Positions 1-64,000 of a stretch of DNA of 64,000 nucleotides are shown in pieces. Within the stretch, counting starts at the first letter, position 1. Every line of letters begins with the position of its first letter. The stretch is taken from NCBI RefSeq assembly GCF_009659625.1, contig NZ_VOIW01000001.1, positions 248,001 through 312,000 on the forward strand, in the 5' to 3' direction. Below the pieces are notes generated by a model, which saw only the letters and a program-made list of their open reading frames with translations, did not search any database and was not told the origin of the DNA. The stretch is from Pseudomonas haemolytica. Lineage in GTDB: Bacteria > Pseudomonadota > Gammaproteobacteria > Pseudomonadales > Pseudomonadaceae. Made by a program: the position numbers and the translations under genes.

Positions 1-1
1 G

Positions 2-76
2 TTGCGCGAGCGCGTGCTGGCCAATATGGTCAACGATCCGAAGCTCAATGGGCCGGAGTGCCTGACCCCAGCGTGA
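2..76 (+). CDS. 3' end of an unidentified protein (partial)
   Basis: An open frame enters from the left edge and ends at a TGA at 74-76, encoding 24 residues that finish in GPECLTPA. The residue mix looks like real protein and the next frame-compatible feature is the promoter region of the protease gene. Too little is present to name a family. Confidence 0.45.
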   Translation: MRERVLANMVNDPKLNGPECLTPA

Positions 77-203
77 GCCGATGCCAACCGGGCCGTTCGC
101 GCTGTGGGATATATCCGAGATTCAGCGGTTAAATGTCTGGTGTATCTGGCGCTGATACAAACGACCGCCTACGATACGCGCCATGTTTTCAGGGAGCGCG
201 TTC

Positions 204-1022
204 ATGAAGAAGTCATTGGCGGTAAGCGGTTTGGTTGCAGCGATGCTGCTGGCGGGTTGTCAGTCGGTTAATACCACCAGCGGTGGCGCCGTTGGGGTAG
301 AGCGCAAGCAGTACATGTTCAGCATGCTGTCGAGTCAGGAAGTCGACCAGATGTATGCCCAGTCGTACCAGCAGACTCTGGGTGAAGCCAGCGGCAAGGG
401 CATGGTGGACAAGACCAGTGCCAACGCCAAGCGCGTGCAGGCCATCGCCAAGCGTCTGATTGCCCAGGCGCCGACCTTCCGACCGGATGCGGCGCAGTGG
501 AAGTGGGAAGTAAACCTGATCAAGAGCGACGAGATGAACGCCAACTGCGGGCCTGGCGGCAAGATCTTCGTGTACAGCGCATTGATCGATAACCTCAAGC
601 TCACCGATGACGAGTTGGCCGCGGTAATGGGCCATGAAATCGCTCACGCCTTGCGCGAACACGGGCGTGAAGCCATGTCCAAGGCCTACGGCATCGAAAT
701 GGCCAAGCAGGGCGCCGGTGCGATATTCGGGCTTGGTCAGGACAGCCTGGCATTGGCTGACACAGTGGCTAACTACGGCATGACCTTGCCCAACAGCCGC
801 AGCAACGAAAACGAAGCGGACCTGATCGGCCTGGAACTCTCGGCCCGCGCCGGCTACAACCCGAACGCGGCGATCACCCTGTGGAACAAGATGGCCAAGG
901 CATCCGAAGGCGCACCGCCGGAATTCATGAGCACCCACCCGGCTTCCGACAGCCGCATCGCTTCGTTGCAGGCGGCCATTCCAAAGGTGATGCCGCTCTA
1001 CCAACAGGCCAAGAAGTCATAA
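204..1022 (+). CDS. M48-family metalloprotease lipoprotein, LoiP-like
   Basis: A 272-residue predicted outer-membrane lipoprotein with a zinc-peptidase domain, related to E. coli LoiP/YcaL, which degrade misfolded envelope proteins. The start at 204 gives a classical lipoprotein signal ending in the lipobox LAGC (Cys at residue 19); an in-frame start at 183 would only add seven residues ahead of the signal. AGGGAG at 190-195 is its ribosome site. The zinc motif HEIAH is at residues 144-148, and the downstream NENEAD segment supplies the expected third ligand Glu. It stands alone, convergent with the UPF0016 gene. Confidence 0.85.
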   Translation: MKKSLAVSGLVAAMLLAGCQSVNTTSGGAVGVERKQYMFSMLSSQEVDQMYAQSYQQTLGEASGKGMVDKTSANAKRVQAIAKRLIAQAPTFRPDAAQWKWEVNLIKSDEMNANCGPGGKIFVYSALIDNLKLTDDELAAVMGHEIAHALREHGREAMSKAYGIEMAKQGAGAIFGLGQDSLALADTVANYGMTLPNSRSNENEADLIGLELSARAGYNPNAAITLWNKMAKASEGAPPEFMSTHPASDSRIASLQAAIPKVMPLYQQAKKS

Positions 1023-1043
1023 AACTTCAGCTATGAGTTTCAA

Positions 1044-1094
1044 GCCTCAAGCTGCAAGTTAGAAGCGTCACTGCTTCTTCTTGCTGCTTGAGGC
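1044..1094. repeat. Imperfect inverted repeat between convergent genes
   Basis: GCCTCAAGC at 1044-1052 pairs with GCTTGAGGC at 1086-1094, with further pairing inside (GAAGC 1062-1066 with GCTTC 1073-1077). The sequence belongs to the TTGCAGCTTGAAGC-like repeats also seen near 61.0-61.2 kb. Its place between two convergent genes fits a bidirectional terminator or a dispersed palindromic element. Confidence 0.5.
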
Positions 1095-1107
1095 ATATGG
1101 CTTGCAG

Positions 1108-1692
1108 CTAGATCCAGCCACTGCTTTGCATGGCTTTGTAGACCGCCACGATCGCCAGTACAAAGAATGCCGTAGCGGCCAATCGACGAATCAAAGTCAG
1201 CGGCAGTTTCTCCGCCGCGAAATTCCCCGCCAGAACCACCGGTACGTTGGCAATCAACATGCCCAGGGTGGTGCCGATAATCACCAGCCACAGTTCCGGG
1301 TATTGCGCCGCCAGCATCACCGTGGCGATCTGGGTCTTGTCACCGATTTCGGCGAGGAAGAACGCGATCAAGGTGGTCAGGAACGGCCCGAACTTACGGG
1401 TGGTACTGGCTTCGTCATCATCGAGTTTGTCCGGTACCAGAGTCCACAGCGCCGTGGCGCAGAAGCTTGCGGCGAGGATCCAGTGCAGCACCGCGTCCGA
1501 GAAGAAACTTCCAAACCAGGCCCCTACGGCACCGGCAGCCGCATGGTTGGCCAGGGTCGCGGCAACGATACCGGCGATAATCGGCCAGGGTTTGCGAAAG
1601 CGTGCGGCAAGGATGAGCGCGAGCAGTTGCGTCTTGTCGCCGATTTCGGCCAAGGCAACGATTGCGGTAGGAACGAGTAATGAATCCAGCAT
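1108..1692 (-). CDS. UPF0016/GDT1 family membrane protein, probable Mn2+ exporter
   Basis: A 194-residue membrane protein with the two family-defining EIGDKTQ motifs, one near the N-terminus (about residue 15) and one mid-protein (about residue 114), each in a three-helix half; this is the inverted-repeat architecture of TMEM165/GDT1 proteins. Bacterial members (MneA, Mnx) export manganese. The upstream leader carries a yybP-ykoY-type Mn2+ riboswitch, which independently points to manganese. ATG at 1692; the Shine-Dalgarno is weak (GGAA about 12 nt upstream), which fits control by the leader RNA. Confidence 0.88.
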   Translation of the reverse strand: MLDSLLVPTAIVALAEIGDKTQLLALILAARFRKPWPIIAGIVAATLANHAAAGAVGAWFGSFFSDAVLHWILAASFCATALWTLVPDKLDDDEASTTRKFGPFLTTLIAFFLAEIGDKTQIATVMLAAQYPELWLVIIGTTLGMLIANVPVVLAGNFAAEKLPLTLIRRLAATAFFVLAIVAVYKAMQSSGWI

Positions 1693-1712
1693 CAGGTAGT
1701 TTCCAGGGGCGG

Positions 1713-1900
1713 GTCGACACGGCTATGACACGTACAGCCTTCCCGCCCCGGGTAAGGTGTGCGTGTCATAGGTCTTGTCAAACCCCGGTCCGTCTGTGCG
1801 GACTCCTGGGTCGCATACGCCATGGTCTGCTGACCAAGTATGTTGACGTATGCCGGACGAGCGTGACGCTCGTGGGAGACTACTCCCCTAGGACGGAGCG
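1713..1900 (-). promoter_or_regulatory. yybP-ykoY-type Mn2+ riboswitch and leader
   Basis: On the minus strand the first conserved loop AGGGGAGTA lies at 1889-1881. It is followed by a 7-bp hairpin (1873-1867 with 1863-1857) and the second conserved loop GTCAACATACTTGG at 1847-1834. These are the hallmark loops of the Mn2+-sensing yybP-ykoY aptamer. Closer to the gene, a perfect 10-bp stem (CTATGACACG, 1723-1732 with 1762-1771) could be the expression platform. The roughly 200-nt leader leads only to the UPF0016 gene. Motifs were seen directly; the ligand is from family knowledge. Confidence 0.88.
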
Positions 1901-1951
1901 GATTCTGCCTAGGCAAAACCCATTCGGCAAGCCTTCTTTTTCAAACGCCCG

Positions 1952-2950
1952 TCAGGGGCGCTTGGCGCGGTAGATACGAAAGCCATTGCCTTCGGCCTTG
2001 ATCGCACAGATGCCCAGATGCTCTTCGATCAGTGGCTGATACTTGAGGAAGCTGTTGGCCACCAAGCGAAGTTCGCCGCCTTTTGCCAGGTGTTTCGCCG
2101 CTTTTCGCAGCAAGTTTTCCGTGGCGAAATAATCGGTATGCACGCCGACGTGAAACGGTGGGTTGCTCAAGATCGCGTTCAAACCCATAGGCGCCGCGTC
2201 AATGCCATCACCGGTCAGCACCTCGGCTTCCAGGCCATTGGCAGCCAGGGTCAGGCGGCTGCTTGCGGCGGCGAACGCATCCACATCCAGCAGGGTCACC
2301 GTGTTATGCGGGTAGCGACGCTTGACCGCCGCGCCGAGTACGCCGGCGCCGCAACCGAAGTCGAGCAAATGCCCGCTGGGCAGCTTGTCCAGATGCTCCA
2401 GCAGCAGCTCGGTGCCGCGGTCCAGGCGCCCGTGGCTGAACACACCCGGCAAGCTCACCACCTTCAGCGGGCCTTCGGCCAGCGGTACATCGAAGACCTG
2501 CGCCAGGCTCTCCAGCTCCACCGCTTGCGGGGCGTTGGCCACGGTGACCTGCCACAGCTGGCAATGCCGCGCGTTATCCAGCTTGCGTGGCTTGCCGAAG
2601 GGGATCATTTGCTTGGCCGCGCTTTCGATACCGCCTTTTTTCTCGCCCACCAGAAACAGCTCGGCACCCGGCAGGCGTGCCGCCACGGCGTTGAGCAGGT
2701 AGTCGGTGAGGTCCTTGGACTTGGGCAGGAAGATGACTGCCGCATCGAACGCGCGGTCAGGCACATTCACGCCAAACTGGCTGCGCTCAGGAAAGCGTGC
2801 ATCAAGCGCTGCCTGGTCGCCGGCATGCCAGCACCAGCCGTGGGCGTTGGGCAGGCGCCCGAGCAAATCGTCGGCGGGCAAACCTACGAGCAGCAGGTTG
2901 CCTTGAAAAAGTTCGGCCTGACGAAGCAGTACTTCACTGCGCGGATCCAT
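1952..2950 (-). CDS. rsmC: 16S rRNA m2G1207 methyltransferase RsmC
   Basis: A 332-residue enzyme that methylates guanine 1207 of 16S rRNA in the 30S subunit. It aligns along its length with E. coli RsmC from memory: N-terminal PRSEVLLRQ, a degenerate N-terminal MTase-like half, the linker [15 protein letters not shown], the SAM motif [12 protein letters not shown] in the C-terminal half, and the catalytic ISNPPFH (here LSNPPFH). RlmG is a related alternative but is longer. Single gene, minus strand, 30 nt from the dehydrogenase gene that precedes it. Confidence 0.9.
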
Positions 2951-2980
2951 GGTCTGCTCCTTGAAAAGGGGCGCAGTTTA

Positions 2981-3943
2981 TCAACTCACAACGCGCAGCG
3001 GGGCGCCGCTGAAAAAGCCCCGGGCGTTTTCCGTCAGTTGGCCGACGATGCGCTGCCGTGCTTCGCGACTGCCCCAGGCGTTGTGAGGCGTGACGATCAA
3101 GCGTGGAATGTCATCGGCCAGCAGCGGATTGCCATTTACTGGCGGTTCGACACTCAACACGTCGGTCGCCGCGCCGCCCAGATGACCGTTGCGTAGCGCG
3201 TGGGCCAATGCCTGTTCATTGATCAAGCCGCCGCGTGCGGTGTTGACGATAAACGCGCCGGGCTTGAGCAGCGCCAATTCGCGGGCACCGATAAAGTCGC
3301 GGGTGTGTTCGTTGAGTGGGCAATGCAGGGTCAGCGCATCGACCTGGGCGAGCAACTCATCCAGTGGCACGCGGTCGGCGCGGGCAGGGCGCCCGGGTAT
3401 CGCGCCCAGCATCACGCGCATGCCGAAGGCTTCGGCCAGGCGCGCCACGGCACTGCCCAGTTCACCATGGCCGAGCAGGCCGAGGGTTTTGCCCTCCAGC
3501 TCGACAATCGGGTGGTCCAGAAGGCAGAACTGTTTGGCCTGTTGCCATTTGCCAGCGGCTACATCCCGCTGGTAGTCGTTCAGGCGCGTCGCCAGGTTGA
3601 GCAACAGCATGATCGTATGCTGCGCCACCGACGGCGTGCCATAACCCTGGCAGTTGCTGACGGTAATGCCATGGGCGCGTGCGGCTTCGAGGTCGATATT
3701 GTTGGTGCCGGTGGCTGATACCAGGATCAGCTTGAGCTCCGGGCAGGCCGCCAGGGTTTGAGCCGTTAGCGGGATTTTGTTGCTGATCGCGACGTGGGCG
3801 CCTTGCACGCGTTCCACCACATTTTGCGGCGTGGTCTGCTCAAACAATTGCAGGTCGCTGAAGCATGCTCGCAAACCGCTGAGGTCGAGGTCTCCCAGGT
3901 CCAGGGAGGGATGATCAAGGAAGACGGCGCGGCGATTGTTCAT
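2981..3943 (-). CDS. D-2-hydroxyacid dehydrogenase, HprA/glycerate dehydrogenase-like
   Basis: A 320-residue NAD(P)-dependent oxidoreductase acting on 2-hydroxy/2-oxo acids such as glycerate/hydroxypyruvate. Visible are the Rossmann motif GLLGHGELGSAVA, the NTARGGLI substrate loop, and the catalytic His in TPHNAWGS; Arg and Glu of the triad fall in the usual places. A TTG codon at 3949 with AAAGG 5 nt upstream is an alternative start. Probably transcribed with rsmC downstream. Substrate not determinable from sequence alone. Confidence 0.82.
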   Translation of the reverse strand: MNNRRAVFLDHPSLDLGDLDLSGLRACFSDLQLFEQTTPQNVVERVQGAHVAISNKIPLTAQTLAACPELKLILVSATGTNNIDLEAARAHGITVSNCQGYGTPSVAQHTIMLLLNLATRLNDYQRDVAAGKWQQAKQFCLLDHPIVELEGKTLGLLGHGELGSAVARLAEAFGMRVMLGAIPGRPARADRVPLDELLAQVDALTLHCPLNEHTRDFIGARELALLKPGAFIVNTARGGLINEQALAHALRNGHLGGAATDVLSVEPPVNGNPLLADDIPRLIVTPHNAWGSREARQRIVGQLTENARGFFSGAPLRVVS

Positions 3944-4030
3944 TATCAACTGTACCTTTTGCGACGAGGTTCGAAGGCGTAATCTGCCGAGCCTATCAGA
4001 TGAAATAATCAGTTACTTAATGGAGTGAGC

Positions 4031-4663
4031 ATGTACGTCGCCGAGTTTTTGACCGTAGCCTTGATTCACTTGTTGGCGGTGGCCAGCCCCGGCCCGGATT
4101 TCGCCGTGGTGGTGCGTGAAAGTGTGACCCACGGTCGTCGCGCCGGGACCTGGACGGCCCTGGGCGTCGGCACGGCGATTTTCGTGCATGTGGGTTATTC
4201 GTTGCTGGGTATCGGCTTGATCGTGTCCCAGTCCATCGTGCTGTTCAACGCATTGAAATGGGCGGCGGCGGCCTACCTGTTGTATATCGGCTTCAAAGCC
4301 CTGCGCGCCCAGCCGGCCAAGCCTGTCGCCGAGGGCGAGTTGCACCGTGAAGCCGGCGAGCGCACGCCACGCGGTGCATTTACCGCAGGCTTTGTGACCA
4401 ACGGGTTGAACCCCAAGGCTACGCTGTTCTTCCTGTCGCTGTTCACCGTGGTGATCAACCCGCACACACCGCTGGCGGTACAGGCGGGTTATGGCGTGTA
4501 CCTGGCGGTGGCGACGGCGTTGTGGTTCTGCATGGTGGCCATGCTATTCAGCCAGCAGCGCGTACGCGCCGGGTTTGCGCGGATGGGGCACTGGTTTGAT
4601 CGGACCATGGGCGCGGTGCTGATTGCGATTGGGGTGAAGTTGGCGTTTACCAGCATGAAGTAA
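4031..4663 (+). CDS. LysE/RhtB family amino-acid exporter
   Basis: A 210-residue inner-membrane protein with about six hydrophobic segments and the family signature near the N-terminus (LAVASPGPDFAVVV). The family exports amino acids or small metabolites; the substrate is not evident. GGAG at 4022-4025 is 5 nt before ATG 4031, which decides this start over a GTG at 4025. Divergent from the dehydrogenase gene, with 87 nt between them for both promoters. Confidence 0.88.
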   Translation: MYVAEFLTVALIHLLAVASPGPDFAVVVRESVTHGRRAGTWTALGVGTAIFVHVGYSLLGIGLIVSQSIVLFNALKWAAAAYLLYIGFKALRAQPAKPVAEGELHREAGERTPRGAFTAGFVTNGLNPKATLFFLSLFTVVINPHTPLAVQAGYGVYLAVATALWFCMVAMLFSQQRVRAGFARMGHWFDRTMGAVLIAIGVKLAFTSMK

Positions 4664-4691
4664 CGCTTCCAACTTAAGTGGGTACGGTCCA

Positions 4692-4784
4692 AATGTGGGA
4701 GGGGGCTTGCTCCCGATTGCGGTGTTTCAGCCAAGTATTCATCAGCTGATCCACCGCAATCGGGAGCAAGCCCCCTCCCACATT
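4692..4784. repeat. REPIN-type inverted pair of REP sequences (copy 1)
   Basis: Perfect 33-bp inverted repeat with arms 4692-4724 and 4752-4784 around a 27-nt spacer. Each arm contains GTGGGAGGGGGCTTGCTCCC. Two further copies lie at 10233-10320 and 53009-53103. This is the structure of REPINs, mobilised in trans by RAYT transposases in P. fluorescens; no RAYT gene is in the window. Confidence 0.92.
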
Positions 4785-4803
4785 AGATTTCCATGAGCCG
4801 AAG

Positions 4804-4824
4804 ATACTGGCGCAAAGCCAGTAT
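4804..4824. other. Short perfect inverted repeat upstream of acyl-CoA ligase
   Basis: ATACTGGC (4804-4811) and GCCAGTAT (4817-4824) flank GCAAA. It could be an operator for the ligase gene that starts 106 nt downstream, or a weak hairpin ending the LysE-type transcript. No T-run follows, which argues slightly against a terminator. Confidence 0.4.
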
Positions 4825-4929
4825 TTGCTGGGCCCTGCAAATCATTCCTTTGGCTGATTTGGCTGAAACATAAGCCCTCTACAGTGCAGGTCTTCAAGCC
4901 AAGACCGTGCAGTCATTAAAGGGATTCTT

Positions 4930-6612
4930 ATGTTGCAGACCCGTGTTATCCCGCCCGCCGAAGGTGCGTACCAATACCCGCTGTTGATCAAACGCCTGCT
5001 GATGTCCGGGACGCGCTACGAGAAGACCCGGGAAATCGTCTACCGCGACAAGCTGCGCTACACCTACCCGACGCTGATCGAGCGCGTCGCGCGCCTGGCC
5101 AATGTGTTGACCGCCGCCGGGGTCAAGGCCGGTGACACCGTGGCCGTGATGGACTGGGACAGCCACCGTTACCTGGAGTGTATGTTCGCCATCCCGATGA
5201 TCGGCGCGGTAATCCACACCATCAACGTGCGCCTGTCGCCGGAACAGATTCTCTACACCATGAACCACGCCGAAGACCGCTTTGTGCTGGTCAACAGTGA
5301 GTTCCTGGGGCTCTACCAGGCCATTGCCGGGCAACTGACCACGGTCGACAAGACGTTGTTGATTACCGATGGTGACACCAAGACTGCCGAGCTACCCAAC
5401 CTGGTCGGTGAGTACGAAACCCTGCTGGCTGCCGCCAGCCCCAAGTACGACTTCGAGGATTTCGACGAAAATTCCGTCGCCACCACCTTCTACACCACAG
5501 GCACCACCGGCAATCCCAAGGGGGTGTATTTCACCCATCGTCAACTGGTGCTGCACTCCATTGGCGTGGCGATGATCATGGGCAGCGTCGACAGCGTGCG
5601 CCTGCTGGGCACCAACGATGTGTACATGCCGATCACGCCGATGTTCCACGTACACGCCTGGGGCCTGCCGTATGTGGCGACCATGCTCGGCTTGAAGCAG
5701 GTCTACCCCGGCCGCTACGACCCCGAATACCTGGTGGAGCTGTGGCGCAAGGAGAAGGTCACCTTCTCCCACTGTGTGCCGACCATCCTGCAAATGGTGC
5801 TCAACGCCAAGGCTGCCCAGGGTGTGGATTTTGGCGGTTGGAAAATCGTTATCGGCGGTAGCGCGCTTAACCGCTCGCTGTACGAAGCGGCCAAGGCCCG
5901 TGGCATTCAACTGACCGCCGCGTACGGCATGTCCGAAACCGGGCCGTTGGTGTCCTGTGCGCATCTCAATGAAGAGCTGATGGCCGGCAGCGAAGATGAA
6001 CGCACTACCTATCGCATCAAGGCTGGCGTGCCAGGGCCGTTGGTGGAGGCGGCGATCATGGACATGGACGGCAACTTCCTGCCCGCCGATGGCGAATCCC
6101 AAGGCGAGTTGGTACTGCGTGCACCTTGGCTTACCGAGGGGTATTACAACGAGCCTCAGAAGGGCGCCGAGCTGTGGGCTGGTGGCTGGTTGCACACCGG
6201 TGACGTGGCCACGCTGGATGCGTTCGGCGTGATCGATATCCGCGACCGCATCAAGGATGTGATCAAGACCGGGGGGGAATGGATCTCGTCCCTGGCCCTG
6301 GAAGACCTGGTCAGCCGCCACCCGGCGGTCCGCGAAGTCGCGGTGGTGGGCATTGCCGACCCGCAGTGGGGCGAGCGCCCGTTCGCCTTGCTAGTGGTGC
6401 ATGAGGGGCACGCAATCGGTGCGCGGGAGCTTAAGGAACACCTCAAGCCTTTCGTCGAACAGGGCCACTTGAGCAAGTGGGCGATTCCGAGCCAGATCGC
6501 CGTTGTTACTGAAATTCCCAAGACCAGTGTAGGAAAACTCGACAAAAAACGTATCCGAATCGACATCATCGAATGGCAGGCCAACAACAGCACCTTCCTG
6601 TCCACACTCTAA
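4930..6612 (+). CDS. Medium/long-chain fatty-acid-CoA ligase, AlkK-like
   Basis: A 560-residue AMP-forming acyl-CoA synthetase that activates fatty acids for beta-oxidation. Seen in order: the ATP loop YTTGTTGNPKGV, the motif TAAYGMSETGPLVS, the adenylate-binding GWLHTGDVA, the hinge IRDRIKDVIKTGGEWIS, and the catalytic Lys near the C-terminus in TSVGKLDKKRIR. It resembles the alkane-plasmid AlkK family. AAAGGG lies 7 nt before ATG 4930. Together with the DUF1302/DUF1329 genes and the regulator downstream it forms a likely fatty-acid or ester utilisation neighbourhood. Confidence 0.9.
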   Translation: MLQTRVIPPAEGAYQYPLLIKRLLMSGTRYEKTREIVYRDKLRYTYPTLIERVARLANVLTAAGVKAGDTVAVMDWDSHRYLECMFAIPMIGAVIHTINVRLSPEQILYTMNHAEDRFVLVNSEFLGLYQAIAGQLTTVDKTLLITDGDTKTAELPNLVGEYETLLAAASPKYDFEDFDENSVATTFYTTGTTGNPKGVYFTHRQLVLHSIGVAMIMGSVDSVRLLGTNDVYMPITPMFHVHAWGLPYVATMLGLKQVYPGRYDPEYLVELWRKEKVTFSHCVPTILQMVLNAKAAQGVDFGGWKIVIGGSALNRSLYEAAKARGIQLTAAYGMSETGPLVSCAHLNEELMAGSEDERTTYRIKAGVPGPLVEAAIMDMDGNFLPADGESQGELVLRAPWLTEGYYNEPQKGAELWAGGWLHTGDVATLDAFGVIDIRDRIKDVIKTGGEWISSLALEDLVSRHPAVREVAVVGIADPQWGERPFALLVVHEGHAIGARELKEHLKPFVEQGHLSKWAIPSQIAVVTEIPKTSVGKLDKKRIRIDIIEWQANNSTFLSTL

Positions 6613-6620
6613 TGCCCCTC

Positions 6621-6642
6621 GCCGCGCCCGTTCGGGCGCGGC
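6621..6642 (+). terminator. Hairpin after the acyl-CoA ligase gene
   Basis: GCCGCGCCC (6621-6629), loop GTTC, GGGCGCGGC (6634-6642), a 9-bp GC stem 9 nt after the stop codon. No clear T-run follows, so termination may be incomplete or Rho-assisted. Confidence 0.55.
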
Positions 6643-6946
6643 AATGCTCTATCTTGCGGCTCTACTTGTGATTTACCGAATTTCAGCCATCCTTCTCGCG
6701 CCGGCCTTTGTCGGCGTGGCGAAAGGGTTGTGGCAGACGGGTTGGTGATGCAAATCACACTTTAGAGGGATCAAGCGATACCCCCCGCTGGCTATAGTCC
6801 CATCCAGAGTTTTTCAAGGATGTTGTGCTTCGGGCCATGGGGGCCCGGTTGTCGTGCGGCATTGGAATCGTTGTATTCCGGCCGTTACATGCATCCAGCC
6901 GCAGAACTCACTGCCATAACAATAAAATGCACATGGAGTAGCGTCG
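6643..6946 (+). promoter_or_regulatory. Promoter region of the DUF1302-DUF1329 operon with an activator-like dyad
   Basis: This 304-nt non-coding stretch holds a dyad GTGATGCAAATCAC at 6745-6758 (GTGA-N6-TCAC). It matches the CRP/Vfr layout and, with one mismatch per half, the ANR/FNR layout. TATAGT at 6793-6798 is a good -10 with no strong -35, as expected for an activator-dependent promoter; the dyad centre would sit near -53. GGAG at 6935-6938 is the ribosome site. No gene is seen here. Confidence 0.45.
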
Positions 6947-8806
6947 ATGACCTCAGTAAACCAGTTCTGGCGCCGGGCAAGACTGCCTCTGGCCGTCAGT
7001 CTCGCTTCTACGCTCGCCGGGCCCGCATTCGGCGTCAGTTTCAACATTGGTGAGATCGAAGGGAGTTTTGACTCGTCGCTCTCCGTCGGGGCCAGTTGGT
7101 CCACGGCCAAGCCCAACCGCGACTTGATCGGTGCCAACAACGGAGGCAAGGGCCTGTCCCAGACTTCCGATGACGGTCATCTGAACTTCAAGCGCGGCGA
7201 GACGTTCTCGAAGATCTTCAAGGGCATCCACGACCTGGAACTGAAGTACGGCGACACCGGCGTGTTTGTGCGTGGCAAGTACTGGTATGACTTTGAGCTC
7301 AAGGACGAAAGCCGTCCGTTCAAGGACATCAGCGACAACAACCGCAAAGAGGGCGCCAAGTCTTCGGGCGGGCAGATCCTCGATGCGTTCATCTACCACA
7401 ACTACTCGATCGCCGATGCGCCGGGCTCCGTGCGTTTTGGTAAACAAGTGGTGAGCTGGGGTGAAAGTACCTTCATCGGCGGCGGCATCAACTCCATCAA
7501 TCCGATCGACGTGTCAGCGTTCCGTCGTCCGGGCGCCGAGATCAAGGAAGGCTTGATCCCGGTCAACATGTTCTATGTGTCCCAGACGCTCACCGACAAC
7601 CTGTCGGCCGAAGCGTTTTATCAACTGGAGTGGGACCAGACCGTCACTGATAACTGCGGCACCTTCTTCTCACAGCCTGACGTGATCTCCGATGGTTGCA
7701 GCAATAACCTGCGCGTATTGAACAAGCGCTCGACCATTCCGGGCGCGGCACTGCCGACCCTGAATGCCCTGGGTGTGGACGTTAACAGCGAAGGTGTACT
7801 GGTGCGGCGTGGGCCGGACCGTGATGCACGGGACAGCGGCCAGTTCGGCGTGGCCATGCACTACAACTTCGAGCCGCTGGATACCGAGTTCGGCGCTTAC
7901 TTCATGAACTACCACAGCCGTGCGCCGATCTTCAGTGCGCAGGGTGCGCCGTCTTCGGCCTATACCCGTCCGCTGGGGCCGCTGGCCGCCTTGCGTCCGC
8001 TGATCGTGGCCGGCAGTTCGAACTACTTCGTCGAGTACCCGGAAGATATTCGTCTCTACGGCTTGAGCTTCTCCACCACGCTGCCTACCGGCACTGCCTG
8101 GAGTGGTGAATTGAGCTACCGGCCGAATGCTCCGGTGCAGTTGAGCACCACCGACATCCTGTTCGCCGGTGTGACGCCGATCCCGGGCTATGGTAATGCT
8201 TCTGTGCTCAAAGGTTCGCCGGGCCAGGACCTGCATGGCTACAACCGCAAGGAAGTAACCCAGTTCCAGACCACCTTCACGCACTTCTTCGACCAAGTCA
8301 TGGGCGCCAGCCGCCTGACTACCGTGGGTGAAATTGGCGTGACCCATGTGGGTGGGCTGGAAAGCAAATCCCAGGCGCGTTATGGCCGCGATCCAGTGTT
8401 CGGCCCAGGCACCTTGCCGGGTGGCTTCTGCAACGCGCTTAACAATTCGACCGCTACCGGCGCGGGCCTGCCCAACGCTGCCGGCCTGAACACCAACTGC
8501 AATAACGACGGCTACACCACCGCAACGTCCTGGGGCTACCGCGCCCGTGCCATCTGGGAATACCCGGACGTGTTCGCTGGCGTCAACCTCAAGCCCAACG
8601 TGGCCTGGTCCCATGACGTCAAAGGTTACTCGCCAGGCCCTGGCGGCAACTTTGAAGAAGGTCGCAAGGCCGTCAGCCTGGGCCTGGATGCCGAATACCA
8701 GAACACCTACACCGCGAGCCTGGCCTACACCAACTTCTTTGGTGGCAAGTTCAGCACCGTGGATGACCGCGACTTCGTCGCGTTGAGCTTCGGCGCCAAC
8801 TTCTAA
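6947..8806 (+). CDS. DUF1302 family protein, probable outer-membrane beta-barrel
   Basis: A 619-residue protein with a signal peptide (cut expected after about residue 29, LAGPAFG). Aromatic-flanked alternating strands run through the chain and the C-terminus is LSFGANF, ending in Phe like outer-membrane barrels. DUF1302 proteins almost always pair with DUF1329 proteins, as here (42 nt apart). The pair is reported near catabolic genes for hydrophobic compounds. From memory the same order (ligase, DUF1302, DUF1329, LuxR) exists in P. putida KT2440 (PP_0763-PP_0767). Transport of lipids or esters is an inference. Confidence 0.8.
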   Translation: MTSVNQFWRRARLPLAVSLASTLAGPAFGVSFNIGEIEGSFDSSLSVGASWSTAKPNRDLIGANNGGKGLSQTSDDGHLNFKRGETFSKIFKGIHDLELKYGDTGVFVRGKYWYDFELKDESRPFKDISDNNRKEGAKSSGGQILDAFIYHNYSIADAPGSVRFGKQVVSWGESTFIGGGINSINPIDVSAFRRPGAEIKEGLIPVNMFYVSQTLTDNLSAEAFYQLEWDQTVTDNCGTFFSQPDVISDGCSNNLRVLNKRSTIPGAALPTLNALGVDVNSEGVLVRRGPDRDARDSGQFGVAMHYNFEPLDTEFGAYFMNYHSRAPIFSAQGAPSSAYTRPLGPLAALRPLIVAGSSNYFVEYPEDIRLYGLSFSTTLPTGTAWSGELSYRPNAPVQLSTTDILFAGVTPIPGYGNASVLKGSPGQDLHGYNRKEVTQFQTTFTHFFDQVMGASRLTTVGEIGVTHVGGLESKSQARYGRDPVFGPGTLPGGFCNALNNSTATGAGLPNAAGLNTNCNNDGYTTATSWGYRARAIWEYPDVFAGVNLKPNVAWSHDVKGYSPGPGGNFEEGRKAVSLGLDAEYQNTYTASLAYTNFFGGKFSTVDDRDFVALSFGANF

Positions 8807-8848
8807 GCACACTCTTTTCAAGTGGTATGTATTCAGGAAGACCAGAGT

Positions 8849-10213
8849 ATGAAAATAACTAAAAGTCTGTTGCACGTGGGTGTGCTTGGGCTGTCGATCC
8901 TGGCGAGCAACGTCATGGCGGCAGTCTCGGCGGATGAAGCCGCCAAGCTCGGCACGACCCTGACCCCGATGGGCGCCGAGATGGCCGGCAACGCGGCCGG
9001 TACCATCCCTAAATGGTCGCCAATGCCGACCAACGCCGGCGCGGTGGATGCCCGTGGCTTCCTGGCCAACCCGTATGCCAGCGAACAACCGCAGTTCACC
9101 ATCACCGCGCAGAACGTCGAGCAGTACAAAGACAAGCTGGCCCCGGGGCAGTACGCGATGTTCAAGCGCTACCCGGACAGCTTCAAGATGCCGGTCTACC
9201 CGACACATCGCGGTGCCACCGTGCCGGCTGATGTGTTTGCCTCGATCAAGAAGAATGCCACCACCACCAACCTGGTGTCCGGCGGCAACGGCCTGGAAAA
9301 CTTCGAGACCGCCGTACCGTTTCCGATTCCCAAGAGCGGTGTCGAAGTCATCTGGAACCACATCACCCGTTATCGCGGCGGCAGCGTGACTCGCCTGGTC
9401 ACCCAGGCCACACCGCAAACCAACGGCTCCTATAGCCTGGTGTACTTCCGCGACCAGTTCGTGTTCCGCGACAAAATGAAGGACTTCGACCCGAAAAACC
9501 CAGGCAACGTGCTGTTCTACTTCAAGCAGCAAGTCACCGCGCCGGCACGCCTGGCCGGTGGTGTACTGCTGGTGCACGAAACCCTGGACCAGGTGAAGGA
9601 ACCGCGTTCGGCGTGGGTCTACAACGCCGGCCAGCGCCGCGTGCGCCGGGCGCCGCAAGTGTCCTATGACGGGCCGGGTACTGCCGCCGATGGCCTGCGC
9701 ACTTCCGACAACCTCGACATGTACAACGGTGCGCCGGATCGCTACGACTGGAAGCTGGAAGGCAAGAAAGAAATCTACATCGCCTCCAACAGCTACAAGC
9801 TCGACGATCCCAAGCTCAAGTACGCCGACATCATCAAGGCCGGCCACATCAACCAGGATCTGGCGCGCTATGAATTGCGCCGTGTCTGGCACGTAGTCGC
9901 CACCTTGAAGGAGGGCCAGCGCCACATCTACGCCAAGCGTGACTTCTTCATCGACGAAGACACCTGGCAAGCCGCGGTGATCGACCACTACGACGGCCGT
10001 GGCCAACTTTGGCGCGTCGCCGAAGCCCATGCCGAGAACTACTACGACAAGCAAGTGCCGTGGTACGCCGTGGAAACCCTCTACGACCTGCAGTCCGGCC
10101 GCTACCTGGCCCTGGGCATGAAGAACGAAGAGAAGCAGGCTTATGACTTCGGCTTCACCGCCACCACCAGCGATTTCACCCCGGCGGCCCTGCGCCAGGA
10201 CGGTGTTCGCTAA
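8849..10213 (+). CDS. DUF1329 family periplasmic protein
   Basis: A 454-residue secreted protein: signal peptide MKITKSLLHVGVLGLSILAS ending at VMA near residue 24. The mature part begins with the family pattern AAKLGTTLTPMGAEMAGN. The fold is expected to resemble LolA/LppX-like lipid carriers, though that cannot be checked here. AGGAAG at 8835-8840 supports ATG 8849. Co-transcribed with the DUF1302 gene; a REPIN follows 20 nt after the stop. Likely shuttles or handles a hydrophobic substrate across the periplasm together with the DUF1302 partner. Confidence 0.8.
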   Translation: MKITKSLLHVGVLGLSILASNVMAAVSADEAAKLGTTLTPMGAEMAGNAAGTIPKWSPMPTNAGAVDARGFLANPYASEQPQFTITAQNVEQYKDKLAPGQYAMFKRYPDSFKMPVYPTHRGATVPADVFASIKKNATTTNLVSGGNGLENFETAVPFPIPKSGVEVIWNHITRYRGGSVTRLVTQATPQTNGSYSLVYFRDQFVFRDKMKDFDPKNPGNVLFYFKQQVTAPARLAGGVLLVHETLDQVKEPRSAWVYNAGQRRVRRAPQVSYDGPGTAADGLRTSDNLDMYNGAPDRYDWKLEGKKEIYIASNSYKLDDPKLKYADIIKAGHINQDLARYELRRVWHVVATLKEGQRHIYAKRDFFIDEDTWQAAVIDHYDGRGQLWRVAEAHAENYYDKQVPWYAVETLYDLQSGRYLALGMKNEEKQAYDFGFTATTSDFTPAALRQDGVR

Positions 10214-10232
10214 CCTGCACGAGTGACTCAAT

Positions 10233-10320
10233 GTGGGAGGGGGCTTGCTCCCGATAGCGGTGTGACAGTCAACGCATGCATTGACTGATCCGCCTCTATC
10301 GGGAGCAAGCCCCCTCCCAC
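10233..10320. repeat. REPIN-type inverted pair of REP sequences (copy 2), also a possible terminator
   Basis: Arms 10233-10256 and 10297-10320 are perfectly complementary over 24 bp and share GTGGGAGGGGGCTTGCTCCC with the other copies. TTTTT follows directly at 10321-10325, so on the plus strand it could also end the DUF1329 transcript. Confidence 0.9.
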
Positions 10321-10464
10321 TTTTTGTATGTGCTGTCTGTAGGGATATTTTTTGTCGCAGTTCTTTTTCAGCCAATTGTTGCAAAGATCTACAATCCCGC
10401 CGCTTTTACCGCTAGTCTGCGGACATCTGCAATGCCGACAACAGCCTTCTACAAGAGCCCGGCG

Positions 10465-13197
10465 ATGACTGATCTGTCCCGAATCCAAGCGCCTGCCAGG
10501 GTGGTGATCCCCACCCTGGAAGGTCGTTTCTACAGGCCGCCATTGCCTGACGGCTACGTGCTGCGCCCGCGCCTGTGCGAACGGCTGAATGCCGGCTTGG
10601 ACGGGCGACTGTTGCTGGTCTGCGCACCCGCGGGGTTCGGCAAGAGTTCGTTGGCGGTGGAGTTCTGCCAGGGCCTGCCAGCCCATTGGCGAAGCCTCTG
10701 GCTGGGCCTGAGCCCACGGGACAGCGACCCCGGGCGCTTCCTGGAACGGCTGCTGGATGGCTTGCAGCAATATTTCCCGCAACTCGGCGCCCAATCCCTC
10801 GGCTTGCTGAAAATGCGCCAGCGTCATCAACCCTTTGCCTTCGAAGAATGGCTGGATGGCTTGCTCGATGAGCTGGCGGTCCAGCTGTCGCCGCGCTTGC
10901 CTTTATTGCTGGTGCTGGATGACTACCACCTCGCCCAGGGCCCGGTGCTGGATCGCTGCCTGCAGTTTTTTCTCAATCATCTGCCCGATGGCCTTGTGGT
11001 CCTTGTTACCAGCCGGCAGCGCCCCGACTGGCACCTGGCGCGCCTGCGCCTGTCGCGGCACCTGCTGGAACTGCATGAGCAAGACCTGCGCCTGACCCAC
11101 GACGAATCCCTGGCCGTGCTGGATGGGCACAGCAGTGCGTTGCGCGGCGAGGCGTTGGAAAACCTGATCCGCCGTAGCGAGGGCTGGGTCGCCGGCCTGC
11201 GCTTCTGGTTGTTGGCGGCTTCCGAAGCTGGCGGTAATGACGGTGCCTTGCCCCAGAGCCTGCATGGTGGCGAAGGGTTGATTCGCGATTACCTGCTGGA
11301 AGAAGTCATCGACTGCCTGCCTGCCGAAGTGCAAGCGTTCCTGTACGACACCGCCCCTCAGGAGCGTTTTTGCAGCGAGTTGTGTGACGCCGTGCGCGAA
11401 GCCCATGACAGCGCGGAAATCTTGCGCTATTTGCAGGCTCATCAAGTATTTCTGGTGCCTTTGGATGACCAAGGCCACTGGTACCGCTATCACCACTTGT
11501 TTTCCGACCTGCTGCGCACCCGCCGCGAGAAGAGTGCCATCTTGCCGCCTGCCAGTTTGCACTTGCGTGCCTGCCGCTGGTTCAACGCCCAGGGCTTGAT
11601 CGACGAGGCGGTGGAGCAGGCGCTGCGGGCCGGCCACCTGGATGTGGCAGCGAACCTGGTACAGAACCTGTCCGAAGAGCAACTGTTGGCGGAGCAGAAC
11701 GTCGGCATGCTACTGCGCTGGAAGATGGACTTGCCCGACAGCCTGCTGATCAGCACGCCGCGTTTGATCGTGCTGTACAGCTGGGCGCTGGGGCTGGCGT
11801 GTCAATTGGATGCGGCGCAGGAGCTGTCCAGCTACCTCAGTCGTTTCCTGCCGGCGCCATCGGCCACTGCGCAAAAATCCATGCTGGCCCAATGGCTGGC
11901 GCTGAGCGGGATCATTGCCCGTGGGCGCGGGGATCGCGAATTGACCCAGCGCTATTGCAACGAGGCGTTGGAAAGCTTGCCGCAGAAGCGTTACGGCCAG
12001 CGTCTTATGTGCCTGTCGACCCTGTCCAACCTGGCGATTGTCGATGCCGACCTGTGGCGCGCCCGTGGCCTGAACCGCGAGTCCCTGGAGCTGGCGCAGC
12101 GCGTCGGCAACCCGCTGTTTGAAGCCTTGGCCCATTACGATCGTGCCCGGGTGCTGCAGGCGCGCGGCGAGATCCTGCGCTCCCTGGACGAAGTGCGCCA
12201 GGGTCTGGAGCGCCTGCACGGCTTGGCCCCCCAGCGCCTATATGCCGTGCGCGCGCGGTTGTCGCTGTACGAAGGCTATTTGCTGCTGGCGCGTTGCCAG
12301 CCCGAAGCCGGTCTTGCGCGTTTGCGCGCCGGCCTTACCGAAGCCCGCGCCTGCCGGGATATCAGTGTGCTGATCGGGCATTGTGTGATTGCCAACTTCG
12401 AAGGGCGGCGCGGCGACTTTTCCAGTGCCTTTGCCGAGTTGGCCGAGGCTGAGCGCTTGATGCATATCTGGGACGTGCCGCCGATCTACTACCTGGCGAT
12501 GATCACCCTGATCAAATGCGAACTGTGGCTGGCCCAGGGGCGCACTGACCTGGCCGACGCCTGGCTGACCCGGCTGGGGCAGACCTACAACGGCGAGCAC
12601 GCTGCCGCCGCCCCGGAGTTTCATCCGCACCTGCCGCAACATATCGAGCTGCAACAAGCCGCACTGGATGCCACGCGCCATCAGCCTGACAGCGCACTGC
12701 AACGTTTGGAGGCTCTGGCGCAGCAGGCCCAAAGCAGCGGGCGCCAGATGATTGCCCTGATGGCCTTGACCCAGCAGGCTCAGCTGCTGCTGGAGTGCGG
12801 TCAGGAGGCCACGGCCAGGTTGGTATTGACCCGCGCTCTTGAAGCCGGCTCGGGGGGCGCGCTGCAGCCGTTCCAACGGTTGCTGGAGGGTCACCCAGGC
12901 TGGATGCGCGAGCAGTTGGGCAAGGATACCCATGGCCTGCTGAACCAGAGCCTGCTGGCGCTGCTACCCCAAGCCAGCGTGGCCCAGACCTCGGCGCATC
13001 ACGAAACCCTGAGCACCCGAGAGTTGGCGGTGCTGCAACTGATTGCCCAAGGGTGTTCAAACCAGGAAATCAGCAACCAGCTGTTTATCTCCCTGCACAC
13101 GGTGAAGACCCACGCCAGCCATATCAACAGCAAGCTCGGCGTGGAGCGACGAACCCAGGCGGTGGCGCGAGCCAAGTCCATGGGCTTGCTGGCCTGA
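10465..13197 (+). CDS. LuxR-family transcriptional regulator with MalT-like STAND ATPase domain
   Basis: A large (about 910 residues) signal-transduction ATPase: Walker A in APAGFGKSS at residues 54-62, a Walker B-like LLLVLDDYH, a winged/arm region, long TPR-like helical repeats, and a C-terminal LuxR helix-turn-helix (LSTRELAVLQLIAQG ... TVKTHASHINSKLG) over the last 65 residues. MalT-type proteins bind an inducer on the TPR/STAND part and activate promoters. Start uncertain: ATG 10432 is also possible, while the frame's first start at 10324 lies next to the REPIN and is unlikely. Presumed regulator of the upstream DUF1302-DUF1329 operon. Confidence 0.85.
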   Translation: MTDLSRIQAPARVVIPTLEGRFYRPPLPDGYVLRPRLCERLNAGLDGRLLLVCAPAGFGKSSLAVEFCQGLPAHWRSLWLGLSPRDSDPGRFLERLLDGLQQYFPQLGAQSLGLLKMRQRHQPFAFEEWLDGLLDELAVQLSPRLPLLLVLDDYHLAQGPVLDRCLQFFLNHLPDGLVVLVTSRQRPDWHLARLRLSRHLLELHEQDLRLTHDESLAVLDGHSSALRGEALENLIRRSEGWVAGLRFWLLAASEAGGNDGALPQSLHGGEGLIRDYLLEEVIDCLPAEVQAFLYDTAPQERFCSELCDAVREAHDSAEILRYLQAHQVFLVPLDDQGHWYRYHHLFSDLLRTRREKSAILPPASLHLRACRWFNAQGLIDEAVEQALRAGHLDVAANLVQNLSEEQLLAEQNVGMLLRWKMDLPDSLLISTPRLIVLYSWALGLACQLDAAQELSSYLSRFLPAPSATAQKSMLAQWLALSGIIARGRGDRELTQRYCNEALESLPQKRYGQRLMCLSTLSNLAIVDADLWRARGLNRESLELAQRVGNPLFEALAHYDRARVLQARGEILRSLDEVRQGLERLHGLAPQRLYAVRARLSLYEGYLLLARCQPEAGLARLRAGLTEARACRDISVLIGHCVIANFEGRRGDFSSAFAELAEAERLMHIWDVPPIYYLAMITLIKCELWLAQGRTDLADAWLTRLGQTYNGEHAAAAPEFHPHLPQHIELQQAALDATRHQPDSALQRLEALAQQAQSSGRQMIALMALTQQAQLLLECGQEATARLVLTRALEAGSGGALQPFQRLLEGHPGWMREQLGKDTHGLLNQSLLALLPQASVAQTSAHHETLSTRELAVLQLIAQGCSNQEISNQLFISLHTVKTHASHINSKLGVERRTQAVARAKSMGLLA

Positions 13198-13209
13198 GAC
13201 CGTCGCCAT

Positions 13210-13767
13210 TCATTGCGCAGTGGGGCAGCCTTTGAGTGACGTGTCGACGGTTTGATTGATCAGCGCCGCGAAACGCTTGAGGTTGTTCTGGTGCGCTACC
13301 ACCAAGTCGTCAATGCTCGGCCCTGCGGGTGACTGCAATGTGCTGCGGCAGGTCAGGGCCGGGCGATCGCCATTGACCTGCCTGAGGCGCCAGCGCACGT
13401 CGAGCAACGCGTACTGCCCGGGTACCGAGTCAAAGCGCTGTACTTCCACGCGCAAGGTCACCGCTTGCCGGGGATTGCTGTTGGCCAGTTGATCCACCAA
13501 CGCGCTCCTCAGCTCATCGGCGAGGCTGGCGGCCCACCACTGGGTTTCAAGAATCGCCAACCCACTGTCGCCCTGGCGAACGACTATCTGTGCGCGGTCG
13601 ACCTGGGGCGGCACGCTGATGCTTTCGATGCGCACACCGCCGGCATCCGCTCGTGAGCTGCTACTCCAGTGCGCCGGGGTCAGGGTGTGGAAGGCGATGG
13701 GTTCACTGCGACACGCCGCGAGCAGCAGCAGGGTGGTCAGCAGCGTGATCTTCAACGGCAATGTCAT
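13210..13767 (-). CDS. pqiC: PqiC-like lipoprotein of the PqiABC lipid transporter
   Basis: A 185-residue ABC-type transport auxiliary lipoprotein with lipobox LLAAC after a short hydrophobic signal. In E. coli PqiC is the outer-membrane ring that docks the PqiB needle. GGAG 8 nt upstream supports ATG 13767; an ATG at 13785 overlapping the pqiB stop (ATGA) is the alternative. Last gene of the pqi operon, convergent with the LuxR gene and only 12 nt from it. Confidence 0.8.
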   Translation of the reverse strand: MTLPLKITLLTTLLLLAACRSEPIAFHTLTPAHWSSSSRADAGGVRIESISVPPQVDRAQIVVRQGDSGLAILETQWWAASLADELRSALVDQLANSNPRQAVTLRVEVQRFDSVPGQYALLDVRWRLRQVNGDRPALTCRSTLQSPAGPSIDDLVVAHQNNLKRFAALINQTVDTSLKGCPTAQ

Positions 13768-13781
13768 GGCGGCTCCAGGGG

Positions 13782-15431
13782 TCATTTGCGCGGTGGTCCT
13801 TGCAGGTCGGTCGGCGCGGCGTTATCGGGGCGACCGCGAATCAGCGACTCCGGATGCCGTCCGAGGTAATCCGAGAGCTCGCGCAGAGAGCGTGACATGC
13901 GCGCCAGTTCATCCAGGGTCTGGGTCAGTTGTTCACGCTGCGGTGAGTCTTCGGCCAGGGTTGAACTGGCCGATTGCAGGGTCTTGCTCACGTCAGACAG
14001 GGTGTTCTGCACGCCGGGCAATGTCTTGGCGTTGAACTGGGCCAGGCCCTTGCGCAACTCCACCAGGCTGCTGTCGAGATTGCCGGCAATGCGCTCGATC
14101 GGCAGTTGGTTGATCTTGTTGACGATGCCTTCGAATTTTTCCTGCAACTGTTCCAGGTTGCCGGGGATGGTGGGAATACCGACGGGACGCTGGTTCGGGT
14201 CAAACGCGACTTTGTCGGCTTTGGGGAAGAAATCCAGGGCGATATACAGCTGGCCGGTCAACAGGCTGCCGCTGCGGGCCTGGGCGCGCAGACCGTTCTC
14301 GATAAAGGTGCCGATCAAGCGCACGCCGGCCGCTTCGTCGTCGGGGTCGCGGTTAGTGGCTTTGAGCAGCTTGGTATTGGCCTCCCCGAGCAATTGTGGA
14401 TATATCACGATGCCGACGTTGACCGGGAAGCTGCGTTTCTTCGCATCGAAATCCAGGTTGATCGACACCACCTTGCCGAATTCGACGCCGAGGAACTCGA
14501 CCGGCGCGCCGACTTTCAGCCCGCGCAGGGCCTGGTCAAAGCGCAGGACCATGTATTGTCCCTTGCCATTGGGTGGGGCGAGGGCGCTTTGCTGATCTTC
14601 GAACAGCTCAAAGCCGCGATTTTCCTCAGCCGGCTTGTCGTTGGGGTTGTAGGGCGGCGCCTGGAAGGAGATGCCTCCCATCAACATCGACGACAAGGAT
14701 TCGGTTTTCAGTGCGAAGCCATTGGCACCCACGCTTAAATCGACGCCGCTGGCATTCCAGAAACGGGTGTTTTCGGTGACATACACATCATTGGGCGCAT
14801 GCACGAAGACTTCGATATTCACGCCCTTGCCCTCGTTGTCCAACTCATAGGCCACCACCTGGCCCACCGGGATTTTCCGGTAATAGACTGGCGAGCCGAT
14901 ATCCAGTGAGCCGAGGCCCTGGGTGTGCAGGGTGAAACGTTTGCCGGGCTCGCCGTAGGTGATGGGTGGAGGGTTTTCCAGGCCGGTGAAATGTTTGGCG
15001 CGGGTTTCGGATTGGCCGATGTCGGCGCCGATGTAGTCACCGGAAAGCAAGGTGTCGATGCCGGACACGCCGCCCGCGCCAATGCGCGGGCGTACCACCC
15101 AGAACTTCGAGTCTTCGCGGGTGAAGCTTTCGGCCTGCTTGGACAGCTCGATGGTGGCGTTGACACTTTTCTGGTCATCGCTCAAGGCGACGTTCGAGAC
15201 TTGGCCGATCACCACGTTACGGTATTTGACCTCGGTTTTGTTGGCCACAAGCCCGCTGCCGGTCTTGAAGTTGAGGGTGATGGTCGGGCCTTGTTGCATG
15301 ACGCTGTGAACCACCAGCGAGATGCCCACCAGCACGGCGACAATTGGCACGATCCACACCAGCGAAACGCTGAAGCGACGCGTCTTGATCGCAGGTTTCC
15401 CCGCAGGGGTGTCAACGTCGTGTGGCGTCAT
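13782..15431 (-). CDS. pqiB: PqiB-like MCE-domain protein
   Basis: A 549-residue inner-membrane-anchored periplasmic protein: one N-terminal TM helix (SLVWIVPIVAVLVGISLVVH), three MCE/MlaD domains (beginning near residues 45, 160 and 290), then a long C-terminal helix that in E. coli PqiB forms a needle-like tunnel for lipids between membranes. Length matches E. coli PqiB (546). Overlaps pqiA by 20 nt upstream and pqiC by a few nt downstream. Confidence 0.9.
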   Translation of the reverse strand: MTPHDVDTPAGKPAIKTRRFSVSLVWIVPIVAVLVGISLVVHSVMQQGPTITLNFKTGSGLVANKTEVKYRNVVIGQVSNVALSDDQKSVNATIELSKQAESFTREDSKFWVVRPRIGAGGVSGIDTLLSGDYIGADIGQSETRAKHFTGLENPPPITYGEPGKRFTLHTQGLGSLDIGSPVYYRKIPVGQVVAYELDNEGKGVNIEVFVHAPNDVYVTENTRFWNASGVDLSVGANGFALKTESLSSMLMGGISFQAPPYNPNDKPAEENRGFELFEDQQSALAPPNGKGQYMVLRFDQALRGLKVGAPVEFLGVEFGKVVSINLDFDAKKRSFPVNVGIVIYPQLLGEANTKLLKATNRDPDDEAAGVRLIGTFIENGLRAQARSGSLLTGQLYIALDFFPKADKVAFDPNQRPVGIPTIPGNLEQLQEKFEGIVNKINQLPIERIAGNLDSSLVELRKGLAQFNAKTLPGVQNTLSDVSKTLQSASSTLAEDSPQREQLTQTLDELARMSRSLRELSDYLGRHPESLIRGRPDNAAPTDLQGPPRK

Positions 15432-16056
15432 CCGAGCGCTCCTTATAGTGTGGGTTTTCCCAGATAAGCCGTGGATCGAAACTCATGGCCGCAAGCATGG
15501 TGAACACCACCACCAGGCCAAAAAACAGAATGCCCAGGCGCGGCTCGATAGTGCCCAGGGCCTGGAACTTCACCAGCGCGGCCACCAGCGCGACCACGAT
15601 CACATCGAGCATCGACCAGTAGCCGATCAGCTCGATAAACCGGAACAGCTTCGAGCGCTCTTTACGCGCCCAAAGGCTGTTGCGCTGCACGGTGATCAGC
15701 AGCAGGGCCAGTGACACGAACTTGATGCCTGGCACGGCGATGCTGGCGATGAAAATGATCAGGGCAATGTCCCAGGCACCATGCTGCCAGAACTCCAGCA
15801 CGCCGCTCATGATAGTGCTGTCTGCGCCCGAGCCGAGCATGGTGGTGTTCATGACCGGCAGCAAATTTGCCGGTACATAAAAGGCGAGGGCGGTGAGCAT
15901 GTAGGCCCAGGTTCGGGTCAGGGATTGAACCTTGCGCCGGTGCAAGGGCGCGCCGCAGCGGTCGCACTCGGTGGGTTCCAAGCGCATGTCGCAGGGCTGG
16001 CCGCAGGTATGGCACAGGCACAGGTTGAGTTCGCGGGCGGTGGGGGGTGAATTCAT
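15412..16056 (-). CDS. PqiA-like membrane protein, second half
   Basis: A 214-residue inner-membrane protein: an N-terminal zinc-ribbon (CLCHTCGQPC ... CDRCG) followed by about four TM helices. It equals the second half of the two-module E. coli PqiA. ATG 16056 overlaps the stop of the first half as ATGA, so the two are translationally coupled. The much longer frame reading up to 16476 is a shadow of the first gene. Confidence 0.85.
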   Translation of the reverse strand: MNSPPTARELNLCLCHTCGQPCDMRLEPTECDRCGAPLHRRKVQSLTRTWAYMLTALAFYVPANLLPVMNTTMLGSGADSTIMSGVLEFWQHGAWDIALIIFIASIAVPGIKFVSLALLLITVQRNSLWARKERSKLFRFIELIGYWSMLDVIVVALVAALVKFQALGTIEPRLGILFFGLVVVFTMLAAMSFDPRLIWENPHYKERSDDATRR

Positions 16057-16643
16057 ACGGTGTCCCACAGGTCGCGCACATCGCGCCCGGCAATGCGGAT
16101 GAGCAACAGGCTGAGGGCGGCCAAGGCAAACAGGCCGGTGCCGGGGATCACATCCAGCATGCCTGCCAGTTTGAACACCGCGACCATCGCGCCCAGCAGG
16201 CAGACTTCCAGCATGCTCCAGGGCCTGAGCGCTTCCAGCCAGCGCATGCACAGCTTGAACGCCGGGGAGCGCCTGCCGGCCAAGGCGTAACTCAATACCC
16301 AGATCAGCAACAGCAGCTGAAACACCGGCGCGATGATGATGGAAATCGCCGCCACCAACGCAATGAACGTGATCGGCCCAAGGCTCAACGCCACCACTGA
16401 ATCCCAGAGGGTCGCGCTGTTTTTGAAGCCCTGCAGGCTGATGCTCATCACCGGATAAAAGTTGGCGAAGGTCCACAGCACCGCGGCGGTCACCGTCAGG
16501 GCGAGGCGTTGTTGTACCGACAGGCCGTTATAGCGCTGCAGCACGCCCGAGCAGCGTACGCACAAGGCTTTTTGATGCTTGGCGAGCGTGACCTTTTCGT
16601 ACACGCAGTCGCAGTGTTCGCAGATGATCTGCTGATTCGCCAT
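16053..16643 (-). CDS. PqiA-like membrane protein, first half
   Basis: A 196-residue protein with an N-terminal cysteine module (CEHCDCVYEKV ... CVRCSG) and about four TM helices (for example LALTVTAAVLWTFANFYPVM). In E. coli one 417-residue PqiA holds both modules; here they are two genes with a 4-nt overlap. Paraquat-inducible A proteins are thought to supply or receive lipids for the PqiB tunnel. Confidence 0.85.
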   Translation of the reverse strand: MANQQIICEHCDCVYEKVTLAKHQKALCVRCSGVLQRYNGLSVQQRLALTVTAAVLWTFANFYPVMSISLQGFKNSATLWDSVVALSLGPITFIALVAAISIIIAPVFQLLLLIWVLSYALAGRRSPAFKLCMRWLEALRPWSMLEVCLLGAMVAVFKLAGMLDVIPGTGLFALAALSLLLIRIAGRDVRDLWDTV

Positions 16644-16736
16644 AGGTGCTGCTCCAAATGCGACCGGCTGCGGTGTTGGCCGCTGCCGGGGGGCAATCGC
16701 GTTTGCGTAGCTTAGCAGCGGATGCCACCGTTTTAC

Positions 16737-19178
16737 CTAACGCTTTATCTCCTTATGGGTAGAAAACGTTGTGCGTATTTCACAACAAAATCGGCCTCGC
16801 GCTTGCGCGAGCCATAGCTCCTCAGGGCAAGGGCGCATTTCCGAGAACTTCACCTGGCTGGCGCTCTGCAGGGCATTGCTGATGCCGTCTAACGACAACG
16901 GGTTATCAAAGTCGAGAAATAAAGGTTTGGGCTCGGAGTCAATCTTGATGAAGGCATAGCGCGGCAACCCCTGGGCTACTGCCCAGGAGCGCCATTGCAA
17001 CGTATGGTCAAGATCGTCGATGGAGGTTTTCAGTTGCGGCAGTTGGTCGCTTGAGAACAACCAGGAAGCCCGTTTGTAGAGCGCGCGCCCCAGCCAGATA
17101 CGGCGCTGATCGTGTTTGGCGACAGCGCTGCCGGCCAGGGCGAAACCGAGGCGATGCAGTGGGGTCGGGTAGACGCAGAGCAAATCTTCGCTGAATTGGC
17201 CCAGGGCATCGATTACCTGCAAGCGTCCATTGGCGTACGTCACTTTTGCCCGGCCGGCGGCAAACTGTTGATGCGCGGCGACGCAACCCCCGCCGGTGGG
17301 CAGTACCAATTGCTGATAGGACGGCAGCAGTGGCCAGTCGATATGGGACCGTTGGTAACTTTCCGGCGAGTCAGCCAGAACCAGCCGCGGACGCTGAAAG
17401 ATCGCCTCTACCTCTTCGTTCACCTGAGTATTGAACGGACCGAAGGGGGCCGCAACGGGCTGGCTGAGGGTATGCACCGCCGGGTGAACTTCACCCACGA
17501 TGATGGCGTAATCGCCTCGGTTGATAGCGTCCACCGATGCACTGGAAAGCAGAAAGTCCGGCGAGTGGTAGTCACTGCCAAACACCTCGAAGTCGGTGAC
17601 GCCCAGTTCGGCATCCAGACGGCTTATCAGGCGTTCGACGTCTGCAGCCCGCAGATGCACATCGAGGTTGTCCGGGAAGCCCTCCAGTTGCTGTGCCCAG
17701 GCATTGTCCAGGCGCTGCTCCAGGTCGATGACAATTCGCGCTTCAATCGCTGGCAATAGTGGAGCCAGTGAGTTGAGCAGGTCGAGAAAATCCACGGGCG
17801 TGCCCGCCAGGGCATTTTGACGCTGCTCCCATACTTCAATGAACGCCTGGTTGAGCTGATGCGCGATGGCTTTGATGAGCCATTGGTGGATTCGCATCAG
17901 TGGCCCCAAGTCATCATTTATCTGCGCGAGCAAGCCTCCACCCAGACTGATAGTCATGTTTCTCGAACAGTCTTCGTACACGGGGTAACGACCGACATAC
18001 ATAGCACCGGTTTCTCGACTGAGGTCGACACCGGCTTCAGCGAGCAGTTGGTTCAGCGTATCCAGGCATTCCGTGCGGCGCTCAAGGTCGCCTATGGCGT
18101 AGTCGCGGCGTGCGTTTTCCAGCTTCTCCAGGCGCAATTGCCAGGTTTGGCGAAAGGCTTCAGGTAGTCGGGCATCTTCCAGCCAGCGTTGCATCTGTTC
18201 TATCGGCTGACGTTCGCGCGGCGATATTCGCCAGCCACGACGCACGATGCGTTTGCTGACCAAGTTTTCCAGCAGGTCGCGCAGGGCGCTGGCTGGCGTG
18301 TCCGCACTGGCGTTCAACAACCCGCGAAATGTCGGCGTGCCATCGCCTGGGTTGTTGACGTAGGCCAATACCTGCGCGGTTGGCGGGCTCAGGTGCTGCT
18401 TTTTGCCGATCGGCATGAACAAGGTCTGTTCTTGCAGGTAGCAACCCGTGTTGAGTTGCAATGGCATGCAGTCGAGGGCAGGGCATTGCTGGTTGATTTG
18501 ATCGACCAGACGTTGTACTGCCCAGTTTTCGAAAAACGTATGGCGGTCCTTGATCCATGCATCACCGTAAGTGACGTGCATGTTCTCTGCCTGCTGGGGA
18601 TCGAATCGGCCCCAGGCCAGGGGGCCGAAAAAGCTTGAGGTGTCGTTTTTGGCGCAGAAACGCTGGGCATAGCTCCAGCCTAATCGCAGCTTCTGTTTCT
18701 TGCGCGTATCGTTTTTGGCGTACCGGTCGCGAATCAGCTCACGCGTGCGCGTCAATGCGGACGGGTTGGAAATGAACAGAGCCTCGGCGACTGCGTCGTC
18801 ATCCAGAAAGTCGATCAACCCTTGGCGGGTGCGTTCCAGGTAAGCCTGGTATTGCTGGTCTGCCTCTGTGCGTGTTGCGGTCTGTTCCAGTAAGCCATTC
18901 CAGTCGTGTACGGCAGCGGTCAAAGGCTCGCGCAAGGCTTGCGGCAGGTCGGCGATCTGCAGCGTGAGGCCTTCGTTGAGTTTACGAATCAGCTTGCGGC
19001 AGGCTTGGGGTGAGTGGGCATTGGCCGCTTCAAACAGGGTGGCCTTCACCGCTTGCAGTGCGCGAAAACACTGTTCAAAGGCTCCGCAGGCAGGCAGCTC
19101 GGAAAACCCTCCGAGCGCGGTCAGGTGATGAATGGGGAAACCGGTTGAGCGCAGCCAGAAGTAATGTGAGCTTTGCAT
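16737..19178 (-). CDS. Short LanB-like peptide aminoacyl-tRNA ligase (PEARL), TglB-like
   Basis: An 813-residue protein with the lantibiotic-dehydratase N-terminal (tRNA-dependent aminoacylation) domain. Family signatures: RFCAKNDTSSFFGPLAWG at 173-190, matching the LanB R-x-x-x-R-x-T-x-F-G-x-x-A-G region, and GRYPVYEDCSRN at 396-407. Full LanBs are about 1000 residues; the C-terminal elimination domain appears to be absent. That is typical of PEARLs, which add an amino acid from tRNA to a peptide C-terminus. In the P. syringae tgl pathway TglB adds Cys to TglA. Last gene of the operon, 3 nt after the TglI-like gene. Confidence 0.85.
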   Translation of the reverse strand: MQSSHYFWLRSTGFPIHHLTALGGFSELPACGAFEQCFRALQAVKATLFEAANAHSPQACRKLIRKLNEGLTLQIADLPQALREPLTAAVHDWNGLLEQTATRTEADQQYQAYLERTRQGLIDFLDDDAVAEALFISNPSALTRTRELIRDRYAKNDTRKKQKLRLGWSYAQRFCAKNDTSSFFGPLAWGRFDPQQAENMHVTYGDAWIKDRHTFFENWAVQRLVDQINQQCPALDCMPLQLNTGCYLQEQTLFMPIGKKQHLSPPTAQVLAYVNNPGDGTPTFRGLLNASADTPASALRDLLENLVSKRIVRRGWRISPRERQPIEQMQRWLEDARLPEAFRQTWQLRLEKLENARRDYAIGDLERRTECLDTLNQLLAEAGVDLSRETGAMYVGRYPVYEDCSRNMTISLGGGLLAQINDDLGPLMRIHQWLIKAIAHQLNQAFIEVWEQRQNALAGTPVDFLDLLNSLAPLLPAIEARIVIDLEQRLDNAWAQQLEGFPDNLDVHLRAADVERLISRLDAELGVTDFEVFGSDYHSPDFLLSSASVDAINRGDYAIIVGEVHPAVHTLSQPVAAPFGPFNTQVNEEVEAIFQRPRLVLADSPESYQRSHIDWPLLPSYQQLVLPTGGGCVAAHQQFAAGRAKVTYANGRLQVIDALGQFSEDLLCVYPTPLHRLGFALAGSAVAKHDQRRIWLGRALYKRASWLFSSDQLPQLKTSIDDLDHTLQWRSWAVAQGLPRYAFIKIDSEPKPLFLDFDNPLSLDGISNALQSASQVKFSEMRPCPEELWLAQARGRFCCEIRTTFSTHKEIKR

Positions 19179-19181
19179 GAT

Positions 19182-19970
19182 TCAGGCCGGCATCCTTATT
19201 GCGTTGAGTTGATGCAGCTTGCCAAGCACTGCAAGATCATCGCCGTTGTGGGGGGCATGCGATGCCAGATCCTCAAGCAACCGTGGCTGTTCCAGGTCGG
19301 CGTAAAGGCGTGCCGCCTGCGGGCTGATGAGCGTGAATTTGTGCCGAGCCTCGGGGTTGGGTAAATACACCAGGATGTGCTGACAGGCCGGTTCCAGCGG
19401 CCCGCGTCCCAGTTGGGTCTTATCGCGCAGCCAGTGTGAGAGCGCAAAGCGGCTATGGTGAAGGCGGGCCTGGGCGGTACGTTGATAACGACCAGGTACC
19501 GGAACGGCGACGTCCATCAACCCGGTGTATAAATGAACGCACTCGCGTTCAAGCCCGATCAGGTCCCGGATCTCGGGATGATCGGCCAGCTCCTGGCGTT
19601 CCAGTAAGAATTCCAGTACCGCGTCGCAATAGCCATACACCCTTGGCCCAAAGTCGAACCAGTCGTGTTCGCGCAAAAACGTCCGGGAGAGTGTGGGTAG
19701 ATCCAATCCGATGTTGATCAGCGCGCGCAAGGTCAGCGGGGCGCCGGTCTCCAGCGCATTGGTAAAGGAGTTGACCAGGCGGAACTGGTAGTTTTCGACG
19801 AACCACTTCACGCGGTCGAACTGGCCGGCATAGGCTTGCAGAATCGTGCGTTCATCCTCAGGAAAATGTTGCAGCCATTGCGTTGCTCCCTGCGCCTGGA
19901 ACAACTGTTGCTGCAAGGTTTCATCGCGCAGCAGACGCCGCCAAAGCTTCCAGACCTGCTCAGCATCCAT
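19182..19970 (-). CDS. TglI-like partner protein of the DUF692 oxidase
   Basis: A 262-residue soluble protein without catalytic motifs that I recognise. Its N-terminus (MDAEQVWKLWRRLLRDETLQQQLF) and its position, overlapping the DUF692 gene by 11 nt, match the partner subunits of MNIO enzymes (TglI, comparable to MbnC). These hold the peptide substrate and are needed for activity. Assignment rests on context plus length more than on motifs. Confidence 0.72.
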   Translation of the reverse strand: MDAEQVWKLWRRLLRDETLQQQLFQAQGATQWLQHFPEDERTILQAYAGQFDRVKWFVENYQFRLVNSFTNALETGAPLTLRALINIGLDLPTLSRTFLREHDWFDFGPRVYGYCDAVLEFLLERQELADHPEIRDLIGLERECVHLYTGLMDVAVPVPGRYQRTAQARLHHSRFALSHWLRDKTQLGRGPLEPACQHILVYLPNPEARHKFTLISPQAARLYADLEQPRLLEDLASHAPHNGDDLAVLGKLHQLNAIRMPA

Positions 19971-20874
19971 GCGCCAGCTCCCGTGCAGGTTGGGTGTAAT
20001 GATTCCAGATTTTCTGTGCTCGCCGGACGTCGGTGACGATCATGTGTTCGTCATTGGCATCCATTACCCGGGTGAGCGCATGGTGGGCCTGCCCTTGATA
20101 TTCCAGGATGATCGCCGAAGGTCGGGCCCGTGACATCAGTTCTTCGTACAGGTCCCAGACAGGCTCGGGCACGCTGGTGTCATGCCAGTCGTGATAAAGC
20201 CCCTCGTGCCAACTGCCCCCGGCCAGGTGCACCGAGATCACCTTGTCCAGCGGCAAGGTATCCAGGTAGTCACGCAGGTCGAAATCCTTGAGGTTCAGGT
20301 GGTTGGTGTAGATGTTGTGCAGGTCCAGGTGCAGAAACGTACCGGACTGCTGCACCAGCCGGGCGAGAAACTCGGCTTCGCGCATTTCTGCGCCTGGGCA
20401 TTGCAGATAATAGGCTGCGTTTTCATGGGCCAGCGGCATCCCATAGTGCATTTGCAACGCCTTGGCCCGTTCGGCACAGCGCAGTACTTCGGCGTTGGAG
20501 AACTGCAGGGGGCTGCTCCAGATATCCAGCCATGAGTTATCGCCATAAAAGCAATGATTGGCCACCCACGGGCTGTTCAACATCTTCGCCAGGGGTACAT
20601 GGCGCTGCACCGCCGCAGTTTGCTCCAAAGGGCTGAAACCAAAGTCGCAGCCGTAATTGGAGTGCGCCAATAACGTGAACTTCTCGGCCAGCCGCTCCAT
20701 CATCGCTCTGGCCGCCGGCTTGATGATCTGCGGACCGTCCATGGGCGCCATGATGTTATCGAGCAGGATTTCCAGGACATCGACTTCAATGTCCTCGAAG
20801 GGAAACCAGTCAAGGATCTCGGGGTTGTACTGAATGCCCACGCCAATCGGGTCGGGCTTAACGAATTGAGTCAT
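19960..20874 (-). CDS. DUF692 multinuclear non-heme iron oxidase (MNIO), TglH-like
   Basis: A 304-residue TIM-barrel enzyme of the MbnB/TglH family. Likely metal ligands are spread as expected: His71 (LLAHSNYG), His107, Glu151 in HENAAYY, His182/Asp184/His186 in HLDLHNIYTNH, His216 in HLAGGSWHEG and Glu258 in LEYQGQ. With its partner it would oxidise the added C-terminal Cys and excise the beta-carbon to give 2-mercaptoglycine, as TglHI does. ATG 20874 has AGGG 7 nt upstream; a start at 20976 would overlap the peptide gene and prepend unrelated sequence. Confidence 0.88.
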   Translation of the reverse strand: MTQFVKPDPIGVGIQYNPEILDWFPFEDIEVDVLEILLDNIMAPMDGPQIIKPAARAMMERLAEKFTLLAHSNYGCDFGFSPLEQTAAVQRHVPLAKMLNSPWVANHCFYGDNSWLDIWSSPLQFSNAEVLRCAERAKALQMHYGMPLAHENAAYYLQCPGAEMREAEFLARLVQQSGTFLHLDLHNIYTNHLNLKDFDLRDYLDTLPLDKVISVHLAGGSWHEGLYHDWHDTSVPEPVWDLYEELMSRARPSAIILEYQGQAHHALTRVMDANDEHMIVTDVRRAQKIWNHYTQPARELAHGC

Positions 20875-20902
20875 GGGTTGCCCTGTCAGGCGAAAGAAGG
20901 GG

Positions 20903-20927
20903 CTTCCCCGGCTGCATGCCGGGGAAG
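20903..20927 (-). terminator. Hairpin between carrier-peptide gene and downstream enzyme genes
   Basis: CTTCCCCGGC (20903-20912), loop TGCAT, GCCGGGGAAG (20918-20927): a perfect 10-bp stem 11 nt after the peptide stop and 28 nt before the DUF692 start. On the minus strand it is followed by CCCCTTCTTTCG, not a strong T-run. It could be a partial terminator or a 3'-end stabiliser that keeps carrier peptide in excess over enzymes. Confidence 0.65.
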
Positions 20928-20938
20928 GTTTGGAACAG

Positions 20939-21088
20939 TCAGGCAAAAACCTTGCTCTCGATGACTTCGATGTCATCCAGGTCGAACTCCTCGAACAGCG
21001 CCTCTTCGGTAGCTTGGGGCGCGGGAACGGATGCGTTTTCGACGGGCAGGTCGTTATTGACGATCGGGGTGGTTGGAGATTGAGTCAT
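20939..21088 (-). CDS. TglA-like carrier (scaffold) peptide, 49 residues
   Basis: A small gene between the M50 protease and DUF692 genes. The 49-residue product is very acidic (11 Asp/Glu, one Lys), has no cysteine and ends in LFEEFDLDDIEVIESKVFA. Absence of Cys plus a PEARL nearby fits a carrier to which Cys is added post-translationally, as for P. syringae TglA. GAGGA, formed partly by the preceding stop codon, lies 8 nt before ATG 21088, and the gap to the protease gene is 10 nt. The leader-like acidic helix (FEEFDLDDIEVIES) is a likely binding segment. Confidence 0.85.
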   Translation of the reverse strand: MTQSPTTPIVNNDLPVENASVPAPQATEEALFEEFDLDDIEVIESKVFA

Positions 21089-21098
21089 GGCACTTTCC

Positions 21099-22241
21099 TC
21101 AGGGGTGGTTGAATAGGCGGATCACAGTGAAGGCCGTGAAGCACCAGGCGATGACCCATCCCAGGCAGGTCAACACACAGGTGCTCCAGTAGAGTCTGCG
21201 CAGCTGTGGGGAGACCGGCTCCGGCGCTGCGCGGCGCGAGCGCCGCACATAATTGAACGCTCGCTGGCGCAAGCGTGGCTGCTCCAGGCATTCGATAATT
21301 GCCAGGTAGGTGTCGCCATTGAAGATCGGGAGCAGGGTCGGTATCAGGGAAATGAACGACGCTACGACCATCACCACGAACAGCGCGGGGAAAACGCCTT
21401 GGGCATCTCGGTACAACGCCCACAGGACGATCCCGGCACCGGCGTACATCAGGCTGACCATCGGGCCTGCCAGGATGGTGATGACGCGTTGATTCAGGGG
21501 AAGTTGCGACCACTGTTTTTGCACTGGACGTACCCAGCCTGTGGCCAGTAGCAAGTAGATACCAATGCCGAAATCGTTGACTTTGACGCCATAATGTCGA
21601 CATGCCATGGCATGGCCAAGCTCATGCAGGGCAATGGACGTGATGATGACGGGGAAGTGCCAGATCAACCAACGGTAGCTGTGCACATAGGTCGCGGCAG
21701 CGTCAGCCATGAACGCGTCAAAGTGCATACCCAGGTAAACGAAACTCGCCAGCGCCAACACCAGTAGCGGCACATTAAAGGTCGCGCGACAACACCATGG
21801 AGCCCACCGGTAAAGGTGATCGAGCAACGGCTGCGGGTTGGTCTTCACAAGGTTGATCAACAAGTGTTCTTTCAGCGGGCCATAGGTGATACCCGTGGCC
21901 GGGTCGCGCAAGTTACTTTTATGAGCCGTGTGCTCGCTGCTCAGCAGTTTCAGGTTGAGCAACTTGCGCTCGAATTGCACCAGCTTCTCGGGACTGATCT
22001 TCATTCGGTGACGGGCAAGGGCTGAGGCCATGATGTCGGAGTGGCTGCTGTGGCCATCGAATAGCAACGCGAGGGAGTACTCGGCCTTGCCCAGTTCAAA
22101 ACCGAGGTCCGAAGACGGGTCATAGAGTTGGTAACGTTGCACGGCGCTATCGGCTGCCGGCGGTGTCACGATCAGGTCATTTCTGAAACAGGCATGGGCT
22201 GGCGCTGCAAGCTTCCTGGTCGCATAGGCTGAGCTGCTCAT
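21099..22241 (-). CDS. M50 (site-2) metalloprotease with PqqD-like N-terminal domain, TglG-like
   Basis: A 380-residue membrane protease. Residues about 35-102 (from QLYDPSSDLGFELG to FERKLLNLKLL) look like a PqqD/RRE-type peptide-binding winged helix. TM segments follow, with the zinc motif HELGH at 206-210 and a distal PIFNGD (Asp310) as the likely third ligand. In the tgl pathway TglG releases the modified amino acid and regenerates the carrier. ATG 22241 overlaps the methyltransferase stop as ATGA; a GTG at 22256 is the alternative. Confidence 0.82.
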   Translation of the reverse strand: MSSSAYATRKLAAPAHACFRNDLIVTPPAADSAVQRYQLYDPSSDLGFELGKAEYSLALLFDGHSSHSDIMASALARHRMKISPEKLVQFERKLLNLKLLSSEHTAHKSNLRDPATGITYGPLKEHLLINLVKTNPQPLLDHLYRWAPWCCRATFNVPLLVLALASFVYLGMHFDAFMADAAATYVHSYRWLIWHFPVIITSIALHELGHAMACRHYGVKVNDFGIGIYLLLATGWVRPVQKQWSQLPLNQRVITILAGPMVSLMYAGAGIVLWALYRDAQGVFPALFVVMVVASFISLIPTLLPIFNGDTYLAIIECLEQPRLRQRAFNYVRRSRRAAPEPVSPQLRRLYWSTCVLTCLGWVIAWCFTAFTVIRLFNHP

Positions 22242-23155
22242 GGCTGAGCCCACCACGCGTGCAGGCGCGGCCTATAGGTTTCCACCAGCGCTTTGCGGCC
22301 TTGAGCCTTGACGTCGGCCAGGCGCTCGTCCGTGCGCTGATGACTGGCGCGGCCCAGCACAAAAACCGCCCCAGGGCGGGTTGGGCCGCAGACGGGTTCA
22401 TGGGTGGTGCGGATCGGTTCCCAGCCATGTTTACACATCAGGTGTTCGATGCTGCTGGCGCTGAGGTAGCGTCGATGGTTATGGGTCAGGAAGCCCTGTT
22501 CGAGGCCGTAGCCCAGGGCGCGGCCCTCAATCAACAACAACCCATCGTCCGCACTGGCCTGCCGGCACAATTGCATGACCTGATTGACGTCATGGACATG
22601 TTCCAGTGACCCATTGATGATGATCAGGTTGTATTCGCCAGTGGGGCTCATGTGCTCAGCGCCCACCAGGTCGATGTCCAGGCCGATCCTCTTGCCGTAT
22701 TCCACATAGGCACGGTCGGGATCATTGCCTCTGACCGCCCAGCCATGTTTGGCAAACGGGATCATCAACCCGCCCGCGGAACAACCGACGTCGAGCATTT
22801 TGCCTGTGGCGGGAAGTAGCTCTTTGAGGTACCGATACAGGTGTTCTCCGCGGCGTACCTGGTCAAGAAAAAACGCGCGCTCCGGTTCTGAATTGCCGAA
22901 CAGGCTCAGGCGGTAAAACTTGTCGTAGTAAGCGTTATAGAAGGCTTCCTCGAAGCGGTATTGCTGAAAAATATGCCCGCATTCCTGGCAACCCAGTACA
23001 GGCAAGTCTACCGCCTGCTCGCCCGGCCCATGAACGCTGTGCAATAGCACCCAGTGTTGTTTGGAGTTGCACAGTTCGCAGTCCATCTTGTGCGCGCGAA
23101 AAGTGTCAGGCATTTGCAAGCGTTGTAAGTATTTTTGTTCTATAGGTGTGCTCAC
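22238..23155 (-). CDS. Zinc-ribbon class I SAM-dependent transferase, TglF-like
   Basis: A 305-residue enzyme with paired CxxC motifs (Cys26/29 and 56/59, CELC and CQEC) and a Rossmann SAM motif LDVGCSAGG at about 121-129. With a carboxy-SAM synthase encoded next to it, it is the likely carboxymethyltransferase that alkylates the peptidyl mercaptoglycine thiol. AGGA 7 nt before GTG 23155 favours this start; ATG 23194 would overlap the upstream gene by 26 nt. An ordinary methyltransferase cannot be excluded. Confidence 0.72.
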   Translation of the reverse strand: MSTPIEQKYLQRLQMPDTFRAHKMDCELCNSKQHWVLLHSVHGPGEQAVDLPVLGCQECGHIFQQYRFEEAFYNAYYDKFYRLSLFGNSEPERAFFLDQVRRGEHLYRYLKELLPATGKMLDVGCSAGGLMIPFAKHGWAVRGNDPDRAYVEYGKRIGLDIDLVGAEHMSPTGEYNLIIINGSLEHVHDVNQVMQLCRQASADDGLLLIEGRALGYGLEQGFLTHNHRRYLSASSIEHLMCKHGWEPIRTTHEPVCGPTRPGAVFVLGRASHQRTDERLADVKAQGRKALVETYRPRLHAWWAQP

Positions 23156-23168
23156 GATGACATCCTGG

Positions 23169-23921
23169 TCACTTGATGCAGAAAAAACCTTCAAAGCAGA
23201 TGTATTTGAATACCGTGGTTATATCCTTAAAGCCTGCACGGCTTAACAGGTCGATATTTCCGGCGGTGGAGAAGGGTTCAAGGACACCTTTGAGGCTTCT
23301 GGTCTTCGCCAGTATTTCATCGGCGCTATAACCTTGGTCGCGTTTGTAGTCCACGTAGAGACTACTGAGAATGTCCTGAAAGCGCGCATCCGGCCCGCGG
23401 ACTTTCTCGAACATGATGAACGCGCCTCCCCAATTCAATGCTTCGTATATTCGATCAAACAGGGCCTGGCGGATGCGCGGGTGCACGAATTGCACCGTGT
23501 AATAAGCCACGATCAAATCGCTTTTTTGATAATCGAACGTCAGTATGTCATCAGTTACAAAGCTGACATTGGGCTGCGGTGCCGCGCTCAACAGTGTGTT
23601 CGCCTGGCACGTCATCGCATCTTCCACATCGATGCCTACCCACTTTGTCGAGGCGCAGTGGCGTAATGCAAGTTGACGAGTCAGGGTGCCGGTAGAACTG
23701 CCCAGTTCATAACAGGTACTGTCGCTCTTTACAAAAAAGTCGCTGAGTGACAAAACGATTTCATGCCCATCTTTATATCGGGGTACGGACTTTGATACAT
23801 GCGAGTCAAAGTGCTGCGGCGTTGTGCCACCGAAACTCCAGGCCGCATTGCGCGACTCGACACCGTCACCGACGGTTTCATAGGGAAGAGCAGGCGAGGT
23901 CATCAAGGTAGACATGTTCAT
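23169..23921 (-). CDS. CmoA-like carboxy-SAM synthase, TglE-like
   Basis: A 250-residue SAM-dependent enzyme that closely follows CmoA: FDSHVSKSVPRY at 38-49, SAM motif YELGSSTGTLTRQL at 71-84, FEKVRG at 171-176, YVDYKRDQGYS at 189-199 and KTRSL with Arg208, the position of the CmoA Arg that binds the carboxylate of prephenate-derived carboxy-SAM. It would make carboxy-S-adenosylmethionine for the neighbouring transferase. E. coli CmoA modifies tRNA together with CmoB; no CmoB homologue is here, so a dedicated biosynthetic paralogue is likely. Confidence 0.82.
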   Translation of the reverse strand: MNMSTLMTSPALPYETVGDGVESRNAAWSFGGTTPQHFDSHVSKSVPRYKDGHEIVLSLSDFFVKSDSTCYELGSSTGTLTRQLALRHCASTKWVGIDVEDAMTCQANTLLSAAPQPNVSFVTDDILTFDYQKSDLIVAYYTVQFVHPRIRQALFDRIYEALNWGGAFIMFEKVRGPDARFQDILSSLYVDYKRDQGYSADEILAKTRSLKGVLEPFSTAGNIDLLSRAGFKDITTVFKYICFEGFFCIK

Positions 23922-24106
23922 TCACATCCATGCTGGAGAACGTTGAGGTGCGTCACTGTGGCGAGCGCGATGTGAATCGCACTCGACACGTTAGCGTTTG
24001 TTTTTATTGTCCCGGCTGCCCGAGAGAGTTCTTGTTGCCAGGTTGATTGCCGGCCCCGTCTTCGAGGTGCGGCGATAGTTAGTCAGCGTTGAGTGTAATA
24101 ACGCAT

Positions 24107-25318
24107 TTACGCCGTCGCGCCGACCATTGTTCGTCGCCATACAAGACGCGCCAATGTGATCGACCAGTTGCACAGGGCGACAACCAGAATGATATAGAGC
24201 AACGTCGACATGCCATGGTTGACGATGACTTTACCGGCCAACAACGGAAACCCGAACACACCGACAAAGTAGGAGAGACTGAATAACACCAATGATTGAG
24301 CGGTCTGGCCGGCGGGTGCTTCATTGGCTGCCAGTCCGTTTATCACGGAGTAAGTCAGGCCATAACCTACCCCGAGCACAACGGCGGCTAGCAAATACGC
24401 TGCTGAGGAGTGTACGAAGAAAGTGAACATCAACACCGAAACCACCATCAGCGCACTCAACAGGCTGGACATCAGGTAGGGATCACGTTTGACGATATAG
24501 CCTGCGACCAGCAGGCGACAGGAGATCGCTGCGCTCATGAAGCCCAGGAAGAACAGCGAGTAATCGAGATGGTTAAGCGCGGCATAGGAGGTCTGGAAAC
24601 TCGAGAGTCCGCCGAAGATCGCGCCGCCGAGGCCTACCATGATGATGGCAAATACCGCCTTGGAACTCAGCACTGCCTGCGCTGCCCGGGCGCTGATCTT
24701 GCAAACGGTCACCGGCCCAAGGCGCGCTTGTTGCTGCTTGATGTTCGGCCCGAGCAGGAAAAACACCAATCCCCCTGCCAGGCTGGCGATCGCGGCCACT
24801 ACAAACGCCGACTCCACGGAATAGCCCAGCGCCTCGGAGGCTCGCCCGACCAAAGGCCCCGTGCCTATGCCACTCATCATGCTGCCCGACAGCAAGGCAA
24901 AATACTTCACGCGCCGGGCAGGTTCTATGATCATCGCCACGATGATCGGTCCAAGGGTATAGAACACGCCCCATCCGAACCCCAGGATCAAGCCGCTGGC
25001 CAGCAGTGCCACGCCGAAAGCAGGCACGGTTGCGAAGCCCAGGCAAGCCGCTGCCAGTAACACAGCACCCGCTGCGATGGCTCTGGGAGCGCCGATCAGA
25101 TCGGTCAAGTGGCCTGAGAATATGACTGCCAGGAACGTACTGAGCATCGCAACCGAGATGATCGTACCGGCGTCGGACTCGCTGCCGCCGCTTTCCCTGA
25201 GCTTCATTGCCAATAGGAACGTAGTGCCGTAAGACAGGGATAGTAAATAGCTGCCCAGGCAAAACAGGCCGAACAGCCCGTTGCCAGTAGCGTGGCTCGC
25301 GGACGTTTGTGAAGACAT
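24107..25318 (-). CDS. MFS transporter, probable exporter of the operon's product
   Basis: A 403-residue membrane protein with about 12 hydrophobic segments and the MFS loop signature (SGHLTDLIGAPRAIAAG) between helices 2 and 3. AAGGAAAG precedes ATG 25318. It lies between the decarboxylase gene and the carboxy-SAM synthase gene on the same strand, so export or immunity for the small-molecule product is the simplest role; uptake cannot be excluded. A 185-nt gap separates it from the next gene, the largest inside the operon. Confidence 0.8.
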   Translation of the reverse strand: MSSQTSASHATGNGLFGLFCLGSYLLSLSYGTTFLLAMKLRESGGSESDAGTIISVAMLSTFLAVIFSGHLTDLIGAPRAIAAGAVLLAAACLGFATVPAFGVALLASGLILGFGWGVFYTLGPIIVAMIIEPARRVKYFALLSGSMMSGIGTGPLVGRASEALGYSVESAFVVAAIASLAGGLVFFLLGPNIKQQQARLGPVTVCKISARAAQAVLSSKAVFAIIMVGLGGAIFGGLSSFQTSYAALNHLDYSLFFLGFMSAAISCRLLVAGYIVKRDPYLMSSLLSALMVVSVLMFTFFVHSSAAYLLAAVVLGVGYGLTYSVINGLAANEAPAGQTAQSLVLFSLSYFVGVFGFPLLAGKVIVNHGMSTLLYIILVVALCNWSITLARLVWRRTMVGATA

Positions 25319-25364
25319 GGGCTTCTTTCCTTGTGGAATCGAAAGTGATGAGTCGGTAGAGGAA

Positions 25365-26771
25365 TTAATCAGCTGCGCGTTTTAACGCGGCGGTTACCCG
25401 ATCAATATCTTCCACTTGGGTCATCCAATTACTGATGGATAAACGCAACGCGTATTCACCTTTGTATGTCGTCGGGGTGATATACAATTCGCCACTGCTG
25501 TTGAGGTTACTCAGCACCTGTTTATTGAGTTCCGCCAAGGCAGTGGGAGAGCAAGCGTCTTTGAAGTAACGAAAGACCAGGAGATTCAACCTGACTTCAC
25601 ATAAAAGTTGAAAGCTGGGACTTTCATTAATCCATGCGGCGATACGCTGGGCATAACCACAGTGGCGTTCTATCAGTTCCCTGTATCCAGCCTTGCCATA
25701 GGCTATCAACGTCATCCATAACGGCAGCGCCCGATAGCGTCGAGACTGTTCGACACCACGGTTCATGAAAGCCGGTAATTGCCCTTCCATCGGAACGTAG
25801 GGCGCATCAGCTGAAAATGCTCGCTCATGAAGAGTGACATGGCGGGTAAATGCGATGCCGCAGTCATATGGAACGTTGAGCCATTTATGCGCGTCGGCTG
25901 TAATAGAGTCCGCAAGCTCCAAGCCTTCTACCAGATGCGCATACTGACTCGAGCACCTCGCGAAGGCACCGAACGCTGCATCGACATGCAACCATGCAGC
26001 GTATTTTTTGCATAACGCGGCCAGCGAAACCAGATCATCAAAATCGCCACTGTTAACGGTGCCTGCACTGGCCACCACGATTCGACAGGTCGATGGGCAA
26101 GTGCCAAGCGCCTGTTCCAGCGCCTGTAGATCAAACACTTCGCGATCAGGCAGGCAAGTTACATTGATAAAGTTACGCTGACCTATACCGAGAAGCCCCA
26201 GGTCTTTGACAATGCTTGAGTGGGGCGAGGCGCAGAAAACCATTACGGGAGGCGCGGCCTGAAGACCGTCCCGGGCGATGCTGACGTTGTTCTGTTCACC
26301 ACACCATTCACGGGCGGTGGCCAGGCCGACGAGATTCGCTGCGGTGGCGCCTGTTGTCAGTACGCCGTGGAAAGCACCTGATGGGAGCCTGAGTAAATCT
26401 GCCAGAAAACTGAGGGTCTGGGCTTCGATGAACGCTGCTACAGAATGGCGTTCAGTCGCAACGTTCTGATCCAGCACGGAAACCAGCCAATCACCAGCCA
26501 ACGCTGCGGGCGTAGTACCGCCGGTGACAAAACCAAAGTATCGCGGGCCTGTACTGCGAGTGTGGGATTCGCCGTAGTTTTCCCAATACGTTGCCAGAGC
26601 GGCTAACCCGCCAATCCCCTGCTCAGGCATCGCGGACTGAATCGTGCGGTGGTGAGGCTGAGTATTGACCACATCGGCATTACGAGCGTCTGCCAGAAAA
26701 TCCAGCGAAATACGACAGACCTCAGCCATCAGTTCAGGCAAAGCAGATTCGTCACGGGGGAACCCCAGCAT
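25365..26771 (-). CDS. PLP-dependent group II amino-acid decarboxylase
   Basis: A 468-residue fold-type I enzyme of the glutamate/aromatic amino-acid/L-2,4-diaminobutyrate decarboxylase family. Lys296 in DAHKWLNVPYDCG binds PLP, Asp264 in HVDAAFG would pair with the pyridine nitrogen, and His184 in SPHSS stacks on the ring. A perfect Shine-Dalgarno AAAGGAGT precedes ATG 26771. First gene of the operon. Its substrate could be the released thia-amino acid or another building block; that is inference only. Confidence 0.82.
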   Translation of the reverse strand: MLGFPRDESALPELMAEVCRISLDFLADARNADVVNTQPHHRTIQSAMPEQGIGGLAALATYWENYGESHTRSTGPRYFGFVTGGTTPAALAGDWLVSVLDQNVATERHSVAAFIEAQTLSFLADLLRLPSGAFHGVLTTGATAANLVGLATAREWCGEQNNVSIARDGLQAAPPVMVFCASPHSSIVKDLGLLGIGQRNFINVTCLPDREVFDLQALEQALGTCPSTCRIVVASAGTVNSGDFDDLVSLAALCKKYAAWLHVDAAFGAFARCSSQYAHLVEGLELADSITADAHKWLNVPYDCGIAFTRHVTLHERAFSADAPYVPMEGQLPAFMNRGVEQSRRYRALPLWMTLIAYGKAGYRELIERHCGYAQRIAAWINESPSFQLLCEVRLNLLVFRYFKDACSPTALAELNKQVLSNLNSSGELYITPTTYKGEYALRLSISNWMTQVEDIDRVTAALKRAAD

Positions 26772-27361
26772 CCCAGTACTCCTTTACCTTAATAAAACGA
26801 TCACTGTGGATCGTCGACATTTCCATACGTCTTTAGGAAGTTCGACATCTATAGCAGATCCGTTAAAGAACTCAAGTTGGCAGCTACGGGGGTGGAGAGA
26901 CGCAAATATCACGATAGAGGGGTGTATGTGTTTCTGCAGTGGAAAACCTAACACTATGAATTTAATGAATAAAAACATAAGTAAACAGGTGGGCAACCGG
27001 TCAATTGAAGAGCCGGATTCGAGGCGGGAATGACGCGAAATAATGGATCCAAAGTTTATGAACTGAACATTAGCAGTTCTTAAACATATCCAGGCCCGAT
27101 CAATTTCTGGGCGAGGTGGCGAACGAGCATGGAATTGTCCGGCTGGCAGCGCTGTTGTGTCTGACAGGCGTTGCAGCAAAAACTCAGGTCGTATTCAGCC
27201 TGCGTCTGCTACGGTTTCTGTAACGATGAAAGTGGCTGAACCTTTTGTTACAGCATAGGCGCCACTCACGGAATTTTTACCGCTGGTCGCGTTCCAAACT
27301 CGGCACAGGTCCATTGCCAATGTCCTCTGCATCACAGAATGCAAAAGTAGGAGCTCCCTTC
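26772..27361. promoter_or_regulatory. AT-rich divergent intergenic region with tgl-like operon promoter
   Basis: 590 nt without a convincing gene. On the minus strand TTGAGT (26875-26870), a 16-nt spacer and TATAGA (26853-26848) form a plausible sigma-70 promoter about 70 nt upstream of the decarboxylase start. In the resulting leader a dyad ACGATC (26797-26802)-N6-GATCGT (26809-26814) could be an operator. On the other side CTGTAAC (27218-27224) and GTTACAG (27247-27253) form a dyad ahead of the OmpA-family gene. Base composition is clearly more AT-rich than the flanks. Confidence 0.5.
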
Positions 27362-28135
27362 ATGTTTACTCCGCGTCGTCTGCTTGTTGTCGCTACCGCC
27401 GTAGCCCTGTTGTCTGGCTGCGCTTCACCTAATCCTTATGACGGCAGCCAGGGACAGGCCAGCAATGGTTCCGAAAGCGGTATGAGCAAGACCGCCAAGT
27501 ACGGCGGCCTCGGTGCGCTGGCTGGCGCATTGGCCGGTGCGGCCATCGACCATAACAACCGTGGCAAGGGCGCGCTGATTGGCGCAGTCGTTGCGGGTGC
27601 TGGCGCGGCTGGTTATGGCTACTACGCCGACCAGCAAGAGAAAAAACTGCGCGAAAGCATGGCCAACACCGGCGTGGAAGTGCAGCGCCAGGGTGACCAG
27701 ATCAAGCTGATCATGCCGGGCAATATCACCTTCGCCACCAACTCGGACGCGATCTCCAGCAGCTTCTACCAGCCGCTGAACAACCTGGCCAACTCCCTCA
27801 AGCAGTTCAACCAGAACACCATCCAGATCGTCGGCTATACCGACAGCACCGGCAGCCGCCAGTTGAACATGGACCTGTCCCAACGCCGTGCGCAGAGCGT
27901 GGCCAACTACCTGACCTCCCAGGGCGTCAGCGCTGCCAACCTGAGCGCACGCGGTGCCGGCCCGGATAACCCGATTGCCAGCAACGCTGACGTGAATGGC
28001 CGTGCCCAGAACCGTCGTGTCGAGGTCAATCTTGGCCCGATCCCTGGCCAGCAATACGGCCAGCCTGGCCAGCAGCAACAAGCGCCACAGCAGAACAACC
28101 AGTTCCAGGGCAACCCGTACCAGCAGTACCAATAA
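27362..28135 (+). CDS. OmpA-family lipoprotein, YiaD-like
   Basis: A 257-residue outer-membrane lipoprotein: lipobox LLSGC (Cys at about residue 20), a glycine-zipper hydrophobic stretch (GGLGALAGALAGAAID, then LIGAVVAGAGAAGYGYY), and a C-terminal OmpA peptidoglycan-binding domain (IQIVGYTDSTGSRQLNMDLS, then GRAQNRRVEVNLGP). The tail is a Gln/Asn/Pro-rich low-complexity segment. AGGAG 8 nt before ATG 27362 excludes the longer frame from 27245. Single gene with a strong terminator behind it. Confidence 0.88.
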   Translation: MFTPRRLLVVATAVALLSGCASPNPYDGSQGQASNGSESGMSKTAKYGGLGALAGALAGAAIDHNNRGKGALIGAVVAGAGAAGYGYYADQQEKKLRESMANTGVEVQRQGDQIKLIMPGNITFATNSDAISSSFYQPLNNLANSLKQFNQNTIQIVGYTDSTGSRQLNMDLSQRRAQSVANYLTSQGVSAANLSARGAGPDNPIASNADVNGRAQNRRVEVNLGPIPGQQYGQPGQQQQAPQQNNQFQGNPYQQYQ

Positions 28136-28150
28136 ACGCTGGCCACTAAA

Positions 28151-28187
28151 AAGGGCGCCGTGCAGTCAATGCACGGCGCCCTTTTTT
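28151..28187 (+). terminator. Intrinsic terminator after the OmpA-family gene (bidirectional)
   Basis: A 13-bp perfect stem AAGGGCGCCGTGC (28151-28163) with GCACGGCGCCCTT (28171-28183), a 7-nt loop and then a T-run. An A-run just before the stem lets it work for the convergent dolP transcript too. Confidence 0.93.
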
Positions 28188-28204
28188 ATGGCTGCCGATC
28201 TACA

Positions 28205-29842
<1,638 letters not shown>

Positions 29843-29843
<1 letters not shown>

Positions 29844-31654
29844 CAGCGCGGGGTATCGGGCAGGCGCTGGATCTCGCCGCCGACGAATTTCGCCCATGGC
29901 ATCTGACGATCAACGCGCTGGTTGGCGCTGATGCCCAGGTTGCCCGAGAGACCGTCGACACGGGTGTCCGGCAACGCCTTGAGTTGGCCCAGGCGTGGCG
30001 CCAGGCGGTAGGCATCGACACCCATGGCGTACAGGCGACCCAGGCTGCCATTGGCCTGCGGCCATTGCGTGGCTACCTGGTTGCGCAGCGGGTCAGTGGT
30101 GTTGAGCAGCCAAGGGGTTTCGCAGAACATCACGTTAGTCATGTCCAGGTACTGGTTCCTGTCACCGCTGGCACTGAACACGTGGGACGTTGCGTAGACC
30201 GGCACATCCCCGGCGTACTGGAAGTTCAGGGTCGGCTTGATCTGTTGGGCCAGTTGCGGAGTAACGGCCAGGAAGATGAACTCGATGTCCTGGCGACGCG
30301 AAGGCTGTGCGGCAACGTCGGTGCCGACCGTGCTTTGCAGGCTCTTGGCGCGGCCTTCGCTTTTACGCAGTTGGAACAGATCGGCGATCTGCTGGGCCAG
30401 TGCCACGGGCTGATCCACGTACTCGACGCCCATGACGGTGCCGCCATTGGCTTCCCAATCCTGGCGGAAGGCTTTGTAGACGCGCTCACCCCATTCGCCA
30501 CGGGGCACCATGGCGGCGGCGCGATGCAGGCCATCGGCACGGGCACGGCGCGATACTTCACGGGCTTCGTCTTCAGCGGCCAGGCCGAACTGGAACAACT
30601 GCGCCGGGCCTTGATCGGTCTCGCTGTAGTTCAGCGCCAGGGTGGTGATCGGCAATTGCGGGCGTGCGCTGAGTTGTTTGACCAGTGGTTTTTCCAGCGG
30701 GCCAACCACCAATTGCACGCCAGCGGCCTGGGCCTTGGCGTAGAAATCGTCGATGGAGGTCAGGCGCGAGCTGTCGTAGAACTCAATGACCGGCGCCTTC
30801 TGCCCGGCTTGTTCAGCCTGGTAGTGAGCCGCCATGAACCCTTCACGCAGCGCCTTGCCGACCGAAGCCAGCGGGCCTTCCTGTGGAAGCAGCACGGCAA
30901 TCTTGTTCAGGGGCTGGCTGGCCAGTTCCTTGAGCTTGGTCAGCGGCGTTGGCAGTTGCACTGCCGCCGGGTGGCCCGGGTTCTGCGCGCGCCAGGTATC
31001 GATGGCGGCTTGTTGTTGCTCCAGGGTGCCAGCACCCTTGACCGCTTGGGCCAGGGTAATCCAGCCGTCCAGTGTCGGGTTGCCCGTCGCTTGCAGTTGT
31101 TCGGCTGGCAGCGCGGCAATCAATACCCAGATGGCTTCGTGGTTGCTTGCGGCGGCATCGCCGGTGAGCAGCGGCGCGATGGCTACACGCTCGCGAGCGG
31201 CGGCGAGGGTCTGGCCGTCGGCTTCATAGGCGCGGGCATGCACGGTGCTGGTGCGGATCTGCTGGTCTGCCGGCAGTTCCTTCAGGCTCTGCAGGCTGGG
31301 GTGGTTCAACGCCGCCAATGCCGCCTTGGGCTGGTTGCGCGTCATCGCCAGTTCGGCGGCCAGGGTGCTGGCAAATACTTGCGCGGCCGGCTTCAGGACA
31401 TCCAGGGGCACCTGCGCAAGAATCTGCGACGAGCGGCCGGGATTATTCTGCTGGTAGGCCAGGTCAGCCGCACTCAGGCGCAGCATCGCGGCCTTTTCTG
31501 GCGTCTTGGCGTTCGTTGCCTGTTCGAGCAGTTGCTCGATACTGGCATCCGGAGTCCGTGGAAGGTCGCCAAGGCTGGACGAGGGCGAGCTGGCGCAAGC
31601 GGCCAGCAAGGCAGCGAGGCAGAGGGCGGAGAGCAGCCGCAGGCAAGCGATCAT
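29843..31654 (-). CDS. lpoA: Penicillin-binding protein activator LpoA
   Basis: A 603-residue outer-membrane lipoprotein (lipobox LAAC, Cys near residue 20). It has an N-terminal TPR-like helical domain and a C-terminal periplasmic-binding-protein-like domain (IAVLLPQEGPLASVGKALREG onward). LpoA reaches through the peptidoglycan to stimulate the synthase PBP1a. Located divergently from rsmI as in E. coli; the length is close to the E. coli protein. Confidence 0.9.
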
Positions 31655-31862
31655 GTAAGTGTCCTGATACCGATCAAATTAGCGTGGAATTGTACCCAAG
31701 CACTGGCCCAGGCGCGATGTTAGTGGCGTGAAACCGTGGATTTAGGTCGTGCAAATGTTGCGGTTAACTAACGGTGGCTGAAACGGCATCTACCGTGATG
31801 GCATATTTTCAAGGCATCTACGCGCTACAATGTGGCTTTTGCCAACCATCGAGGTGTGCGTT

Positions 31863-32735
31863 TTGACTGCTCCAGGTCCATTGAATTCCACTGCAGGCTC
31901 GCTTTTTGTCGTGGCGACGCCCATTGGCAACCTGGACGACATCAGTGCGCGTGCGCTGAAAGTGTTGCGCGAGGTTAAATTGATCGCGGCAGAAGACACG
32001 CGGCACTCCCAGCGGTTGATGCAACATTTTGGAATCAGCACGCCATTAGCGGCATGCCACGAGCACAACGAACGTGAAGAGGGCAGCCGTTTTATCACGC
32101 GCCTGCTGGCCGGCGATGACGTGGCGTTGATCTCCGATGCGGGTACGCCCCTGATTTCCGACCCGGGGTACCACTTGGTCCGCCAGGCGCGCGCCGCTGG
32201 TATCAATGTAGTGCCTGTTCCGGGGGCGTGCGCGCTGATCGCTGCATTATCTGCCGCCGGCTTGCCGTCGGATCGCTTTATCTTCGAGGGTTTCCTTCCG
32301 GCCAAGGCGGTAGGGCGTCGTGCACGCCTGCAAGCGCTAAAAGAAGAGCCGCGCACCCTGATCTTCTACGAAGCCCCGCACCGTATCCTGGAATGCCTGC
32401 AAGATATGGAGCTGGTGTTTGGCGGCGAGCGTCTGGCGTTGTTGGCCCGTGAGCTGACCAAGACCTTCGAGACCCTCAAGGGCTTGCCGCTGGAAGAGCT
32501 GCGCGCGTTTGTCGAGGGCGACAGCAATCAACAGCGGGGCGAGTGTGTGGTGCTGGTGGCGGGCTGGACCGCGCCGGAGAATGAAGACGCCGTGGGGAGC
32601 GAGGCCATGCGCATCCTTGATTTGCTGCTCAAGGAAATGCCACTCAAGCGCGCTGCCGCCCTGGCGGCGGAAATTACCGGGGTGCGCAAAAATGTGTTGT
32701 ATCAGGTAGCGCTGGATAAACAGAAAGCCGAATAG
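31863..32735 (+). CDS. rsmI: 16S rRNA 2'-O-ribose C1402 methyltransferase RsmI
   Basis: A 290-residue SAM enzyme of the tetrapyrrole-methylase fold. Signatures: LFVVATPIGNLDDIS at the N-terminus, AEDTRHSQRL, ISDAGTPLISDPGYHLV and VPVPGACALIAALSAAGLP. TTG at 31863 with GAGG 9 nt upstream fits the family N-terminus (TAPGPLNSTAGSLFVVATP) and E. coli length (286). The ATG at 31830 would add eleven residues and lacks a good ribosome site. It precedes rnpB. Confidence 0.9.
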   Translation: MTAPGPLNSTAGSLFVVATPIGNLDDISARALKVLREVKLIAAEDTRHSQRLMQHFGISTPLAACHEHNEREEGSRFITRLLAGDDVALISDAGTPLISDPGYHLVRQARAAGINVVPVPGACALIAALSAAGLPSDRFIFEGFLPAKAVGRRARLQALKEEPRTLIFYEAPHRILECLQDMELVFGGERLALLARELTKTFETLKGLPLEELRAFVEGDSNQQRGECVVLVAGWTAPENEDAVGSEAMRILDLLLKEMPLKRAAALAAEITGVRKNVLYQVALDKQKAE

Positions 32736-32830
32736 TTCCAGGGGTAAACCTGTATTCCGTCTGAACGTGATGGCACTGCTGCACTTTAATACTTGTCCTG
32801 AGACCGCCGTGCCGTTAACCTGCGCGGCGG

Positions 32831-33183
32831 AGAGTCGATTGGACAGTCGCTGCCCTCTATGAAAATTAGGGGGGGGAGGAAAGTCCGGGCTCCATAGGGC
32901 GAAGTGCCAGGTAATGCCTGGGAGGCGTGAGCCTACGGAAAGTGCCACAGAAAATAACCGCCTAAGCACTTCGGTGCCGGTAAGGGTGAAAAGGTGCGGT
33001 AAGAGCGCACCGCACGACTGGCAACAGTTCGTGGCTAGGTAAACCCCACTTGGAGCAAGACCAAATAGGGTCCCAAGGCGTGGCCCGCGCTGGGACCGGG
33101 TAGGTTGCTAAAGATGTCCAGTGATGGCCATCGTAGACGAATGACTGTTCAAGACAGAACCCGGCTTACAGATCGACTCTCCA
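32831..33183 (+). ncRNA. rnpB: RNase P RNA (bacterial type A)
   Basis: The catalytic RNA that trims tRNA 5' ends. Diagnostic pieces are GAGGAAAGTCCGGGCTCC near 32876, the CAGAAAATAACCGCC segment near 32948, GGTAAGGGTGAAAAGGTGCGGTAAGAG split around 32980-33005, and the J-segment ACAGAACCCGGCTTA near 33155. The ends pair as P1: AGAGTCGAT (from 32831) with GATCGACTCT (33171-33180). CCACCTTTTTT after it completes a terminator. TTGTCC (32793-32798) and TAACCT (32816-32821), 17 nt apart, are a possible promoter. Confidence 0.96.
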
Positions 33184-33192
33184 CCTTTTTTC
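33181..33192 (+). terminator. T-run ending rnpB
   Basis: The P1 closing strand of rnpB is followed by CCACCTTTTTT (33181-33191), the usual arrangement for intrinsic termination of RNase P RNA. Confidence 0.7.
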
Positions 33193-33435
33193 CTTGCGTT
33201 CGAATCCCGTGCGCAAACCCGGTAGCAACGCAAGAATCCCTCCCTGCCAAATCATTGGCAGATGCATCTTCGTAATACCAAAAAAATCTTACTCTTAATA
33301 AATTACTTTAACTTTAGGCCGTAGCTCTATGAGCTATCTGCCGTTCTTGAGTCAAAAACATCTCCAAACTCTCGTTTCTCCTCCTTTTACCCTCCTAAAT
33401 CTCCGTTCTGTAAGGCTTTTCCTTGAATACGCGCC
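33193..33435. other. AT-rich non-coding stretch between rnpB and the mra promoter
   Basis: No gene is seen. It holds two small hairpins, TGCCAA-ATCA-TTGGCA (33245-33260) and TAGCTC-TAT-GAGCTA (33322-33336). A C/T-rich tract follows at about 33360-33415 (TTTCTCCTCCTTTTACCCTC and neighbours). It is strikingly AT-rich compared with its surroundings. Confidence 0.5.
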
Positions 33436-33465
33436 TTGACGGTGTGGTAGGCGCATTCCTATAGT
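33436..33465 (+). promoter_or_regulatory. Pmra, sigma-70 promoter of the dcw cluster
   Basis: TTGACG at 33436-33441, an 18-nt spacer and TATAGT at 33460-33465. It stands about 75 nt upstream of the mraZ start and directly before the MraZ box array. The next clear promoter candidates lie near the far end of the cluster. Confidence 0.7.
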
Positions 33466-33471
33466 GTGCGC

Positions 33472-33497
33472 AAGTGGCGGAAAGTGGCACAAAGTGG
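33472..33497 (+). promoter_or_regulatory. MraZ operator: three direct repeats at 10-bp spacing
   Basis: AAGTGG recurs at 33472-33477, 33482-33487 and 33492-33497, exactly 10 bp apart, just downstream of the -10 box. MraZ binds arrays of GTGG-type boxes on one face of DNA and represses its own operon in E. coli. A bound octamer here would block promoter escape. Confidence 0.8.
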
Positions 33498-33539
33498 GTT
33501 TTTTGAACGTAAAACGCTAAAATTTGGAGAAACGCATCT

Positions 33540-33995
33540 GTGTTTCGCGGAGCTAACGCTATCAGTCTCGATGCAAAAGGCCGTCTCGCCATGCCGAGCC
33601 GGTATCGTGACGAGCTCATTTCGCGAAGTTCAGGGCAGTTAATCATCACGATTGACGCTGTTGACCCTTGTTTGTGTGTTTACCCCCTCGATGAGTGGGA
33701 GTTGATCGAAACCAAGTTGCGCGCGCTGCCTTCATTGCGTGAAGAAAACCGTCGCCTGCAGCGTTTGCTGATTGGTAATGCCGTCGACCTTGAGCTTGAT
33801 GGCAGCGGTCGTTTCCTGGTGCCGCCGCGTCTGCGCGAGTACGCCAAGCTCGACAAGCGCGCAATGCTGGTGGGCCAACTGAACAAGTTCCAATTATGGG
33901 ACGAAGATGCCTGGGATGCTGTGTCTGCAGCAGACCTGGCTGCTATTCAACAACCGGGCGCCATGCCTGATGAACTGCGTGATTTGATCCTGTGA
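33540..33995 (+). CDS. mraZ: Transcriptional regulator MraZ
   Basis: A 151-residue ring-forming DNA-binding protein with two AbrB-like SpoVT domains, each with a D-x-x-x-R motif ([16 protein letters not shown] at residues 9-24, [18 protein letters not shown] in the second half). GTG start at 33540 gives the family N-terminus MFRGA; GGAG lies 11 nt upstream. First gene of the cluster and probable autorepressor through the repeats upstream. Confidence 0.95.
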
Positions 33996-34935
33996 CTATT
34001 GATAGCGGCTTTAACCACATCACCGTACTGCTTGACGAAGCCGTCGAGGCTCTCGCCGTACGCGCGGATGGCTGCTATTTGGATGGCACCTTCGGCAGGG
34101 GTGGGCACAGCCGGTTGATACTCAGCCAGCTCGGCTCCGACGGTAAGCTCCTCGGGTTTGACAAAGACCCTCAAGCGATTGCCACCGGGCAAGCGCTAGC
34201 GGCCGAAGACGGCCGCTTTGTCGTTGTGCAACGCAGCTTTGCCGAGCTGGGCGCCGAAGTCGCCGAGCGTGGCATGGCGGGCAAGGTTGCCGGGGTTTTG
34301 CTCGACCTGGGCGTGTCTTCGCCACAGCTCGACGACCCTGAGCGTGGCTTCAGTTTCATGAACGACGGGCCGCTCGACATGCGCATGGACCCTACCCGTG
34401 GCGTCAGTGCCGCGCAGTTCATCGCTACTGCTCCGGTGGAAGAAATCGCCCGCGTTTTCAAGGAATATGGCGAAGAGCGCTTCGCCGGTCGCATGGCGCG
34501 TGCCGTAGTCGAGCGCCGTGAAATCCAGCCATTCGAGCGTACAGCTGACCTGGCCGAAGTGCTGAAAGTCGCCAACCCGGCGTGGGAAAAGGGCAAGAAC
34601 CCGGCCACCCGTGCGTTCCAGGGCCTGCGCATTCACGTCAACAACGAATTGGGCGATCTGGAAGCCGGCCTCGAAGCCGCTCTGGACGCTTTGGAAGTGG
34701 GCGGTCGCCTGGTGGTGATCAGCTTCCACTCCCTCGAAGACCGCATCGTCAAGCTGTTCATGCGTCGTCTGGTCAAGGGCGAGTCCGACAACCTGCCGCG
34801 CAACTTGCCGGTACGTTTCGAAGCCTTTGTGCCGAAAATCAAAATCCATGGCAAAGCGCAGTTCGCTTCCGAAGCCGAGCTCAAGGCCAACCCACGTTCC
34901 CGTAGCGCCGTCATGCGCGTCGCGGAGAAGCTGCG

Positions 34936-34939
<4 letters not shown>
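33992..34939 (+). CDS. rsmH: 16S rRNA m4C1402 methyltransferase RsmH (MraW)
   Basis: A 315-residue SAM-dependent enzyme that N4-methylates C1402 of 16S rRNA, the same nucleotide that RsmI 2'-O-methylates (gene 2 kb upstream). Motifs: [44 protein letters not shown], and [17 protein letters not shown] start overlaps the mraZ stop as GTGA. Confidence 0.95.
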
Positions 34940-36970
<2,031 letters not shown>

Positions 36971-36971
<1 letters not shown>

Positions 36972-38434
36972 TGTCTCTTAGCCTGAACAAGATTTTTGCC
37001 CACGCCGGCCGCGATCTGTTGATTCGCGAGTTGAGCCTGGACAGCCGTAATGTGCGTGCCGGTGACCTGTTCCTGGCAGTGCCCGGCGGCAAGTTCGATG
37101 GCCGTGCGCACATCGCCGACGCCCTGCAACGCGGTGCTGCCGCTGTGGCCTATGAAGTGGAAGGCGCGACTGTGCTGCCGATCACCGACGTGCCGTTGAT
37201 CCCGGTCAAGGGCCTGGCTGCGCAGCTCTCCGACATTGCCGGGCGTTTCTACGGTGACCCAAGCCGCCAGCTCAACCTGGTAGGTGTGACTGGCACCAAT
37301 GGCAAGACCAGCGTGACCCAATTGGTCGCCCAGGCCCTTGACCTGTTGGGCCAGCACTGCGGCATCGTCGGCACCCTGGGCACTGGCTTCTATGGCGCTC
37401 TGCAAAGCGGCCTGCACACCACGCCGAATCCTATTGCCGTGCAAGCGACCTTGGCCGACCTGAAAAAAGCCGGGGCCAAGGCGGTTGCCATGGAAGTCTC
37501 CTCCCACGGCCTGGACCAGGGGCGAGTCACCGCGCTGGCCTTTGACGTTGCGGTGATGACCAACCTGTCCCGCGACCACCTCGATTACCACGGCACCATG
37601 GAGGCGTATGCCGCCGCCAAGGCCAAGCTGTTTGCCTGGAATGACCTGAGGTGCCGGGTAGTCAACCTGGACGACGCATTCGGCCGCCAACTGGCCGCCG
37701 AAGACAGCGAATCTCGCCTGATCAGCTATAGCCTGAAAGATCCCAGCGCTTACCTGTATTGCCGCGAAGCTCAATTCAATGACGAAGGCGTGCGCGCCAC
37801 GTTGGTCACGCCCCAGGGCGAGCACCACTTGCGCAGCACCTTGCTCGGTCGCTTCAACCTCAGCAACGTGCTCGCCGCCATCGGCGCGTTGCTGGGCCTG
37901 GATTACGCCCTGGATGAAATCCTGCGTGTGCTGCCCAAGCTCGAAGGCCCGGCTGGGCGCATGCAGCGCCTGGGTGGCGGCACGCAGCCGCTGGTGGTGG
38001 TCGATTACGCCCACACCCCGGACGCGTTGGAAAAAGTCCTCGAAGCCCTGCGCCCGCATGCCAAGGGCAAATTGCTCTGCCTGTTCGGCTGTGGCGGTGA
38101 TCGTGATCGTGGCAAGCGTCCGTTGATGGCCGAGATTGTCGAGCGCTTGGCCGATGGCGTGCTGGTCACCGACGACAACCCACGCAGCGAAGATCCGAAG
38201 CAGATTTTCGACGACATCCGTGTCGGCTTCAAAGATGCGGGCAAGGTCACCTTCGTTGCCGGCCGTGGTACTGCCATTGCCCAATTGATCGCTAGCGCCA
38301 GCGCTGACGATGTGGTGGTCCTGGCGGGTAAAGGCCACGAGGACTATCAGGAAATCAAGGGTGAGCGCCATGCCTTCTCCGACTTGGTCGAGGCCGATCA
38401 TGCCTTGACCGCCTGGGAGGTCACCCATGCTTAA
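36971..38434 (+). CDS. murE: UDP-MurNAc-tripeptide synthetase MurE (meso-DAP adding)
   Basis: A 487-residue ATP-dependent ligase adding the third stem residue. The P-loop is GVTGTNGKTSVTQL near residue 110; SHGLDQGRV and the carbamylated-Lys region follow. DDNPRSEDP near residue 400 carries the DNPR signature for meso-diaminopimelate rather than lysine. ATG overlaps the ftsI stop in TGATG. Confidence 0.95.
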
Positions 38435-39797
38435 AGCGATGAAGTTCAGCGAGCTGGCCCAGGCCCTGTCGGCCCGTGTGCTGTCAAGCGATTGCACGTT
38501 CAACGGCGTCAGTATCGACAGCCGCAACATCAAGCCGGGGCAATTGTTTATCGCCCTGACGGGTCCGCGTTTCGATGGTCACGACTACCTCAATGACGTC
38601 GCCGCCAAAGGTGCCGTTGGCGCCTTGGTGCAGCGTGAAGTGGCCGATTCGACCTTGCCGCAATTACTGGTTGTCGATACTCGCTTGGCCCTGGGCCAGT
38701 TGGGTGCACTCAACCGTGCCGCTTTTGATAAGCCGGTGGCGGCCATTACCGGCTCCAGCGGCAAGACCACGGTCAAGGAACTGCTCGCCGGTGTCCTGCG
38801 CACGCGCGGGCCGGTACTTGCTACCCGTGGCAACCTGAACAATGATTTCGGCGCACCGCTGACCCTGCTCGAACTGGCCCCGGAACACACGGCGGCGGTG
38901 ATCGAGCTGGGGGCTTCGCGCATCGGCGAAATCGCCTACACCGTAGCGCTGACCAAGCCCCACGTTGCAATTATCAACAACGCCGGTACCGCCCATGTCG
39001 GTGAGTTCGGCGGGCCGGAAAAAATCGTCGAAGCCAAGGGCGAAATCCTCGAGGGGCTTGACGCCTCGGGTACCGCCATACTGAACCTGGACGACAAGGC
39101 TTTCGAGACCTGGCGTGTACGCGCCGCCGGTCGCAAGGTGCTGACGTTTGCGGTGCTGAATGCAGCCGCCGATTTCCACGCCTCCAACATCCGCGTCGAC
39201 GCCCGGGGCTGCCCGTCCTTTACCTTGCATACCCCGCAAGGTGACGAACACGTGCAGTTGAACCTGTTGGGCAACCATAACGTCGCCAACGCCTTGGCCG
39301 CCGCCGCTGCCGCTCATGCCCTGGGTGTGTCGCTGTTCGGTATCGCTACCGGCCTGGGCGCGGTGCAGCCGGTCAAGGGCCGCACCGTGGCGCAATTGGC
39401 CAGCAACGGCATGCGCGTGATTGATGACACTTACAACGCCAACCAGTCCTCGGTCTGCGCCGCCATCGATCTGCTCAAGGGCTTCGACGGTCGCAAGGTG
39501 CTGGTGCTGGGTGATATCGCCGAACTGGGCGACTGGGCCGAACAGTCCCATCGCGAAGTCGGCGCCTACGCCAGAGGCAAGGTCGACGCGCTCTACGCCG
39601 TTGGCCCGAACATGGCTCACGCGGTTAACGCCTTCGGTGCCGGCGCACTGCATTTCGCCAGCCAGGCCGAGCTGATCCAGGCGTTGGCCGCGACTGAACA
39701 CGACAAACACACAACCATTTTGATCAAGGGATCGCGCAGCGCGGTGATGGAAAACGTCGTCGCAGCCTTGTGTGGCTCAAGTACGGAGAAACATTAA
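38427..39797 (+). CDS. murF: UDP-MurNAc-tripeptide:D-Ala-D-Ala ligase MurF
   Basis: A 456-residue Mur ligase that attaches D-Ala-D-Ala to the cytoplasmic precursor. P-loop [15 protein letters not shown] near residue 110, [23 protein letters not shown] and [11 protein letters not shown] are family hallmarks. Starts 8 nt inside murE; an ATG four codons later (38439) is an alternative start. Confidence 0.95.
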
Positions 39798-40879
39798 TGC
39801 TGCTGCTGCTGGCTGAGTATCTGCAACAGTTCCACAAAGGCTTCGCGGTCTTTCAGTACCTGACCCTGCGCGGGATCCTCGGTGTGCTGACCGCGCTGTG
39901 TTTGTCGCTGTTCCTGGGGCCGTGGATGATCCGCACCCTGCAGAGCCTGCAAATTGGTCAATCGGTTCGTAATGACGGCCCGCAGTCGCACCTGTCCAAG
40001 TCCGGCACCCCGACCATGGGCGGTGCGTTGATCCTGTCGTCCATTGGCATCAGCACCTTGCTGTGGGCTGACCTGCACAACCGCTATGTGTGGGTAGTGT
40101 TGCTGGTGACCCTGTTGTTCGGCGCCATCGGCTGGGTGGATGACTACCGCAAAGTGATCGAGAAAAACTCCAAGGGGCTGCCAAGCCGCTGGAAGTATTT
40201 CTGGCAGTCGGTGTTCGGCCTGGCCGCGGCGATCTTCCTCTACACAACTGCGCCGAGTGCGGTCGAGACCACCCTGATCATCCCGATGCTCAAGGACGCC
40301 AGCATTCCCCTAGGCATCGGTTTCGTGGTGCTGACCTACTTCGTGATCGTCGGCTCCAGCAACGCGGTGAACCTCACCGATGGCCTCGACGGCCTGGCGA
40401 TCATGCCGACGGTGATGGTCGGCGGCGCGCTCGGCATCTTCTGCTACCTGTCGGGTAACGTTAAATTCGCTGAATACCTGCTGATCCCTTATGTACCGGG
40501 CGCCGGTGAGCTGATCGTATTCTGCGGCGCGCTGATCGGCGCCGGCCTGGGGTTTCTGTGGTTCAACACCTACCCGGCACAAGTCTTCATGGGCGACGTC
40601 GGCGCACTGGCGCTGGGCGCAGCCTTGGGCACCATTGCGGTGATCGTCCGCCAGGAAATCGTGTTGTTCATCATGGGCGGCGTGTTCGTGATGGAAACCC
40701 TGTCGGTGGTCATCCAGGTGGCTTCCTTCAAGTTGACCGGGCGTCGCGTGTTCCGCATGGCGCCGATCCACCACCACTTTGAACTCAAGGGCTGGCCCGA
40801 GCCACGCGTGATTGTCCGTTTCTGGATCATCACCGTGATTCTGGTGCTGGTCGGCCTTGCCACCCTGAAACTGAGGTAG
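39797..40879 (+). CDS. mraY: Phospho-MurNAc-pentapeptide translocase MraY
   Basis: A 360-residue, ten-TM inner-membrane enzyme that transfers phospho-MurNAc-pentapeptide to undecaprenyl phosphate to make lipid I. The length equals E. coli MraY. Catalytic segments: [35 protein letters not shown] and the cytoplasmic [13 protein letters not shown] loop. ATG 39797 overlaps the murF stop in TAATG, so the longer frame from 39770 is not used. Confidence 0.95.
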
Positions 40880-40885
40880 AAACGA

Positions 40886-42232
40886 GTGTCCCTGATCGCT
40901 TCAGACCACTTCCGCATCATTGTCGGCCTCGGCAAGAGCGGCATGTCCCTGGTTCGCTTCCTGGCGAACCGGGGCACGTCGTTTGCCGTGGCTGACACGC
41001 GGGAAAATCCACCGGAGCTGGTCACGCTGCGCCGTGACTACCCGCACGTGGAAGTGCGTTGTGGCGAGCTGGATGTCGAGTTTCTGTGCCGTGCCGATGA
41101 GCTCTACGTGAGCCCGGGCCTGGCAATCGCGACACCGGCCCTGCAAGCCGCAGCGGCGCGGGGCGTGAAGCTGTCCGGCGATATCGACCTGTTTGCACGT
41201 AACGCGAAGGCACCGATTATCGCCATCAGCGGCTCGAATGCGAAAAGCACCGTGACCACCCTGGTCGGCGAGATGGCGGCTGCGGCCGGCAAGCGTGTGG
41301 CCGTGGGCGGCAACCTCGGCACGCCGGCGCTCGACCTGCTGAGCGACGACGTTGAGCTGTACGTGATGGAACTGTCGAGCTTCCAGCTGGAAACGACTCA
41401 CGACCTCGGTGCTGAAGTCGCCACCGTATTGAACGTCAGCGAAGACCATATGGACCGCTATAGCGGCCTGCCGGCTTACCATCTGGCCAAGCACCGGATC
41501 TTCCGTGGTGCCAGGCAAGTGGTGGTCAATCGCCAGGATGCATTGAGCCGTCCGCTGATGGGCGAGGGCCTGCCATGCTGGACCTTCGGCCTGAGCAAGC
41601 CTGATTTCAAAGCCTTCGGCATTCGCGAAGAGAACGGCGAGAAATACCTGGCCTTCGAATTCCAGAACCTGATGCCGGTGCGCGAGCTGAAAATCCGTGG
41701 CGCACATAACCAGTCCAACGCCCTGGCGGCCTTGGCGCTCGGCCATGCCGTGGGCCTGCCGTTCGACGCCATGCTGTCGGCGCTGCGCACCTTCGGCGGT
41801 CTTGAGCATCGCTGCCAGTGGGTACGTGACCTGGATGGCGTCAGCTATTACAACGACTCCAAGGCCACCAACGTCGGTGCGGCCCTGGCTGCCATCGAGG
41901 GCCTTGGCGCCGATATCGAAGGCAAGCTGGTACTGATCGCTGGCGGTGACGGCAAAGGTGCCGACTTCAAGGACCTTAAAGGTCCGGTCGCTGCACATTG
42001 CCGTGCCGTGGTGCTGATGGGGCGCGATTCTGACTTGATCGCTGCTGCCTTGGGCGAAGGCGTGCAACAAGTACGCGCCACGTCCCTGGACGACGCCATC
42101 GCCCAGTGCAAAGCCCTGGCCCAGCCGGGCGATGCGGTGCTGTTGTCGCCGGCGTGCGCCAGTTTCGACATGTTCAAGAACTACGAAGAGCGCGGCCAGC
42201 TGTTCGCCCGCGCCGTGGAGGCCTTGGCATGA
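40886..42232 (+). CDS. murD: UDP-MurNAc-L-Ala:D-Glu ligase MurD
   Basis: A 448-residue cytoplasmic ligase adding D-glutamate to UDP-MurNAc-L-Ala. N-terminal nucleotide-sugar pocket IVGLGKSGMSLVRF, P-loop AISGSNAKSTVTTL near residue 112, and YNDSKATNVGAALAA in the central domain. The P-loop reads SNAKST where E. coli has TNGKST; this variant is common in Pseudomonas as far as I recall. GTG start, GAGG about 9 nt upstream. Confidence 0.94.
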   Translation: MSLIASDHFRIIVGLGKSGMSLVRFLANRGTSFAVADTRENPPELVTLRRDYPHVEVRCGELDVEFLCRADELYVSPGLAIATPALQAAAARGVKLSGDIDLFARNAKAPIIAISGSNAKSTVTTLVGEMAAAAGKRVAVGGNLGTPALDLLSDDVELYVMELSSFQLETTHDLGAEVATVLNVSEDHMDRYSGLPAYHLAKHRIFRGARQVVVNRQDALSRPLMGEGLPCWTFGLSKPDFKAFGIREENGEKYLAFEFQNLMPVRELKIRGAHNQSNALAALALGHAVGLPFDAMLSALRTFGGLEHRCQWVRDLDGVSYYNDSKATNVGAALAAIEGLGADIEGKLVLIAGGDGKGADFKDLKGPVAAHCRAVVLMGRDSDLIAAALGEGVQQVRATSLDDAIAQCKALAQPGDAVLLSPACASFDMFKNYEERGQLFARAVEALA

Positions 42233-43452
42233 GTATCGACTTCAGAAATATCATCAAGCCATACCCGTCGCCGATCATCACTGGGCGCGGTATCGACCTC
42301 GACTTCCCAATGCTCGCCGGTTGCCTGGCGCTGCTGGGCTTGGGCCTGGTGATGATCACCTCGGCATCATCCGAAGTGGCCGCCGTGCAGTCGGGCAATA
42401 CCCTGTACATGATGATCCGTCACCTGGTGTACCTGGTGATCGGCCTTGGCGCGTGCATCGTCACCATGATGATCCCCATCGCCACCTGGCAGCGCCTGGG
42501 TTGGCTGATGCTGATCGGTGCGTTCGGCCTGTTGGTGATGGTGATCCTGCCAGGCATCGGCCGCGAGGTGAACGGTTCGATGCGCTGGATCGGCTTCGGC
42601 GCGTTCAACGTGCAGCCCTCGGAAATCGCCAAGGTGTTCGTGGTGATCTACCTCGCCGGCTACCTGGTGCGGCGCCAGAAAGAAGTACGCGAAAGCTGGA
42701 TGGGCTTCTTCAAGCCGTTCATTGTGCTGCTGCCGATGGCCGGCCTGTTGCTGATGGAGCCCGACTTCGGCGCCACCGTAGTCATGATGGGCGCGGCGGC
42801 GGCGATGCTGTTCCTCGGCGGCGTCGGCCTGTTCCGCTTCACCTTGATGGTGGTGCTGGCGGTGGCTGCAGTGACGATTCTGGTGCAGGCGCAACCCTAC
42901 CGGATGGCGCGCCTGATCACCTTTACCGACCCCTGGTCCGACCAGTTCGGTTCCGGCTACCAGTTGACCCAGGCGCTGATCGCCTTCGGTCGCGGCGAGT
43001 GGCTGGGCGTGGGCTTGGGCAACAGTGTGCAGAAGCAGTTCTACCTGCCGGAAGCCCACACCGACTTCGTGTTCTCGGTACTTGCCGAAGAGCTGGGTGT
43101 AGTGGGTTCGCTGTGCACGGTCGGGCTGTTTGTATTCGTCTGCGTACGCGCCATGTACATCGGCCTGTGGGCCGAGAAAGCCAAGCAGTTCTTCGCCGCC
43201 TACGTTGCTTATGGGTTGGCATTCCTGTGGATTGGCCAGTTCCTGATCAACATCGGTGTGAACGTCGGCCTGCTGCCGACCAAAGGCCTGACCCTGCCGT
43301 TCCTTAGCTATGGCGGCAGCTCGTTGGTGATCTGCTGCGCCTGTCTCGGCTTGTTGCTGCGCATCGAGTGGGAGAGTCGAACCCATCTGGGCAGCGAAGA
43401 GATGGAGTTCAGCGAAAGCGACTTTGCCGAGGAGCCGACCCATGGGCGCTAA
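42229..43452 (+). CDS. ftsW: Septal SEDS glycosyltransferase FtsW
   Basis: A 407-residue, roughly ten-TM polymerase that extends septal glycan strands together with FtsI. Conserved regions: KVFVVIYLAGYLVRR, LLLMEPDFGATVV, the essential-Asp loop region after it, and PTKGLTLPFLSYGGSSL near the C-terminus. ATG 42229 overlaps the murD stop (ATGA). A longer frame upstream and the frame at 42132 are shadows. Confidence 0.95.
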   Translation: MSIDFRNIIKPYPSPIITGRGIDLDFPMLAGCLALLGLGLVMITSASSEVAAVQSGNTLYMMIRHLVYLVIGLGACIVTMMIPIATWQRLGWLMLIGAFGLLVMVILPGIGREVNGSMRWIGFGAFNVQPSEIAKVFVVIYLAGYLVRRQKEVRESWMGFFKPFIVLLPMAGLLLMEPDFGATVVMMGAAAAMLFLGGVGLFRFTLMVVLAVAAVTILVQAQPYRMARLITFTDPWSDQFGSGYQLTQALIAFGRGEWLGVGLGNSVQKQFYLPEAHTDFVFSVLAEELGVVGSLCTVGLFVFVCVRAMYIGLWAEKAKQFFAAYVAYGLAFLWIGQFLINIGVNVGLLPTKGLTLPFLSYGGSSLVICCACLGLLLRIEWESRTHLGSEEMEFSESDFAEEPTHGR

Positions 43453-44504
43453 CGTGCTGATCATGGCGGGCGGCACCGGGGGCCATGTGTTCCCGGCCCT
43501 GGCCTGCGCGCGTGAATTCCAGAACCGTGGCTACACCGTGCACTGGTTGGGTACACCGCGTGGTATCGAAAACGAATTGGTACCGAACGCCGGCCTGCCG
43601 CTGCATCTGATCAACGTCACCGGCCTGCGCGGCAAGGGCAAGTTGTCCCTGCTCAAGGCGCCGTTCGTGTTGCTCAAGGCGGTGTGGCAAGCACGCAACG
43701 TTATTCGTGAATTGAAACCGGTATGTGTGCTCGGTTTTGGCGGTTACGTGACTGGCCCTGGCGGTGTCGCGGCCAAGCTCGCCGGTGTGCCGGTGATCGT
43801 GCACGAGCAGAATGCCGTCGCTGGTACCGCCAACCGCCTGCTGGTGCCGTTGGCCTCGCGGGTGTGTGAAGCTTTCCCGAAAACGTTCGCCGCCTCGGAC
43901 AAGCTGCGCACCACCGGCAATCCGGTGCGTACCGAGCTGTTCATGGCGATTGCGCGTGATGCATTGGCCGGGCGCAAGGCGCACCTGCTGATCCTCGGCG
44001 GAAGCCTGGGCGCCGAACCGCTGAACAAATTGCTGCCCGAAGCGGTAGCGCAGCTCCCTGTGGAATTGCGCCCGGAGATCTTCCATCAGGCCGGCAAGAA
44101 CCACGATGAAGTCACCGCCGCACGTTATCGCGAGGCCGGTGTAGAGGCGAACGTACAGCCCTTCATCAAAGACATGGCCCAAGCCTATGGCTGGGCCGAC
44201 CTGGTGGTTTGCCGCGCTGGTGCGCTGACCGTCAGTGAACTGGCCGCTGCCGGTCTGCCGTCCTTGCTGGTGCCTTTGCCCCACGCCATCGACGATCACC
44301 AGACCCGCAACGCCGAATATTTGGCCGGGGAGGGCGCTGCCTTCCTGCTGCCGCAAAGAACGACTGGCGCCGCCGATTTGGCCGCACGCCTGACCGAGGT
44401 TTTGATGCAACCGGAACGACTCAACAGCATGGCGAGCACCGCAAGCCGCCTGGCCAAACCTGATGCAACCCGCACCGTAGTCGATATCTGCCTGGAGGTG
44501 GCCC

Positions 44505-44512
<8 letters not shown>
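43442..44512 (+). CDS. murG: UDP-GlcNAc:lipid I transferase MurG
   Basis: A 356-residue GT-B glycosyltransferase that makes lipid II at the inner face of the membrane. N-terminal glycine loop [37 protein letters not shown], and the UDP-GlcNAc site [20 protein letters not shown]. Overlaps the end of ftsW by 11 nt; ATG 43442 gives the family N-terminus. Confidence 0.95.
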
Positions 44513-46918
<2,406 letters not shown>

Positions 46919-46922
46919 ACAC

Positions 46923-47792
46923 ATGAACGGCGCATCGCTTCGTCATCAGCCCCCACAAGCCCCGAGCCGCAAGCCGGTGCCACGGGGTGCCAGCCGAATG
47001 GTGGCTAAAGAGCCGATGTCGGCGCGCCTGCCGAAAGCCAACTTTGGTTTTATCAAGGCGCTGTTCTGGCCGGTGTTGCTGGTGGTGCTGGGCTTCGGTA
47101 CCTACGAAGGTGCGCAGCGCCTGTTGCCGTATGCCGACCGGCCGATCACCAAGATCAGTGTGCAGGGCGACTTGAGCTACATCAGCCAGCAAGCGGTACA
47201 GCAGCGCATCGGCCCGTACCTGGCGGCGAGCTTCTTTACCATCGATCTGGCCGGCATGCGCGCGGAGCTGGAACAGATGCCCTGGATCGCTCACGCCGAA
47301 GTCCGCCGTGTTTGGCCGGACCAGGTGACGATCCGCCTGGAAGAACAACTGCCCGTGGCCCGTTGGGGCGATGGCGCGCTGTTGAATAACCAGGGCCAGG
47401 CGTTCACCCCGCGTGAACTGGCGAACTATGAGCACCTGCCGCAGCTGTTCGGGCCGCAGCGGGCGCAGCAGCAAGTGATGCAGCAGTACCAGGCCTTGAG
47501 CCAGATGCTGCGGCCGCTGGGCTTCTCCATTGCACGCCTGGAATTGCGTGAGCGGGGCAGCTGGTTTTTGACGACCGGGGCAGGCAGTTCCGGCCCGGGC
47601 ATCGAGTTGTTGCTGGGACGCGACCGCTTGGTGGAAAAGATGCGCCGCTTTATTGCCATCTATGAAAAAACCTTGAAAGAACAGATTACGAACATTGCGA
47701 GCGTCGACCTGCGTTACGCCAACGGCCTGGCCGTCGGCTGGCGTGCACCGGCTGCGCCCACGGCAGCACAACCCGCTGTCGCGAAGAATTAA
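46923..47792 (+). CDS. ftsQ: Cell division protein FtsQ
   Basis: A 289-residue bitopic divisome protein: a basic Pro/Arg-rich cytoplasmic N-terminus, one TM helix ([18 protein letters not shown]), a POTRA domain ([20 protein letters not shown] onward) and the FtsQ beta domain with [17 protein letters not shown] 46923 follows the ddlB stop by 4 nt. Confidence 0.93.
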
Positions 47793-47807
47793 GAAGAGGC
47801 AGGACCC

Positions 47808-49070
47808 ATGGCAAACGTGCAAAGCGGCAAAATGATCGTCGGTCTCGATATCGGCACCTCCAAGGTGGTGGCGCTGGTTGGCGAGGTCGGGGAAGACGGC
47901 ACGATCGAAATCGTCGGTATTGGCACGCATCCGTCCCGGGGCCTGAAGAAGGGCGTGGTGGTGAACATCGAGTCCACCGTGCAATCGATCCAGCGCGCTA
48001 TCGAAGAAGCGCAGCTGATGGCCGGTTGCCGGATCCATTCGGCGTTCGTCGGCGTCGCCGGCAACCACATCCGCAGCCTGAACTCCCACGGCATCGTGGC
48101 GATCCGCGACCGCGAAGTCAGCTCGGCCGACCTCGAACGCGTACTCGATGCCGCCCAGGCCGTGGCGATCCCGGCTGACCAGCGCGTGCTGCACACCCTG
48201 CCGCAGGACTACGTGATCGATAACCAGGAAGGCGTGCGTGAGCCCCTGGGCATGTCGGGCGTTCGCCTGGAAGCCAAGGTCCACGTAGTGACCTGCGCCG
48301 TCAACGCCGCACAGAACATTGAAAAATGCGTGCGCCGCTGCGGCCTGGAAATCGACGACATCATTCTCGAGCAGTTGGCTTCGGCCTACTCGGTGCTGAC
48401 CGACGACGAAAAAGAACTGGGCGTGTGCCTGGTGGACATCGGCGGCGGTACCACCGATATCGCGATCTTCACCGAGGGTGCGATCCGTCACACCGCCGTG
48501 ATCCCGATTGCCGGCGACCAGGTCACCAACGACATCGCCATGGCGCTGCGTACGCCGACCCAGTACGCCGAAGAAATCAAGATTCGCTACGCCTGCGCCC
48601 TCGCCAAGCTGGCCGGTGCCGGCGAGACCATCAAGGTGCCAAGCGTGGGCGACCGTCCACCGCGTGAACTGTCGCGCCAGGCCCTGGCTGAAGTGGTCGA
48701 GCCGCGCTACGACGAACTGTTCACCCTGATCCAGGCTGAACTGCGCCGCAGCGGCTACGAAGACCTGATCCCGGCCGGCATTGTGCTGACCGGTGGCACG
48801 TCGAAGATGGAAGGCGCGGTCGAGCTGGCCGAGGAAATCTTCCACATGCCGGTCCGCCTGGGCGTTCCCCATGGCGTCAAAGGCCTGGGCGACGTAGTAC
48901 GCAACCCGATTTATTCCACCGGTGTGGGCTTGCTGTTGTACGGGCTGCAAAAGCAGACCGACGGCATTTCCCTGTCGGGCCCGAGCATCCGTGACAGCTA
49001 CCGCAGTGACGACGAAGCGAAAGCGCCGTTGTTCGAGCGGCTGCAGGCTTGGGTAAAAGGCAATTTCTAA
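47808..49070 (+). CDS. ftsA: Actin-like divisome protein FtsA
   Basis: A 420-residue ATP-binding protein that anchors FtsZ to the membrane. Actin-fold motifs VGLDIGTSKVVALVGEV (phosphate 1) and CLVDIGGGTTDIAIF (phosphate 2), VLTGGTSKMEG (adenosine), and a C-terminal amphipathic membrane helix (FERLQAWVKGNF). AAGAGG lies 10 nt before ATG 47808. Confidence 0.96.
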   Translation: MANVQSGKMIVGLDIGTSKVVALVGEVGEDGTIEIVGIGTHPSRGLKKGVVVNIESTVQSIQRAIEEAQLMAGCRIHSAFVGVAGNHIRSLNSHGIVAIRDREVSSADLERVLDAAQAVAIPADQRVLHTLPQDYVIDNQEGVREPLGMSGVRLEAKVHVVTCAVNAAQNIEKCVRRCGLEIDDIILEQLASAYSVLTDDEKELGVCLVDIGGGTTDIAIFTEGAIRHTAVIPIAGDQVTNDIAMALRTPTQYAEEIKIRYACALAKLAGAGETIKVPSVGDRPPRELSRQALAEVVEPRYDELFTLIQAELRRSGYEDLIPAGIVLTGGTSKMEGAVELAEEIFHMPVRLGVPHGVKGLGDVVRNPIYSTGVGLLLYGLQKQTDGISLSGPSIRDSYRSDDEAKAPLFERLQAWVKGNF

Positions 49071-49145
49071 AGATTTACCGCGACACCGCAGCACCCGCAG
49101 TAAGCAGTAGGCGAAAAAACTAGAGAAAACGAAAGGAGAGGGAAA

Positions 49146-50351
49146 ATGTTTGAACTCGTAGACAACATCCCCGCAAGCCCGGTTATCAAAGTAATCGGTG
49201 TCGGCGGTGGCGGCGGCAACGCTGTCAATCATATGGTCAAGAGCAACATTGAAGGCGTTGAATTCATCTGCGCCAACACTGATGCCCAGGCGCTGAAAAG
49301 CATCGGCGCGCGGACCATCCTGCAATTGGGCACAGCCGTGACCAAGGGCCTCGGCGCTGGCGCCAATCCGGAAGTCGGCCGTCAAGCCGCCCTGGAAGAC
49401 CGCGAACGTATTGCCGAAGTGCTGCAAGGCACCAACATGGTGTTCATCACCACCGGCATGGGCGGCGGTACCGGTACCGGTGCTGCGCCGATCATTGCCG
49501 AAGTGGCCAAGGAAATGGGGATTCTGACAGTCGCAGTCGTGACCCGTCCGTTCCCGTTCGAAGGCCGCAAGCGCATGCAGATCGCCGACGAAGGTATCCG
49601 TCTGCTGTCTGAAAGCGTCGACTCGTTGATCACCATCCCCAACGAGAAACTGCTGACCATCCTGGGCAAGGACGCAAGCCTGCTGTCCGCGTTCGCCAAG
49701 GCTGACGATGTACTGGCCGGTGCCGTTCGCGGTATCTCCGACATCATCAAGCGCCCGGGCATGATCAACGTCGACTTTGCCGACGTACGTACTGTCATGA
49801 GCGAAATGGGCATGGCGATGATGGGCACTGGCTGCGCCAGCGGTCCGAACCGTGCACGCGAAGCCACCGAAGCGGCCATCCGCAACCCGTTGCTCGAAGA
49901 CGTGAACCTGCAAGGCGCACGCGGCATCCTGGTGAATATCACTGCCGGTCCTGACCTGTCCCTGGGTGAGTACTCCGACGTGGGTAGCATCATCGAAGCC
50001 TTCGCTTCCGAGCACGCCATGGTCAAAGTCGGTACCGTTATCGACCCGGACATGCGCGATGAACTGCATGTAACCGTGGTTGCTACCGGCCTGGGCGCGA
50101 AAATCGAGAAGCCTGTGAAGGTCATCGACAATACCGTTCACACCGGCCATAACAGCCACGCCAGCCAACAAGCTGCCGCTCCAGCGCCTGCGCGCCAGGA
50201 ACTGCCGTCTGTTAACTACCGCGACCTGGATCGTCCGACCGTGATGCGCAACCAGGCTCAGGCCGGTGCTGCGGCATCCCGTAGCCCGAATCCGCAAGAT
50301 GATCTGGACTACCTGGACATCCCGGCATTCCTGCGTCGTCAGGCCGATTAA
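49146..50351 (+). CDS. ftsZ: Tubulin-like division protein FtsZ
   Basis: A 401-residue GTPase that forms the Z ring. Tubulin signature GMGGGTGTGAAP near residue 105, T7 loop NVDFADVRTVMSEMG, a short disordered linker rich in Ala/Gln/Pro, and the C-terminal FtsA/ZipA-binding peptide DYLDIPAFLRRQAD. A strong ribosome site AAAGGAGAGG and a 75-nt gap after ftsA suggest extra expression control. Confidence 0.97.
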   Translation: MFELVDNIPASPVIKVIGVGGGGGNAVNHMVKSNIEGVEFICANTDAQALKSIGARTILQLGTAVTKGLGAGANPEVGRQAALEDRERIAEVLQGTNMVFITTGMGGGTGTGAAPIIAEVAKEMGILTVAVVTRPFPFEGRKRMQIADEGIRLLSESVDSLITIPNEKLLTILGKDASLLSAFAKADDVLAGAVRGISDIIKRPGMINVDFADVRTVMSEMGMAMMGTGCASGPNRAREATEAAIRNPLLEDVNLQGARGILVNITAGPDLSLGEYSDVGSIIEAFASEHAMVKVGTVIDPDMRDELHVTVVATGLGAKIEKPVKVIDNTVHTGHNSHASQQAAAPAPARQELPSVNYRDLDRPTVMRNQAQAGAAASRSPNPQDDLDYLDIPAFLRRQAD

Positions 50352-50402
50352 TGGAATGTATCAGGGCTATGAAGGTGATTGGTGTTCAGCAAAGGTCTGG
50401 TC

Positions 50403-50411
50403 TGCTATTAT
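50403..50411 (+). promoter_or_regulatory. Candidate lpxC promoter (extended -10)
   Basis: TGCTATTAT at 50403-50411 is an extended -10 (TG-N-TATTAT) in the 112-nt gap between ftsZ and lpxC, about 50 nt before the lpxC start. No consensus -35 is at standard spacing. Confidence 0.45.
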
Positions 50412-50427
50412 CGCCAGCCTTTGTTGA

Positions 50428-51375
<948 letters not shown>

Positions 51376-51401
51376 GTAACAACTCTCTTTCTTTAGTTTT
51401 G

Positions 51402-51429
51402 AAAGGCTGCCTTCGGGTGGCCTTTTTTT
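51402..51429 (+). terminator. Intrinsic terminator after lpxC
   Basis: AAAGGCTGCC (51402-51411), tetraloop TTCG, GGTGGCCTTT (51416-51425) with two G-U pairs, then TTTT. It closes the dcw cluster. Confidence 0.88.
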
Positions 51430-52942
51430 ATGGGCGATGAGGATGTAAATGTGGGAGCTGTTCAGCATCCACGATCCGGTTGCGCCCCCTGTGCTTGGCC
51501 TCATACAACGCCTGGTCAGCCTTGAGCAGCAAACCCTCAAGGGTCATACGGCTGCGTTTGTGCCAGGTGCTCATGCCGATGCTTACGGTAATCGGCTGTT
51601 CGTCCCCGGCTACCCGCGGCAAGTGTTGAACGCCCTCGCGGATATGCTCGGCGATCACCCAGGCGCCCTTGGCGTCGGTGTGGGGCAGCACCACGGCGAA
51701 CTCTTCACCTCCATAGCGTGCCGCCAGGTCGGCTGGGCGCCGGATATTGCTGTCGATCACTTGCGCCACCGTACGCAGTGCATCATCGCCGCCCTGGTGG
51801 CCATGGCGGTCGTTGAAGGCTTTGAAGTGGTCCACATCGATCATCAGCACCGTCAGCGGCTCGGTTGAGCGTTGTGCCCGGTCCCATTCCAGGCGCAGGC
51901 GTTCGTCCAGGGTACGGCGGTTAGCCAGGCCGGTGAGGGCATCTGTTGCTGCCAGTTCTGACAGCATCTGCTCAACGCCATGGCGACGACGCAGCTCCAC
52001 ACACAATGCCCAGGTCAGCCACAGCAGGCCCACGCACAGCACGCCCGTCGCGATACTCACCAACCATGCCGCACGCCGCCAGGGTGCGAATACTTCATCG
52101 CTGGACAACGCCACCGCGACGATCAGCGGCAAGTTACCCACATTGGAGAAACTGTAGAGCCGTGCCTGGCGGTCGACACTGGAGATGCTCTGGAAGCTGC
52201 CATCGCGCTCGCGCAGCATGCGTGCCACGTTGGGGCGCTGGCTCATGTCCTTGTCGATCATACCCACTTCAAGCAACGGCTCCTGCGCCAACAGGATGCC
52301 TTGATGGTTGATCAGGTTGATGGTGCTGTTGCTGCCGATATTCAGGCTGCTGAACAATTGGTGGAAGTACGACAGGCGCATGGACGCGGCGGCCACACCC
52401 AGGAAGCGCCCGTCCGGTGACGACACGCGGCGGCTGAATGCGATACGCCATGGGTCATCGCACACACAGCGGGCCATGAACGGGCGACTGATGTACAACC
52501 CAGCATCGGGATTGCTGCGGTGCACCTGAAAGTAGTCCCGATCGGCGAAGTTCCCCATCTTCGGTGTGAGCACAGAGGAGTCGGCAATCACCTCGCCGGT
52601 CGGGTCCAGCAGCAGGATATCGCCCTTGTAGGGCGCGGCGGCAGAGCGGTCGAATAGCACCAGATGGCGGATGCCCTCTGATACGTCCTGCAGGTCAGTG
52701 CGCTCGGTGGCGGTGATCAGGCCTTTGAGGGCCATGTCATAGAGCTCGACGTTACGCAGCACGTCGGCGTCGATCAATTGCGTGATGGTGTTGGCGGTGC
52801 GCTTGGCCGCCTGCAAGGTATTGGCATGTTCACGAATCAGCAGTGCAGTGACGATGCCCACGATCAGCAACACCGTGAGCGCGCTGCCCAGGATCAGCAA
52901 GCGCTCCGGGCGGCGGTTGGGGCGAACGAGGCTTGGACTCAT
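51428..52942 (-). CDS. Membrane diguanylate cyclase with periplasmic dCache-like sensor
   Basis: A 504-residue protein: TM helix 1 (LLILGSALTVLLIVGIVTALL), a periplasmic sensor of about 260 residues of the dCache type (YDMALKGLI, FADRDYFQVHRSNPDAGLYIS), TM helix 2 (AAWLVSIATGVLCVGLLWLTW), and a GGDEF domain. The signature is GGEEF, which is active in many cyclases; FKAFNDRHGHQGGDDAL is intact. RPAD five residues before GGEEF is an RxxD inhibitory site, so product feedback is expected. It makes c-di-GMP in response to an unknown extracellular ligand. Convergent with lpxC. Confidence 0.9.
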   Translation of the reverse strand: MSPSLVRPNRRPERLLILGSALTVLLIVGIVTALLIREHANTLQAAKRTANTITQLIDADVLRNVELYDMALKGLITATERTDLQDVSEGIRHLVLFDRSAAAPYKGDILLLDPTGEVIADSSVLTPKMGNFADRDYFQVHRSNPDAGLYISRPFMARCVCDDPWRIAFSRRVSSPDGRFLGVAAASMRLSYFHQLFSSLNIGSNSTINLINHQGILLAQEPLLEVGMIDKDMSQRPNVARMLRERDGSFQSISSVDRQARLYSFSNVGNLPLIVAVALSSDEVFAPWRRAAWLVSIATGVLCVGLLWLTWALCVELRRRHGVEQMLSELAATDALTGLANRRTLDERLRLEWDRAQRSTEPLTVLMIDVDHFKAFNDRHGHQGGDDALRTVAQVIDSNIRRPADLAARYGGEEFAVVLPHTDAKGAWVIAEHIREGVQHLPRVAGDEQPITVSIGMSTWHKRSRMTLEGLLLKADQALYEAKHRGRNRIVDAEQLPHLHPHRP

Positions 52943-53008
52943 CGGAGGTACTTCTGCTTTGAGGATGCCAATAGCTTAGTAGCAACTCCGGAATAGGGCG
53001 CAGAACCA

Positions 53009-53103
53009 AAATGTGGGAGGGGCCTTGCTCCCGATAGCTGAGTGTCAGTCAATAATATGTCGACTGACCCACCGCTATCGGGAGCAATCCCCCTCCCACA
53101 TTT
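53009..53103. repeat. REPIN-type inverted pair of REP sequences (copy 3)
   Basis: Arms about 53009-53037 and 53073-53103 match the other two copies but carry several mismatches (GGGCCTTGC on one side, GCAATCCCCC on the other). It lies between the diguanylate cyclase and porin genes. Confidence 0.88.
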
Positions 53104-53112
53104 GGAACGTTG

Positions 53113-54435
53113 TCAGAACACGTTGATCGGATAGTCCACGATCACGCGGTACTCATCCACATCCCGATCCACCGCCGAGTAGCCATTGCCACCACGGTTG
53201 GTTGCCCATTGCAGGCGTACGGCCAGGTCCTTGGCCTTGCCGCCCTGCACCACATACTTGAGGTCAATATCCCGTTCCCAGTGCTTGGCGTCTTTGCCAT
53301 CGGCGCTGTACCAACTGCTGTAGCCGCGGCTGTTGGGGTCGACCTTGGTCAGGTCGGTCTTGCCGCTGATGTACGACACGGCGGACGTCAGGCCAGGCAC
53401 GCCGAGGCCGGCGAAGTCGTAAGCGTACTTGAGCTTCCATGAGCGCTCGTTGGGGCCGTTGAAGTCCGAGTACTGCTGGGAGTTGTCCAGGTAAATGCTG
53501 TCGCCCTGGGCGATGTAGTCGAACGGGGTGTTGCCGTTGACCCGCTGGTAGGTGGCAGTGACGCTGTGGTTGCCCACGCCTACGGTGAAATGCAGGCTGT
53601 AGGTGTTGTTGTCGATATCACCCAGCAAAGATTGGCCGGTGTCCTGGGTGTGGTAGTAGTGCAGGCCGGGGGTCAGGCTGATCAGGTCATTCAGCGCGTA
53701 GGTATATTCCAGGTCGTAGTAATACTGGTGCCATACATCCTTGAGCTCAGAGGCGTACAGGTTGCTGGTCAGCCCTGGGATACCGCTGAATGATACGCCG
53801 GCCCAGTCCAGGTGCTGGCTGTCGGTGTTGGTGGGCAATGCGCCGTAGCTGGTGCCGATGCGCCGATGGCCGCTCTGGTTATAGAGCTTGGTGAAGCTGG
53901 CCTGGCCGCCTTCGATCATCCAACCGTCGAAACTGTGGTTAGTCACGCTCACGCCACGGAAGGTCTGCGGCAACATGCGGGTCATGCCGCCGGCAATCAC
54001 CGGGTTATTGAGGAACAGGTCGCCGGCCTTCAGTTCGGTATCGAAGGCGCGCATTTTCAAGGTGCCACCGGCGGTGGAGAACGAACCGGGTGCCTTGCCG
54101 TTGCCGCTGCCGTAGGGAAGGATGCTGGAGCCGTCAGTGCCGCCACCGCCATCGAGCTTGAGGCCGAGCATGGCATTGAGGTCCAGGCCGAAGCCGACGG
54201 TGCCTTGGGTGTAGCCGGATTCAAAGGTGCCGATAAAGCCCTGGCCCCATTCCTTGCTGTCATCGGTGTGAATGTCGCGACGGTCGCGGTTCATGTAGTA
54301 GTTGCGAGTGTTGATCGTGAGGTGGGAGCCTTCGACGAAACCGTCAGTGGAAGTGGTGTCTGCCGCCTGGGCGAGAGGGGCGATCGTTGCGGCAATCGCG
54401 AGGAATAGCGGGGTGAACGTCAGCGAGGTCTTCAC
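53113..54435 (-). CDS. OprD-family outer-membrane porin
   Basis: A 440-residue substrate-specific porin. Signal peptide ([18 protein letters not shown]), then the OprD pattern: [21 protein letters not shown] at the mature N-terminus, [15 protein letters not shown], and a C-terminus ending VDYPINVF with terminal Phe. Family members take up basic amino acids, carboxylates or dipeptides; the substrate is unknown. GTG 54435 has AAGGAG 8 nt upstream; the frame's earlier TTG at 54456 contains that ribosome site and is not the start. Confidence 0.9.
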
Positions 54436-54509
54436 CGGTGGAGCTCCTTTGGTCAATCAAGAACGGCCAGTGTCGTGGGGGTGTGCCCGGCCTTTTTTTA
54501 CGGCAAAAA

Positions 54510-54533
54510 AAAGCCGCTGAAGTCAGCGGCTTT
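54510..54533 (-). terminator. Intrinsic terminator behind the efflux/two-component operon
   Basis: AAAGCCGCTGA (54510-54520) pairs with TCAGCGGCTTT (54523-54533). On the minus strand the stem is followed by TTTTTTTT, so it ends the transcript coming from the histidine kinase gene before the porin gene. Confidence 0.88.
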
Positions 54534-54696
54534 AAGACAGATTCCCAGTGTAGAGCCCTGGAAAAAAGTCGAGGGAAATTCGGGTAAGCGGGTCAGCTGC
54601 CTTTGCCGTCGCGCTCATCGATGCGTCAAATTAACGCAGGCGAGCGGTGCGATACAGAGTGTAACAAGATAATAACTATTGCCCAAATCGCAACAG

Positions 54697-56061
54697 TCAG
54701 ACCGGCAGGGTGATGCCGAAGGTATTACCGCCGCCTTCACTGCGTACAAACACATCCCCGCCGTGCATCAACGCAATCGCCTTGACGATGGCCAGCCCCA
54801 GCCCGTGATTCGCCCCGCTGTTGCTGCGCGATGCATCCACCCGATAGAAGCGTTCGAACAAGCGTGACAAGTGTTCGCTGGCAATCGCCTCGCCGGGGTT
54901 GGTCACGCCAATCGCTACCTGTTGCTCCTGTATTTCGATATGCACGTCGATAACCTGCCCGGGCGCGGTGTGTTGTACGGCGTTGCTCAGCAGGTTGATC
55001 AGCGCACGGCGCAGGTGGGCCTTTTCGATCTGCACCAGGGCATCGCCATGCACCCGCACCTCGACCTGGGCGTCTTCGAGGATGAAATCCAGATAGTCGA
55101 GGGTGGTTGCCACTTCATCGGCCAGGGAGCTTTCGATCAGCTTGGTGGCCTTGCTGCCCTGGTCGGCGCTGGCGAGGAACAGCATGTCATTGATGATCGA
55201 GCGCAGCCGCTCCAGCTCTTCCAGGTTCGATTGCAGCACCTCGAAATACTGCTCCGCCGAACGGCCACGGGTGAGGGCTACCTGGGTCTGGCCGATCAGG
55301 TTGGTCAGCGGCGAGCGCAGCTCATGGGCGACGTCGGCGTTGAACGATTCCAGGCGCGAGTAAGCCTGTTCAACGCGGTCGAGGGTGGCGTTGAATGAGT
55401 TGACGAACTGACTCAATTCCGGCGGCAGTGGCGACAACTGCAGGCGCCCGGAGAGTTTGGGCGGCGCAAGTTTTTGCGCTTCATCCGAGAGTTTGCCCAG
55501 GGGCTTGAGGCCGATACGCGCGACCCAGAACCCCAGCAACGCCGCCAGCACCACACCGACCAGCGCCAGGCTGACCAACGCCATCAGCAAGTGGTGCTGG
55601 GTGGCGCGGAAGTTTTCGGTGTCGATGGCGATCATAAAGCGCAGTGCCGGGCGCTGGTCCTTGGCTGGAAACTGGCTGACCAGCACCTTGAACGGGTAAT
55701 CGTGGCCTGGCAGGCGCAGGTCGCGCTTGCCCGTCGAGCCTTCAGCGAAGGCGCGAATCTTGGCGTCCGGCTCGCCGTACTCGTAGCTCGGGTCGCTGCT
55801 GACCACCCAGAAGCGGATGCGCTTGTCTTCTTCGCCCAGCAGCTTGAGCTTGGCCTTGATCTTGACCCAATGGTCCGGCGTGCCGAAGCGATTGACCGAT
55901 GATTCCAGCACGCTGTAGCGCGCATCCAGTTCGGCCCCCGGCAACAGCCCCAAGCCGCGGTCCACCTGCTGGTACAGTGCGCCGCCGATCAATACGAAGA
56001 TCAGCAGCGCCACCAGGGTGAACATGCTGCTCAGGCGCAGGGCGATGGAATTAGTCGACAC
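54697..56061 (-). CDS. Sensor histidine kinase, CopS/CusS-like heavy-metal sensor family
   Basis: A 454-residue two-TM kinase: N-terminal SIALRLSSMFTLVALLIFVLIGG, a periplasmic sensor of about 140 residues, TM2, HAMP, the phosphoacceptor His in FNADVAHELRSPLTNL, N box LINLLSNAVQHT, and GLGLAIV. The sensor's opening (YQQVDRGLGLLPGAELDARYSVLESSV) resembles copper/heavy-metal sensors. GTG 56061 overlaps the response-regulator stop by 11 nt with GGAG upstream; the longer frame reads antisense to the regulator. Last gene of the efflux operon. Confidence 0.87.
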   Translation of the reverse strand: MSTNSIALRLSSMFTLVALLIFVLIGGALYQQVDRGLGLLPGAELDARYSVLESSVNRFGTPDHWVKIKAKLKLLGEEDKRIRFWVVSSDPSYEYGEPDAKIRAFAEGSTGKRDLRLPGHDYPFKVLVSQFPAKDQRPALRFMIAIDTENFRATQHHLLMALVSLALVGVVLAALLGFWVARIGLKPLGKLSDEAQKLAPPKLSGRLQLSPLPPELSQFVNSFNATLDRVEQAYSRLESFNADVAHELRSPLTNLIGQTQVALTRGRSAEQYFEVLQSNLEELERLRSIINDMLFLASADQGSKATKLIESSLADEVATTLDYLDFILEDAQVEVRVHGDALVQIEKAHLRRALINLLSNAVQHTAPGQVIDVHIEIQEQQVAIGVTNPGEAIASEHLSRLFERFYRVDASRSNSGANHGLGLAIVKAIALMHGGDVFVRSEGGGNTFGITLPV

Positions 56062-56728
56062 TACGGCTCTCCAGCACGTAGCCCATGCCGCGAATAGTGT
56101 GCAGCAGCTTATGTTCGAACGGCCCGTCGAGCTTGGCGCGCAGGCGCTTGATCGCCACTTCCACCACGTTGGCATCGCTGTCGAAGTTGATGTCCCAGAC
56201 CATCTCGGCAATGGCGGTCTTGGACAGGATCTCACCCTGGCGTCGCGCCAATACGCTGAGCAGTGAGAATTCCTTGGCCGTCAGGTCCAGGCGCTGGCCG
56301 TTGCGGCTGGCCTTGCGGCTGATCAGGTCGATCCACAGGTCGGCGACCGTGACTTGTACCGGTTCGTGGCCGCCGCTGCGCCGGGTCAGGGCTTGCAGGC
56401 GTGCCACCAGTTCCAGGAACGAAAAGGGCTTGCCCAGGTAATCATCGGCACCTTCGCGCAGGCCGCGTATGCGGTCTTCCACGCGTTCGCGGGCGGTGAG
56501 CATGATCACCGGCGTCTGCTTGCGGGCGCGCAAGGCCCGCAACACGCCGAAGCCATCCAGGCCGGGGAGCATCACGTCAAGTACGATCACCGCGTAATCG
56601 TTCTCCAGCGCCAGGTGCAAACCCTCGACGCCTTCGCGTGCCACATCGACGGTGTAGCCTTGCTCCGTCAGGCCGCGGTGCAGGTAGTCCGCGGTTTTTT
56701 CTTCATCTTCAATAATCAGGACGCGCAT
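56051..56728 (-). CDS. OmpR-family response regulator, CopR/CusR-like
   Basis: A 225-residue regulator. Receiver domain MRVLIIEDEEKTADYL with phosphoacceptor Asp in IVLDVMLPGLDG (about residue 51) and Lys in GADDYLGKPF, followed by a winged-helix DNA-binding domain ending IRGMGYVLE. Starts 7 nt after the RND stop, so it is made with the pump. Confidence 0.92.
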   Translation of the reverse strand: MRVLIIEDEEKTADYLHRGLTEQGYTVDVAREGVEGLHLALENDYAVIVLDVMLPGLDGFGVLRALRARKQTPVIMLTARERVEDRIRGLREGADDYLGKPFSFLELVARLQALTRRSGGHEPVQVTVADLWIDLISRKASRNGQRLDLTAKEFSLLSVLARRQGEILSKTAIAEMVWDINFDSDANVVEVAIKRLRAKLDGPFEHKLLHTIRGMGYVLESRSVD

Positions 56729-56735
56729 GACCGCC

Positions 56736-59700
56736 TCAGTGTGTGGTCGCCAGCGCTCGCGCTGGTTTGGGCCTGTGGAAAAGCCGTTCAAGGTACAAGT
56801 ATATGACCGGAGTGGTGAACAGCGTCAGCGCCTGGCTCACCAGCAAGCCACCGACCACCGCGATGCCCAGTGGCTGGCGCAACTCCGCACCCGGGCCCGA
56901 GCCCAGCATCAACGGCACCGCACCGAGCAGCGCGGCGAGGGTGGTCATGATGATTGGCCGGAACCGCGTGACACAGGCTTCATAGATCGCATCCTCCGGC
57001 GGCAGCCCGCGCACGCGTTGGGCTTCCAGGGCGAAGTCGATCATCAGGATGCCGTTCTTCTTCACAATGCCGATCAGCAGCACCAGGCCGATCAAGGCCA
57101 TGATCGAAAAATCCTGGCCCAGCAGCCACAGCATGATCAATGCACCCAGGCCCGCCGAGGGCAAGGTGGAAATGATCGTCAGCGGGTGCACGAAACTCTC
57201 ATACAGCACACCCAGGATAATGTAGACCGCCACCAGCGCCGCGAGGATCAGCCACGGCTGACTGGCCAGCGAACTCTGGAACGCCTGTGCCGCGCCCTGG
57301 AAGTTGCCGATGAGGGTACTCGGCATGCCGATTTCGTTCTTGGCCTGGTTGAGCATGATCACTGCATCGCCCAGGGCCACGCCGGGCGCCAGGTTGAACG
57401 ACAGGTTGGCGGCGGGGAACATGCCGTCATGGCTGATGGACAACGGCCCGACGGTGGGCGGGTCGACCTTGGCCAGTGCCGACAGGGGCACCATCTCGTT
57501 GGTCAGCGGCGAGCGCAGGTAGAAGTAGTTGAGGCTTTCGGCCTTGCCGCGCTGTTGGCTGTCCAGTTCGAGTATCACTTGGTATTGGTTGATCTCGGTC
57601 TGGAACTCGTTGATCTGGCGCTGGCCGAAGGCGTCGTACAGCGCCTGGTCGACATCGGTGGCGGTCAGGCCGAAGCGGGCGGCGGCCTGGCGGTCGATGC
57701 TGATGTGGGTGATGCTGCCGCCCAGTTGCAGGTCGTTGGACAGGTCGCGAAACGCCGGGTTGGCGCGCAGTTTTTCGGTGAGGCGTTGGGTCCAGGTATT
57801 GAGCGTCGGGCCGTCGTTGCTCTTGAGCACGTATTGATACTGAGCGCGGCTGGGGCCGGAGCTCAAGTTGATGTCCTGGCCGGCGCGCAGGTACAGCACG
57901 ATACCCGGCACCTTGGCCAGTTGCGGGCGGAGGCGGTCGATGAACTGGCTGGCGGACACGTCACGATCACCACGGTCTTTCAGGGCGATCCAGAAGCGCC
58001 CGTTGGCGATGGTCTGGTTGCTGCCGGTGACGCCCACCGAATGGGAAAAGGCTTGCACCGCCGGGTCGGCCTTGACGATCTCGGCCAGGGCCTTGTGCTT
58101 GGCGACCATGTCCGGGTACGACACATCGGCCGCCGCCTCGCTGGTGCCGAGCACGAAGCCGGTGTCCTGGACCGGGAAGAAACCCTTGGGGATAAACACG
58201 TAGCCAACCACGGCCAGGGCCAGGGTCACCACGAAGATCGCGGCCATGCTGCGTTGGTGCGCCAGCGCGCGGCGCAGGTTGCGTGCATAGCCGGCCAACA
58301 GGCGTTCGCTGAAGGTGGGCTTGGCGTGGGCATGGTGGGTCGGCGCACGCATGAACAAGGCGGCCAGGGTCGGTGCCAATGTCAGCGAGACCACCACTGA
58401 AATCAGGATGGTCGAGGTGGCCGTCAGCGCGAACTCCTTGAACAGCCGCCCGACTACGCCGCCCATGAACAGCAACGGTATAAACGCCGCCACCAGTGAG
58501 AAGCTGATGGACACCACGGTAAAGCCAATTTCGCCGGAGCCCTTGATCGCGGCTTCGCGCTTGCCCAGGCCGGCCTCCAGGTGCCGGTGAATGTTCTCCA
58601 CCACCACAATCGCATCGTCCACCACAAAGCCCACGGCAATCACGATGGCCACCAGGGTCAGGTTGTTCAGGCTGAACCCCATCACGTACATGAAGGCGAA
58701 ACTGGCCACCAGCGATACACCGAGTACGGCAGACACAATCAGCGTCGCCGACAGCTGGCGCAGGAACAGCGCCATGACCGCCACCACCAGCAGGATAGCG
58801 ATCAGCAGGGTCATTTCCACTTCATGCAGGGAGGCGCGGATGGTCTTGGTGCGGTCGGTCAATACACTGACCTGCACCGAGGCCGGCAACATGCCTTCCA
58901 GGCGCGGCAGTTCGGCCTGGATGCGGTCGACGGTCTCGACGATGTTGGCGCCGGGCTGACGTGAAATAACCAGGTTGACCCCAGGCGTGTCGCCGGACCA
59001 GGCTTGTACGTAGGCGTTTTCCGAACCATTGATGACTTTGGCGATATCGCGCAGTTGAACCGGCGCACCGTCCTTGTAGGAAACGATTAACTGGCCGTAT
59101 TCCTCCGGGTGAAACAGTTGGTCGTTGGTCGACAGGGTCGACACGCTGTTCTCGCCATAAATCGCGCCCTTGGCCAGGTTCAGGCTCGACTGTTGGATGG
59201 TCAGGCGGATATCGGCGAGGGTCAGGCCGATGGCCGCGAGTTTGTCGGGGGACGCCTGCACGCGAATCGCCGGGCGCTGCTGGCCGGTGATGTTGATCTG
59301 GCCGACACCGTCGATCTGGCTGATTTGACGCGCTAGCAGGGTTTCCACGTAGTCGCTCAGCTCGGTGCTGGGCATGCTGGCGGAGCTGACGCTGAGGATC
59401 AGCACCGGGCTGTCCGCCGGGTTGACCTTCCTCCAGGTCGGCAAACTGGGCATATCGCTGGGCAGCTTGCCCGACGCGGTATTGATCGCGGCCTGGACCT
59501 CCTGGGCGGCGGTGTCGATGCTTTTTTCCAGGGTGAATTGCAGGGTTAAAAGGCTGGAGCCCAAGGCGCTGCTGGAGGTCATCTGAGTCATGCCGGGGAT
59601 GGCACTGAATTGCACCTCCAGAGGCGTGGCTACCGATGAGGCCATGGTGTCCGGGCTGGCGCCGGGCAGTTGCGCGGTGACCTGGATTGTCGGGAATTCC

Positions 59701-59831
59701 GCTTCCGGCAGTGGCGCGACAGCCAGGCGCGGGAAGGCAATGACCCCCAACAGCACCAAGGCGAATGTCAGCAGCAGGGTGGCGACCGGGTGATCAACGC
59801 ACCAGGCCGAGGGCGAACGGCTGCCGCTCAT
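56736..59831 (-). CDS. RND efflux pump permease, HAE1 (drug) family, MdtC-like
   Basis: A 1031-residue, 12-TM inner-membrane pump with two large periplasmic loops. TM4 carries the HAE1 proton-relay pair in AVGFVVDDAIVVVENIHRH, unlike metal-exporting HME pumps. A second conserved patch is IGLVLLIGIVKKNGILMIDFALE. It would expel drugs or amphiphiles through a periplasmic adaptor and a TolC-like channel encoded elsewhere. Start overlaps the adaptor stop (ATGA). Only one RND gene is present, unlike MdtB/MdtC or MuxB/MuxC pairs. Confidence 0.92.
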   Translation of the reverse strand: MSGSRSPSAWCVDHPVATLLLTFALVLLGVIAFPRLAVAPLPEAEFPTIQVTAQLPGASPDTMASSVATPLEVQFSAIPGMTQMTSSSALGSSLLTLQFTLEKSIDTAAQEVQAAINTASGKLPSDMPSLPTWRKVNPADSPVLILSVSSASMPSTELSDYVETLLARQISQIDGVGQINITGQQRPAIRVQASPDKLAAIGLTLADIRLTIQQSSLNLAKGAIYGENSVSTLSTNDQLFHPEEYGQLIVSYKDGAPVQLRDIAKVINGSENAYVQAWSGDTPGVNLVISRQPGANIVETVDRIQAELPRLEGMLPASVQVSVLTDRTKTIRASLHEVEMTLLIAILLVVAVMALFLRQLSATLIVSAVLGVSLVASFAFMYVMGFSLNNLTLVAIVIAVGFVVDDAIVVVENIHRHLEAGLGKREAAIKGSGEIGFTVVSISFSLVAAFIPLLFMGGVVGRLFKEFALTATSTILISVVVSLTLAPTLAALFMRAPTHHAHAKPTFSERLLAGYARNLRRALAHQRSMAAIFVVTLALAVVGYVFIPKGFFPVQDTGFVLGTSEAAADVSYPDMVAKHKALAEIVKADPAVQAFSHSVGVTGSNQTIANGRFWIALKDRGDRDVSASQFIDRLRPQLAKVPGIVLYLRAGQDINLSSGPSRAQYQYVLKSNDGPTLNTWTQRLTEKLRANPAFRDLSNDLQLGGSITHISIDRQAAARFGLTATDVDQALYDAFGQRQINEFQTEINQYQVILELDSQQRGKAESLNYFYLRSPLTNEMVPLSALAKVDPPTVGPLSISHDGMFPAANLSFNLAPGVALGDAVIMLNQAKNEIGMPSTLIGNFQGAAQAFQSSLASQPWLILAALVAVYIILGVLYESFVHPLTIISTLPSAGLGALIMLWLLGQDFSIMALIGLVLLIGIVKKNGILMIDFALEAQRVRGLPPEDAIYEACVTRFRPIIMTTLAALLGAVPLMLGSGPGAELRQPLGIAVVGGLLVSQALTLFTTPVIYLYLERLFHRPKPARALATTH

Positions 59832-60994
59832 GGTTGCACCTTGGTGTCAGCGGTCTGGATCACTTGTGGCGGCTCCTTGAGCACCTCCACCTGCGCGCCG
59901 GCCTTGAGCCGCGACTGCCCGTCGCTGACCAGCACATCCCCGGCCTGCACGCCTTTGATGATGTTGATCTCGCTGTTCTGGTAGGCGACCTGCACCGGCA
60001 CCACCTCCACCTTGTCACCCATCACCCGGTACACGAAGTGCGCGTCCAGGCCGCGCTGTACCACGGTCGGTGGCACCACCAGCGCGTTCTTGTCCAGGGC
60101 TGTCTGGATCTTGATGGTCACCAGTTGCCCCGGCCACAGCTTTTGCGATGGGTTGTTGAACTCGGCCTTGGCCCGCAGGGTGCCGGTGGTGGAGCTGATC
60201 TGGTTGTCGATCAGGCTCAAGTGGCCCTCGCCGAGCAGGTCGCCGGTCTGGCCGTTGGTATCGGCGCCCAGGTAGGCGTCGACACTGGCTTGGGTGGGTG
60301 CGGCGATCAAGCCCTGCAGGGTTGGCAGCATCTGCTGCGGCAAGGAGAACTCGACGGCAATCGGGTCGATCTGGGTGACTGAAAACAGCCCCTGGGTGTC
60401 GATCATGCGCAGGAAGTTGCCTTCATCCACGCTGCGAATACCTACCCGGCCGCTGACCGGGGAGCGAATCTGGGTATAGGAAAGTTGCACCTGAGCAGCG
60501 TCTATCGCAGCCTGGTTACCTTGTGCAGTGGCCTTGAGCTGGTTGACCAGCGCCTGTTGCTGGTCATAGGTCTGTTTCGACACGCCGTCGTCGATGCTCA
60601 GCTCTTTGTAGCGCTTGAGGTTGACCAGTGCCACTTGCAGTTGCGCCTGGCTCTCGCCCAATTGCGCCTTGGCCTGGTCAAGGCTCGCCCGGATAGAGCG
60701 GTCGTCGATGGTCGCCAGCAGGTCACCGGCTTTTACCCATTGGCCTTCCTTGACCAACAGTTTGGTGAGAATGCCGTCGATCTGCGGGCGAATCACCACA
60801 CTGTGCAACGACAACACCGAGCCGATGCCGCTGACAAATCGTGGAACATCCTGTTGCACCACACTCACCACCCGCACCGGTATCGCGGTAGGCGCTGCGA
60901 GGCGGGTCTTGACCGGTCGGGTCAACGCCCAGGCTGCAACGGCCAGTACCAAGAGGACGCCCACCATCAGGGCCGTGATTCGTTTTATTTGCAT
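59828..60994 (-). CDS. RND periplasmic adaptor (membrane fusion protein), MdtA-like
   Basis: A 388-residue adaptor: N-terminal membrane anchor (ITALMVGVLLVLAVAAWAL), lipoyl halves (VVIRPQIDGILTKLLVKEGQ, YTQIRSPVSGRVGIR), an alpha-hairpin of Gln/Ala-rich coiled coil between them, and a beta-barrel. No Shine-Dalgarno precedes ATG 60994 (CCCTCCT is there instead), so the start is less certain than the identity. First gene of the operon adaptor-permease-regulator-kinase. Confidence 0.87.
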   Translation of the reverse strand: MQIKRITALMVGVLLVLAVAAWALTRPVKTRLAAPTAIPVRVVSVVQQDVPRFVSGIGSVLSLHSVVIRPQIDGILTKLLVKEGQWVKAGDLLATIDDRSIRASLDQAKAQLGESQAQLQVALVNLKRYKELSIDDGVSKQTYDQQQALVNQLKATAQGNQAAIDAAQVQLSYTQIRSPVSGRVGIRSVDEGNFLRMIDTQGLFSVTQIDPIAVEFSLPQQMLPTLQGLIAAPTQASVDAYLGADTNGQTGDLLGEGHLSLIDNQISSTTGTLRAKAEFNNPSQKLWPGQLVTIKIQTALDKNALVVPPTVVQRGLDAHFVYRVMGDKVEVVPVQVAYQNSEINIIKGVQAGDVLVSDGQSRLKAGAQVEVLKEPPQVIQTADTKVQP

Positions 60995-61017
60995 AGGAGG
61001 GCGCCGGGGGCGCAGTT

Positions 61018-61162
61018 GCAAGTTTTAAGCTGCAAGCTGCAAGTTGAAGTGTGTGTAAATGCCTTATAGCTCTGTAACCCGGTCAGCACGGTGACGGCAA
61101 ACTGACAGCCGTGACAGCTAGGCGCTTTAACTTGCAGCTTGAAGCTCGCCGCTTGCCGCTCC
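61018..61162. repeat. Dispersed TTGCAGCTTGAAGC-type repeat region
   Basis: Two clusters, TTTTAAGCTGCAAGCTGCAA around 61024-61043 and TAACTTGCAGCTTGAAGCTC around 61129-61148, are roughly inverted copies of each other about 90 nt apart. They resemble the repeat after the LoiP-like gene at 1044-1094. They lie in the divergent region between the adaptor and the small protein gene. Confidence 0.55.
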
Positions 61163-61211
61163 ACCCCCGTATACTCGCGGTTTTACACCTACAGCTGCGC
61201 CGGAGCCTCCT

Positions 61212-61445
61212 ATGAATTCCCCGACCCAACCCTCTGTTGACGCGGCCGACCTTGTCGAATCGGCCACTGCCGACGGCGTTGAAAAAGCCGAGATCCCGGC
61301 GTTCAAGTTCCCTTTCAAGCCGGGTGAGCTGGGCGGGGCCAAGAACGCCAGCCAGCCTTGGTATAAAGGCGGCGCCAAGAACGGCCATACCAAGACGCCG
61401 GGCATGGCACCACCGGGCACACGCCGTTCGATGGGTAAACGCTGA
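61212..61445 (+). CDS. Small hypothetical protein, 77 residues
   Basis: Not recognised. GGAG 6-7 nt before ATG 61212 and host-like codon use support expression. The N-terminal half is acidic (SVDAADLVESATADGVEKAE), the C-terminal half is Gly/Lys/Pro-rich (KFPFKPGELGGAKNASQPWY, then TPGMAPPGTRRSMGKR) and probably disordered. No signal peptide, TM helix or Cys. An overlapping frame (61237-61470) is Arg/Ser-rich and lacks a ribosome site, so it is taken as a shadow. A nucleic-acid or ribosome-associated role is only a guess. Confidence 0.65.
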   Translation: MNSPTQPSVDAADLVESATADGVEKAEIPAFKFPFKPGELGGAKNASQPWYKGGAKNGHTKTPGMAPPGTRRSMGKR

Positions 61446-61607
61446 GATTAAATCAGCGTTCGAGTTATAGGCTATTGCCTACGTCGCCCGTCGAGATTTC
61501 TACTTGTAGGTCCGTGACCGATTCTTGAAAGCTTGCACAGCGTTTGCTCTGTCCCGATGACGCCCATCGGGGCGTAGCGAGTCAGCTTTCCGGAAAAGGA
61601 CATTCCC

Positions 61608-62390
61608 GTGCCCCTGATACACCTCTGTGCAGTGCTTGCTCTCTTGCTGTCGGCGACTGCCGTCGTCGCGGCTGATCAACCGCGGCGTGAAATCCGTTTC
61701 GCCGTTGCCGCACATTTCCCGCCCTTTCAAAGTCGCAATCCGCAGGGACAACTGGTGGGGTTGAATATCGAACTGGGCAACGCCCTGTGCGAGCAACTCA
61801 GCGTACGCTGTATTTGGGTTGACCAAGTCGTCATGGAAAACTTCCAGGCCCTCGAAGCCAGGCAATTTGATGCAATCATGGGCATCGCGCCGACATGTCG
61901 TCGGCGACAGCGGGTGAATTTCACCGATGACCTCTACCCGATTACAACCCGCCTGGTGGCGCGTAAGACATCAGGCCTGACGCCTACCCGGCGGTCGCTC
62001 AAGGGCAAGCGTGTGGGCGTGTTGGTCAGGAGCAATCGTGAAGCCTTTGCCCTGGCGCAGTGGGCGCCGTCGGGTGTGATCATCAGGAGTTTCTGGCTCA
62101 ACGACCAACTGGTCCAGAGCCTGCTCGCGGGCGAGATCGATGCGACCCTGCAAGGCGCCGTGGAGGTGCGTGAGGCTTTGCTCGACAAGGAAGCCGGCAT
62201 GGACTTCGATTTCGTCGGCCCCCCCGTATCATCCGACCTGTTGGGCAACAGCGTGGCGATCGCGGTGCGCAAGCTCGATACCGCGCTGCGTAACGAACTC
62301 AACTACGCGCTTGAGCAACTGATGCACAATGGGGAATACCAGCGCATCCTCAAGCCCTATCGTCTCGACCTGTTGTCTTCCAGTCCATGA
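61608..62390 (+). CDS. Family 3 extracellular solute-binding protein
   Basis: A 260-residue periplasmic protein: signal peptide LCAVLALLLSATAVVAA, then the type II binding-protein fold (REIRFAVAAHFPPFQSRNPQ, GLNIELGNALCEQL, GIAPTCRRRQRVNFTDDLY, LKGKRVGVLVRSN). Related to polar amino-acid binding proteins. GTG 61608 has AAAAGGA 7 nt upstream. No ABC permease or ATPase genes lie beside it, so it either serves a remote transporter or feeds a receptor, possibly the chemoreceptor encoded next. Confidence 0.87.
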   Translation: MPLIHLCAVLALLLSATAVVAADQPRREIRFAVAAHFPPFQSRNPQGQLVGLNIELGNALCEQLSVRCIWVDQVVMENFQALEARQFDAIMGIAPTCRRRQRVNFTDDLYPITTRLVARKTSGLTPTRRSLKGKRVGVLVRSNREAFALAQWAPSGVIIRSFWLNDQLVQSLLAGEIDATLQGAVEVREALLDKEAGMDFDFVGPPVSSDLLGNSVAIAVRKLDTALRNELNYALEQLMHNGEYQRILKPYRLDLLSSSP

Positions 62391-62497
62391 TGGCTAATTA
62401 ATTGCGCGGAATATGAGCTAGATCAATCTTTGCCCGATGAGTGCGCTTAGAGTCGACGCCCTGCCGACTCCTCCAATAATCACGAGCGCGCCTATCC

Positions 62498-64000
62498 ATG
62501 AAGATCAATCTGCCGGTCACCGGTCGGAATGTGGACGTTGCCCCGGACGCCAACATCCTCTCGACCACCGACCTGACCAGCGCGATTACCTACGCCAACC
62601 AGGACTTCATCGACATCAGTGGCTACAGCCGCGAAGAACTGCTCGGCTCGCCGCACAACCTGCTGCGCCATCCCGACATGCCACCCGCTGCTTTCGCGCA
62701 TATGTGGCAGACCCTCAAACGGGGTCGCTCGTGGATGGGCATGGTGAAAAACCGCTGTAAGAACGGCGACCATTATTGGGTTAGCGCGTATGCCACGCCG
62801 GTGACGCGGGACGGGGTCACAGTGGAGTTCCAGTCTGTGCGCACCAAACCTGATGCGCGCAGGATCGCAACGGCGGAGCACATGTATGCGCGGCTACGCT
62901 CGGGTAAACGTCAGCGTTGGTCTGTGTTCGGCATGGGCGTGAAAGTATCGGCCTGGGTCACCGTCAGCTGCGCAGTCGCCTGGGCCTTGGGCCTGGGCCT
63001 GGCCACGTGGTCGCTGGCCTGGCAACTGCTGGCGCTTGTGGGCGGGTGTGCGGTGGGTGTGGTCGGTACGCGCGCGATCATGCAGCCATTGGCGCGGTTG
63101 AATCAGCGGGCGCGGGCGCTTGCCGATAACCCGTTGAGCCAGATGATCTACACCGGGCGCGGTGACGAGTGCGGGCAGATCGAATTCGCCCTGCAAATGC
63201 TCGAAGCCCAAGTGAGCGCGGTGGTCGGTCGCATTGGCGACGCATCCCAGCGCTTGTCGGGGCATGCCGCACAGTTGGTCGAAAATCTGCACAACAGCCA
63301 CGCCAGCATGCTTGGCCAGCAGGCCCAGACCGATCAGGTAGCGGCGGCCATACACCAAATGGCGGCCAGCGTGGCCGAGGTCGCCAGCCACGCACTTGAG
63401 GCATCCAAGGCAGCGGATCAGGCTGGTGGTGAAACTCACGAAGGCCATCAGCGCGTCGATCAAAGCCGCGACGCAGTGTTGCGTTTGTCCCAGGAATTGG
63501 CGCGCGCCACCGAAGTGATTCAGCAGTTGGAGCACCACAGCGGCGAAATCAGCGGCGTACTGGAAGTGATTCGCACGATTGCCGAGCAGACCAACCTGTT
63601 GGCACTCAACGCCGCCATCGAAGCGGCGCGAGCGGGTGAGCAAGGGCGAGGCTTTGCCGTCGTCGCCGATGAAGTGCGAGGCCTGGCGCAGCGCACCCAG
63701 CAATCGACCAACGAAATCCAACGCATGATCAGCACCCTGCAAGGCGGTGCCCGTGATGCGGTGCAGGCCATGGCCCACAGCAGCGAGCACGTTGAAGCCA
63801 GCGTCGAGCAGGCGCAACAGGCTGCGCTGGCACTGGACGGCATCAGCCGGCGCGTCACCCAGATTACCGCCATGAGCCAGCAGATCGCGGCGGCGGTGGA
63901 AGAGCAGAGCGCAGTGAGTGAGGACATCAACCGCAATATCGTCGGTATCCGCAATGCCGGCGAGGCCACCGTCAGCGCCGGGCAGCAGAGCGAGCTCAGC
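62498..64000 (+). CDS. PAS-containing methyl-accepting chemotaxis protein, Aer-like (3' end outside window)
   Basis: An open frame of 501 codons without stop, cut by the window edge. An N-terminal PAS domain ([55 protein letters not shown]) resembles the FAD-binding PAS of Pseudomonas Aer. Two close TM helices follow ([40 protein letters not shown]), then HAMP and the signalling domain with the invariant hairpin ([20 protein letters not shown], then [18 protein letters not shown]). Senses redox/oxygen or energy state, by analogy; no periplasmic sensor domain is present. Confidence 0.93.

Follow-up and report, generated by a model that had tools for sequence, protein, structure and literature searches.

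A complete, intact-looking tgl locus for a sulfur look-alike of glutamate in Pseudomonas, with an accessory decarboxylase and transporter pair

Checking the open reading frames of the window (the whole 64,000-nucleotide stretch analysed here), we find a series of nine genes on the minus strand from position 26771 to 16737. The initial annotation had described such a nine-gene series, and all nine frames are present with the domains that it had called: a PF00282 decarboxylase, an MFS_1 transporter, a CmoA-like protein, a SAM-fold protein with four N-terminal Cys, a Peptidase_M50 protein, a 49-aa peptide, a PF05114 (MbnB_TglH_ChrH) oxidase, TglI and a Lant_dehydr_N protein. Seven of the nine make up the tgl set as published (A, B, E, F, G, H and I), and the locus is a complete, intact-looking copy of this known pathway for a sulfur look-alike of glutamate. 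Compared with P. lactucae, the dN/dS values of all nine genes lie between 0.04 and 0.34. The decarboxylase and MFS genes had also been counted as part of the tgl enzyme set; that description holds for the seven others, and neither of these two is named in the published list of tgl genes consulted. We call these two genes C and D, and a second MFS gene lying directly after tglB is called J; these are labels of the present analysis, not published gene names. The gap in the published letters had suggested the names TglC and TglD, which we dropped because no text says so. The literature searched, with the founding tgl paper outside it, gave no role for a tglC or tglD.

Gene C (25365–26771, minus strand) is the first of the series and encodes a group II PLP decarboxylase of 468 aa (PF00282, 163.6 bits). 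Its motifs HSS, HVDAA, DAHKW and APYVP are also present in all four orthologues examined, and we take them to represent the PLP lysine and the loop tyrosine expected of a decarboxylase. The protein is 90% identical in P. lactucae, with a dN/dS of 0.106. Searching NCBIfam, we found no decarboxylase equivalog that C matches at its cut-off; the glutamate decarboxylase model TIGR01788 scored 30.8 bits against a cut-off of 380.4. The solved relatives of C span many substrates. DOPA decarboxylase is the best of them and glutamate decarboxylases come lower in the list, and therefore the sequence gives no pointer to an acidic substrate. The AlphaFold2 model of C, built from five orthologous sequences, had a mean pLDDT of 47.6 and was too poor for use. 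Gene D (24107–25318, minus strand) encodes an MFS transporter of 403 aa (PF07690, 102.5 bits; dN/dS 0.040). It follows C in all six loci having C, whole or split, and its orthologues were found in loci L002, L008, L047, L045 and L046. Plasmid searches returned 414 records for C and 13 for D, all below 60% identity. One plasmid relative of C, in Burkholderia stagnalis, has an MFS protein as its neighbour that shares 24.7% identity with D; a partial D relative also turned up on a rhizobial plasmid, where no adjacent gene is annotated as a decarboxylase. When the class was searched for C relatives with E values of 1e-80 or better, the window's own genome was the only one of 350 to give a hit.

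After a gap of 185 bases comes tglE (23169–23921, minus strand), which encodes a carboxy-SAM synthase of 250 aa, a CmoA paralogue. TglE scored 133.6 bits with TIGR00740, under the cut-off of 193.3, and 98 bits with the solved CmoA 4gek, whose Arg199 is aligned with an Arg; a separate CmoA above the TIGR00740 cut-off is encoded elsewhere in the same genome. The next gene, tglF (22238–23194, minus strand), starts with TTG, shares 26 bases with tglE and encodes a zinc-ribbon, SAM-fold carboxymethyltransferase of 318 aa (Methyltransf_23, 53.3 bits). Its Cys39, Cys42, Cys69 and Cys72 are kept in all nine tgl loci compared, and solved structures gave only 22-bit matches. The P. cerasi copies of TglE and TglF are 80% and 64% identical, respectively. 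The pair combines a CmoA-like protein carrying the Arg199 equivalent with a four-Cys SAM-fold protein, and no curated TglE or TglF model was matched above cut-off. The third gene, tglG (21099–22256, minus strand, GTG start), encodes a membrane M50 protease of 385 aa that would free the product; it has the Peptidase_M50 domain (PF02163, 45.1 bits) and HELGH at residue 211.

The carrier peptide gene tglA (20939–21088, minus strand) encodes 49 aa with the C-terminal end FEEFDLDDIEVIESKVFA and scored 93.4 bits with the NCBIfam model NF038377 (cut-off 45). The C-terminal recognition sequence is present: in PMC9016710, P. syringae TglA has 50 residues, the last 18 of which (residues 33–50) are identical to those of the window peptide and include the positions that were tested with TglHI in the published single-alanine scan. 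Directly 3′ of tglA lies an RNA hairpin (20903–20927, minus strand) with 10 pairs in the fold scan and 9 in the minimum-energy fold. The spacer (−27.4 kcal/mol, z −3.1) folds into a hairpin in all nine tgl loci. In an alignment of seven loci, 98.6% of the cells are paired and one pair is changed on both sides. The hairpin may serve to raise the output of the carrier above that of the enzymes encoded downstream.

The downstream genes begin with tglH (19960–20874, minus strand), encoding a multinuclear non-haem iron oxidase (DUF692/MNIO, PF05114) of 304 aa. Using the 304-residue solved TglH as a guide, we corrected its start to 20874 from the first ATG at 20976. TglH matches the solved TglH (8hci chain D) with 607 bits over 303 residues, and all nine of the iron ligands are present. 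Its partner TglI (19182–19970, minus strand, 262 aa), which has a RiPP recognition element, scored 488.4 bits with NF058584 (NCBIfam cut-off 450) and 326.8 bits with the solved TglI (8hci chain C; 61.7% identity). The last gene, tglB (16737–19178, minus strand), encodes a peptide aminoacyl-tRNA ligase (PEARL, a short LanB) of 813 aa, with Lant_dehydr_N (PF04738, 71.8 bits) as its only Pfam domain. The phosphorylation residues of a PEARL are kept, and Arg10, Asp541, Glu800 and Arg802 are common to the window and the P. syringae-group copies, which are 60% identical. At position 542 all nine compared loci have Asp, whereas the published paper prints Glu. Among solved structures, TglB matched only a lantibiotic dehydratase (24 bits), and a plasmid search returned 15 records from Streptomyces or Kitasatospora, all below 60% identity.

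These data bear out the assignment to the tgl pathway: the NCBIfam equivalogs for TglA and TglI are above cut-off, the solved TglHI pair is matched, and the catalytic and recognition residues are kept. The match to the tgl families is well beyond chance, because TglA and TglI exceed their cut-offs and TglI was above its cut-off in six of 398 genomes of the genus (the window's own included) and in none of 14 control genomes. NCBIfam gave no family for TglB or D, and C, E, F, G and H each had no family above its cut-off. Judging from the sequence, we consider it very probable that this is a complete tgl operon making 3-thiaglutamate on TglA as a reusable carrier peptide. Scanning for a promoter-like site 5′ of C, we found none; given this and the 185 bases that separate D from tglE, the series may be transcribed as more than one unit. 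The promoter and terminator scans were no richer in sites than shuffles (3 versus 5.8 and 9 versus 9.9, respectively), and Rfam gave nothing at gathering score.

The TglHI, TglE/TglF and TglG steps are reported to be carried out by the P. syringae enzymes in PMC9016710 and PMC10880893, and for the window we infer them from orthology. TglHI would take off the Cys beta-carbon as formate, giving 2-mercaptoglycine. TglE would produce carboxy-SAM, with which TglF would carboxymethylate the thiol, and TglG would then cleave off 3-thiaglutamate and set TglA free. C and D would be accessory, either acting on or moving the free product, or serving something else.

The count of six among 398 genomes indicates that the tgl cluster is rare in the genus. 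A second draw from the genus gave five genomes with tgl among 378, all belonging to the first six; further searches for tgl loci returned only the genome at the centre of the draw among 144 genomes and only the window's own genome among 293. The locus adjoins different neighbours in different species. Searching for an empty site, we found most of the pqiA stretch in 12 genomes (own included), and the other flank of the window was seen within 1.5 kb in none of the other 11. All nine tgl loci share the order E F G A H I B. Gene C is absent from five of them and split in one; therefore it lies outside the core chemistry and is not needed for 3-thiaglutamate itself. Counting intact genes, three loci have C without J and six have J without C, and an intact C was never found together with an intact J, although these loci are few and related.

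We assume that 3-thiaglutamate on TglA is the most likely product. A different thia-amino acid, as made by the tmo cluster (3-thiahomoleucine), is extremely improbable. The C-terminal part of TglA does match the TmoA model weakly (29.2 bits), but this is under the cut-off of 70, while TglA is above its own cut-off; none of the nine proteins matched a radical SAM family, as TmoD would, at E 0.001, and the locus has both E and F, the carboxy-SAM pair. Whether free 3-thiaglutamate is changed further is a question of C, which could possibly decarboxylate or detoxify it. We find it unlikely that C decarboxylates free 3-thiaglutamate to a thia-analogue of GABA (or its breakdown products) for export of the amine by D, in which case the strain's true end product would resemble GABA, not glutamate. 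C, whole or split, stands with D directly upstream of tglE in four of the nine loci, it keeps the putative PLP lysine and loop tyrosine, its dN/dS is 0.106, and its alternation with J would suit two different routes for handling the product. However, C is missing from five of the nine loci and split in one, its best solved relative acts on DOPA, its structure model is of no use here, and the C/J pattern comes from few, related loci. Quite improbable is a division into two tgl forms, in which the J form would export 3-thiaglutamate and the C-D form of the window would make a thia-GABA analogue by a dedicated PLP decarboxylase, with D exporting it. If true, the J form would mimic a plant glutamate signal and the C-D form a plant GABA signal.

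It is somewhat unlikely that C and D serve self-protection or use, as a pair that would detoxify, expel or take up 3-thiaglutamate and could persist after the biosynthetic genes are lost. Resistance genes sometimes stay behind after the loss of a pathway, and two genomes without tglI would fit this: G169 still has C, D and a tglE that is cut short, and in G006 a split C accompanies D. C and J also look interchangeable across the loci. On the other hand, the two remnants must be counted as a single event because they are nearly identical (98.5% for C), the C already split in one of them fits plain decay, and we know of no toxicity of 3-thiaglutamate to bacteria. Possible, though doubtful, is that C and D are passengers placed upstream by chance, with C acting on an ordinary amino acid. 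The closest plasmid relatives of C (47%, 44% and 42% identical) lie in three unlike contexts without an annotated tgl gene, and 185 bases lie between D and tglE. Yet the order C-D-E is kept from P. lactucae to the P. syringae group despite different flanks, and C orthologues above 60% identity occur in five of the 398 genus genomes, three of which have tglI and one more of which keeps a remnant of tglE. The alternation of the C-D pair with the transporter J is a testable handle on the fate of the free product; apart from it the locus is ordinary, the pathway itself being already known, and adds an intact-looking 3-thiaglutamate pathway in Pseudomonas.

Comparing the window with known systems, we find all seven published genes of the tgl cluster of Pseudomonas syringae pv. 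maculicola ES4326 (PMC9016710 and PMC10880893), with functions alike by the residue tests; the ES4326 proteins compared directly are the solved TglH and TglI. The P. syringae-group loci L008 and L047 have D and C upstream as in the window (C is split in L008), and their TglI proteins are closer to the solved one (97.0% and 98.5% identity, respectively) than the window protein is. L008 carries a J gene and L047 a split J, whereas the window has no J after tglB, and the flanks of these loci are unlike those of the window. The loci of P. protegens FD6, P. umsongensis DSM 16611, P. fluorescens 28B5, Pseudomonas sp. LD120 and Pseudomonas sp. Irchel s3h17 (L003–L007) share the E F G A H I B order and the hairpin after tglA; unlike the window, they have no C and D in the locus and carry J after tglB. 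The tmo cluster of Tistrella mobilis (PMC9303977), which makes 3-thiahomoleucine, likewise has a PEARL, an HI pair, a G protease and a scaffold peptide, but has TmoS and TmoD, a radical SAM enzyme, where the tgl cluster has E and F. The nearest tgl locus to that of the window is the one in P. lactucae MAFF 301380 (L002). Its flanking genes are different, but all nine genes recur there in unchanged order, its proteins are 78–97% identical to those of the window, and in the compared stretch tglB is not followed by J.

Minus-strand positions 26771 to 16737 hold nine open genes, in the order C, D, tglE, tglF, tglG, tglA, tglH, tglI and tglB. We use the labels C and D for a PLP decarboxylase and the MFS protein that follows it; the tgl genes are named after the published 3-thiaglutamate pathway, in which 3-thiaglutamate is built on the carrier peptide TglA. 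The nine-gene minus-strand series described in the initial annotation is thus borne out. Neighbouring genes overlap or lie at most 64 bases apart, except for D and tglE, which are separated by 185 bases. The tglF (22238-23194) and tglG (21099-22256) genes start with TTG and GTG, respectively, each overlapping the preceding gene; the real starts of both may lie slightly downstream. The window spans 248001-312000 of contig 10 in a 6.0 Mb genome, and the nearest named relative of its locus, among those found, is the tgl locus of Pseudomonas lactucae.

The initial annotation had also read this series as a tgl-like pathway, and two equivalogs, the solved TglHI structure and conserved residues support that reading. 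Two proteins score above NCBIfam equivalog cut-offs: the 49-aa peptide for TglA (93.4 bits; cut-off 45) and the partner protein for TglI (488.4; cut-off 450). Matches to the solved TglHI (8hci) reach 607 bits for TglH, over 303 residues, and 327 bits for TglI. TglH keeps 9/9 iron ligands named in the accessible part of PMC10880893, with identical numbering once its start is set at 20874. The alanine-scan residues and the F-D-L-D motif in the available text of PMC9016710 gave us residues 33-50 of TglA, and the last 18 residues of the window peptide are identical to them. TglE has an Arg aligned with Arg199 of CmoA, which binds the extra carboxylate according to the portion of PMC3663124 at hand. 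Because the genome carries a separate CmoA elsewhere (285.9 bits, above cut-off), TglE looks like a dedicated CmoA paralogue. The four zinc-ribbon cysteines of TglF are kept in all nine tgl loci that we compared, TglG contains HELGH, and TglB keeps Arg10, Glu800 and Arg802. Glu542, as numbered in the available section of PMC11962472, is Asp in 9/9 loci, the P. syringae group included. TglB had no NCBIfam match, TglE, F, G and H had none above cut-off, and the best solved-structure matches of TglB (24 bits) and TglF (22 bits) were weak. The tgl assignment of TglB, E, F, G and H is less direct: it is based on their domains and residues, and on a gene order (E F G A H I B) common to all nine loci. 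The tmo (3-thiahomoleucine) pathway, known to us from part of PMC9303977, was rejected: the TmoA cut-off was not reached, and none of the nine genes encodes a radical SAM protein.

By orthology to the studied enzymes, whose steps are reported in the accessible text of PMC9016710, TglB would add Cys to TglA, TglHI would excise the beta-carbon, yielding formate, TglE and TglF would carboxymethylate the thiol, and TglG would release 3-thiaglutamate.

A hairpin lies between tglA and tglH (20927-20903, minus strand). The folding energy of this spacer is -27.4 kcal/mol (z -3.1), a value reached by 0/200 shuffles, and the spacer folds a hairpin in every one of the nine loci. The terminator scan as a whole gave 9 sites against 9.9 in shuffles, no excess, so the evidence for the hairpin is its fold and recurrence, not the scan. 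Across an alignment of seven loci, pairing holds in 98.6% of cells, and at one pair both sides have changed (two cells); this count excludes two loci, those of the P. syringae group, whose hairpin is different, longer and of another sequence. Covariation is weak, because its score was reached by 29/500 shuffles and the number of both-side-changed pairs by 242/500, and sliding the alignment by one column also gave one such pair. With slid partners, pairing drops to 36-67% of cells. The hairpin could serve to make more TglA than enzyme.

Searching 398 genomes of the genus, we found TglI above cut-off in six (own genome counted), in none of 14 controls, and in an order-wide draw (n=293) in the own genome only. 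A named-genome scan returned seven loci; its queries were six short patterns taken from one sequence, so distant tgl loci may have been missed. Four of the six TglI-positive genomes coincide by coordinates with these seven loci, and the comparison covered nine distinct loci: the window, L002 (P. lactucae), L003-L007 (five other Pseudomonas), L008 (P. cerasi) and L047 (from genome G384). Since their TglI proteins are 97.0% and 98.5% identical to the solved one, L008 and L047, respectively, are presumed to lie close to the P. syringae locus on which the published work was done. The window flanks (6.7 kb and 7.2 kb) had no match longer than 150 bases in the compared stretches of the other loci; therefore, the cluster sits among different neighbours. 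No clean empty site was found among relatives sharing the pqiA side.

C and D are both present in the window, P. lactucae, P. cerasi and L047, and absent from the compared stretches of L003-L007. Another open MFS gene, J, directly follows tglB in L003-L008. The P. cerasi copy of C is broken across two frames. L047 has both J and tglE divided between frames (at 7131-8304 and 15957-16671), J with a gap as well, and C and D are open; owing to these splits, the locus may be dead or contain assembly errors. Intact C without intact J thus occurs in 3/9 loci, the reverse in 6/9, and both or neither in 0/9. As the five J-only loci are alike, and the two P. syringae-group loci lie close to each other, the nine loci perhaps amount to only three or four independent observations of this alternation. 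The own genome yielded no J orthologue, its top-scoring match being 25% identical; in other genomes J was looked for at the tgl locus only.

Orthologues of C above 60% occur in 5/398 genomes: the own, G384, P. cerasi (G192, split), G169 and G006. The last two lack tglI; G169 retains C and D together with the beginning of tglE, and G006 retains D and a split C. Their C sequences are 98.5% identical, so we counted one loss event. These C-D remnants (L045 8130-11392 in G169; L046 7755-10391 in G006) belong to closely related Pseudomonas.

C keeps the group II decarboxylase motifs, presumably those of a working enzyme, and its dN/dS against P. lactucae is 0.106. It reached no NCBIfam decarboxylase cut-off. 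Judging from gene content, C is outside the core chemistry of the tgl pathway, because six of the nine tgl loci have no intact copy. That C decarboxylates the free product seems improbable; among solved structures, C is most similar to a DOPA decarboxylase, to entries named simply 'pyridoxal-dependent decarboxylases' and to one from the biosynthesis of desferrioxamine, and glutamate decarboxylases rank below these. Detoxification of the free product by C is rather doubtful. That C acts on something else is a tentative possibility; its plasmid relatives (42-47%) lie in contexts without any annotated tgl gene.

On a Deinococcus aetherius plasmid (L049 3966-7269), PhzF-like, ornithine cyclodeaminase-like and C-like PLP decarboxylase (47%) genes stand in a row, with transposases nearby on both sides. 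On a Burkholderia stagnalis plasmid (L050 1-9003), genes for an iron-containing redox enzyme, an MFS protein, a C-like PLP decarboxylase (44%), a DsbB-like protein and a flavin oxidoreductase adjoin ATP-grasp genes, and may form a small-molecule cluster.

The founding tgl paper is Ting et al. 2019, as cited in the accessible part of PMC8719888. The cluster gene list in the available text of PMC10880893 consists of tglA, B, H, I, F, E and G. Literature beyond the open-access main texts searched may describe a role for C or D. In CAM1A, another Pseudomonas, a cluster whose closest antiSMASH match is 3-thiaglutamate (80%) is already reported in the portion of PMC12822146 at hand, so tgl-type occurrence in Pseudomonas is not new.
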